This document shows positions 1 through 64,000 of a stretch of DNA of 64,000 nucleotides, in pieces. Below the pieces are notes generated by a model. That model ran no database searches. It saw only the letters and a program-made list of their open reading frames with translations, and was not told where the DNA came from. The stretch covers positions 9,525,031-9,589,030 of the forward strand of contig NC_049995.1 in NCBI RefSeq assembly GCF_000003815.2, given 5' to 3'. The stretch is from Branchiostoma floridae. Taxonomy: Eukaryota; Chordata; Leptocardii; Amphioxiformes; Branchiostomatidae. The stretch's first letter is position 1. The number at the start of each line of letters is the position of its first letter. Made by a program: the position numbers and the translations under genes.

Positions 1-2500
1 TGAAGTATCTCTTGAGGCCTCACGTGCCACGTGGTCCTTAAAAAATGTGACAACTTTTAAACATTTTTTACGACATTTTAACGTCAAGTACTGAGGCAAG
101 AGTTTGCCATTTTAGCATCATTTCCAACACCTGCAGACTATATGATGTCACGTGAAAATCTTTCAGGGGTAATTTTAGCCTCTTCAAGACTGAGTGGTTT
201 CCTCACCGATATTTTTTTCATCCTTGAAATAGTTGATCATCATTGAAAGTTTCCAACCCCACCAACTCACAAGAAAGAAAATGATAAATAAAGTTGATAT
301 CATATCATTGATGGATATAAAAAACAAGAATCCATATACAAACCGTGTTTATTGATAGATTTATTAGGACTAGGATGTAATCTGTATCTCTGTTATATTT
401 CATCTGACCCTTACCTACCTCATGATTTCAACGAAAAGCGGCCTGTATGCCGCATGTGCTGGGATTCAATTTTTGAAAGCATCGCAACGTCCGGCATGTA
501 TCGCGGAAAATATTCTCGCATTTATTGAAATTTTACATACATAGTCGAATCATGACAGAAATAAATAAATTATAAATGTCATGAAATGATTCAAACCAGC
601 GAAATGAATGTGCATCTGTCATAACTTTTTTTTTAGATTTTTTTTTCATGTGTTGCTGATGTCAAGTCCTGCTCTTATGTATAGTGCGTAGGACGCGGAA
701 AATGTAGTGGTTCTTTGCGTTTGTACGTCACAGTTCTACACGCGGCGGCCGAACGCACGTGTTTCCACGCTCACGTGTACCTGGCGCGCTTTACGTAACG
801 CCTCCAGGAAGCACGTTTTTACCTGCGGATATCCTGAACCAAATGTCGGTTATATAACGGCTTTTTTTTTCAAATTTTTAAAAGAAGTACACAGTTGTTA
901 TGTTTTTATTTCCTTTTTCGTATTGAAAAAAAACTAATTAAAGGATATCGTGGACCCTATTTTTGGCACAAACGCACACACGTCCCTAAATATGACTTTC
1001 TTATAGTTACTATTAATGTAACAGAAATGGGCAAAATGAACGCACGCGAATGATATATCAGCTTTGACTCTACTATGCATTTTGTACCATGTATATGTAA
1101 TGATATATAGGGACTAGGTAGGTAGGTATATGTAATGATATATGATATTTATAGAATTATAGAAGTAACCCGTTTTCTGTATAACACTAAATACAGTTAG
1201 TATGTACTTGCCATGATAGAAATTTTTGCTTAGATAGCCAATAATTAACACATGATATTCTCTGCCAATGTAAGCTCTTAGAAATAACAACTAATTAGTT
1301 GGGTAACATTGGCTGTATACACAGCAAAACAATCCAAAAATAATGATTTGTATATTTCTTTCTTTTTTCATATTTTCTATTTAACTATAAACACGTGTAC
1401 ACGTGCCACGTGTTTTTATGGCACGTTGTTTTCCGATTGTTATACAACAGTTTTGGTTATATAAACTAGTTAAAAGCGTGCCAGTAAGAAAAGACCTTAC
1501 ATAAGAACGCACCATTCACGTGGTTGATCTTACGGCAGGGAAACTTCGGCACGCGGGTTGTACCATCCCACATACGGGGGCGTTTAAATATCTCTGAAAG
1601 ACACTATATTGCCCGTATTTTTGTGTAGATAACTCTATATTTATGATGTAGATACATAGCGGCTTGTTTGTATACATAGAGTACTTGTATGATTGTCTGA
1701 GAAAGTGTCATAAACATTCTATTTGGTTCGGAATGGTATGGTCCGTCACCTGACTCAACGGTGTAATAAAGGCGCGAAATAGCCGGCCCCCAGTTTAACT
1801 CAGTCAACTTGAGGGTGTACTAATATTCACATGTTTGCCTCTTTTAAATGGACCTTGGATTTAATGACAACATCTTTGCCTGGTTTTCCTTCAGGATACG
1901 TTTCTTGATGCTGGAGATTCGTTTTGAGGTAAGTTTTGTCTTTTTGTCATTTAATTTGTTCTTTAATGGGGAATTAAGCTGCGGTGTGGCCCTATCATTT
2001 GCCAGTACTTAAAACATTTTTGCCTTCTTTGAAATTTAGCGTTGTCAGACTTGCCATTCTTCTTTCGCTTTTTGCTTATAGCATACCTATTGACAGAATG
2101 TTCCTGTCAATAATGCGAAAAAATCTTATTGACAGGAAGCACAGAAATATGTACCTTTAGAACGAGCTGAAATTTCTGAAATTTTTGTTGCCAAACCCAA
2201 CAGCATTTTCTTAAGTACAGAATTCTATATTCAACCGTAGTCGCTGTTTGTGGGCACGGAATTCCAACCGGAAAAAGGCAAAAGAAACGACCCGCCCCCC
2301 CCCCCCCCCAAAAAAAAAAACACACACTGAAATTCTGATAGAAAATAAAGGCAATACACAAATAGTCAACATTTTCTCTTCTTTTTGTTGATAGCTGCTT
2401 TCTTTTCAACGTGAGTTTTTGATTAGTATTTTACAGTTTATTTCCAAATTTTGTAACGTCTATTCTACCAATAATGGCGCTAGAGGAATTAGTCAAAGTT
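1..2500. other. AT-rich intergenic DNA, no gene seen
   Basis: I see no exon with coding character here. Open frames are short and contain low-complexity residues. A C-run followed directly by an A-run lies near 2292-2320. E-box-like CACGTG motifs occur at about 20, 30 and 1407, and one stretch (730-800) is locally richer in GC, but I cannot assign a function to either. Confidence 0.6.
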
Positions 2501-2712
2501 ATACTGTAAAAGAGAAAATGTTCGCGGTGGTTTTATGCATGCAGCTTTTGTTGGGACCTATTTTCTTCAGATTCAAAACCGCGATCTGAAATGTGTTATT
2601 CTTTCTTCTACCCGCATAACCCCTTCTTTGAACCGCGAACTTAAAACTACCGCGAATATTCCATTTTCGCCCGCGAAATTAAATCCTCGCAAACATTACA
2701 TATTTTACAGTG
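2501..2712. mobile_element. Degenerate palindromic MITE (TACTGTAAA ends)
   Basis: The segment starts with atactgtaaa and closes with ttttacagt, an inverted pair. Inside are repeated 'ttcgcggtggtttta' and 'ccgcgaa' words in opposite orientations. The same layout is much clearer at 34518-34762, and weaker relatives lie at 39290-39410 and 53950-54180. It has no coding capacity, so it is probably a non-autonomous DNA element. Confidence 0.55.
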
Positions 2713-3370
2713 CCATATATGTCTATCAATTATCTTCTCTTAAGGACTTCCATCTTTTTTATGTCTATTCATTTTAGGTAGCTAGTTACCCTAGCTCTTT
2801 TTCTAACATATTTTACGTAACGTGCCAAAGAATTGTTTTCAGAATTCTATTGAAGGTAAGTGCTTCTATACAGGTAGGACTCTATCTGTACTTTGCCTGA
2901 ACACGTTGTCTTCATTTTATGTAAGGTACTTAATTCTATTAAGAGTTCATTTTCTATAGCTAGATGTTGCATACCTAATATGGCGTGTAGCTTAGGCCAT
3001 CACGTTTGGTTACCATGGTGATAGTAGCTTAACATTTCATATTTTACAGTACCATATAACTATGTCTATCAATTATTTTCTCTTAAGGACTTCTAACTTT
3101 TTTACGTCTATTCATTTTATATAGCTGATTACCCTAGGTCTTTTTCTAACATATTTTACGTAACGTGCCAAAGAATTGCTTTCAGAATTCTATTGATTGT
3201 AAGTGCTTCTATTTAGGTAGGACTCTATCTGTACTTTGCCTGAACACGTTGTCTTCATTTTTTGTAAGGCACTTCATTCTATTAAGAGTTCCTTTTCTCT
3301 ATTGCTAGATGATGCATACCTTATATGGTGTGTAGCTTAGGCCATCAAGTTGGTTACCATGGTGATAGCA
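2699..3370. repeat. Tandem duplication, unit about 340 bp
   Basis: The block that begins 'atattttacagtgccata' at 2699 recurs at about 3038 with only scattered differences. Shared landmarks in order are 'tctcttaaggacttc', 'acgtaacgtgccaaagaatt', 'aggactctatctgtacttt', 'gaacacgttgtcttcatt' and 'gttaccatggtgatag'. Copy 1 ends near 3030 and copy 2 near 3368. Neither copy has a convincing reading frame. Confidence 0.85.
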
Positions 3371-4084
3371 TACAACTGGTCGTCACAGCGACGGCTGTCA
3401 TTTCTGAAGTAGAAAAACCATGTTGTATATAATTTCATCTGATATAACACTAAAACAATTGGACTGATATCAAATAGAATATTAGGTAGCTAAGATTTTC
3501 TGACACTACATGATTCATGAATTTTTACCGTCTTTTTCTGTTCGTGGTTTTAGCGGTGACGAACTTAAAATCAGTGTTTGCGATACTGTGAAATTAAAAC
3601 AGTTATACACACTCCAATGTCTAACTGCAGCAAAATTGAATCATCACGAACTTACAGGTTTTAACTATCCTATAAAAACAAAACTGTATTTAAATCCAAG
3701 AAAAAAAACGGCTTGGATTTAGTTGCTGATGCCTTCTTATGAATATATGTAGTAAGCCTTGTCCATAATAGTTCGCAAACAGTACCGTAGTCCAACTTGG
3801 GACGCATAAATTATGCTAATGTTACTCACATGTCATTAGTTTTGCAACTTATCTCTTGGCGTACTTATTGCTGAGTGGGTGCTGATTTGCATAACGGCAG
3901 TGTGGTCAAATGGTTGCTCTTGGCAACGCTAAATGACAGCGCTTGCAAAACGCGCCAAGCCATGCATATATATAGATGTCAAACATGAGTTAAGTCACTT
4001 AAATACATTATCTTTATTCTGCCTAACACAAGCAGTGCTTTGCCAATTAAACAGTTTTAGGCTACTATATGTTACCACATAACA

Positions 4085-4300
4085 AGGAAGATGTCCCTGT
4101 AGCTAAACTGGTAGCAAACTCACAGTTGAGGTCCTAGTTCTAATTAGATGCTCGTGGTAGACCCCGGTTCAAATCCTCGCAATGGCATCTGGGTTGGGGC
4201 TGTACTCGTCTTTGGGAAATGTCGATAATGTTAAATGGGGGTCCCGTGTTCGAAGAGGCATCTGAACTACGTTATTGAATCCATAGCTAGCCACCCTAGC
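4085..4300 (+). mobile_element. tRNA-headed SINE
   Basis: A tRNA-like head starts near 4091 (gatgtccctgtagctaaac). It carries a box A-like stretch (tagctaaactggtagc) and a clear box B (ggttcaaatcc, about 4168-4178). A body follows with 'gttaaatgggggtcccgtg' and 'ttcgaagagg', words also found in the SINEs at 25603, 50113-51840 and 63405. The head has extra sequence between the boxes and could not fold as a normal tRNA, so this is not a functional tRNA gene. Confidence 0.65.
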
Positions 4301-4315
4301 AAGCCTGTAATGATA

Positions 4316-4773
4316 ATAGTTCATTGCAAATTCTTGCCCGAGGGCTAATTGCAGGTACAATGTAACATAAATCGGGACAAATAAACAAATAGTGTAGAGC
4401 AGTGTATCATATGTCTACTCTAGTCTAAAAGCTAGCTCTAAACCGTAACTTGCTGGGTTTGACTTCTTTCCTTGAGACAGTGGAAGACGAAGGATCCCAC
4501 CTTTTCTATAATGTGTGGGTTCTGTGATGTTAGGAGGAATGCTACTTTTGTTTGTAAACACGGGGAAATTTTGGAGGAATTTAGTGGCCTCCTTAAAAAG
4601 TTCGTTTCTTTCGTGATCGTAGAATTAACAATTTGAAATGAGATGTGTTCCGCCATACTATAATAACATACTATGCCACAGAAACAGCAAGTTTTATTGC
4701 TGTCCTGCTGTGAGCCACTAGGCAATACAAGGTCAAAGTGAGCAACAACAAGAACATCATTATAAGCTGTCAC
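4316..4773 (-). mobile_element. 3' end of a decayed non-LTR retrotransposon (family B)
   Basis: On the minus strand an open frame (4773-4438) encodes a CxxC-containing segment followed by 'FLLTSQNPHIIEKVGSFVF', a pattern typical of the C-terminal end of CR1/L2-like LINE polyproteins downstream of the reverse transcriptase. The stop is followed by a 3' UTR ending in 'agccctcgggcaagaatt' and 'tgcaatgaact'. The same 3' UTR recurs at 13682-13880 and 33655-33830. Only the 3' end is present, as expected from 5' truncation. The clade assignment is inference. Confidence 0.6.
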
Positions 4774-4779
4774 CTACGA

Positions 4780-7700
4780 ACTTATGAATATTCATAAGAA
4801 TGTCACATAGGCTTGCAGGTTGCTTTTCGTGTCAGGATTACCATGACCTTTTGTCGACTGGTAATTTGCATAATGGCGTTACAAGTCGACATCGACACCC
4901 CTCTGCCGTCACCTGACCGAAGTTCTGAACACTCATTATGGCGGCTTAGGCGGCCATTTTGTTTTTGCTTTTAGGACCATTCCAAGTGAATTTTATGGAT
5001 GACATCCTCGGCAGGCTAAAACAAGGGCTCTAAATACTGGGGTCAACTTAGACCGGTGCAAGTTTAATATTACTTGTAGCAAAAGAAAATTTACTTGCAC
5101 AACGCAACAAAGTAGTAGATTAGACAGATGCATCTCCACTTTTGGAAATTTACAAATGTAAGTAAAGGGGGATACATGAAGAGCACAGGTTTGGATTTTT
5201 TTTCATATCGTATTTTATTGTTGGTTTTAAATTGTACAACGGCTTGTTTCACAAAGAGGTGAATTTATGCCTTATTAAAAATATTAAGTGTTTACAACTG
5301 GATGAGATTCATAGATTTCTTTTGGGCGCTTTGAATGACATAAATCACTATAATTCAGTGCCCCTAGAAGTGGTAGAGAAACTCAACACCATTACATCTA
5401 ACTTTAAAAACTACCTGGACATGTCAAAGTCACTAACTTGTATGCAAATGTAACTCATATGCAAATCATGTCTGGATAGTTCCTTTGGTTATTCAACACC
5501 ATAGGAACTGTTAGCATTGTAGAGATGAAATTGTTTTTAAGTATTGTTTACATGGATGTTTAACCTCAAAGAACAAATTTAGGCAATTTTTTCCTTTGTT
5601 CCAGATGTGTACGTACAAAGTTGGCAATTCATTCAAGAATAGTTTAGATTGGGCACCCACCGAACTAGCTTTTTATTTCTACCAATACACTTCCACGTGA
5701 CATCTTACCATTTTTTTTATATTTTCTTGACAGGCTGATTATTTCCGGAGAGGAAAAAACTTTACTTTTTTACTAGCCCTCGTTTAATCCTATATTGTTG
5801 TTGTACTCGGTACATGCTAGTATACATTACTGACTGAATACGTGCTCACCATACTAGATTTTCCGTTAAAAGCAAACGGGCCAGCTAAAAAGGTCAAGCT
5901 CCCGTAGCCATAGCAGTGCACACCTGCTCACTAAGGAAACAATTGAAGCCTGGATGAAAGTGATTCGCTCGGTGAATGTTTTACAAACCCAGGCGACTTT
6001 CCGCGAAGCTCTAAACGCAGAGACGGCACCAACAGTAGGGACCTCCGGGCTACGTGTAAGTCAGCTGACATTTCAGTCATAAAGCAGTCGCTAAGATAGA
6101 GGAGCTTAAAAGGGGTTTCCGAATGTACCAAAAGATAGAACTATGTCAAGGTGGAGGCAAAACGGTTTGCCTGTTTTTCCCCTCGACACCCAGCCGTTTA
6201 TATCAACAGGATAAGCACGTACTCAGAACCTAGCGTATGCCAGACGCCGATCGGCTTGTCTTGTGAATTGTTTTTACCAATTACTGTTTACTGTGAACTG
6301 TCAACAACAACAACATGACATATTTTTAACCCTGGTCAGTGGCAATGTTTGTTTTTAATTGAAAAGAATTCATCGAGGTAGCATACGGTTTTTCTTCGGA
6401 AACGTCTACACTGTATATGATATACAGGATATTATATTCATATGCGAAAACGATCTTAACCCGCAAACACCCCAACTCCAACATGAAATATTGTGTTTGT
6501 CCTCTGTATGTATCATTACTTCAATATGATATCTGAAATTTTGGAATTATTATACTAATTTTGTAGAAAAATAAGAGGCAAGCAGAGTTAGTATCCTTGC
6601 TGTAAAAGCGCGGTCTAACCGTTTGCATACATCGTAAAAATTAACATAAATTGTGATAATTAGCATAATCTATTCACACCTCAGAATGTCAAAATGTTCC
6701 TCTTACATTGACAATGCAGTGTACGTACAGTTAACACAAACAAAATTAAAAAGAGGATACTACTGACCGAAACATAACCGGGTCTGTTTGGACTTTGTTT
6801 GGTTATTTCAGATGCAAAACAAATGTTATGGTGCTTTATGGTGAGTTAATTATATGATTGTTTTGATGGCGTCTGTTTTGACGTACACATAAATATATAC
6901 GACGGATAGCAACAACTAGAAAAAATACTCAACTCTATCTTAAGTCATTGTTTGATTCATTTGTATAATTTGTGGTCAATCTAGTGTTAACTACAAGTCC
7001 CTTGTGTCATTCATATTGCTTATCTATTTTAACATGAACACTGAAGAATTCAACAATTACTTGTTATGTTAGGACAAAAGAAGTAAATTCAAGATTGAGT
7101 ATAGTATTACAAACATGGCACTAAAAACGTAGTATTTCGTTTTCCTGTAAGCTTGAAGCGATAATTGCTTTCTGCTAGTGTTCATTTCTTTTTACCTCAA
7201 TGAAAAAGGCCGTACTGTTTTCGTTGTGCCTGTGTGTATGTTTGTGTTTCTTCTTATTTGTCGTCAGTATAACTTCAGAACCTCTAGACGTATTGTGATG
7301 ATATTTGGTATGTAGGTAGATCTACAAAAGATGATGGTCAAGACAAAGTTTTGACCTCGTGGTAGCTTTTCTTGATGTTTTATGTCGCCTCATATGTCTC
7401 TCTCTAGTTATATGTGCTTTGCGTCGCCTGTCCACTTCACAAATGTAAACATAGAACAACAAAAGACATAACAACATATACAAGACAAGCTAGGCCCACA
7501 CATTAACCCAAAATTGATCTTATGTATTTAATTTATTCACATATATCTATTGGGGATTGGGGAAAAATAGCAAAGTGCTTATGACAACCCCAATTCTCAA
7601 AGACACAAATATAAAACAATAACATTGAGCAAAAACATAAGTCAATGTATACATGAAAGAACATTTAGTTAGCATTCAAAAGCTTGTCTATTCACTCATT

Positions 7701-9335
7701 CCGATTAACATATAGTGCGTATAATGACATTGAATGCCAAAAAAAGATGAAAAAAAGATGAAAACTATATTTCACTTCTTTGCAGACTGAACTACGTCTT
7801 CATCATTCAATACTAACAACACTTCATTTTGTTGAAATGACCTACTTCAGTAGTGACCTAATCTACCAGTATTGTAAATACGGCTTTTATTGCATATAGC
7901 ATATCTCGTAACAACAAAAAGGAATGAAAACCACCCAGTCTAGTTCTTGTAAATTGTAAAAAGTAGCACATACATGGTTATTAATTTAACATGAAAAGTA
8001 AAAGCTTGAAGTTTGCTGTGCAGTGGTGAAGTTATTTGAAGCAAATATACACATATGAACAGATTGTATATATATACAATATCAATCATAACCCAAACAT
8101 CGATATGACACCGAGTACATTTCAAATTGAGCATAATCAGAAGTTGCAAGTAGATTTTGGAAGACCAAATAGCGTAAATTTGTAACATTTTGATCTTTAT
8201 CAAAGTGTGTATGCATAGATAATTCATACATACATGTACATACATACACACAGATGTAAGTACATGTACATTGACACTTTTGTAGGTTGTGTTGAAAGTT
8301 AATAATATCTGCAAATAGGAAATATATCTCATCATCTGTTTATGGAGATGTTTGTGTATTATAAAAGATCAAATTAATAAATTTGCAAATCCATAGAAAA
8401 GGCCGTTGTGTGGGACAATCACGAATAACTTACGCACTAAACTTGATTCTGGATAAGATAAAATGTTGTGGTGTTCGGGCTACATAGGATTTGTACTAAC
8501 AAATAACGAATATGTATAAGTACCAATTCTACTGTCTTTACATTTAACAATAGAGGAATAGTTTATATGTGTAATGTCCACATTCAGCTACGATGTAATA
8601 GACTATATTCTGTAAACTCGTTTACATGTTTCAAGAAGCATGGAAATTATAGATATAGGTTAAGCATATCATAGTACACTTATCATTTCACGGAATCAAA
8701 CTTACTCTATTGACCATTTGTATGCAATAGAATAAAATGCCATTGTAATAGTCGATCACATTGTTAGATTGCAAATGCAATTGTTGACTATTGTTATCAT
8801 TGTACAATGAATACGATGATTGAATAAATAATAATGGTGCTTACTTTGTAAGGACCTGATACAAGAGAAGGTTTGCAGGATATTGTTTGAATTGCTCCGT
8901 TTCAACAAATGTTTTTGATCAATAAATTTTACGATACTCTACAAAATTAGGACCCACTTTTATGATAGCAACAACTAAGTAACACTTATATTGGAATGGT
9001 CTAAAATACAGTTGAAAGTCGCAATGATTTCTTTGATATCGGTACAAGTTTGTATTAATCTATTGTGCTAGAGAGGCTAAAAACGCTTTTAGACTGAACA
9101 GGCATCAACAAAGGAAGGATATATACTACAATCTTACACGACATGGACTACAATCTTACACGACACGGAAAAATTTCATCAACTTCCAGATGCGTAAGGT
9201 AAACTCGAGCCGTACGATACGAGAAAAAAACACAAGTGAATACAAATGATTTAACCAAGAAAATTGTTCTCATCTCCCGCGCATATCAATTCATAGCTAG
9301 GATAGAAAACCTGCTCTCTAACAAGATCTCTTCAA
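4780..9335. other. AT-rich intergenic DNA, no gene recognised
   Basis: No host gene is recognisable. The stretch 5890-6070 is somewhat richer in GC, with no similarity I can name. A 73-codon frame at 5232-5453 has plausible amino-acid composition but no recognisable domain or splice context. Confidence 0.5.
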
Positions 9336-9425
9336 TGCCACTGACGAAAGATAATGGATGTTATCTGAAACGTTTGACTGTTTTCAAAATCATATCCAGT
9401 TACTTGAGTAATTGCTATTTGGCAA
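9336..9425 (+). repeat. Dispersed repeat, copy 1 (ctgacgaaagat... family)
   Basis: This stretch (cactgacgaaagataatgg, then tctgaaacgtttgac, ttcaaaatcatatcc, gttacttgagtaa) matches in reverse complement the segment at 60815-60905 in an intron of the hydrolase-like gene. It probably represents the conserved end of a dispersed retroelement. Confidence 0.65.
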
Positions 9426-11039
9426 ACAAACCTACGTTCAATCGTATGAATAAATCAAAATGTTGAGTTTAACGTATCATTTACACCACTGGTTATACAG
9501 TCTAACCACTATGTGGTGTACATGTATATATCCATACTTAAGAGGATAGAGTACACATGAACAGAATCGACAAATACAGAAGATTAAGCAATTATTCCAA
9601 CAAGCATACGTAATGAACAATTTATGAAGGATAGCAAATATCAATGACGTACTGTATATCGCATATGAACAGAATCCGTAGTTATCAAACAAAGAATTCA
9701 CATGATAAATGTATGTACTAGGTAAAAGTCGGTATGGCGGCCTCGAAAAGGTGTCTTCTAACAAGAAACACCTGTTGCGCCGTACTTTCCACTGCACTTG
9801 GCGAATCTTATAGAGAAATGGAGAAACGAAAGAGTAAGAACATCGTGGTACAGCGAGTAATCGACACTATACGAGAAACACGTTTGGGCTTTATGGATAG
9901 AGCCTCAGCAATGGCTCGACATATAACAGCTTGTTTCGCTAACCCCTATGGTTTCTACTAGCCCTTAGGCGGTTAAAACATAATGTTTGAAGTTATCCGG
10001 CGTACGTTTATCTTTGCTAATGGCCGCATTTTTAAGCTGAGGCAAAAGAATCGATGAAGAGTGTATTTCGTTGCTTTTTACAAAGTATTTCCTGCATGGA
10101 AATGACAGTCTTGTAGTTTTGCGTTTGTTAGAAGCTATAGATCGCTACTATGGCACTTGCTCCAGCTCGATGTGTACTAGAATTCGTTAGCCCATGTAGT
10201 AAGATGCTTCAAACACTGTAATTGTACTTATGCTTTATCAAAACGGCCGGTGCTTAGCTTTTACAAGCATAGAGGTACAGTAAAGGTCTTTCATTCGTTT
10301 AATTATCAATTAAAAGTACATATAATCAACCTATTCAAAAGCGCAGCACAAAAATGACATGATGAGTCGACATGGTTGGAGTTCATACGGTGTTTTGCAG
10401 CAATATGTTTCTGATACAACCTCGGAGGTTTGAAAGTATGATATTAGTATGTTTTGCGTTTCGGACTATTTCCTCAACAGCTTCTTTGGCATTGTGAACA
10501 GAAATCTACAGCTAGGTAAACTTCTTCGGTTGGATACATTCGTACGTTCACTAGTTACTGCTGGCTCCCGCAAGATGTTACGCACGAATGCAGAAGCTAT
10601 GTAAGCATATGATTATCAATACGAACACCAGTACTTGATAAAAAGATGTGATACAACTTATGTCATCATTACTGAACTTGCAATTACATGTGTTGCAAAA
10701 TGTAAACCATTATACACTTTGATACTTAAACTGAAAGGAGAAAATATCAATTTTGTACCGCGTACAAGGAAATTGAAATATGTGAGACTCTTCAAATCTA
10801 TATCTATAACTGCACACGTATTTCCGAGTACTCAGGGCAATACACGATGGCATACAACGTTTTCATACAGAGTCATAACAAGATTGTATTCCAATATACC
10901 TAACAACAGGCGTGTACAATTGAGCAATGATACTACAAATACAACGTAGACATTGGTCCCAATTTGAGTTTGTCTTCCAGTTAAGAAGTAGGGTGTTTTT
11001 TGCCAAACGGTACGGGCTTTTCGGTAGTTTACATATCTT
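9426..11039. other. Intergenic DNA, no gene recognised
   Basis: A 75-codon open frame (9734-9961, beginning MAASKR) is the most gene-like item, with a charged sequence. It has no recognisable domain, no clear splice partners and no neighbouring homologous exon, so I do not call it a gene. Confidence 0.5.
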
Positions 11040-11272
11040 GTAGTCGTGTAACGTACGTGCTGGGTTTTTGGACCAAGACCCAGAGTTTCTGGGTTCAAAT
11101 ACTGTCATTCTACCGATCTTGTGTCCTTTGAAAAGGCACTTTGCATGGATGAGAGGTGTAAAAATGGGTACCTGACGTCCGGGTTGGAAGGTACAAAGCG
11201 GTGAAAGGGGATGGAGAGAAAGAGGCGGTATGAGCTTAAACTTCCAGTACCGTGCCCAAGACACAGTGGATA
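11040..11272 (+). mobile_element. SINE with tRNA-like box B
   Basis: A box B-like word (gggttcaaatact, about 11092) is followed by 'cttgtgtcctttgaaaaggcactttgcatgga', a form of the 'gtgcccttgggaaaggcacttt' segment found downstream of the box B in the SINEs at 23520-23700 and 51640-51840. The body ends with 'cgtgcccaagacacagtgg' and 'ataatgaatga'. The head upstream of box B is degenerate. Confidence 0.6.
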
Positions 11273-11274
11273 AT

Positions 11275-11450
11275 GAATGAAGACCTTTATTGTACAGTTT
11301 TGCCGAAACGAGCTACGTACAGGTCACAACAAGTCAAAGCATGTGTATATAGGAACATAAAAGTATCACAAATCCAGTCTGACACAGAAGTTCGGCTTCT
11401 TCTCACTTCTTGGTAATGGTGAAAATATGGGATTGTATGGGGATAGCTAT
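11275..11450 (-). mobile_element. LINE 3' end fragment (family A)
   Basis: In reverse complement the end reads as a polyadenylation-like 'caataaaggtcttcattcat', preceded by 'gctcgtttcggcaaaactgta'. Upstream is the 'ttaccaagaagtgagaagaag' segment that also occurs at 13245, 14430 and 16810. It directly abuts the SINE at 11040-11272. Only a 5'-truncated tail is present. Confidence 0.6.
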
Positions 11451-11599
11451 GGTCGGTAACCCACTGCCCCTACGGCCACATAAAGGCTATGGAACTACAT
11501 TTACCTACATAATTGACCTACACATCGCTGGTACTTCGCATACCTTGCCTAGATTAATTATTGTCTTAACCAAACATACGGAAACTACGCAATAGTACT

Positions 11600-13140
11600 A
11601 GTAGAAACGGAATGTTATGTTTCAGCTATGTTGAATAGTAGAGAAAGGTTGTCAATATTTACTTACATATGCACTCATATGGATTGAAGTAATTACATAT
11701 ATTACGATGTCTTTTATCCATATGTGCAAACACTAGAATGATATGAATGCTGCCAGTTTTGTTTAGTTTGAAGTAGATAGAAAGGTTTGCCAGGTTAAAT
11801 GCATATCATATTTATAGTATAGCAGTTTGATATACATGTGTCGTTATGTTCTGAAATTTGTTTTGTTTTCATAGTGACACATCATTCACTCATTTTGTTG
11901 TTGTTACGACGTTTTATACTATGTAACTTTTGTATTGTGATGTTCAACTAATATGTCTATCTTTTCTTTTTGGCTTATTACATCAATGAATATACGTACT
12001 ATATGCGGTTTAATTGGATTTATCATTAATGATTCATTGTTCATTTCCTACGTCGCGGTCATTTTATAAGCTTTTGAGGTTCTAGCTATCCTCACACAGT
12101 TGTTTACATTCCGATTCATTTCCTTTATATTTGTTATCACTTTCTTTCTTGTACAAATAAACAAACAAAATAACAAATTACTGGGTGGAAGCGTTAAAAA
12201 TATACGTTACGGGTGTATACATAGTAAGTTCAAAGATTGATATGATATACGTGGTCTAAGAAATAATAACCTCATGTAATCATAAGGGTTAAATGTGATC
12301 TATAGCTACTTTGACAATCACATATTTGTGTATGGGTGTTTTAGTACAATGTTTTGTACCATACAATGTAATATATTAACGTTTGACGCCGAATCGAATA
12401 TACCGAGCTAGCGTACACCAAACGTTGTTGGAAAAACATCAATATTAATATTATAAGCTACACCAAAAACACTTCATTTTGAACTTCGGCGATACACTCG
12501 TCAATACGGTCATGTTTGTGATGTGATCATCCTACCCACCAGAACATACAATACAATACATACTATAACAACCTATGTAAAACGAAAACTGCTACTAAAA
12601 ACATATGGTAATATCTAACATGTAGAAGACAATCTCGCGCTTGTTTCGTTCTTGTGTCTGTGCGCTCAAGAGCTGTCCACAATACGGCACGGTAGTGTTC
12701 ATAATACGGGAAGCTCGCCATTCAAACTGACAGACGCTGTACAAGTTTCTGAGCCTCCTACCATGTGACTCATTCCTGCATGGTTTTAGCCAATGGAATG
12801 TCTTAGTGTCCCCTGGGGATTTGGCAAACTGCAAGCAGTGGTCCTGACGTCTTGTAGGAGTTTCGAGGAGCTAAGCGATACATCCAAGGGTAGAACTATA
12901 ATCAGTAGGCGAACGACCCAGTGTGGTTATGCCCGCTTTGACTCGGAACTACTCAATCTTGCCTGCATGTGTGCTTAGTTGTACGGCCTGGACATCATAC
13001 CAGCCAGGCAACTCGAGAGTTTTACACGCTACATACAACAGTGCTAAATCATCTAAATCAAGACCGTGTTTCTGTAGATACCTTACCATGTGCAATCAAC
13101 GGTTTGCTTTACTAACAATATGGTCGTCAATGATTGAATG
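11600..13140. other. AT-rich intergenic DNA, no gene recognised
   Basis: The region 12600-13140 has several short overlapping open frames on both strands, none with a recognisable motif. It lies immediately downstream, in element orientation, of the LINE fragment at 13141-13640 and may contain unrelated transposon debris. Confidence 0.45.
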
Positions 13141-13640
13141 AGCGCTCTCATTGTACGTTTCTGCCCAACCGAGCTAAGTACAGGTCACAAAACTTACACA
13201 TGTTGGTAAGCAAAAGGACCGTAGTCTAGCCGTAGTCTCGAGCCTATAAGTTTGACTTCTTCTCGCTTCTTGGCAATTATGAACATTTGGATTGTACGAA
13301 TTTTGCTATGGTCTGCCACGGAACGTATGATGAATACAAATTGTGCAGTGCTATTTTTCAGGGAGTCCACTTCTTTCAATATGACTGAATGAGATATGTT
13401 TCTAACATCAACATACATAGTACAGTCTATCATGAAGTATACTTCATCAGCGTCTGACGCGTGTGAGGTACACAACTGACAGACTCTTTGCCCTAGAGGA
13501 GTGCGGTTATGTCCTTTTGATTGAATCCGCAGGTCGTGGCAACTGTGGCAGTCACAGTTACGCATTTTGACTTCTGGAGCATTCTGACAAACGGAGGCGT
13601 ACACGCAAGCTAGCGCAGGCAAAAATACTATCATACAATG
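13141..13640 (-). mobile_element. LINE 3' end with C-terminal coding remnant (family A)
   Basis: The minus-strand frame 13634-13194 includes 'LGQRVCQLCTSHASDADEV', the Cys-rich segment after the reverse transcriptase in many CR1/L2-like LINEs, and ends 'FIIRSVADHSKIRTIQMFI' followed by a basic tail. The 3' UTR holds 'acttagctcggttgggcag' and 'aaacgtacaatgag'. The closest relative in the window is 14330-14720. The reverse transcriptase domain itself is absent, so this is a truncated, inactive copy. Confidence 0.7.
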
Positions 13641-13681
13641 ATAGGAAAGTCCGTGTTTGCTGGAAATGATTCTGATATAGA

Positions 13682-13880
13682 TAGGTCATTGCAAATTCGT
13701 GCCCGAGGGCTAACTGCACTTAACATGAATGGGGATAAACAATCAAGTAGTGTAGACCAATATAGAATATGTCTACTCTATTCTAAAAGCTAACTCTAAA
13801 CTGTAACTTATGGGGTTCGACTTCTTTTCCCGAGACAACGGAAGACGAAGGATCCCACGTTTGTATATTTCTGTCTACAC
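13682..13880 (-). mobile_element. LINE 3' end fragment (family B)
   Basis: It matches the 3' tail at 4316-4510 almost base for base: 'cattgcaaattcgtgcccga', 'tagtgtagaccaatata', 'tgtctactctattctaaaa', 'ggaagacgaaggatcccac'. Orientation is minus. The coding part is lost. Confidence 0.7.
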
Positions 13881-14329
13881 ATTCAATCTTCAAGTTGGTA
13901 ATCTTAAAGGCATATAAATGTTTCAACTGTATATCTGTTGTTCATGCGACTTGTTTGTATATGTAGAAAGAACTGTTCCACTTCTGTAGTGCACATCCAA
14001 ATAGCAATGCTGTGTATTTGATATATGACACAGAGTGTATCTATATACGCGCAAAACCGTGATTGTCAATGATACCGTTGGCATACGTTGTTGAATCTTT
14101 TTAGAGTAAGGAACAACACTTGAACTTGGTCGGCGTTTCATCAGCCCATGGTGCTAATACCAACAATATTCCTACATGATAAGGAATTGAACATGTTTAA
14201 CACCTGTTGCTATCACATAAACTTGCCAATCTCTTCTAGCAAACACATCTAAACGTACACGTAATGCGATGATATCTAGAAGTGATCCCAATACAGTTTT
14301 ATGCCGTATAAATATCAATACAATAATAA

Positions 14330-14720
14330 ATGAGAACCTATATTGTACATTTTTGCCTAACCGAGCTATAAGTACAGACAAAACATATACAAACATAAAA
14401 CGTATCATAGATAGTCTAACACAGAAGTTCGGCTTCTTCTTGCTTCTTGGTAATGGTGAAAATGTAGGACTGTATGGGTTTAGCTATGGTCGGTTTGTCA
14501 AAACGAGTGCTACTCATGTGTCTTAAGTGAGAGAATCTACTTTCTATGTAACAAAATAGAGTATTTCTATCATTGACATACATAGTACAGTCAGAATGAA
14601 GAGTACTTCATCATCTACCATGTTTGAAGTACGAAATTGACAGACTCTTTGTTCTAGAGAATACATATTTGGCCTGACTTGCAAATGTGCTTCGCAAAGC
14701 AGACCAAAAGAAGGATATTT
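14330..14720 (-). mobile_element. LINE 3' end fragment (family A), degenerate
   Basis: This copy parallels 13141-13640 with 'ttttgcctaaccgagctata', 'cttcttggtaatggtgaaaa', 'acatacatagtacagtc' and, in the minus-strand frame, 'LEQRVCQFRTSNMVDDEVLF', in which one knuckle cysteine is lost. It is a decayed pseudogene-like copy. Confidence 0.65.
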
Positions 14721-15283
14721 AAGAAATATACCGTTGAAATTACCAATCAACTATTCCAAAGATCCCGAAGGTATACTATGATGGTAAAACCGTCACTTCT
14801 GACCAATGTTGACCTGACCTGGTATGCTATATGATACGATACAGATGTACCGAAAATACGTGGTACCACCTTCAATACCATAGAAGAAGCTTTGGGTACG
14901 ATAACAAAATATGCTACTCTATGTATATCAATGTAGAATAAGAATTAATGGAATATAGTAAATGAAAACATTTTTTTCATACATATATTCCTAATGGATT
15001 AAGTATAGGTCACAACAAACGAAGAGTATACAGATACATACATAAATGGTCAAGCTAACAAGGCAAGTAAATTCGGGTTCTCCTTACTACTTTGCTGGAA
15101 AAGTACATAAAGATAATACGTTTTATGACCAAAGGCTTCTCTAAACTTATTAGAAATATGAATTCATCTGTAGCCAAGCCAATTTCTATCAGATCATATC
15201 AACAGTATTAACATAGACTTACTGGATCACCGGTTTGACATGCGATGGGAAACAGGTCAAGACATATAGAATACTAATGTACA

Positions 15284-15389
15284 NNNNNNNNNNNNNNNNN
15301 NNNNNNNNNNNNNNNNNNNNNNNNNNNNNNNNNNNNNNNNNNNNNNNNNNNNNNNNNNNNNNNNNNNNNNNNNNNNNNNNNNNNNNNNN
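15284..15389. other. Assembly gap (106 N)
   Basis: A run of 106 ambiguous bases. Any open frame crossing it is meaningless. A weak family A LINE 3' relative lies just before it at about 14990-15130 (ggtcacaacaaacgaag). Confidence 0.98.
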
Positions 15390-16699
15390 AATCATTATTG
15401 ATACTCGTTGTCTTTATCATGATAGGTCATGGCTGGAGGTCAGAGGTCTAATATCTTGAACAGTGTTTTGAATGTTTGTATTCACGGAGTGGTTTAAAGA
15501 TATAGTAGCAGTGAATTCTAGCTCGTTGCACCTTTATAAAAAAACGTTCTTTTTCCGATTTCTTGTTACAATTTTTGCAATTGCAAAGATGATTTCAGGC
15601 TGTGTTTGGGTGGCTATGCATTTGTTTATGACGTGCTGTGGATGGTTGTAACTGACCATATATAGACTTGTGAATTCTAGACAGTTTCCAACGTGTCCTA
15701 CAAGTCTATCCAAACCTGGAAAATCATACATAAACATGAAAGTTTACACAAGTGTTGGTAAATATCTTCAGGAGTTTTGTAAATAGAAAAACGACTTTTT
15801 TTACCATTAAAACGATTATAGGCTGACAACGGTCACTGCGACATTTGTAGTATTAACAAAGCATGAAAACAATTTGATATTTAGATAGCGACTACTGTCT
15901 TTAATTTTCTTATTAACTTCTATTTCAGAACCTAACATGTAACTAGATTGGCATATCTCATCTCAATCTAACGTTAAAAACAGCCATTTATGTATACATA
16001 ATATGAATTTATTAGATGTAATGTGTTGTTCCAAGACAAAATGATGACCTCTGTCACACATATCAATTTCAATCACACAATTGATACATTTATGACTTTT
16101 GGAGCGATTCTTTTAATCGGTATAGATTTAAAGAATGTAATCAAATGCAATATCCATTCATCAATTTATTAACGCACACGTATTATGTCTTTTTTTAACA
16201 AGTACGCGTATGCAAATATGACACGATTGAAAAGCTAGGATCGTGAGAAAAACTAGCTATGTGATAGAGGATTCTTGTATTTCTTTGTTGGATCCCTAAA
16301 ATCTATCTTATATCAATGTCTTACATAAATAGGTCTTTGCAATAAGCGTCAATGAGGACATATTTAGCAACTGAAGACCTTTACTGACTATATCTTTTGA
16401 TCCGACAGCTATCATAATGCTACGATATGTAATTACGTAAAAGATTGCCTTGTAATTAGAAATGATAGTGACACTTGCGTTTAGGCCCACCTAATTGTAT
16501 GAAGGTTTTCTAATTATCCTATATTGTTAGATTTGTAGAATTTTATTATCATATATTGTTTAATTAGTAGAATTTTAAGATCTATTCTGTATTATATTCC
16601 TTTTCTGTAGTTTATAAAAAAAATCACCATACACAAGTCACCGTACTTTTATCGTGTCAATAAAGCTTACTATCGTACATTTAACTCAACCTTTTGAAG
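15390..16699. other. AT-rich intergenic DNA, nothing recognised
   Basis: No coding signature, RNA gene or clear repeat was recognised. Several poly-T and AT-rich runs are present. Confidence 0.5.
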
Positions 16700-17060
16700 T
16701 ATAGCCAATGTTAACCGATTAGAAGTCACATTAGGTCACAACAAAGACAAAACAGGAATAAACATGTTGTATTCATGAAAGTACCGTATTCTAGCAAAGA
16801 CGTTGGTTTCTTCTCGCTTCTAGGTAATGGTGAAAATGTAGGATTTGTATGGATTTAGCGATAGTTGGTTTGGCCAAACGCATGAGGAAAAACAAATTTA
16901 CCATATGTTAGTCATATGTCTAAAGTGGGGGATCTACTTTCAATATAAGTGTAACTAAAGAAGGATATTTCTATCATTATCAAACACAATACAATCTACG
17001 GTGATGTGAATTTCATTGCCTGACGTGCTTGACATACAAAATTATTAATATGATATCTAC
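16700..17060 (-). mobile_element. LINE 3' end fragment (family A)
   Basis: It shares 'acattaggtcacaacaaag', 'cttctcgcttctaggtaatgg', 'tgaaaatgtagga' and 'atttctatcattatcaaac' with the copies at 11275, 13141 and 14330, in the same minus orientation. The coding frame is fully broken. Confidence 0.6.
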
Positions 17061-20000
17061 AGGTTATTTGCTGTAGATGATATTTATATGTGGTGTTATT
17101 GTTCCAGATCCTGTAGACAGTTGGAAAACCGGTCAAGATATATTTTCAAATTGAGTTTTTTGTGTGAATGATACATAGTTGATAATGAATACCCCTAAGC
17201 TTATGGGAGAGCTAGTGACATAATATATGAGTAAATGATAGTCAAATTAGCTTTTTTTATGATAGATTATGACAAAAATAACGGTGATAAACGTACGTTT
17301 CACAAGTTGTATACCATTCGGTCTTTCAAGACAGATGGATGCCAAAAACAACATATAGAACGATTACAAGTTCAATGCACTTGTAATTGAGATGTTATTG
17401 CATGTTTTGTTTGTTATGCCATATGTCCATGTTTTCTGTGTAATTTTGATACACTTACATGCGACAGCTAAAACCAAGTCAAGCAATAAACAATAAATAA
17501 CTAAACAAACGGAGAAAAATAGAATCAAACGATAGAATAATGTTGTAAGCATGAATAATGTTATAGATTTCGTAAGCTAAAATAAGTACTTTTTGAAAAC
17601 TGATACAAAATGTGAGCACAGTTAAAAGGCATTAGATATGATGTTACGGTGTTATTGTCACACTTGTTGCCCGTGTCATTTCAATAGGTCATATTTTTTT
17701 CATGTAAAAGAGCAATAGCTCCATGTCAAACGTGAACAAAATTCAAAATTAAGGTCACCGTCACCATTAAGACACGCTTGCTATAAAGCGTCTGTCGTCT
17801 TTGGAGAATGATTATACCAACATGATTATGTTCTTTTTAGATATGCCATGAGCGAAACAACATTTCACAAACAAGAAAGAATTTGTAATGTTGCGTTTTG
17901 CTGTAAATGTATCATTGACATGTTTGTTGTTGTAGTTTTATCAAAATTGTACAGCTTATATCATTAAATGGCCTCACATTCTCAAAGCACAATTTGGCTA
18001 CACTTGTCATCGTTAATAAGACGTACAGTATGAATGATAGCGTGGATGAATCTGAAGTGAAAATATCAGATTTTGTTGACAGTCAAGCAAGCGGTTCAGT
18101 GACTGAGTGTTTTAGATGCCATGTTTATTATTATTACTATGAAACCAACTATTTCAGAAATCACTGAAACTTGTGATAGGCTTATTATGTATACACATAT
18201 ATGTATACATACGGATATGTATATATACATTAATACATAGGTGTATACATACAGATATGTTCTATCTATCTTTACTATTTTGTATTATTAACGTTTCCAT
18301 TGTGTATTTAGAAAGCATAACTATAATTTCACGAAAATTTTGATAATTATGCATTTTAAGGGTGAAATTTCACGAAAATTGTAATAATTATGCATTTTTA
18401 GGGTTAACAAATGGTTGATGATATTAGTGGGTGCTATGTTGAAAATTTTTTGTCGTCCCAAACATAGCATTCACAGGGTTTTCTATGTTGATTATTCGAT
18501 ACCTATCCGAATGGTGAAAAGGACACAATGACATTTAAGCTTTATGCATTAAGCAAGCAATACTGTCAATGTGATAGAGGTCACAATAACCATTAAATAA
18601 CAGTTGCCGGGTATCTCTTTTTACTGGAGGTGGGGTAATCTAGTATTCTTAAGTGGGGACAACCCTTTGCATAAAAGGAGGTTTCGTGTCCTTATAACAA
18701 CAAATGCTTATTGTATATGCATCTAACATTTCTGGTGTGATACCTTGAGTGTAGGCTAGGCAATATTTATTTTGTTTACTTGAGTGACTTACACCAATGT
18801 CAATGCTAATTAAGTAATGGCTACGATACGGGTGTGTATTTGTTGACAACAGTTGTTGTATACAGCTCAAGGTGATACGATGACAATTTACGTGCCATAA
18901 CGCTGCAAATATGTAGTATTTCTTAAACGTTGCTGAAGCAGCATCTGAATGCAAAATTAAGACCAGATGGTCGACTGGAAAGGCTGCAAAATGGAAAACG
19001 TTTCCTCTTTGTAAAATGCGACATCTTTAAGTCTTTGTTTGATCTTACACATAGTGACGACATACAGGTTTTTCAAGAGATATGTTAGGCTTTAGTTGTC
19101 AAACGCTGTGGCGTCATTGTAGCAATTAACCCGAACTAGAGTATAACAAGTATCCCCAATGCTTTGTTAGATTCTCAATCTTCTTTTTTTTTTCATGTAT
19201 TGTGTTGGGAAAATGGCGCTATGTGATACTGTAGACCCTTGTAATTAATTTTCGTCCACGTATCGAAATGACCTGATAAGCTTGTTCGATCTTGAAGACA
19301 GATCTGTTTTGATTGATTTGCCAGTTGTCATGGCAATATACATTTGAAAGAGGGAGGGGGTTTAACGTTACGTTATGTCGGTTGCGGTTATGCACGGTGA
19401 AACAGGTATACCAGTAACGGAACCGTTTTAAACGTTATACGCCAACGGTGGTAGTCAAAATGTCGGCGGTGGTTCTTTTCTTTGTCTATGTCTCAAATTC
19501 ACTTAGACTTGCATGCTTTTTTGTCTCATGTGTGCAGGTGGTTGTGTTAATATCTGGTTTATTCAAGAAGGTACTTGCTGTACATTAGGCTTAGTTTGAT
19601 ATTTCTATTGCAGCTTTTGATGCTTTGTTTTAATGTCTCCCGACTTGTCTGTGATACAATATACACAATCCTGTTGCAGATGCTTAACAGATTTTAATTT
19701 TAATTCTAATTTTGATGGAAAAGGAAATAAAGTAGAGAATGTCTATCTTTATTGGTGCATTTAGTATCATATTCGTAGATAACTGTGCTTTAAACAAGTC
19801 GGTTACAGCAACTGTACCAGAAGACACGGAAAGACATAGTAATATAATTCTTTTGTTGCAAATGTAGTAGATAGGTGCCAATGACAAACATTAACTAATC
19901 TAGAACTATGGATATCATTTTATGCAAATTAAAGCGATCTTTTCATGTTTTTCTCCAAAATTTAAACATCTCATCAGGCAAATTCAGCCGGCTACCTTGA

Positions 20001-20768
20001 GGGTCGTTGGGCTTGACATCGTAACAGAGGCTAATGGCTGTTTGGTCTTGGACGGCCCCATTTTAGTTGAGGGGGTAATGTTGTAGGAAAACACATACTA
20101 AACTTATATGTCAGGAGGATATTATAATGGATTTATTTTGTGTATGAATTTCAAACAATATTTACAATATTACTGTAGCAGAACCTACAATATATAAGCA
20201 TCCAATTACAGTAAGTAAAAAGGCTGCCGAATCAACCCCCCTACGTTACGCTGTGGTACGTTCTCCTGGTGTTAGATTCATACGTACAAGTAGAAGTTTC
20301 CAATAACGAGCGAACCGACGGAGGCACAGTGGCGGTCTGGTCTTGGTGGACGTGCTGAGAGATTTTTTATTAATGGCGAGGTACAATTGAGTAAGGCCTT
20401 CGATATTGTCCTAGTAAAGGAACCCACCAATAAGGTGCCAGCCAGGAAATTTGAAATCGTTGAGTCTTTGACAGTTAGGCTTTTCGGGAAGTGAGAACGC
20501 GGCTTCGCGGTCTAGCTGAGCAAGACCAAACGGTCCTGGGAGCAAGTGGGTGTAGGGGGCCTTGTGCCGGCTGTCATTTATTGTCGCCGGCCTATCCTTA
20601 TATTTCCCGCGTTGAGCGAAGACGACCGCGAGCTTTCATTTTGGTACGTATTGTTTGTTTGATATGCATTTATTTCTTCATTCATTTATTTCTTATAATT
20701 ATCCTTTCCCTGAAAGAGGAATGCATTTTGTTTTTGCTGGTGTGATATTTTTATTTCTATTTCTCTCA
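17061..20768. other. AT-rich intergenic DNA with small repeats
   Basis: A short direct repeat (atttcacgaaaatt... aattatgcattttaaggg) occurs at about 18327 and 18366. An alternating tatacatata tract lies at 18185-18260. A locally GC-richer stretch, 20220-20660, has no recognised gene. I see no supported exon. Confidence 0.5.
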
Positions 20769-20910
20769 GCAGCCAATCAGAGCTTAGATATTACCTGTTG
20801 AGAAAATATGATCAATCTTAGCCAACCAGAGCTTAGTTAAGATATCAGCTGTGCGGCAGATATTAGCAACATTAGCCAATCATAGCTTGGATTGAATATT
20901 ACCTGTTTAT
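20769..20910. repeat. Three-copy repeat carrying CCAAT motifs
   Basis: The word 'agccaatcagagcttag' appears three times with variation (about 20770, 20820 and 20874), with 'atattacctgtt' following two of them. The spacing is about 50 and 55 bp. Each copy carries a CCAAT or near-CCAAT box. It could be a small tandem duplication with no function or a cluster of NF-Y type sites. I cannot tell which. Confidence 0.6.
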
Positions 20911-21289
20911 CAAATGCTTTTTACTCACAAACGATGCTGTGATGTTAATGTTATATCATTGTGAGCAAACAGTCTGACAAAAAGATACGGGTAAAACATT
21001 CGGCATTTTCCTTTAAATGTTCCTTTCTAGTTCTTCATAGATGTTTGATGCACTTTGATTGATCTGAGATAACATTTGTTTCACACTTCTGTACTTGGGT
21101 CTCTACGTTCGGGAGGAAATCTTGAAATACAATATAGTTTACCGCATTGATAACTGCTTTTAGCCAGTGTCTATAGACCACTGAGGTCCCTTTAATGAAA
21201 ATAAATAAATCATTCCATATCACTTGGGTTCTTACAATGTTTAAGGGGTAAGGGTAATTCTAATGTGGTTGTTGGTTGTATTTTATTTG

Positions 21290-22650
21290 CCCTGTCCTGG
21301 GTGCTGAGTGTGTTTCCCTGTCCCTTGTGCTGACTGTGTTTCCCTGTCCTGGTGCTGACTGTGTTTCCCCGTCCCTGTTGTTACCCAGGTTTCACTGTCC
21401 CTGGTGCTGACTGTCTTTCATTGTCCCTGGAGCTGACTGTCTTTCACTGTCCCTGGTGCTGTGTTTTCCTGTCCCTGGTGCTAACTGTGTTTTCCTGTCC
21501 CTGGTGCTGACTGTGTTTCCCTGTCCCTGTTGTTGACGATGTTTCACTGTCCCTGGTGCTGACTGTGTTTCCCTGTCCCTGGTGCTGACTGTGTTTCCCT
21601 GTCCTGGTGCTGACTGTGTTTCCCCGTCCCTGTGGTTAGCCAGGTTTCACTGTCCCTGGTGCTGACTGTCTTTCATTGTCCCTGGAGCTGACTGTCTTTC
21701 ACTGTGCCTGGTGCTGTGTTTTCCTGTCCCTGGTGCTAACTGTGTTTTCCTGTCCATGGTGCTGACTGTGTTTCCCTGTCCCTGTTGTTGACGATGTTTC
21801 ACTGTCCCTGGTGCTGACTGTGTTTCCCTGTCCCTGGTGCTGACTGTGTTTGCGCGTCCCTGTTGTTGACTATGTTTCCCTGTCCCTGACGATGTTTCCC
21901 TGTCCTTGGTGCTGAGTATGTTTCCCTGTCCCTGTTGCTGACTGTGTTTCCCTGTCCCTGGAGCTGACTGTCTTTCACTGTCCCTGGTGCTGACTATGTT
22001 TCCCTGTCCCTGGTGCTGACTGTGTTTCCCTGTCCCTGGTGCTGACTGTGTTTCCCTGTCCCTGGTGCTGACTGTGTTTCACTGTCCCTGGTCCTGACTG
22101 TGTTTCCCTGTCCCTGGTGCTGACTGTGTTTTCCTGTCCCTGGTGCTGACTGTGTTTCCCTGTCCATGTTGTTGACGATGTTTCACTGTCCTTGGTGCTG
22201 ACTGTGTTTCCCTGTCCCTGGTGCTAACTGTGTTTTCCTGTCCCTGGTGCTGACTGCGTTTCCCTGTCCCTGGTGCTGACTGTGTTTGTGCGTCCCTGTT
22301 GTTGACTATGTTTCCCTGTCCCTGTTGCTGACGATGTTTCCCTGTCCTTGGTGCTGAGTATGTTTCCCTGTCCCTGTTGCTGACTGTGTTTCCCTGTCCC
22401 TGGAGCTGACTGTCTTTCACTGTACCTGGTGCTGACTATGTTTCACTGTCCCTGGTCCTGACTGTGTTTCCCTGTCCCTGGTGCTGACTGTGTTTCACTG
22501 TCCCTGGTCCTGACTGTGTTTCCCTGTTCCTGGTGCTGACTGCGTTTCCCTGTCCCTGGTCTTGACCTTGCTTCCCTGTCCCTGGTCCTGACTGTGTTTC
22601 GTTGCCCCTTGTGGTGTGTTTTCCTGCTCCTGGTGCTGAAAAAAGTTTCC
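21290..22650. repeat. 26-bp minisatellite array with higher-order repeats
   Basis: The basic unit is 26 bp (ctgtccctggtgctgactgt + gtttcc), repeated about 50 times with substitutions and small indels. Longer blocks are themselves duplicated: the variant 'gtcctggtgctgactg' followed by 'tttccccgtccctg' recurs 255 bp apart (21346 and 21601), and a 'cgtccctgttgttgactatg' block recurs 436 bp apart (21855 and 22291). Because 26 is not a multiple of three, long open frames appear in the array by chance. Confidence 0.95.
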
Positions 22651-22997
22651 CTGTTTGTAACAAACTACTAGAGCCCAAGATTCCATTGGTGACAAGTTTA
22701 GAGCTACACATATGGATCGCTTAATGTATGGTATGAGCAGAAAACACTTTGACCTTTTCATGTCGAGTAGAAGCAGACAGAGGTTGACGACAAAAACATG
22801 ACGTGCGATATTTGAGCCTTGCTAGGAGAGGCTTGTTCGCCAGCTGGTATGCTGGGTGTAAGAGCGCTTGTCATGAAATCTCTTCCATTTACCAGTAAGA
22901 CGAAGCTGATGTTCGGTATCGGATAGCAGGGAAACCGGAAAAAACGGTTTACTGGTCTGCCGGTTATAAAAGCGCTTGTCATGAAATCTGTCAATAT
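22651..22997. mobile_element. Unclassified dispersed element splitting the minisatellite
   Basis: From about 22657 to 22946 this segment matches 23759-24056 closely: 'aacaaactactagagccc', 'ttaatgtatggtatgagcag', 'aaaacactttgaccttttca', 'agcgcttgtcatgaaatct', 'gaagctgatgttcggt'. The minisatellite runs up to it and resumes after it at about 22998, so it appears to be an insertion. The 'aagcgcttgtcatgaaatct' word occurs twice inside this copy. No coding domain was recognised. Confidence 0.7.
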
Positions 22998-23200
22998 CTA
23001 AGTTTCCCTGTCCCTGGCACTGACTGTGTTTCCCTGTCCCTGGTCCTGACCGTGTTTCCCTCTCTTTGACTGAGTTTCTGTGTCCCTTCTCCTGACTGTG
23101 TTACCCTCTCTCTGACGGAGTTTTTGTGTCCCTGGTGCTGACTGTGTTTCCTTGTCGCTTAATGTATTTCCAAGTCCCTAAGTGTGTTTCTCTGTCCATG
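22998..23200. repeat. Distal part of the 26-bp minisatellite
   Basis: Same unit family as 21290-22650 (tttccctgtccctggcactg), fading into diverged copies (ctctctttgactgagtttct) by about 23200. It continues the array after the element at 22651-22997. Confidence 0.85.
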
Positions 23201-23239
23201 ACAGTGTTTTCTGACTGTATAATCTAGTTGGTGAATTTT

Positions 23240-23430
23240 TTCGTTTTAGAACTAAATAAGCAATTTCTATCATTAACATGCAATCTACGATGAAGTACAC
23301 TTATTCCATGACAATTCATTACAGTATTCAAGGTACAACATTGACACATTCTTTAGGAGAACTATGTTTATGCTGTCCTAATTCAAACCATAATTTTTCA
23401 CTAATTCTTAGTTCAGCCATGCTACTTGAA
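23240..23430 (-). mobile_element. LINE 3' coding remnant (family A), degenerate
   Basis: It contains 'atttctatcattaacatgca', 'atctacgatgaagtacactt' and 'caacattgacacattcttta', matching the segment that encodes the Cys-rich tail in the copies at 13141-13640 and 14330-14720. The orientation is minus and the frame is broken. Confidence 0.55.
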
Positions 23431-23519
23431 AAAAAAAATAACGGTTCTTGGTGGGAAACCAGTGTATAGATGTTGGCATATTGGCGCACCAAATCCGTAG
23501 TGTGTTTTTTGGCACACAA

Positions 23520-23700
23520 TTAGATAGATTAGCCGAAGAGGCTCGGTGGGCGTCACTCCACCGTCAGGGGAAGTCGTGTAAAGTGCATTTCCCAAGGGCA
23601 CAACGTCGGGGCATGGTGGGAATCAAACTCGGAACCTTTCGATTCCGAGTCAAACGCTCTACTAGTTACGTCACATTAACGCCACCACTATGCTGCCTAC
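23520..23700 (-). mobile_element. tRNA-headed SINE fragment
   Basis: In reverse complement: a box A-like 'aactagtagagcgtttgac', a box B 'gagtttgattccca', then 'gttgtgcccttgggaaatgc' and 'actttacacgactt'. The same order (tRNA head, then the gtgcccttggga segment) is seen in the SINE at 51640-51840. The 5' end is near 23693 and the 3' part is truncated near 23525. Confidence 0.65.
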
Positions 23701-23754
23701 ATGTCTTGAATTCATAATTTTCAAATACTTCTTCTGTATTTGTTCTTTGGTCAA

Positions 23755-24060
23755 ACTTTGTATCAAACTTCTAGAGCCTAAAGCTCCATTGCTGACAAGT
23801 TTAGAGCTGTAAATATGAATTGCTTAATGTATGGTATGAGCAGAAAACACTTTGACCTTTTCATGTCGAGCAGAAGCAGACAGAGGTTGACCAGGGGAAA
23901 ATATGACGTGCGATATTTGAGCCTTGCTACTAGAGGCTTTTTTGCCAAATGGTATGCCGGGTGTAAAAGCGCTTGTCATGAAATCTGTCCATTTGCCAGT
24001 AGAACGAAGCTGATGTTCGGTGTTGGGTAACCGTTAAACCAGACAAAAACGGTCTACAAC
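23755..24060. mobile_element. Second copy of the unclassified dispersed element
   Basis: A close copy of 22657-22946, about 1.1 kb further on. Both copies end near a run of A/C followed by 'aacggt' and 'cta' or 'tta'. A 71-codon open frame in this copy is not preserved in the first, so coding function is not supported. Confidence 0.7.
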
Positions 24061-24894
24061 TGAAAGTGCACCTGTGTTTGGACTTAATCGCCAACGTACT
24101 CAAGTTTTCTGTAAATTCAAATAGATATTTTGTTTTATAGATTACAGCACAATCTTATTTTACCTTGATGTATGTCTATCACTGATTGTGAGTTCACTCT
24201 ATGTTCACTTTCTGTTAAGTCATAATTTGTTGTACATTTTTGTTATGTTTTGCATTACATGTTGTATTTCAATCTGGATTCCATGAAGAGTAGTGATTTA
24301 TTACTGAAGGAGATCGCGGTACACCAAACCAAACTGACGCGCGCGCATGAATTTTAGTCCGTTTTCATAAAAAAATGATAACTTCATTGCACGACAATTG
24401 TAAAGGATACAATGTGTGGCAACCTGTAAGGAACTAATCCATTTTATGAATGGAAATAGTATTAACAATCAAGCTAGTATTAGGCATTTTATTTTTTTGA
24501 ACAATATGTTTATTACAGTCCGCTACTTAAAGAAAGTATGGCATTGCCTCGTTTTTTAAAAGATTTGTATATAAATTGACCAATTTATGTAGATATATCG
24601 TAATGGTAGTAACTTGAAAATTTGTCTTGTTATGTGGTAACATTGAATCAAACATTTATAGACTGTAACAATTTTTGCCTCTCTCTGTCATAAGATCACG
24701 ATCATACTGTGCGTGGTAAAAAGAAGCAACAAAAACGAGCGTAACATATGCATTCATTTATACAAGTCATTGACTCACTTGAGACGTCCCTGACATTCTT
24801 AAAGGCATTGGCTGTTGCTATGTGCCTGTCTTTCTGTGTATGCTTAGACGAGCTATATTTGATTACGTATCAGTAACAGAAGACGGACACTGAT

Positions 24895-25052
24895 GTCTTA
24901 GACTGCGAAAGTAAATGTCATAGACTGCGAAAGTTAATGTCATAGACTGCCAAAGTTAATGTCATAGACTGCCAAAGTTAATTAATGTCATAGACTGCGA
25001 AAGTTAATGTCATAGACTGCGAAAGTTAATGTCATAGACTGCCAAAGTTAAT
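24895..25052. repeat. 22-bp tandem repeat, 7 units
   Basis: The unit is gtcatagactgcgaaagtta + at, present seven times. One base alternates between units (ctgcg or ctgcc), and one unit carries an extra 'taat'. The copies are contiguous with no spacers, so it is not a CRISPR array. Confidence 0.95.
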
Positions 25053-25180
25053 ACCAAATTCTCTCTCTATATATGTGGACGATGTAAAAAGAAGACAATG
25101 CAACGTTTGGTATACATTGTCTACATAAAAAGACACAACAACAGTTTCAGTGTGCCCAGTAAATCCATTTATTAATTTAA

Positions 25181-25601
25181 AAAAAAATCAAATCTATATC
25201 TTTCAGATATGCAGCTTGTGCTGTTTAGTACAAACCTGGTGTGTTACCGCAAGAGGCGGTTTATCCAGCCTGGGTACCATCCGATTTCTACCGGGGCTCC
25301 TTACACTCGCTTCCCTGTATTTTTTAGGGAACTGAGTGTAAGGAGCCCCGGTAGAAATCAGATGGTACCCACTACCCAGGCTAGGTTTACCGGGTATGCA
25401 AAACAAACAAAAAACAGTTTCAGAGAATTTTATCCATTTAATCAGATCAGTATGGCCATACGTGAAATGTTAACTAACAATAACCATAATAATGATAATA
25501 ATATCGGGTGTATTTTGCAGGCAGTAGGTACTCAAAGTGTGGGTAATGAGGCTGTTTAAAAAAACAGCTGCATATCTGAAAGATATAGATTTGATTTTTT
25601 T
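25181..25601. mobile_element. Nested inverted-repeat (foldback/MITE-like) element
   Basis: A 36-bp perfect inverted repeat bounds the segment: 25181-25216 (a-run, tcaaatctatatctttcag, atatgcagct) pairs with 25566-25601. Inside it is a second long hairpin with arms 25267-25317 and 25326-25384 around a T-rich loop; the arms carry 'gggtaccatc' and 'gatttctaccggggctcctt'. The right arm has a 7-bp insertion. A similar 'gcctgagtaccatccg' word stands alone at about 53676. The outer repeat could instead be the tails of two opposed SINEs, since the 5S-headed SINE directly abuts the right arm. Confidence 0.7.
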
Positions 25602-25602
25602 C

Positions 25603-25800
25603 CAAAGTGGTCGAGGCACCTCCTCGAGCACGGGACCTACGTTTTACGTCCCTCCCGGAAGACGATTTCGTGGAAAGCTTCGTGAGGCTACAGCAATCCG
25701 GACGTCCTTGGTTGGTCCCCCATCCAAGTACTGTCCGGACCGCCCGTTGCTTAACTTCCGAGATCGAGGGATCGGGTGCACCAACGCACACGCGCCTACT
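25603..25800 (-). mobile_element. SINE with a 5S rRNA-derived head
   Basis: The reverse complement of 25687-25799 aligns along its whole length with 5S rRNA. It includes 'cgatctcggaagttaagcaa' (the box A region) and 'cagtacttggatgggggacc' (the box C region) and ends in 'gctgtagc'. The body that follows on the minus strand reads 'acgtaaaacgtaggtcccgt' and 'gctcgaggaggtgcctcg', resembling the bodies of the tRNA-headed SINEs nearby. It is therefore a SINE3-type element, not a 5S gene: the 5S part carries many changes and no T-run terminator follows it directly. Confidence 0.8.
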
Positions 25801-26343
25801 TTTCGTTCCGACTGTGTCCATAATTCAAGTTGCTTTTTAAGGAAACACACTTTGCCATTAAAATGTGTCGTGTCCCAGGTGTTAATACCTTGGTTAATAC
25901 TTGGAAACCGAAAAACGATCCACATCTGCGAAACTGATCTCGAGTTGCTGTATATATATACGTAGCTCACTTAAGAGCTAATGTTCATTGTACCGGGGAA
26001 AACTCTCATTTCGCCAAATAGATGTTCGTGGACCAGTGTTTTACGTCCGGTTGCTGTTCTCTTCAGCATCGGTAGGGGGACACTGAATGGACTTTTTTTT
26101 TAGCGTTCATTTCTTTAATGTTCAACTTCACAGGATATTTCTGTATCTTCTACATGTAGCTACCTGCTTGGTGTCAATGTAAGTTCTAAAACAGTTGGTG
26201 TGATTTAATGCCGTACATTAGTAATCTTATGTAGGTCCAATGTGCGGCTAAACTGCCAAGATATATAACGTTACATGCACGCAAACACACAGAGAGATCT
26301 AGACAAAAAGACATGTACAGAAAGACACAGGCACAGGCACAGG

Positions 26344-26381
26344 CACACACACACACACGCACACACACACACACACAAACA

Positions 26382-26415
<34 letters not shown>
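26344..26415. repeat. (CA)n microsatellite
   Basis: Nearly pure CA dinucleotide run with a few interruptions. The His/Thr-rich and Val/Cys-rich open frames over it come only from the dinucleotide. Confidence 0.95.
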
Positions 26416-26680
26416 AATGAACACACTCAATTACAAATAGTCCTTCTTCGAAACGGGCACATTCTATGCTACTCGCGTATGTATATGATCGCATCACTCA
26501 AAACCAAGGATTGTGTAACTTCATTGTTCTGCGCAGCTATCCCGATTACCTATTTATTCTATTTAGAATCTAGCGTTCTCTTTATGGTTTTTATATTCAG
26601 TTGGGCTAGCTGGATAAAAGAGAATTCAGCACCGATATTAATACACGTTTATGCACTTACCGTTTACTTTTTGGGCTTTT

Positions 26681-26793
26681 TCCTCCCTCTCTCTTCTCTC
26701 CCCCATCTCTCTTTCTATCTATCTTTCTCTTTCCCCGTCTCCCACTCTCTTTCTCTCTCTCTCTATCTCTCTCTCTCTCTCTCTTTCTCTCCC
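26681..26793. repeat. (CT)n-rich low-complexity tract
   Basis: A polypyrimidine tract of ct, tctt and ctat units. The Ser/Leu-rich open frames through it are artefacts. Confidence 0.9.
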
Positions 26794-26799
26794 TAACTC

Positions 26800-28234
26800 A
26801 TTCTCCAGTACAGATTACGGTAAGCGCCGCGCACAAAAACATACAAGTTACCAAGAAGTGTTCAATGTGTTCAGAAACAATTCAATGCTCGAGAAAGGTT
26901 CTCTGCTGTATCGGTTACAAGTCGCACGCGCATTCACTCGTTCGTTCGGCGCTTAGGTTACACGCAAAAGTTGAGAAGGCAACGATCTGCAGAAAAGAGG
27001 TGAGTGGGTAACGTTCTGTACGTAGATCAGCATGCTGAAGCCATCCGAGGGGAAAGTAGGGCAAGGGGTATTAACCCCTAAGCCTCTTGTATCGGCGGAC
27101 GGTGCTAGGTTTAGCGGGGAACAGAGCGCACGGATGCCGTCAGCTTAACCCCTCACAGGCCGATACCTGTCAATTAGGCGTGTCCACCATCTCTACGTGC
27201 GTAACCCCACTCACACAGGGATCACCAAGCAAGCTTCCACAATATCCCGTCCTTTTACGGGAATTAGCCAGACTCCCGGAAAATAAAGGCGGACTGGGTG
27301 GCGCGAGTGGTGGTATCCTCCTCGGTGTAAATTTTTAATACCCGAATCTTACCAGTCCCAGCTGACCTAACAGAATAAGGATGTCACTCATTCATTATTG
27401 ATGGGAGAATTAGTTGCGAATCTTGGTGGGTAAATCCGTTTGGCTCCTTCTTGCCTTGCTCTATCAAAGAGATGGCCCGAAAATGACATTACCCGTCCAC
27501 AATGTGGAACAATATGGTGCCAATTCAAAACAGTTTTTCTGTCTCTTCTATGCGCTCAGGTCGGTCTATTTGTGGGCAGCAAAACAAGACGTTAAGCTAT
27601 GTTTTTATTCTGTGGCGTAAATTCTGTTCTTTCCATGCTTATGTTTATATCTACATTGATTTTGGTGTAGTTGGTGGAAAATATGACATTTTACAACTCT
27701 TTGATAGTAGATGAACCTAGAAAAATTCGCTCTATACTCAAATTTGCGGGCAACAAAATAAAGTTTAGTTTGCCAGTTGCAGAGAAACAAATGTTGTTTA
27801 CCTTGATGTTTAATATATTCATCAACATATTTCTGATATTTACTAGCTGCAAAATTTCGACCGGTGGCAAAAAAAAGGTCAGAGGGATAAAACGAGAGAA
27901 AGATAACAGCCCTTTGGCAGAGGTCTGTCATATGGTGCTTTTGTCATTCAAACACTTAAGTACTTACTCTTATAGCGGAAGAAATCTTTGTTCCATGTGT
28001 AACGTGTACTGCTCGAAAAAAAGAAGCTCGTAGTATGCAATCAATCGTCAAAAATAGTAACTTTTGTGATGCTTAAAATTAGAAGTCAATACTATTCCCA
28101 AATAAATGACCACGGAGGCAAAATTAGTGCTAGTCCAAATGCATGAAATGCATACAGCTAATACCATTACGTGCTGAAATCGGCCCATCCCTATTTACCA
28201 TGTGAAAACCATGTTCGTTAGCACCTCATTTTCA
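26800..28234. other. Intergenic DNA, GC-richer islands, no gene recognised
   Basis: The parts 26810-26990 and 27040-27330 are richer in GC and CpG than their surroundings and include 'cggacggtgctaggtttag'. I could not match them to an rRNA, tRNA or protein. They could be an unrecognised first exon or promoter, but there is no positive evidence. The stretch from 27500 to 28140 is AT-rich, with short open frames and no recognised domain. Confidence 0.4.
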
Positions 28235-28590
28235 AGCAGTACCCGAAAAACTACTTTCCCTGCATTCGGGGCATTATGCAAATCAGTATCACCAGGGCTA
28301 ATTTTTCGAAACCACTTTCGTTGCCGGATTGTTAATGTTATATTGTCTGCGTATGCGTGATAGTTTTTTCAGACCCGGACGTAACCGACGAGTGGTAAGG
28401 AATTGTTAGTAGCAGTACCCGAAAACTACTTTCGCTGCATTCGGGGCATTACTAGTACTTTTCCTATGCGAATCAGTATCACTCGGGCTAATTTTTCGAA
28501 AACACTATCCTTATTTACCGGATTGTTAATGTTATATTGTGATAGTTTTTTAGACCCGGACGCAACCGATGAACGGTAAGGAATTGTTAG
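28235..28590. repeat. Tandem duplication, unit about 176-180 bp
   Basis: Unit 1 (28235-28410) and unit 2 (28411-28590) share 'agcagtacccgaaaa', 'ctgcattcggggcatta', 'gctaatttttcgaaa', 'ccggattgttaatgttatat' and 'agacccggacg' in the same order. Both end with 'ggtaaggaattgttag'. Small indels distinguish them. Confidence 0.9.
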
Positions 28591-29519
28591 TATCGTGTCC
28601 ATTTAGGTTTTGGATCCCTCGTGGATCGTTGACCGGGACGCTAATTACAGCCGGGCGGTGCGGGAATGCGCCAGGCGGGGGAGTCAATTTGCGGGCACGC
28701 GTGGTGACCGATGGTCGGGGCGTGATGAAAAGGGTTAATAGCCGGTAATCAACGCACTCTGACCTCAACCAATCAGTGACCACTTCAGAACCCGTACTAC
28801 ACCTTTCTCATGGGCGAAACCATGTGAGCTTAGTTTTCTAACTGCGGACATTTTTTTCTAAACCCTTTCATATTAATAATTCTTAATAGAAAGATGTATA
28901 CAAATTCGCAAATGCTGGATGTGTGCACGGTAACTATTAGTGAACGTAGTGTAGTAAGCACTTAAAACTTTGTTGAAGTCTAAAAACAAGGCTGTGTTAC
29001 CCCTTTTATGATGTCGAAGTGGTATGTTCCAATTGACGGCCCAGTGTCCCAAGTCAGGGGTCTCCCAAATAGGTCAGGAGAGTAAGTCCAGGGTCCTAAT
29101 GCCACAACATGGTAAACCACTGACCTGACCACCTCACGCGAAATCACCGGGTGCTCCCCGCCAAGTCGTCGGTTCCGGGTCGCAGGTCCGCCCGCAGAGA
29201 CAGGTGCACTTCCATCGGTGTCACCATCGGGAATTGAACTCGACGGAAAATATCCAGCAAGTGACTTTCTGCAAAGTATACGGTAAGGAAAGTATACATT
29301 CCTTTATCACAATAGTTTGTATAGGTTTTCTGTGCTTTCTGGTGAAGCAAAACAACAACAGCACAAAACCTTTGAATAGTTTCGGTCGGTTAAAACCTCA
29401 TTGGTAAAAAAGAACTCCGTGACACGTAAAAGTAGCGATAAAAATTAACGTCCCAATTAATGAGAGTGTTGCCCATTTTGATTACGAGGATATGTTTTTA
29501 CTAGCGTACGGTGGATATG
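28591..29519. other. Intergenic, partly GC-rich DNA
   Basis: The stretch 28600-28760 is GC- and CpG-rich. The stretch 29130-29250 contains, in reverse complement, a box B-like word (gagttcaattcccg) and may be a decayed SINE head, too weak to call separately. No gene was recognised. Confidence 0.4.
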
Positions 29520-29775
29520 CTAAACGCTAGAGCACAGACAACAAAGGGAACGGGAGCGTCGGTGGCTAAATCGTTCGTCCAGCCACCAAGAAATTTTATT
29601 GACTGCGACTGCAAGCAATTCACGGAGGTAATTTCGCCCCATTGCCCTCGCACATTCAAAACCACCGATCACTGACTGAATTGACCTCGGGGGCTTGAAC
29701 CTTGCGACCCCGCTAAATAGCCAACAACTGTTCGGTGCCGCTTTTAAACTTGTTACCACGTTAGCGCCGCCCCGA
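29520..29775 (-). mobile_element. Possible tRNA-headed SINE
   Basis: In reverse complement from about 29773: 'cggggcggcgctaacgtggt' (weak box A), then 'aaggttcaagccccc' (good box B), then a body running to 29520. The box spacing is plausible for a tRNA-derived head, but the tail lacks the shared SINE body seen elsewhere in the window. Confidence 0.4.
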
Positions 29776-29779
29776 GAAA

Positions 29780-30509
29780 TTAATCACCACTAACGTTGCG
29801 GTTCGCGTTGCGTTTTCGGGCGACTTACCGCTTCCAGTTGTGTAATACTAAAAGAAAAAGCCGAATGTGTGATCGCGAAATCGCAGGTGAAAAATAGGCA
29901 AGGGTCAGATGAAATAAATTACGCAGGATTTGATCGTAATGTCCGAGGATATGGGGTTAAATTAGCCGTGATAGCATATTCGGACGCAGCTCGAAAATGT
30001 AGCTTGTTTATACCGTTCTTCGGTTCAAAGGGGGGCAATTGCAGCCGCAAAATGAAATGTACGTACTTTGCGTTCATAACGGTTATGCAGGTGCAGGGTC
30101 TTGTACATTTCAATTATTAGAATGAAGCGGATAGTCGCTGTTTTTTTGTGAGAGGGCACGCGCGGAAAATAAAGTTTGTCCCAGTGGGAGACTCCCGAAT
30201 GCCCGTTTGTGTACACTTTCTCTTTTTAATAGACCCACAACGATGCCCAAAGTAAACAGTGCGTCGCCGGGCCGTTCTAAACGCCTAGGCCCGGATCATG
30301 TTTTTTCATCATATTCCACGGATCACCGTCTCTGTGGAGCAGAAATAAGGATTAGCTCTTCGCTTCATCAGTTCATTCCTTCACGCTTGGATGCGTTGTC
30401 GTTTCTGTGGCCATTTTTCGATCGGGGTTAAAGTCTCTCAGCGGTCGTTTCTTTGCGTTGCGTTTCCATCATTTTCGATTTAGTTGGCTCGGATGTTGTC
30501 TCTTTATTT
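29780..30509. other. Intergenic, CpG-containing DNA, no gene recognised
   Basis: An open frame beginning at 30243 (MPKVNSASPGRSKRLGP) sits in moderately GC-rich sequence and could in principle be a first exon. No downstream partner exon or domain was found. Confidence 0.35.
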
Positions 30510-31100
30510 CACAGTTCGTGCCTTGTATATCGAGTTGCAAAGAATGGAGATGATCTTTCTCATTAACATAAAACCATATTCATAATATACTTACACTTCT
30601 ATGTGCCATTCTCTTTCTTGCTTAGTTGCTACTTCTTTTTTTAAACATTTTATAAAAGCTTGTCAGAATATTCTTCAATGACGACGATTATTAATGCATT
30701 CTCTATGAAAGAAACAAGATAATTTCCCTCATCAATATAAAACCATAACGTTACACATAATGTAATTATATGCCTGCGCCTGTCATTTTCTTAGTCCCTG
30801 CTTCTTTTTCATTTTTCATTACGCGCGTTAGAGAATCGGTTATGACGATATTTGAATGCGTTTTTTTTTTCACAAAAAAAACGTTGAAAGGTTTCTTTCA
30901 CAGTCCGTGCTCTAACTATCGAGTCACACGGCGATCTCTTTAAAAATTAGACTATTCCTCATCAACATATACATAATGTGATTTAACGTCTATGTTGCTA
31001 TTCCTTTTTTCATTATATGAAAGCCCGTTCTTAGGTTATGACGAATTTGGAATGCATTATATACCATATGTTTGATATGATTACAAATCTACGAGCAGTT
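30510..31100. repeat. Three diverged tandem units of roughly 200-220 bp
   Basis: A loose pattern recurs near 30510, 30720 and 30900: 'cacagtycgtgc' with a 'cgagt' word, 'ctcatyaayataaaacca', 'acataatgt', then pyrimidine-rich sequence, 'ggttatgacga' and 'aatgcatt'. Similarity is partial, so this is an old tandem array. Confidence 0.5.
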
Positions 31101-33654
31101 TCCTTACTTCCTACATTTTTTTTTTCATTTCAGAAATATATTCATAGTGTTCTCCATTTCTGACAATTTTTAAACGCATTGTTAGAGGTGACAGATCCTA
31201 GAAAAAACGAATCATTAAAATGTATCGCAATTACGCAACATATTTACAATCCGGGCTCAAAATTTGAACGGCTTTCTCTCTACATGATTTACATTTTGAA
31301 ATCTGTCAGAAGAGAAAAATGACGATTCAAATTGACCAATAAAACATAGACTCTAAACGGGGCGGGTATTGTTTGTCCCCGTGTGTTGTTGTCTTGTTCT
31401 GTGACAAATCCAGCTGATTGCCATATGCAAATCGTACCACCCCAAATCAGTTGTCTCAATTGTTAACAATGGCAAAAGGGAAAAAAGAACACAAGCCATA
31501 GAAAAGACATGCAATGCATGTACCCAAACCACGCAGGTAATGCGGCGTGTGGGTGACTTTCTTTTAAACAAACTGAAAGCTAGTAGCTCGCTGTAGTTGT
31601 TCATTTTGATATCCACACTTAGGGGCAATGCCAAATATTGTAACCAGTATCCAGGCATTTTTGCGGCGTTCTTTCAGTGTAAATGGCTCTATCCGTTCAT
31701 CGTTTCTAGCCCAACCACTTGTCTGAAATTTGAGACTAGCGCTGTTCCTCCATTCTGTTCAATCAAGGAGGCTCCTTGGTTCAATATTGGTTAAGATCCC
31801 CCACATTTTGTCGAGTATTTGTGCGAGTAGACTTTTTACTAGCACTATGCGTTGTCGGGTCAGTTTATCTATTTGTGCATGTTTAAATCAACATTTTTGG
31901 TACCAATTACTTTGTACAAGAAGGTCATATTTTCCCTGTACGAATCTTGAATGCATGTCTTTCTCTCCCTCTCTGTGTTTCTTCATGCGCGCGTGTGTTT
32001 GAACAGCTAGCATAAGTCATGTATGGATCTTTCTAATATTCTATGCGGTGGTCATGTTGCAAAATGATTATTAGATTTTACACCCCTTAGAGGCGTTCCT
32101 ATGTAGTGTAACAGAACTCGTTTTTATATATCTTGTTCTGGAGAACTATTTTCACGATTTTTTTTATAGACATCTCTTTTGGGACAGAAAATAGTGACAT
32201 ATAAGTTTTGACCTTCTATCGTCTTCTTTGGGACACTGCAAGGGCGGTTTAGTTGTAAACTACTAGTATATTTTAGTGTACTATCTAACATACTTTGGAC
32301 ATACTTTAGATGTAGACAACCGACTACTAGAATGTTTGAAAACCAAATATTAGACAATGCGCCAATACACATCACTAGCCGTTTTCATCGCCATAATAAT
32401 TGTCTATCACCATTTACATACTAGTAGTTGATTTCTTTACAAATATTTTCGGAAAATGATACCTTTTCGGTTTATTTGGAATAACTGGTAGACCACATTT
32501 GCACGTAACGCACAAGTTTTGTACAGTACATGTAAGTACGCAAGGTACGTAATATAGGAGTGTACGGTTTGATTCACTCACACAGGAAAGGATCACTTTT
32601 CAACTGTTATTCGTTTCATACGGCTTTTGTACGCGTTGTACGGCCTTTTAACGATTTGATCCAGCTTTCGACGTTTCTTCTTTTACAATTTTTTTTTGCT
32701 GCAAAAAAACGAAAAGACTGTCGCTTCTAATTTGTCAAATATAAGCAAAAACAAGGCAGTAATAAACGTCAAAAGCTCTATGAAAATGGCACAAACAACT
32801 TCGATTCTAGCAAATTCAAACCACTAGACACTGGCGACAAGCCAGAAAAGTCTCCAATTTCTCCCGTTCTTTCCACCAACGTGAACCCATTGCGCTATAA
32901 CTGAAAACTTGGCCATTCTAAATCTTTCTCTACTCAATACATGTGGCTCAAGAATATCATGATACTGTGATACACTAAACGAATACTTGTTGGTAGCCAT
33001 TGTAGAATCACCTTTATGTAGAGTCATTATTTCAGACTGTTACTTCTGAGACAGTCAATGAATAGAAGACAATCTAAGAATAGGATATTTATGACAAAAA
33101 GAAACCATATAACGAACACGCTATGGTGTTATGTTAATTTTGCCCATCCAGCCAATTATTCTACCACGGACAGCAATTAACACTTTCTCTTGTCAGGTCC
33201 TCTTTTCTTGAGGAACGCGTCTGTCTCCTAAACTCTAATGCCATTGTCTTAGTCTCGGGAAGAAACCGTAGAATAATGGCTAAGACACAATGACGACCGT
33301 GGTAAGATTTAGTGTAATTATCACCTCTATTCAGTTATCGAACTCTATTATCACGTTGGTCTTTTGTGTTGTATAATTATCGCCGTGGGTTTTTTGTTTC
33401 ACTTTGAAATGGAACTTGTACTTTTTGTGTCTGTTTTTGTGTGTGGTCGTCGTTGTTTCTAAGTGACAGATGCTCTGGTCAATAGATAGGGAAGCGTCGA
33501 TGCAAAGTATCCAAAGCATTGAATCAATCGATCTTTACTGGAGAAATAAAAGCTCCTGAAAAGGACCTTATTTCACTAGATGGTGGTCGCGCTCTGCATG
33601 ATCTCGCTGTGAACTATATTTGATCCGTATAACTCTTGATTTATTTCATATAAC
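31101..33654. other. AT-rich intergenic DNA, no gene recognised
   Basis: No coding signature, RNA gene or clear repeat could be supported. Open frames are short and are not linked by splice sites. Confidence 0.5.
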
Positions 33655-33830
33655 AAGTTTTATTGCAAATTCTTGCCCGTGGGCTAATTGCAGGTAACAT
33701 AAAAGATTCAAACAGTGTAAAATACAATATTACAAGTGTCTAATCTAGTCTAAAACTACTAAAAGCTAACTCTAGATCCTGGGTTATTGGGTTCGACTCC
33801 TTTTTTGAAGACATATATGGAATATGACAT
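33655..33830 (-). mobile_element. LINE 3' end fragment (family B)
   Basis: It carries 'tattgcaaattcttgcccgt', 'gggctaattgcaggtaacat', 'gtctaatctagtctaaaa' and 'gggttcgactcc', matching the tails at 4316-4510 and 13682-13880. In reverse complement the end reads 'aagaatttgcaataaaactt', a plausible polyadenylation tail. Confidence 0.65.
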
Positions 33831-34517
33831 TTGGAATGCAAAATTTCACAACAGAAGAAACTAGACTGATACACAGCACAGAAGAAAAGCGTATCCAGAG
33901 AAAAAGAACTCTAAAACAGACCAGAGTCAGCTTACAGATACTGAGTCAGCTTACAGATTACTTATAAGACTGCGCACATAGCCAAAACTGTATGGCTGAT
34001 ATCAATTAGGGTTCTGAAAAGGTTAATACATGTACTGACCAAAGGAGGCTATATGTATAATCTTATATTTGGGATATCAAGCGAACTGTAAAGGTATGAC
34101 TGAAACAACATCAAAACACACAAAGATTCGTTTTTATGCAATTCGTTGGGCGATCTGTCAAAAGTTAGGCTACATCGCAGAGAGAGCACGAGCCACGACG
34201 AGAGCGCCGTCCTTGTGTTACTGTTAGTGTAAAATAACAAAACATCTCTGTCTAAGGTTCGACCGTTTACATCGGTAAGGCGGGGCTCTACGTTTTGGAG
34301 ACAATCCCCGGGGGTCTGGGGATCATCCCGACGGTCTGGGGGTTATATCGGAGTTAATTGGTTTTACAGAAGTTCAGATGAACCTCGTTTATCATGTTAG
34401 AGTAATAGACGGACAGTGATAGATCGGATGCTTTGGAAGGAATTTGCATATCTAAGCAAAGATTACACACGTCATAGATGTGCGTCGGTATTGATGACAC
34501 ACCCATTTGGTGCGTCT

Positions 34518-34762
34518 AACCAAGGAGCTTTTATATACTGTAAATGCATTTAAGTTCGCGGAGATTTAATTTCGCGGTAGCGGGAAATGCACTTTTCGCG
34601 GTGGTTTTAATTTCGCGATAGCACCATATACTGTAGTCTCTTACTGTTATGGAAACATGTTCGCGGTGGTTTTAAATTCGCGATGAAGCGGCGGCCGCGA
34701 AAACCGTAAACATTCATCCACCGCGAAAGTTTCTGCATTTACAGTATCAGAGCTCCTTGGTC
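34518..34762. mobile_element. Palindromic MITE with accaaggagct / TACTGTAAATGCA ends
   Basis: The left end 'accaaggagct' plus 'tactgtaaatgca' is mirrored at the right end by 'tgcatttacagta' plus 'agctccttggt'. The interior has several 'ttcgcggtggttttaa' and 'ttcgcg' words in both orientations. It has no coding capacity. This is the best-preserved member of a family with degenerate copies at 2501, 39290 and 53950. The tip motif (ccaagga) also occurs at 40597 and 48760. Confidence 0.8.
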
Positions 34763-35194
34763 CATATAATGTCCTTGCTTGGTCTAACGTTCGAAAGTTT
34801 TGTCATGGCGTTATCATATCACCTTGCTTGAATAACTGCCATATGGCGTATCTTATTACCATTTGAACAATTCTAATACAGTGATAGACTTCATCATAAT
34901 ATATATCATTAGCAAGGAGGTTGTCCTTTATCTCCCTCTTTCCATCTCATATATCTACCTAAACAGACAACTAACAATTCAAAGCCAAAAGACAGCTAGC
35001 ACGAAATTCTGCCACTTTTTGTACATAGGGTAAGAAAAAGTTGCAATATAAAACATAAGAAACAGAGAATAATTTTTCTTCAGCAATGCATATACAATAA
35101 GAACACGGCTTTCTTGTGTTATTCTTTGTCAAATTCTGAAAAGAAAATGACTAATACAGACCCCTAAATACCGCCAGGGGGCCAAAACCTGCCA

Positions 35195-35844
35195 AAGTTC
35201 CGCTGCAGTACCAAAACATATCGCTAGGAGACCTTTAATCCAAGGTCTTATGAAGACCACATAGCAAATATCAATTTAAACAATGTATTCAGGCGCTCTC
35301 TAGTTACCATGTGGACAGAAAAAAAACGTTTAATAAAGTAAACATACAGTCACTTTAATTAATACCGCTGTTTCACGGTACAAAACATTTATGATATGAC
35401 AGCGATATGTACAACGAAACGAAGATAATGCTATCTAATATTACATCAAGTAGTAATTGTTCATGAACTGCAGAGCTGTGTAGAGGGGTTAGTATCTACA
35501 CTGACATTGTCGTATAATACAGTACCAAGTTCAGTTGCAAGGTGGCGCACTTGTCCAAAATGATGATAACCATTGGATACGAGCCTTCAGAATGGGTATT
35601 TTAGCTATTAGAACACATTGACTTGTTATGAAATTCAGCAGAAACTCGGCACAATATTGCAGCAAACCAATCTTCTATTTCAACATTTTTTTTTTTAAAT
35701 TCTAACAAATATAAGAAGAGCCGCTACAGTACCATAATAGGTTGCTAGGAGATCTCATCATTCTGAGGTCTCATCAGGACCTATGTACAAATCAAATATC
35801 AAGACAATTCATCAATGTCTTCTCGAGTTTTCATGTTAACCAAT

Positions 35845-35850
<6 letters not shown>
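35195..35850. repeat. Pair of diverged direct repeats about 520 bp apart
   Basis: Copy 1 (35195-35335) and copy 2 (35715-35850) share the order 'cagtaccaaaacatat / cagtaccataatagg', 'gctaggaga', 'aaggtctta / gaggtctca', 'aaatatcaa' and 'ctagttaccatg / cgagttttcatg', ending in 'tggacac' or 'tggacag'. Copy 2 runs into a CA microsatellite at 35847-35879. Confidence 0.6.
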
Positions 35851-35879
<29 letters not shown>

Positions 35880-35881
<2 letters not shown>

Positions 35882-38344
35882 ACATTTTGGCGAAGGTAAA
35901 AACCATAAGGGGAAAAGGCATCACTTTCTAATTACTGTGACCCATATGTAAAACAGTAACTGGAAACTATGATCTGAAAGCCGGTCCTGCAAGATGAGGG
36001 GGCAACGGACTCTAAGCTAAATTAATATGGCGAGGAATTCAAACTTCAACAGCTACATTAAATGAAAAAAGAGAGTGAGAAACAGTAAGCTTTCGCTTCT
36101 AGTATTTTAAAGGACGAGATTTGTAATAAAATGTACCTTAAATTTCTTTTAACGAGTAAAAGAACAGACTTAAGACAATATACCCGTCTACCTTGGGGCA
36201 AAAGGTAAAGAGCTAGAGTAGCATGGCATAGTTGGTGCGATTTCCCTTCCGTAAAAAGCCAACAGAATTTTACAAAATGTAGGTTCACTTGTTTTAGACA
36301 ATGCCTAAGGCCAGAGATAGAGATTGTGGCGAATGTGCAAAGCTATAATGATAGTAGTCTTTGTTGTCTAGTCATACATGTGTAGAAGTAGTCATAAAGT
36401 TCACATGGTGACATTGAGAATACTTTCAATTCTAATCTAAAACATGGGTTCTATACTACTCTAGGTTGGGCTTCTTTCTGGGCCTCTAAATGAAATGTGC
36501 TTGTATAACTAAGTATGTTCAAACGCATTAGAATTTTTTTCATTAGTTGATATAGGTGTAAAGAGAGAAAACATTATTATGATGCGATTTCAAAGAATTT
36601 TGTCTACATATTAACTACATTAGAAATGCATGTAACACCAAAATAGATGGCCAATTGATATGATCAAAACAATACGTTTGATTGATAGCAGGTTGATCTC
36701 TACAGACTAGTAAGGCAGGTTGGGACATCCTGGGGGCGTGGCTTCAGACAACTTTCACATAGACTTTCTTTGGTAAAGATAATTTGTTACCTAACAGACA
36801 ACCTTCAAGACATGCGCTAACATTCAGGGGTCGAATACTTCAATACCGACACTTGAAGGAGTACGTTCTTATTTGGGAGGGTGTAAGGAGCTATCAAGAA
36901 CGGAATCTAAAGAGGTATCCATATTTCTAGGTATGTCTGTTAGTATTTTAACTTTTCTATTCTGTAGCATACCATATATGCTGTTACATGTACAGTACCA
37001 TGTTCAGAGCACAACACTTCGAAATCTAGAAATGATTCATGAAAATGGTTTTAGCACTGCATCTAGATTCTAGTTTTGCTTTTCTTCTTTCAGTGTTCTA
37101 ATTCATAATTGTGATCTGTATGTATTTTCAAGCACGTGCTCTAAGCATAATTAACGTAAGATTGTAAACAAAATTTTTAGTACACAGATTTATCTGACGT
37201 TTCTTAACACATTACCGGGAGTGTCTTCTTCTTTATGACGTCTTATCTTAATTGTCTTTCTTTTTTCTAAGACGTTTACGACATTCCCCACTCTGTACCT
37301 TAGAACGATGACCTGGTTCAGACAACTACAAGTCATACTAATCGCATCTTACGTGCTTTCACCTTAAAGACAGTCAGAATTTCTTAGTCTAACTTTCTTT
37401 ACAAAGCGAAGACGTTTGCGGGAAAGCCTTACTTGATATATATGATTGCAACTTTGTTGGCGGAGAAGATTCTCATGTATGGCTATTCTTAGTAGGTCGA
37501 GGACAGTGTATAGCCTTGCTTCAGATTTCGACAGACCCCTTTAAAAGCATATCAACCTATGAAGGATTAACCCTAAAAAAGTCATCTGGTGTTGAAAAAG
37601 TTTCTTAAAGGTTCACAATGTGACATCAGCACAATATTGAACATTGATTTTTATACCATTTCTTGACATAGTAAGTAAGATCAGTACTATAGAATTGCAT
37701 ACCAATATTTGGGACGAAGGTTACAACATGATTGCATTATACCAACTGTGATGTTTTAAACCATTGCATAGTGTGTTGTTGTTTAGAACAGAGGGGTGTA
37801 GTTTGAGATGGTTTCCAAAACTCAGCTCACCTTATATGGTTCATAAACACCAGAAATATGACACAATTATGCAAATATGCTGTAAAAGTTATTGTATATG
37901 TCATCTACATGGAGATTTTGTTCAAGTTCTGGACCCAAATATTACATAATAGACCTCAAATGGACAGTGTAATAGTATACTTTTGCTACGTCAAATTTCC
38001 TAAAAACTTTCTCTTTTTCTCAGTCGTGATTATTTTTCCAACGCATTGTCTTACGATTTGCCACAAGATTTTTACAGTATCGTTTTGAAGGTAACATTCT
38101 TAGGGCTACATTTCTTAAAGAAAACGTAGTTATAGTTACAAAGTCCTGCATTCCATTTTGCAATATGTATTGAGAGAAGTTTTCTTTTTGGTTGCATTTT
38201 ATGTGTGGGTTTGGAATTAGGGTTAGTCATAATTGTTTACGCAGGATAAACATAAGGAATGTAGTTTGTCGTCTCGAGATAATTGGCACTGAGGTCTCTT
38301 ACTTGTCTGAGAGTTCAAAGGTCAATCTCTGTGTTACAGACAAC
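35880..38344. other. AT-rich intergenic DNA, no gene recognised
   Basis: A region near 36300-36490 loosely resembles the minus-strand LINE tails (ctaatctaaaacatgggttc, ggcttctttct) but is too diverged to call. Nothing else was recognised. Confidence 0.45.
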
Positions 38345-38730
38345 AGTGGCAGGGGTTAGAGTTGCGTTGCGTTGCGTGGTGAAAGGGCTCACAATAGAAA
38401 CTAGTACCACTTAGAAATATTGAGAACCCTCCTTTTTCTTGAAAATTTTGACCCCATTTGAAGGCTTTTTGGATAAAAAGAACAGGTAGGGTCTAAGTTT
38501 TCCCATTTTGGGTTAAAATTCCTTTCAGTTTAGTTGGCGTAAGGAGATGTCTGAGTTGTTGGGTTCTGCGGATGGATACAGGAGAAAACTGGGTCAAAGG
38601 TGACGTTTCTTCAATGTCATTATATGTCTTATGCAGCGTTCTTGAATAGAGCTAGCTTTGGGCTTTTCTCGCAGTTTGAATAGTGATAAAGTAGACCCCT
38701 GTAACTTTCTACTGAAGATTTTTTTTGAGA
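38345..38730. repeat. Dispersed repeat, copy 1
   Basis: It shares with 56400-56790 a long ordered series of words: 'gttgcgttgcg', 'ttttcttgaaaattt', 'acaggtagggtctaag', 'gtttagttggcg', 'gggtcaaaggtga', 'cttttctcg' and 'actttctactgaag'. Divergence is substantial, so both are old copies. The type of element is unknown. Confidence 0.65.
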
Positions 38731-39289
38731 TCCAAATTTGTGTATACTAAGGTTTTAAATGCGGTCTTGCTTTAATTTTTCCTATACTAGGTTCTAAATG
38801 GGTAAGTCTAACTCTGATATTTGCCCCGAACACTTAGGCCATACCATATTAATCATATGGATGACAAACTCTGGGCACCCAAAAACTGATGCGAGCGTGC
38901 GAAGAAAAAAGTAGTACAAATAAAGAAAAGTTGCCTTCCTTATAAATCTAAGTGGACACGCTGTAAGGGACTGCATTTCATAATTTCACCTCTGCAAACT
39001 GCCAGTCGGAAACCACTTACTGGTTACTCGACAAGGATGTTACAAACGGACAGAAAAGTCTACTTTTGACTTTGACCTGTCACTGATGATCGAACCGAAT
39101 CTTTCCTCTATATACCTAACACAGTACTACATTTCTACCATGGTGTTATACAGTAGGTCGTATGGAGAAATGCGAACTAAAGAAACGGATAGGAAAGTAT
39201 TCGTGTGTCTTCATTATAGCAAGTACCAGAAACATTTCCTCCTTATAATACTGTTACAATCTATAGTATGTTCATGTAGTGAGAAAGAG

Positions 39290-39410
39290 CTACCGTATCT
39301 ATAGGCGGCGCAAGCAGAAGTAAAATGTTTGCGGTAGTTTTCAGTGATGCGGCCATGCACCGCCAACATGAAAGCACAACGAACGTTTCTGCATTTACCT
39401 TACCAGGTCT
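39290..39410. mobile_element. Degenerate MITE of the ctgtaaatgca family
   Basis: It contains 'aaatgtttgcggtagttttc' and ends 'acgtttctgcatttacctta', matching the interior and right end of the element at 34518-34762. The left end is lost. Confidence 0.45.
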
Positions 39411-40596
39411 CATAGTGAACAGCGACTCGAATAGCCTTTTATATTGTGTATACACTGGAATGTGAAGCAAAGGTAACGCAAAAAACTCGTGAAAGCAAAC
39501 AGAAACGTTGTGGTGGTTCTATGGCATTACAACGGCTTAAGTTAAGTCCCTACAACCTTTTAGTGTAATTCAGATATTCAGTTGTGACTTGGACTATTGT
39601 CCAACGCTGTCTGACCTGCTTAGACATCCTTTGTAACAAGACAAGAGAGCTTGTCCGTATGGCGCCATGAGTGCTAGAAGTGTGAATTGAACTAAAGAAT
39701 ACTTGTATTACAAATAATAGTATACCAAATATTACCTCCATAATCCATAGTTCGAGTCATCCTGTCACTCATAGTAATACTAGATACCATAGTTTATGGA
39801 TCATTTGTAAATGTTTTGCTTGATTGGTATACTTACTGATATATTCGAAAGATTATGCCTTTTATGATGATGTTATCATAAGTATATAAGTATGATACGA
39901 GGGTTTTGTTAAAGCTTGCAACTCCTTCATATTATGGTATTTCTTTTACCTTTAGAATGCATGTGGTAATTATGTCAACATTTCCTTGGAGAAATTTCAA
40001 ATATTTAGTATATCAGCACAATGGCCTCTGTGTCAATGTAGAAATACAAAACGCATGCAGCCACTCTCATTGGTTAAACAGTTAATTGCATTTCCTTCGC
40101 ATTGGCTGAAGTGCTAATTGTGATGGACAGTCAGGATCGGTCTATTCCTTCGCAAGTTAAAATGACATTTCTATCCTTAACCACGTTTTACAAAGTTGCA
40201 TGGTTTAAAATATCTTTTTTTTTTCATTTTTGCTATTTGAGGTAGTAAGAAAACAATCTCATTAGTACGTCGATGAAATTAAGGCGGTTGTTTCACTGAA
40301 GCTGCGACACTTGACGGCGTTGCCGCCGCCGAGCGATTTGACAGAGCGCTCGAAGAATGTCATCGATAAAAACCGAATCTTTTTACGCATTGTATGTTTT
40401 GTCGTCTTTCTAGTCATACTTGTACGTTTTCAAGACATTCTCATTATGAAGTTAAGGGTATTAACACATATAGAATTTAAGACACTGCGACAACGCTAAC
40501 GTTTTAACGTACCACATCTTCAGCGAGAAACCCACTCTGGACATCCAGATACGTGTAATGGAATCCACGACGCAAAAGTTACTCAACTTTATCAAG

Positions 40597-40638
40597 CCAA
40601 GGAGGTTGAACCTTTTTTTCAACCTCCTTGGTCAAACT
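40597..40638. repeat. Hairpin 150 bp upstream of the PRDM14 start
   Basis: 'ccaaggaggttgaacc' and its inverse surround a T-run loop. It may be a minimal foldback remnant related to the 'accaaggagct' ends at 34518. It lies within the presumed PRDM14 promoter or 5' UTR. Confidence 0.7.
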
Positions 40639-40746
40639 TGCTGCGCTGCTTGAGCAACTTTGTATTAAACAAATCATTGGTGTTTTCAATTTCTTTATGG
40701 GTGAATTTTTTTTCAACAGATAAATAGAGCACAGCGTTAAAAAAAG

Positions 40747-47290
<6,544 letters not shown>

Positions 47291-49420
47291 ATCTGAAAGA
47301 ACTTTTTTGCTAGAATGCAGTTTATGAATATCACGCCTATCAACGCATCCGCAAGTCAAATGTGAATGTGGCCCCTGATAATAAGTCACAATTGCCAAAT
47401 TTCACAAAGACCATACTTTTGCATGTCATGTCCAGATATATACGACTACCGTCGGTTGGTCTGTACGTGAAACACGAAGACTTGTTTTGTTCATGTCTAT
47501 GGGGCTTTCACCTTTGACCTCCGCATGCGCAGTTGGATACTTGCACTGGCCTTTACATGCATTCAAACGACAAAAGTATGTTCGTTAAAGAAAAATGCTA
47601 GACTTGATTTGCTCGGGCTCTACGTAAAGAATCAAAAGATTCAAATGCCATTCGTTGGTGTAACGCCTTCAATGCTGTTGCCGTATGTGGCACATTTGAA
47701 TCAATAGTATACAGTGTGTAGATATTCACTGAGAAATCCGTGTGAATAGTAAAACTGACTCTTAATTTTTACATGTCTCCGAGGATAGATACTGACATCA
47801 TATCTGGCATCACTGGATTTTTTCAACCGGGGAAAAATTTATCAACGAAACATTGCGTTTTGTAATATAGAAAGCAGTTTTCCAAGAAGAGCTAAAACTG
47901 AAAGTAAAAGAGGAAAACAAGAGGGGAAAAGTTGAAGAAGAGTAAATTTTATCTCGTGAATAGTTTGAAGACTGGACTTTGTACCATTTTGTGCCATTAT
48001 TAAGACGCCAAGAACATCTCAGGGAATTTTGTATAATTTTGACGGCCATAAAATTAATCTTAGGCGCTCCGCACTTCAGACATTTTTAAGGGAAACGTTT
48101 TTCGTATTAAACAAGAAGCTACACGGTTGGATCTGTTGCATTGATACAAATTTGGCACTAGTGCGCAGTTACATAACAAATTTACTAATAAATCTTTAAT
48201 TTAAAACAGACAATGGCTATGGCTATGAGTCATATTGGTTTTATGATGTATAATTCTGTTCGAAAACAGGCCCAAATCAAAACTAGCCAATGAAAACTGG
48301 TTAACGCACATTATCAATTAGAAGGGTGAAACCAAATGCTCTTAGGGAGAAAAAATTATTATTTTGTAACAATGCCCCCCCCCCCCATCCCAAATGTATG
48401 GTTTGGTCATACAAAATGGCATCGGACGTACTGTATGTATCTATTTATAGAATTGAACGTTACCTCGATGGTGTGATGATGTACATATGCAAATGAAGTT
48501 TATTCATGGATTTGCTACCAATGTTGTGAAACTTAACGATTTTCAAAAAGTTTTCTGTGATATCCGTAAAAGGAAGTGTTCATTGGAAAGGGACACTATT
48601 GAAGAACGGTCTGTGTCTTTTTGGGGAATGTTGAGAACTGTGATTATGTTTGGACCAATCAGCGTGCTTTATTGACAGGGTCTATGTTCTGATTGGTTAG
48701 GTTATAAGTATCCCCATATATGGAACATTTTATATTGTTATTTACTTTGTACTTGACCAAGGAGCTTGACTTGACCAACTATGGTTGTTGTTTTTGTACC
48801 TCTATTTATACAAAATGTGTCATTTAAATTCAGAATGGTGTTTATATTGTCCGTAACGTATTCCGCGTTTTTTATGGAAAAATTCTGAGTTTTATGAAAA
48901 AGCAAATAGACAGTCTGTCGGTTCTGTATTGGAAGATTGGTATTGTGATTTTAAGCATTTCATAAAGTTTTAGACCTACAGTCGCTGGGTAGACGACTTA
49001 TACTTGATTTGACTAATGAGAGTGATGCTCCAAAACTGCTTGTTTACAACTGACGTCGAATTTTCGTATGGAGGAAGCTAAGAAAGGTGATGAAAAATCT
49101 GTGTTACAAAATGATTTAGGTTTATAAAGATAAGCAAATGTTTCAACCACCGTATAGAGACTATGAATACGATGTAGAAGTCAAGGTTTCATAATAACCG
49201 TTTTGCCGATTGACAATCATGTTGTAAAGTGTAAAACATGTATATGTACTGTGAGATATCGGATTGTTTATATACAGTGTTTTTATACCGTTTTTGTTTT
49301 GTGTTTGTTTCATTGGTTATATGCATGGAAATTTAACAGAGATGGTGAAACACAGTATAAAGAGATAAACTGAAAGTAAACTCCAACTAAAAAACTGAAA
49401 TCGATGGAATTTTCGACTGG

Positions 49421-49568
49421 ATCGCTTCAGCTGTTCTGGTCACGTGACATTCTGTACATGTGACGTCGGCAAGATGTCGGAACGGGGGACGGTACCGACT
49501 TTTAAAACATTTGACCCATTTGTGACGTCATAGTTGCAGAATGTCACGTGACAGCCTGATCGATTCAG
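49421..49568. repeat. Inverted repeat with paired CACGTG boxes
   Basis: The left arm (gatcgcttcagctg, ggtcacgtgacattctg) at about 49420-49453 pairs with 49536-49568 (cagaatgtcacgtgacag, ctgatcgattcag). Each arm holds a palindromic gtcacgtgac, and a gacgtc/tgacgtca pair lies inside. It may be a MITE or a regulatory palindrome in the PRDM14 3' region. Confidence 0.6.
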
Positions 49569-49839
49569 TATAAAGTTCAGGGGAGTCCAATTTTTGATTT
49601 GGATAACAGCTTATCTCTTCATAATACAATACAGTTAATATTGTTTAGTTGTTGGCTAGAGAGGTCAACATACATGTAGTTACAATGTAATATATAATTG
49701 TTTCTACATCGTTGATTCTTACGGTCAAATTCTGTACAGAAGTACCACCCATAAGACCCCTAAAATATGATTTGTATGGTCAATATAGATCTAGACAGGA
49801 TTCTTAATGCTTGTGTCAATGGAAAAAGTATCTCTAAGC

Positions 49840-49930
49840 AGGGAGGTCCTTGCTCTAGAGGACCACAAAAAAGTGTTCGTAATGGTCTTCTATCGAGGCG
49901 GTCACTTGTACAGGTTTGACTGTATTTGAC
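49840..49930. mobile_element. Half-copy of the ACAGTCAAACCTGT MITE
   Basis: The right terminus 'tacaggtttgactgtatttgac' is present, preceded by 'ggaccacaaaaaagtgtt' and 'gaggcggtcacttg', degenerate forms of the interior seen in the complete copy at 57831-58014. The left end is degenerate. Confidence 0.6.
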
Positions 49931-50112
49931 AGCGATAGGACTTTATTTTGCTTACTAAATGTGACAATCAATGAATGTTTTTTAAATGTCAATGTTACAT
50001 GTGTACATGGAAAATCAAGAATAAAATGCTAAAATGTTACAATGTGTTGTCATTCTTTGTAAACATTGTGCCAGGTAGATAACGCAAGTTCACCTTTATC
50101 TGCGGGGTGACC

Positions 50113-51840
50113 CTTTTTTTTTTATTTATTTTTTACTCAATGGTCACCACGTAACAAGGCCTGAAGGCCACCCAATGTTACGGGTTACGTGATTGGAACT
50201 GTAACAGCAACTCCGCGGCCCTAGGTCAGAAACATCATGATTGAGACCAGCCAAATTGCTCACTATGAGTGAGGACTAACTGACCTAATAGGCGAAGCAG
50301 GGGTTACGTCAGGGCTGCTCGGGAGATTCCCTACCCCTATTTTGGCCGGAATGGTTTGATCCGCTCGGGTGGATGTTCGCACATGTGGCGGGTTCTTTAA
50401 CGTGCATAGGCACCCCGACCAATCGAATGGGGACATCCCTCGCGAATGTGCACACTCCTCTAGAAAAGAGGACACTCCTCGACTTTCAAGGGGACGCTCC
50501 TCTGGGCAAGGGGATGTTCCTCCCTCAATTAGGGGACGCTCCTCCGGAAATGGTATGTTTACCGGGCATAGGGGACGTCCCTCCAACACCCCCGCCGGCC
50601 CGTGGAATCGGCCGAAAACCCGACAAATCCCTTTCTAGTTCATCTAAATCACAACATCCAAAACTTTAACCCCGTCAGTGCTCTCGACAAACATGACACC
50701 TCGCCAGGTAATGATAGTTTTTGATTAAAAATTGAGGCATGTTGGAAATAAAGCTGACCGCCGGCAGAACATCACTTCTCTTCAGTGTTTTAATGGCGGC
50801 GTATCGCACGCCCGACAAGCACAACATCGAGTTTTAGCCTAAATATCCGCGTGCTTGTCGAGTTTTAAGGCCTCCCTCCCTAACACACGTACATGGGAGA
50901 AGTTTCTAACACGATGTCAGACCAAGGACGTTATATCAGACGTAGTTATTCGGGATTTTTTGTACAACTCGGCTACATGGCCCGATACCGATCCGTGTGC
51001 TTGTCGAGACAGGCTTCCCTCCCCAGCACACGTACGGGCGCCCGGTTCTCTGTCACGGTAAACCGTAGTTATCGAGCGTTTCCAGTACACCGTGGCCTTT
51101 TTACAGGCCATAACAGATAACTACGTCTGACATCGTTTCAGAAACTTCTCCCATGTACGTGTGTTAGGGAGGGAGGCCTTAAAACTCGACAAGCACGCGG
51201 ATATTTAGGCTAAAACTCGATGTTGTGCTTGCCGGGCGTGCGATACGCCGCCATTTTAACACACTGAAGAGAAGTGATGTTCTGCCGGCGGTCAGCTTTA
51301 TTTCCAACATGCCTCAATTTTTAGTAAAAAACTATCATTACCTGGCGAGGTATGACGTTTGTCGAGAGCACTGACGGGGTTAAAGTTTTGGATGTTGTGA
51401 TTTAGATGAACTAGAAAGGGATTTGTCGGGTTTTCGGCCGATTCCACGGGCCGGCGGGGGTGTTGGAGGGACGTCCCCTATGCCCGGTAAACATACCATT
51501 TCCGGAGGAGCGTCCCCTAATTGAGGGAGGAACATCCCCTTGCCCAGAGGAGCGCCCCCTTGAAAGTCGAGGAGTGTCCTCTTTTCTAGAGGAGTGTGCA
51601 CATTCGCGAGGGATGTCCCCATTCGATTGGTCGGGGTGATAGGGTATGGCTCTCCCCATACACGGGACCTCCATTTAACGTCCTATCCGAGGGACGACTC
51701 ATTTTTCACTTGAGTAAAGTGAGGAAAGTCGTGTAAAGTGCCTTTCCCAAGGGCACAAGACCGGCAACACGGCAGGCGGATTCGAACCGGCGACCTCTCG
51801 GTCACGGGCCGAATACACTACCACTGTGCTACAAGGCCCC
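50113..51840 (-). mobile_element. tRNA-headed SINE interrupted by a foldback element
   Basis: On the minus strand the head starts near 51840: 'ggggccttgtagcacagtgg' (box A) and 'gtcgccggttcgaatccgcc' (box B). Then come 'cttgtgcccttgggaaaggc' and the body 'gacgttaaatggaggtcccg'. After the insertion the element resumes at 50410 (cacgttaaagaacccgccac) and ends in an A-rich tail (50113-50138, read as T on the plus strand). Removing 50411-51638 and one ATAGG restores a continuous body. The head lacks tRNA folding over its 3' part, so it is not a tRNA gene. Confidence 0.75.
50411..51638. mobile_element. 1228-bp foldback element, CAC...GTG ends, 5-bp target duplication
   Basis: The termini are caccccgaccaatcgaatgg and its inverse ending in ggtcggggtg. 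The flanking 5-bp ATAGG is duplicated at 50406-50410 and 51639-51643. The two arms (50411 to about 50955, and about 51108-51638) are near-perfect inverted copies, with a few single-base differences, around a spacer of about 150 bp. No transposase frame is present; open frames in the arms are mirror images of one another. Ends beginning CAC with a 5-bp duplication are known for the Transib superfamily and its RAG-like relatives, but the rest of the usual end motif is not matched here. Confidence 0.8.
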
Positions 51841-52380
51841 ACCTATATGTGTTGTTTTCGAAAGCAGGTTATTTAGGGCTATCATTGCAATGAAATGTGA
51901 GTTCAAACTGCTATATTTTGAAAAACATTACAATTTGAAACCACCGTCCGTTGACTTGATATCCCTAAATGCGCTGTTTTGAAAAACAACGGATATAGGT
52001 TTCCCGCGGATAAAAGTGAACTGGCGTTAATGATTTAGAAAACTTTGTAAGGCCAATTAAATCTTAAGTTTATTTTATTGTATGGATGACATCCGCGCAC
52101 GCATCAATTTTGTCTGTTTTCAAGGAAAAAAGGTTTCGACCAAAACGCTAGTTCACCTTTATCCGCGGGGGTAACCTATATCCGTTGATTTAAAATGATA
52201 TTATCATGCTGGCAATATCGACTCGACGGATAATGGTTTTAAACTGCAATAATTTGAAAACAATTTGAAGCCACCATCCGTCGACTTGATATTCCTAAAT
52301 ACCTCATCTATAAAAATTGCGAAAAAATGGATATAGGTTACTACAAGGATAAAGGTGATCTAGCGTTACTTTAAACCAAA

Positions 52381-53949
52381 CAAAGCAGTTGTAAATTGAG
52401 CACATATATGCAATAATTGAAAAGAAAAGAATATTTCCGGTATACCGGAAAACGGACAGAATGCCAAAGTAAATTGCAAGTCAGAGGGGGATGTGAAAGA
52501 ACAAAAATGATAGAAAAGCTGTCCCACCCGTTCAGTATACCGCTTTGTTAAGTCGTTTGTTCAACCTTCCTGACCAAAGAGAGAGAGAGATTTGATAAAT
52601 TTATGTAGATGCATTAGCGATGGCACTTATTTTGTTTCGTAATGGACCCACATAAGGATATATGTGTTAGTTATATTTCAAATAAAGAATACACAATTAA
52701 CGGTTTGATAAAGAATTTAGATCGACATGTTTCTTCGACTTAGTCTTCTTTAGGGCTGTCTGCAGTTTTCGTTGTTAGTCAAATTCATTGCTTGGGAGTT
52801 CTTGCTTTCAAAATTGTCATTGTCAGCGTCTGAAAATATATTTTTGATCAATTTCATGTTATTAAGTTTAGATTATTTTCATGGATGTCCGTTAGTTACA
52901 AAGAGAAAATTTCGACCCGAGACAGAGGGACTGGTCCTGGTGACAGTCCTGGTCGGAATTCTATGAATAGATTTTTGGAGTATCCATGGTGAAAGTTTTC
53001 GGCTAACTTTAACACAATAACACCAAAATGATGATTGAAAACTCAAAATTCTCCTCATTTCAATTCCCAACGGTATAAAATGTAATCTTGCGTCTCAATT
53101 AAATAGTAATTATAATCAAGTAGCTAATTATGTTTTCCTCATTAGGGTCAGTCTCCGAGGTAAGATTCGAGGATGCCATGGGAGTAATTTCACGGTCCTC
53201 ACTTTTGAAAGTAATTCAAATTTGTCATTTCATACCTCATTGGTCAACTCAAAGTGACGGTTGAAGGTACGTCCGGTACGTCTACAAAGGTCTTTGAATA
53301 TACAAAAGTATTTCGTTGAAGAGATTCATTAGTCACGTTTGTACACAGTTAATAAAATTTTCATCAAGCAGTGACTACTTTTTCATGGTAAACACACGTA
53401 CCTCCAAATTTCGGTGGCTATTAGTCCATCTTGTTCACGGAGTGACCTAGTTCTCGCGAGAGTTGCGAAAGTATTTTGAATACATGTTTATACGCTCAAC
53501 GAATTCCACGCATAAAGAGCAATTTTTCAAAGTTTGTGTCTTTTATATATTGTCTATAGAATTGTACTTTAAAATTTATGTTTTGCATTATATTCCAATT
53601 ATGAAATCAAGAGTCACTCAATATAAAACTTCAAGTTGGTGGCTGAACAGCTTTGTGATCGCCGTCTAGTGTAGCCTGAGTACCATCCGGGTAGTAGTTC
53701 GCTCCTATGTAGCAGAGAACCGACTTTACATAGTGTATGATAAATGCCAGAGCAAGAAGCGACTGTATATAGTAGTGATATCTTTTTAGATTTATTTTAT
53801 GACCTCAGAGAATGTATGGTTGGTTTCACTTACTTTGGAAACGGAGATAAGTACTATAATGTTAACTATATTTTTTCCTAAACCATCAATATTTTCATTA
53901 TCTGTCCCTCCTTGTATTCTACGTAATTCGGTATGGAAATACAATGACG
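52381..53949. other. AT-rich intergenic DNA between the two genes
   Basis: No exon was recognised. A 'gcctgagtaccatccggg' word at about 53676 resembles the inner hairpin tip of the element at 25267. A gagagagaga run lies at about 52580. Confidence 0.5.
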
Positions 53950-54180
53950 AATTTTGAGCGAAACGATACAAGTATCAAGATATTGCAAATAAAAATATTT
54001 GAAATTTTCGCAATGGTTTATAATGTTCGCGGTATTGCTTGACTGCAAACTTTAGAACATCGCAACAAAAAATGCTTATTCTGTCTTCTTCTTGGCTTTC
54101 CTAATGTTCCAAAAGACCTTCAAATTTCTACCAACATTAAATCCCCGCGAACTTTTAAGGCATTGACAGTACATGCATAA
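53950..54180. mobile_element. Degenerate MITE of the ctgtaaatgca family
   Basis: 'ttcgcaatggtttataatgt', 'ttcgcggtattgc' and the closing 'ccccgcgaacttttaagg' with 'attgacagtacatgca' recall the element at 34518-34762. It ends about 150 bp upstream of the hydrolase-like start codon. Confidence 0.45.
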
Positions 54181-54227
54181 AATCCGTATACAGTTTCCTC
54201 CCTATTTCCAGAAGTGGACCATTCCAC

Positions 54228-54272
54228 CGGTCAAAGGTCACTCAATAACACATGGCGGACAAAGTCTTGTAA
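54228..54272 (+). promoter_or_regulatory. Putative proximal promoter: DR1-like site and short uORF
   Basis: 'cggtcaaaggtca' at 54228-54240 is a direct repeat of the nuclear-receptor half site with one-base spacing (DR1). Next, 'acatggcgga' resembles a YY1 site, and its ATG opens a six-codon frame (54252-54272) closed by TAA, upstream of the main ATG at 54329. All of this is by motif only; the transcription start is unknown. Confidence 0.35.
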
Positions 54273-54328
54273 TCAGGAAAACAGAATATAGAAATCTCGC
54301 TAGAAAAGGCATTTTCTGTGTTTAAACA

Positions 54329-57300
54329 ATGTCTAGCGCGCGGAAAAGACGGGGACAGAATTCTCAGACAGCGAAACCGCATGCTGATAAGGAAAATAAT
54401 CTTCCAAAAGGCCCAGTGGAGGTTTGTAACATGTTATGTTTTTGAATGTTATTCGTCGTAATATATCATATATTTAAATACATATCCTAGTAATGTTATA
54501 TAACCGTGGTATAGACCAAACTGATCAAACTGAAAATGACCGATCAGTTGATTTTTTTGGTTTCCAAATATGTTGTCGTTAAATTTTTTGTGTTTTATAG
54601 GTTTTTGAGTATAAATAGCGAAGATATGACTATGAAATTATGAATTCGATGAATATCTTTTGTCAAGAATGAATGAATATGAGAGCATGGAGAATAGGTC
54701 AAAGACTGTAATAGGAATATTGGGGGCAGGATGATAAGAGGGAAGGGCACTAATATCAAAATTAGTGCCCTTCCCTCTTATCATAAGGCATATATCTACC
54801 CCCCACCCCCCTTATAATTTTTTTACATCACCCAATCTGTAATTACTTAGTACCTTCGTGTAGAATGTTGTGTTTGGACAAGAAGGTTAACAAAGCCTCC
54901 TTGGTTTGGGTTAGCGTTTGTTTGTGGTCTAGAAGTCTCATTTAAAAGGCCATGAACTTTAAATTTTAATTTGGTATGCAGTATAGTAGGCAGTGTCAAA
55001 GTAATGATTTTGTTGTTGTTGTTGTTGTCCTCGTTTAACGTCTATTATTTCGCTAGACGTGGCCTCTTGGTGCTGAGTAACACATGGTTTGCTTTTGAGT
55101 CAATAGTCTCTCTTGGTATTTAACTCTTGGTTTTTTTTGGGGGGCCCCCTAGAGGCTGTCCTAGACACTGCAGCAGAACTTCCCATTTTGTTATCCTGTT
55201 CTTCACAAGGTATTCAACAGCCATGGTAAACTGTTACTAGTAAAATATCAAAACAACAAAAGATATTCTTACCACAATATTATTGTAGACCAATGTTTGA
55301 TTCTCGTACCATTATTTTTTCCGCAATGTTGCAGACCTTTGACCCTCGTAGACGCGCCAAGCCACGGAGTTGGCTGTCCCGATGTATGAACATCGCCAAG
55401 TACATCCTGTTCGCTCTGTTCCTGCCGCCGTTCCTGAACTACACCGCTCTACTCAGGGAACAGGAGATCATGCAGCCTGAAGGTACATGTATTGTGTTTA
55501 GTTGGTGTGTTTGTTTATAAATATGTTGTGTTTTGTGTACTTAGTTGGGCAGACTGCCAGGATATAAGACAAGAATGGTGTAAAATTAAACATACTATAT
55601 TTGGTGAATTGTGATTGCACAAAGTTGTGTGGCCCAGGTATTGAAACCATGGACCATATGCATCTGGTGCACATGCAGGAAGGACTTAAACTCAAAACGT
55701 TTGAGGCCACTCATATGAATGCAAGGGAACCTAATTTTTAGAGCTTCTTTTATATATTGGCACTCTATGTCATAACTTTCCGTATCACACGGGTTCTAAG
55801 TTGTATCACACAGGCTTTCTTCGAGTAAATCGAACTATTTCAAACGGGCCGAATACGGCACGGTTGAAAATTCGAATACCGGATCAGGACGTTAGAATTG
55901 CTGTTGTTACAATTTTATGTTAGAGGACACAACATTTTCTCAACTTCTGGTACATTTCACATCTAATTATGTGTTTTCTCAGGTGGGTATGACATTAATA
56001 AAATACAACACGGTGTATTCCGCATCACCCTCGGCCCAAGCCCTCCCGTGGTTGGGCTGGTACCTCGGATCGGATACGGAATACACCGTGTTGTATTCTA
56101 TATCTATGTGATACCTGGGCCATACATACTAGTAATCTATGATGCAGGTGTTCTCAACCGGGTGATAACTTGGACACTACTGTTATCAGCCTTCCATAAA
56201 ACTATTCAAACTTTTTGAGTGTGCTATTGTCGATAATGATAATACTATTATACTTGGACTGGCACATTTTGAATTGAAGCATGTGTTTTCTTGGTTCAAG
56301 CCCTCCCTTGGTTCAGATCACCTTCCGGCCCTAAGCCGGATTTTACCCGCAGTCAGGCTTGTAACATGGTTGATACGGAAATGACGGACTACAGGGCTGA
56401 CGTCAGAGTTGCGTTGCGCGGTAGAGGGCAAAAATGGGAAGACGATTTGGGTGTGACTTAAAATCCTTGAAAATCCTTCTTTTCCTTGAAAATTTGTGCC
56501 CAATTTGTCTACTTTTTGAGTTAGAAGGGACAGGTAGGGCCTAAGCTTTCCTGTTTGGGTCAAAATTTGTTCAGTTTAGCAGTTTAGCTGGTGTCATGAC
56601 AGGTTTTAGTTATAGGGTGCTACCGGGTGTATCAGGAGGGAAAAGGGGTCAAAGGTGAGGTTTCTTTCATAGAGCGAGCTTTTCTCGGAGAATGAGCCGA
56701 ACAACCCTCTGTTTTCTTTGAATGTTAAAAATATAAACTAGACCCAAGTGACTTTCTGGTGGAGAAGAATTTTTAAGATTGAACTATGGGTTAGTACTTT
56801 TTTGAAGCCTTCATTCAGTGTATTTCAACATGCTTGTCAATGGGCAGCCCTAACTTCGATGTCTGACCTACACTGTGTTTTATTCTATGTTTTGTTGTAA
56901 CTTGTGTACTTATGCTTGTTCATTTTGCATTGCCCTGGTAAACCAATCATTCTTTTTCATAACAGTGTTATACTGTTAATGTACAAGCTGCATTTATAAG
57001 TCCTGAGGGTAAAGTTTGATCCTCTCACACTATGAGACTTTGAGACTTTGAGACACTAGGATGGTCCCCTACTTTTTTCAATACATGCTGTGGGATCTGT
57101 AAGTTAAGTGTAACAGGTTAGGACACTGTACAGACAAGGAAAAGTCCACAAAACTCGCTTGTTATATTTGTATGCAGTTTAGATCATCAATGTTCTCTTA
57201 TACCTTTCTGCAGGAGACTTTGTTGACATAGGGGAGGGACAGAAAATGTTCATCAACTGTAAGGGAAGAGGTGCCCCCTCAGGTTAGTTTTGTTTGTTGA

Positions 57301-60300
57301 CATTTGGTGGCATTTCCTAAGGAGAGGTGCCTTTCCATGTCATCTTCATCTGTGTCTGTATATCCCATATAACCTCTCTTTGGTTTGGCACACCAGCTTC
57401 TGCATCCTACATACCTGTGTTTTGTTGTTAAAAAACACCAGCTTCTTTATCTGTATAGCCTTTTGGTGTAGCGCTCTAGTTTCTGTATCTGTGTAGCCTA
57501 CATAACACCAAGTGTAACACCACCGTGAAAGTTTTGTAGATAGGTATAGCTGTTATAATTGTCCTTTGGTATAACACACAGCTGGCTTTGCAGGCACATG
57601 GTATGGCAGCAGCTGGTTATATTACACTGAGCGACTTGTCATATATAACCTTTGATGATGCCTTCAATTTTTTTAGTACTTATGGATGCGGGAACTGGGA
57701 TGACATCTGACGTTTGGGAAATTATACAGCTAGAGCTGGCCAAAAGTACCAGGGTACGTGGACAAATTTTTTTTACCACACCATTTCAATTTGTTGATTC
57801 TCCAAATCAGTTGTCAAAAGCATTTTGGGTATACAGTCAAACCTGTCTATAGTGGCCACTCAAGGGACCAGACAAATGTGGCCACTATAGACAGGTGGCC
57901 TCTGTATAGAGGTGGCAACTTGTAGATAAAATACCCAAGGGACCGACAAAAAGTGGCCACTATGGGCAGGTGGCCCTTCTGTAGAGGTGGCCCGTAATAC
58001 AGGTTTGACTGTATTTGACATGATTGTTATGATTTTTGCAGGTATGTGTGTATGACAGGGCAGGCCTAGGATATAGTGACGTCCCACCTCCGGTATGTTA
58101 CACCATTTCTGTTGTTTTGATGTTTTTTTTACATACAAGCAGAACCCAAGCATTGGACCTGTGATATAAGATCCAAGCAAAAGCACCCCTGCAGTGCCTG
58201 AGCAATCTGCTAGGGGACCCAAACCTACACCACTTATTCCTTACATCAAGAGTAATTGACAATGAAAAAAATAAGATTATAGCATGTCCTAGAAAATGAT
58301 ACAAAGACTGGTTGCTGCAATAAACCATGTCATAATGTACACCAACACTCAAGAATTCTGGTAAAATTGATAACTAAAGATATATATATTCAAAGAATTG
58401 TTATAAACCATGAATTGTGATAAATTATGCTTCAGCACCAAGGACATAGCCAACATTCAAGCATTTTGTCAAACTGTGATATATCAGGGCATATATGTAA
58501 ACAGGACAAATGTATTTTGATAATCTAAAAAATGTGATAAACCAAGTGATAATGCTTCAGCACCAAGATTGTAACCAATATTATACTTTTCAGGGTGTTG
58601 AAAGTAGATCGCAGCCGCACACTATCGAAAGGTAATGTTGGCAGCTTAACTCAACTACAAAATTCGATGAGAGTTCAACCAATGAGAGCATGGCAATTAG
58701 CAGTTCAACCAATGAGAGAGTGCCTGCATGCCTGTCAAATATTTTGTAATTCCAAATTTTAATATGGTCGGTGTTAATGTAAGATTTACGGTGTTTGGTG
58801 TTAACGACATTTGGGTTTGCGTGCACGAAGAGTCTCTTTATTCAGTGAAGTACCAAACTGATAAAACTATTTACGAACATTTATATTATTTTTTACGTAC
58901 ACAGGATGGCAGACAACCTTCACCAAGTCTTGCAGCAGAAGAAGGAGATCAAGAAACCTCTGATCCTGGTTGGTGCTGAGATCGGCGCTCTGGTTACCAG
59001 ATTTTATGCGCAAATGCACGATGTGTAAGTGACAAAATATTACCATATTTCCTGCTGAAGAAAAACAAACCTTTACCATTTTTTCTCTTCTATTCATCTA
59101 AGAAAATAATATTGTGTGCGTACATGCTTTTACCTAGGATTTTTCTATAGCGGGGGGGGGGGGTATAGGTGTAAGTATTATAAGGGGGTTTGCGGGCATC
59201 CACCTTCCTGAGTTTTAGAGAATTTTAAGTTAAAATGGTGCATTCTAAGGTATCCAAGGGACAAAGTTACTGTTACTGAGGTCACAGTAGAAGACTGTGA
59301 CCAAGGATTACCTAGTGCCATCCCTGGTCAATCAGAATTTCATGCTTGTCAGAGGATCTGATCCCCAGTGCAAGAACATCTTGTGCGTCCAATTTTTTGT
59401 TATCTTTAGAACAGCGCATCCAACAGTTGCTTGGACGCATGCATGTTTGGACATATAACATTCAACAGTTAAAAAAAAAATTTAACTCAAGTTTCTCTAA
59501 AAGATTAGAGTAACAGTTCTTGACTCACCTTGAAGTTGAAGCTTTTACATATTTCCCATTACAATTTATTCTTCACAGTTATGAATTTCTTGCATCATTT
59601 TATCACAGTGACATCCTGGGTCTTGTGCAGATAGAACCACTAGTGGAAAACCTGTTCTTAGTGGACGGAGGCGTCTGGGTACAGTACTGGTGAGTATGGG
59701 AGTTTTCTTTTACACTACCAGAAAGTCTCACCTACTATACACACATTTTTATGCCTATCAGACATCTTTCTTTAAGCTTTTCAGGGTTTAACAAGTTTTC
59801 TAAAATTCACTTGTCCTATTGGGCAAGTACATAAAAAATTTACTGACCTGAACTAACTTTTCACTTGCCTGAAATTGAAGTAACATTTTGCACAGTATGT
59901 ATTTTTGCTTCCAGGGATGGAATTATTTTATTATTGCCTCTTTTTTTTTCTATGTTCAGACCCTTGCTTGATGTCATGACTGTAAAAATCTCACTCAGGG
60001 AAAAATCTTACTTGCCCAGTCGGACAAATGGCGTAGGACATGCACTTGCCCAATCAGCACTTTAACTTGCCCGGGATAATCAGACTAGTGGACTTTTACT
60101 TTTACTTTTACTCTGGCTTTTTACTTTAATTTGTGCTGCATTTCAAGACTTAAAATACACACTAGTAAGTTCTAAATAAAGAAGAAGAGGAACAGCTATA
60201 CCAGCAAAAACAATATATTTCCTCTATGCTCTGTGTAGAGGGAAACATAAATTCTTCATCTGTAGCTTACTCCTAGGTTATTAGACTTTTGAAAAATGAC

Positions 60301-62208
60301 AGTTGAGGATTTGTTCTCTTTTCAGGTACCACCAATTGCTGATGTCCCTACAAGCGCTACAGTTCTCTGCTGCGATTGGCTTCACAAGGTTTGCACTGAT
60401 TGTTGGCATGGTTGATCAACCAATCGCAGGGGAGTTAACATCTAGCAGTGTCCAAATCAGACAGGTGTGTTTATGAAACCTTGTCTTTCTTTTTGCTCTC
60501 CCAGTTTTGGAATCTGTATTGTTCATCCAGTATGCAGCTGGCCTATTGACTAATAATTGATACACCAGCTTTGCAGGCCCACTAGGCAGTAACAGTTTAT
60601 CTCACACTGACAGGAAGCAAAGTTCAGAGTTGTCAGAATTAGTAATTTTTAACTTGGTGTTGACATCTGAAAGACATCCTAGGTTATGTTTGAGTTTATT
60701 TACATGTAGATCATGTGGTGAATGAAAGAATCCTTCACCATTTATCAAACTATCCTCCTTAATCTTTTAAAGCATAATCCTACATATAAAGATAAAGTTA
60801 GACATACGTCAAAAAGCAGTTACTCAAGCAACTAGTAAGATATGATTTTGGAAACGGTCAGACGTTTCAGATGTCATCCACCATCTTTCGTCAGTGACAC
60901 TGAAGTGATCCGGGAGAAACTGGTCTTTTACCCTAACTATGAGTGCAAAAGAGCTGAAGACAGACAATGTCAAAGTTAGACATATTTTTTGGTGTACTTG
61001 TGACACATAAAAAATGATTACTTCTTTTTTATGGCAGAAATACCTACTATGCCAGCCAAGACATCTCAGTGCTGCAGTGGACGAACACTATTTCATCAAC
61101 AGCAGCTTCTCTCAAATAAGGTGAGTTTATGATCATTATGTTTTGAACAAAGTCTCGTGATGTTTAAAAAAAAAGAATTTGACTCATCTACTTTTCTGAA
61201 TATCTAAATATTGTTTGCTTGGATGTCTAACCTTCATGAACACATCTACTTTGAATGTCTGTTTTTAGCACTTTATGGACGATGAAGTCATTCCTGAAAA
61301 ACATCTCAGTAACTGTCATCAACGGAAACTATTACGATGAACAGCTTCCACCTGAGCTGAACAGGGTAAGTCTCAAAAACAGCTTATTCCACATTAAAGG
61401 CATCATGTCTCTTACCTTTCATGTTGAATGTTCACCTGTCACACGGGCCTAACAGCTTTGCTAAAGTTTTGTTTTAAGTTTCGAAATGTTTTTAAAGCAA
61501 ACCCTTTCTTAACAACAGAAAATTATATGAAAAACGGAAAAAAAGCTATAGTCAAGATCTGTATCCGTATGGGATAGCAGCTATTTATGGTACACTGAAC
61601 AACCAGTCACACTTAACTTGCATGTAATTGCACATCTACTTGCAAGTGTACCATTATGAGCCAACTAGAATGTACCTATAGTGCCCCTAATAAATGTTTT
61701 TTTTTGGCAACGAGTTCCCCTTTTCCCATTTACAATAAGATGTTAGTTCTAAAAGGGGAAACTTTTTGAAGAAACACTTTTGTTAAATCTGCTTCTTGAA
61801 GGGAATGATTATTTCTTCTTATTACCTCTGTAAAAACAGACATATTATAGGTGTAATAGGATACCTGGAGAATTGGATAATCTTGTTTGGCTATGCTCCA
61901 AAGTTGTAGACAAACAAGAAGTATTGACTCCATGACTACACCCCTAGAGATATGTCTGGGCTATGTATAGGGGTAGCAATTTAGAACTAGATTTTCTCGA
62001 GTTTTAACGTTTTTACGCTGTTTGTTCGCAGGCGTGGGCAAAAGCCCAGCAGCACCTGATATCGAATGTCCACCCCGGCTGCAAGCACATCGTGGTCAAC
62101 GGCGCTGACCGCCACATGCTGTACAAGAGCCCCAGCTCTGTGGTCAACCCTGTCCTGAGACTGGTCAGACAGTGGAAACACTCCAACAGGGAAGCCAAGA
62201 GACAATAA
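54329..62208 (+). CDS. Membrane-anchored alpha/beta-hydrolase-fold protein, nucleophile Ser replaced by Glu
   Basis: Twelve GT-AG exons give 390 residues: 54329-54421, 55335-55482, 57214-57282, 57677-57753, 58042-58092, 58594-58631, 58905-59024, 59609-59689, 60326-60464, 61038-61120, 61269-61365, 62032-62208. An in-frame TAA at 54323 fixes the start. Residues 1-50 are basic and polar; 51-71 (IAKYILFALFLPPFLNY) form one membrane segment, so the rest probably faces a single side as a signal-anchored domain. The fold signatures are 'VLMDAGTG' (104-111, oxyanion strand-loop), 'VYDRAGLGYSD' (about 132-142), the elbow 'LILVGAEIGALV' (178-189) and 'NGADRHMLY' (355-363), with H360 at the usual catalytic histidine position. 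The elbow is G-A-E-I-G, so the serine expected in G-x-S-x-G is E184. It may be a non-classical or inactive hydrolase. I recognise the fold but no named human orthologue. Confidence 0.9.
54731..54784. repeat. Perfect 24-bp hairpin in hydrolase-like intron 1
   Basis: The arm 54731-54754 (atgataagagggaagggcac + taat) pairs perfectly with 54761-54784 around a 6-base loop (atcaaa). Such perfection suggests a recent origin or selection. If transcribed with the intron it would form a stable stem. Confidence 0.9.
55005..55075. repeat. (TTG)n tract in intron 1
   Basis: A short 'ttgttgttgttgttg' run followed by 'tcctcgtttaacgtctatt' and 'cgctagacgtggcc'. The second part resembles, inverted, the 'gacgttaaa' body word of the SINEs and may be a SINE remnant. 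Confidence 0.35.
56002..56098. repeat. Inverted repeat in hydrolase-like intron 2
   Basis: 'aatacaacacggtgtattcc' at 56002 pairs with 'ggaatacaccgtgttgtatt' ending at 56098. The middle (gcccaagccctcccg / gttgggctggtacctcgg) is partly complementary. It is probably a small MITE. Confidence 0.75.
56400..56790. repeat. Dispersed repeat, copy 2 (intron 2)
   Basis: Homologous to 38345-38730 in the same orientation: 'gttgcgttgcgcggt', 'ttttccttgaaaatttgtgc', 'gacaggtagggcctaagc', 'ggggtcaaaggtgaggtttc', 'gagcttttctcggag', 'gactttctggtggag'. Confidence 0.65.
57831..58014. mobile_element. MITE with ATACAGTCAAACCTGT terminal inverted repeats
   Basis: The left end 'atacagtcaaacctgt' (57831-57846) is inverted at 57999-58014. 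The interior consists of 'gtggccactatag', 'caggtggcc' and 'agggacc' words repeated and inverted. It occupies intron 4 of the hydrolase-like gene and ends 28 bp before exon 5, so it overlaps or sits next to the branch-point region. A half-copy lies at 49840-49930. Confidence 0.85.
58318..58594. repeat. Diverged direct repeats in intron 5
   Basis: 'gataaattatgcttcagcac' with 'caaggacatagccaacattc' recurs as 'gtgataatgcttcagcacca' with 'agattgtaaccaatatt', about 130 bp apart. A third weak form (ataaaccatgtcataatg, caccaacactcaag) lies upstream at 58320. Confidence 0.5.
59810..60075. repeat. Repeat with 'cacttgccc' words in intron 8
   Basis: Words of the form 'cacttgtcctattgggcaag', 'cttgcccagtcggacaaat' and 'acttgcccaatcagc' recur within 260 bp in this intron, some inverted. 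Probably a decayed transposon; the class is unknown. Confidence 0.4.
60815..60905 (-). repeat. Dispersed repeat, copy 2 (intron 9)
   Basis: The reverse complement matches 9336-9425: 'cactgacgaaagatggtgga', 'catctgaaacgtctgaccgt', 'ttccaaaatcatatct', 'gttgcttgagtaactgc'. It lies within intron 9 of the hydrolase-like gene. Confidence 0.65.
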
Positions 62209-63059
62209 CAGATGTTTTAATGATGGACCTATAATCAGTGTTACCCTCCCCCTATGTAGGTTTGATGTATAGTGCCAAAGTAATTCATTGTGTCATCTTC
62301 ACCTCTATCTAACTATACACTCTTGTCTTAAACTACTGTAAATTCATTTACTTTAGCAGTGTTTTCAATTTGCAGTAGGAAGAAAAAGAAAGTTTTCTCT
62401 CTAACTTTTTGATTGAACCAATTCTGTATTAGTGTATGATACAGTGGAAATGCATATTTGCAATGTCATAAATTTAAGGTGGAGTGGTCACTTTGAAAAT
62501 GAACACAAATGTTTCAAGATCTATAGTACATTCATGCAGAAATCACTACAAGGTTCAGAGGTGTTTTCAAATGTAAGGTGGATTTTGGACAATGCCTTTT
62601 GTTAGCTATAAGAATTTGATTAAAAAAAATTTGGCCCCCAAAGCAATGGCCATGTTCATGGTATAGGTAATTAATGATAATGATAGACAAGATTTCCCAA
62701 TCAACAGTACTGTTTATTGTCATACCTGGGTTGTGGTAACTTACAATATGGGTGCTCAGTTCAGTGAAAGGAGTTAGATAGGGGTGATGTTAATGTCGTT
62801 TAAAAGTTTTGGATTGACAAAATTGATGTGTTGCTGGTTATTTTTGTCTGGAAAGAAAATAGAGTGACTCTAATTTTACAGCCAAATATGGCTGGGAATA
62901 GATATGTGTAAAAATTGAAACTACTTGTGAAACGTCAAGTATGCAAACCCAAAACAAACAATAGTATAAAGTTGCCTTTACCTACATGTACAGGTAGGTA
63001 AATTTGACACATTACACATACATTGTATACCTGTACCAAAAACTGTTTTTGAAAAGATA
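62209..63059 (+). other. 3' flank / probable 3' UTR of the hydrolase-like gene
   Basis: AT-rich sequence without exons or recognised repeats. I found no canonical AATAAA close to the stop codon, so the transcript end cannot be placed. Confidence 0.4.
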
Positions 63060-63225
63060 CAGTAGAAGCCGCTTAATTGCACAGCCTATTTGCCCGAGTG
63101 AATTATCCGGATGGTGCAATAATACGAAGTTATCCAGCTGGACCACACCAGTTTGGGATTTAGGGATTCCGTGCAGTTAACAGAAGTGTGCGTTAATCCG
63201 TTGTGCAATCAACTGGCTTCTACTG
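63060..63225. mobile_element. MITE with CAGTAGAAGCCGCTTAATTG ends and TA target duplication
   Basis: The left end 'cagtagaagcc' at 63060 is inverted at the right end (ggcttctactg, ending 63225). TA dinucleotides flank both ends (63058-63059 and 63226-63227). The interior has 'gaattatccggatggtgcaa' and 'cagctggaccacaccagttt'. The end motif and TA duplication fit a pogo/Tc1-mariner type non-autonomous element. Confidence 0.85.
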
Positions 63226-63404
63226 TACTTATGATATTACAACTGTTACAGTGTTTATGAAATATTGTGGAATATTGAAATGATATGTCAGTGTTCATGT
63301 TTTCCGTAAAAAGTTATGTTCATATGATGTTGATGTTATCAAAAGAGTATCCTAGCTTGTATAATTTGTCCAGATCCCTGTAGTATTTAGTGGCACACAT
63401 GGGG

Positions 63405-63635
63405 CAGCAAGTTTTCTTACTAGAATTTAGTTGTTGTTTCTGTAGCAGGGTATATTTTAACAGGGAGGGGTTGCTAGTCCTTTCACTTTTACACTCTTGA
63501 GGCACCTTCTTGAATAAGGGAGACCCATTTTACGTCACTTCCAAAAGATGAGTGCAACACCAACCAAGATGCCCTACCCAGGATTGAAAGTGTGAGACTG
63601 AGACTGCTACCAGTTGAGCCACAGAGACATCCTTT
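63405..63635 (-). mobile_element. tRNA-headed SINE
   Basis: In reverse complement from about 63632: 'gatgtctctgtggctcaact' + 'ggtagcagtctcag' (box A), 'acactttcaatcctgg' (degenerate box B), then the body 'aagtgacgtaaaatgggtct' and 'aagaaggtgcctcaagag', and a tail 'ttaaaatataccctgctac'. The body corresponds to that of the 5S-headed SINE at 25603. Confidence 0.65.
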
Positions 63636-63647
63636 AGTATCCTTGTA

Positions 63648-63829
63648 CAGTAGAAGCTGTTTAATCGCTTAATTGTACACCCCATTTACCAGTGTATTTT
63701 GTACAATTATCCGGGTGGTGCAACAAAGCAAAGTTCTCCAGCTGGACTCCACCAGTTTGGAAATTGGGGATTCCATGCAATAAACAGGAGTGTGCGGTAA
63801 TCCTTTGTGCAATTAACTGGCTTCTGCTG
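63648..63829. mobile_element. Second copy of the CAGTAGAAGC MITE
   Basis: It begins 'cagtagaagctgtttaatcg' and ends 'taactggcttctgctg'. The interior matches the copy at 63060: 'caattatccgggtggtgcaa', 'ctccagctggactccacc', 'gtgtgcggtaatcc'. The left flank has TA; the right flank has mutated. Confidence 0.8.
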
Positions 63830-64000
63830 TCTATTTCTTCATGTTTTAAGACTTGGACATGCTGCAAGTTGAAGGAACTTAAATCAAAGAAGCAAATCTA
63901 AAGACAGATCGCAATGAAAATCAGTGGAAAGTTTGTAAGACATAAAGCAGGGAAAGAACATGTTTCAGAAAATTTGAAGAAATTTCTTAAAGACAAACAG

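Follow-up and report, generated by a model that had tools for sequence, protein, structure and literature searches.

The question raised by this locus is whether a protein that has the alpha/beta-hydrolase fold and carries Glu at the place of the nucleophile Ser is still an enzyme. The gene lies on the plus strand at positions 54329-62208 of the window, that is, of the whole analyzed stretch of 64,000 nt from Branchiostoma floridae (NC_049995.1).

The gene consists of 12 exons and 11 introns, all of the GT-AG type, with a coding sequence of 1173 nt and a protein of 390 aa (Table 1). Exon borders were chosen by eye; the joins, the reading frame and the GT-AG borders were verified by a script. 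The statement of the sequence-only reading that the frame is intact through 12 exons, and that the gene is thus not decayed, is confirmed by these in-frame joins. Exon 7, exactly delimited by AG/GT borders, is open in one of the three forward frames, the other two holding stops, and encodes the elbow VGAEIGAL. Any Ser codon is two or three base changes away from GAG, the codon of E184.

Table 1. Exons of the gene (positions in the window) and the features that they encode
Feature	Position	Strand	Content	Basis
Exon 1	54329..54421	+	start codon and N-terminal tail, aa 1-31	ATG, GT donor, frame
Exon 2	55335..55482	+	basic stretch, hydrophobic segment (about aa 49-71), linker	
Exon 3	57214..57282	+	hydrolase core begins (GDFVDIGEGQKMFINCKGRGAPS)	gene model and family profile
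Exon 4	57677..57753	+	oxyanion-loop motif MDAGTG, aa 106-111	gene model and family alignment
Exon 5	58042..58092	+	YDRAGLGYSD motif	gene model and family alignment
Exon 6	58594..58631	+		gene model
Exon 7	58905..59024	+	elbow VGAEIGAL; E184 at 58978-58980	Ser in 44/44 relatives
Exon 8	59609..59689	+	E208 at 59634-59636, column after strand beta-6	
Exon 9	60326..60464	+	cap region	gene model
Exon 10	61038..61120	+	cap region with E288; sequon N293	
Exon 11	61269..61365	+	strand beta-7 region; sequon N311	
Exon 12	62032..62208	+	R359 (62110-62112) in the catalytic-His column, H360 (62113-62115) adjoining; stop codon	

Two introns hold inverted repeats. In intron 1 there is a perfect hairpin (54731-54784), its two 24-base arms separated by 6 bases, and in intron 2 the arms are 29 bases long, 93% complementary and 46 bases apart (55998-56101); the latter repeat is possibly a small transposable element of the palindromic type. 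Elsewhere in the window, an open frame at 42974-43360 of the plus strand, part of an upstream gene, matches the PRDM2 PR domain (Pfam PRDM2_PR, E 4.9e-21), and C2H2 zinc fingers at 45868-46317 of the same strand possibly belong to the same PRDM-like gene. On the minus strand, two open frames at 21647-22435 are built from degenerate tandem units such as GQGNTVSTRDRETQSAPGT; they sit in the strongly AT-skewed stretch 20001-24000 and look like a minisatellite.

The gene is the only copy found in its own genome. The search with exon 7 (513,431,437 bases, 431 contigs) gave one match, and the search with the 390-aa protein gave 11 matches, all inside this gene; these searches score the best candidates only, and distant paralogues may be missed. 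A Ser-type relative from a Nostoc plasmid (L001), used as a query against the same genome, matched weakly at two places (E values of 0.26 and 0.42). One of them is an exon with GHSFGG, which we take to resemble ABHD4/ABHD5, while nothing recognisable was found in the other.

If the exon, the frame or the base calls were wrong, the true protein could have Ser at the elbow. The borders, being picked by eye from the DNA alone, leave some room for such an artefact, but its probability is close to negligible given the single open forward frame of exon 7, the in-frame GT-AG joins of all 12 exons, the single copy of exon 7 in the genome, and the match to the family HMM (described below), which runs through this exon. 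Moreover, there is no other elbow-like G-x-S-x-G that could serve in its place: the pattern G-x-[S/D/C]-x-[G/A] has four matches on the plus strand between 57000 and 62208, none of them elbow-like.

The alpha/beta-hydrolase fold proposed from the DNA is supported by the Pfam profile Abhydrolase_1, which matches the protein at 30.4 bits (above the cut-off of 25.8), and by the family profile. The relatives found in the plasmid and GTDB searches are bacterial hydrolases. On plasmids, tblastn identified 67 records; among the 40 of these 67 that were listed, the top bit score belongs to a Nostoc plasmid, with 45% identity over residues 1-133 of the core used as the query. The scan of GTDB genomes identified 38 loci, of which 15 have cyanobacterial names, and the best matches are among these 15. 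Two scans of viral contigs yielded no relatives. The patterns used in the GTDB scan were derived from an alignment in which this protein was included, and they span residues 89-97 and 100-108, which has to be kept in mind when the conservation of these positions is considered.

The family alignment (MAFFT) comprises 44 relatives, namely all 38 loci from GTDB together with 6 of the 67 records from plasmids; five of the aligned relatives (L001, L025, L048, L050, L052) are flagged as short or open-ended. The highest-identity relative among the matches listed, L001, is a short gene of 181 residues, which stops before reaching the cap, and its plasmid is typed as mobilizable. A profile made from the 44 relatives alone gives a match of 184 bits to this protein (HMMER, filters off), spanning aa 42-381, and therefore the relation takes in the cap and the N-terminal segment. 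This comparison shows kinship with the bacterial family along the hydrophobic N-terminal segment, the cap and the C-terminal helix. The DRAG and oxyanion-loop motifs, described as retained when only the DNA had been read, are indeed present: YDRAG is kept, and the G109 column of MDAGTG is invariant (44/44), though a part of MDAGTG also served as a scan pattern. In the cap, E288 is kept as well, the column having Glu in 38 of the 42 relatives with a letter there.

The N-terminal membrane anchor had been considered an addition to the hydrolase domain, and this does not agree with the family data, since 39 of the 42 relatives measured (2 of the 44 were left out) carry a hydrophobic N-terminal segment, defined by a Kyte-Doolittle value of at least 1.6 in a 19-residue window. 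For the segment of this protein the values are 1.34 in a 19-residue window and 1.8 in a 17-residue window, so that its anchor would be, if anything, weaker than in most relatives. The tail in front of it is basic (13 Lys/Arg vs 4 Asp/Glu in residues 1-48) and longer than in relatives with cyanobacterial names, where the Asp of VDIG is found at 42-71, compared to 85 here; in some other relatives, whose starts were chosen mechanically, it is found as far as 121. Glycosylation sequons are observed at N66, N293 and N311, of which N66 falls within the hydrophobic segment or at its border. The basic tail and the sequons are weakly compatible with a type II membrane protein, whose domain would face the lumen or the outside.

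The alignment shows that all three positions of the catalytic triad differ from those of the relatives. The column of E184 contains Ser in all 44 relatives, in agreement with the original reading of Glu for the nucleophile Ser in the VGAEIGAL elbow. The column of E208 contains Asp in 42 relatives and Glu in two, and the column of R359 contains His in 39, with one residue masked (L038) and four relatives having no letter (L001, L025, L030, L048). Hence the site is Glu-Glu-Arg (E184, E208, R359) vs Ser-Asp-His in the relatives. In the predicted model of the Komarekiella relative L019 (pLDDT 92) the columns of E184 and E208 immediately follow beta-5 and beta-6, respectively, and that of R359 lies in the loop behind beta-8.

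The acid position deserves separate consideration. The two relatives with Glu in this column (L039, L040) have Ser and His intact, and therefore E208 alone argues nothing. A catalytic acid after beta-7 was considered and rejected: in 20 relatives, no column between beta-7 and beta-8 that is invariant or conserved at the 90% level is acidic, and the most acidic columns at 300-349 in the 44 relatives, those of P328 (20/33) and H340 (31/41), are not acidic in this protein. As there is no acidic conserved column after beta-7, we infer that the catalytic acid of the family lies after beta-6.

The histidine was assigned differently when only the DNA had been read, H360 being then considered the retained catalytic residue. 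This assignment is not supported, because R359 occupies the catalytic-His column ungapped in MAFFT, HMMER and hhalign, and H360 adjoins it. In pairwise local alignments with the 40 relatives that have a letter in this column, His is paired with R359 in 21 cases, with H360 in one and with other residues in two, while in the remaining 16 (masked L038 included) the column is unaligned. Four relatives (L052, L053, L055, L056) carry A-[ND]-H-M, resembling A-D-R-H-M of this protein, and a one-residue register shift could place H360 in the His column; H360 is thus kept as a minor possibility.

The changes are not limited to these positions. At least 90% of the relatives agree in 43 columns, and this protein keeps 28 of them and departs from the other 15. 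When the columns under the scan patterns are set aside, 37 remain, with 23 kept and 14 changed, the triad columns still being among the changed ones. The 15 changed columns include the three of the triad and two neighbours in the elbow, where H183 and G187 are both replaced by Ala. The other ten are G62P, T103S, R155H, L167V, V201I, L206Q, P265S, P313S, L345V and S346H; four of these replacements are mild and six are not, and therefore the change extends beyond the active site. Judging by the retained and altered residues, we read this pattern as preservation of the fold and release from catalysis.

This pattern also bears on the age of the replacement. Glu could be confined to the species or its lineage, with Ser kept in the orthologues of other animals; the animal sample is one genome, and all 44 aligned bacterial relatives keep Ser, as would be expected for such a local change. 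We nevertheless consider it rather unlikely, since the alteration of the His column and of both elbow neighbours suggests that the protein has long been without catalysis, and GAG is at least two substitutions away from Ser. Glu184 may be under selection in animals. Joint conservation of Glu and Arg among animals would mark the replacement as old and functional, and its lack would mark it as a local loss.

An enzyme with a changed mechanism would use the carboxylate of E184 as the nucleophile, E208 as the charge-relay acid and H360 as the base after the one-residue shift. Asp acts as such a carboxylate nucleophile in haloalkane dehalogenases and in epoxide hydrolases of the Cif type. In the sequence search of solved chains, Cif-type entries head the best 60 of 95 matches, with GAEIG paired with their Asp-bearing AHDIG, so that E184 aligns with the elbow Asp, and E208 is paired with a Glu that is presumably Glu153 of Cif. 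In the Cfl1/Cfl2 paper, Cif Glu153 is treated as the charge-relay acid (PMC8244358). Moreover, many dehalogenases and epoxide hydrolases are found among the structural neighbours of the family model, and H360, as was already mentioned, adjoins the His column and lies in a stretch similar to the A-[ND]-H-M motif of four relatives. On the other hand, Glu is one methylene longer than Asp, all three alignment methods place Arg in the His column, and the papers retrieved in a literature search for a Glu nucleophile deal with Asn and Gly replacements. Arg in the His column shifts the balance from a changed mechanism towards loss of catalysis; we regard the former as unlikely.

Engineered dehalogenases with a mutated His can retain the ester intermediate, which suggests one more scheme, a natural covalent trap used a single time, in which Glu184 would be alkylated by a reactive small molecule (an epoxide or a halide) and the ester would be kept, as Arg replaces His. 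By its title, the PDB entry 8sdd (H274N with a D107-glycolyl intermediate) is such a His mutant holding an ester intermediate. Were this trap real, the protein would serve to sense or scavenge such molecules covalently instead of turning them over; this reading seems very improbable to us.

Hence, the gene probably encodes a membrane-tethered pseudoenzyme with the alpha/beta-hydrolase fold and a binding role, related to bacterial Ser-Asp-His hydrolases. Of the two options initially left open, a pseudoenzyme or a changed mechanism, the former is the better one. The argument given for this pair of options, that the histidine is kept and the serine lost, is not supported, as the column contains Arg. 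We infer the mechanism and the function of the protein as follows. Acyl-enzyme chemistry requires a nucleophile activated by His; with the nucleophile and His both absent from the aligned columns, a pairing of Glu184 with Arg359 in place of the Ser-His pair is the most economical assumption. The two residues would form a salt bridge that holds the loops of the elbow together and stabilises the site without acyl-enzyme chemistry. The protein would be inserted in the type II orientation, with the domain toward the lumen or the outside, and the retained pocket or surface would bind a ligand or a partner protein, as happens in further proteins of this fold that lack enzymatic activity.

Several alpha/beta-hydrolases without enzymatic activity, among them neuroligins, NDRG proteins and ABHD5, have important roles in binding and signalling in animals. 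The kin of this protein are bacterial hydrolases with a hydrophobic N-terminus, such as those of Komarekiella (L019) and of the Nostoc and Gloeothece plasmids (L001 and L002, both annotated as "alpha/beta hydrolase"). The order of the parts is the same, namely the hydrophobic N-terminus (below 1.6 here in the 19-residue window), VDIG, MDAG, YDRAG, the elbow, the cap with the conserved Glu, and the C-terminal helix; the difference is in the site, Glu/Glu/Arg here vs Ser/Asp/His there (Glu as the acid in 2 of 44). In open-access papers no description of this gene was found, which does not prove that none exists, nor was Glu found at the elbow position. Cif-type epoxide hydrolases (PMC8244358) also have a carboxylate at the elbow and Glu at the aligned place after beta-6, but their elbow residue is Asp, and the catalytic His is kept there, whereas Arg occupies its column here.

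Loss of triad residues is already known in alpha/beta-hydrolases. NDRG3 (PMC7022630) has the fold with the triad residues replaced and is called non-enzymatic by the authors of the paper, who name neuroligins beside it; the latter, too, are alpha/beta-hydrolases that have lost triad residues. The protein studied here differs from the NDRG family, the Pfam Ndr match being weak (15.9 bits, below the cut-off of 23.3). According to PMC9694394, the animal alpha/beta-hydrolase ABHD5 (CGI-58) has Asn instead of the elbow Ser, with Asp and His present in the predicted triad, while in this protein Glu is at the elbow and Arg in the His column. DPP10, a member of a peptidase family, is an inactive alpha/beta-hydrolase with Ser replaced by Gly and with His and Asp present (PMC4350108), compared to Glu, Glu and Arg here. 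Against this background, the Glu-Glu-Arg replacement makes the amphioxus gene a further candidate for a non-enzymatic member of the fold, from a family whose bacterial relatives carry the intact triad.
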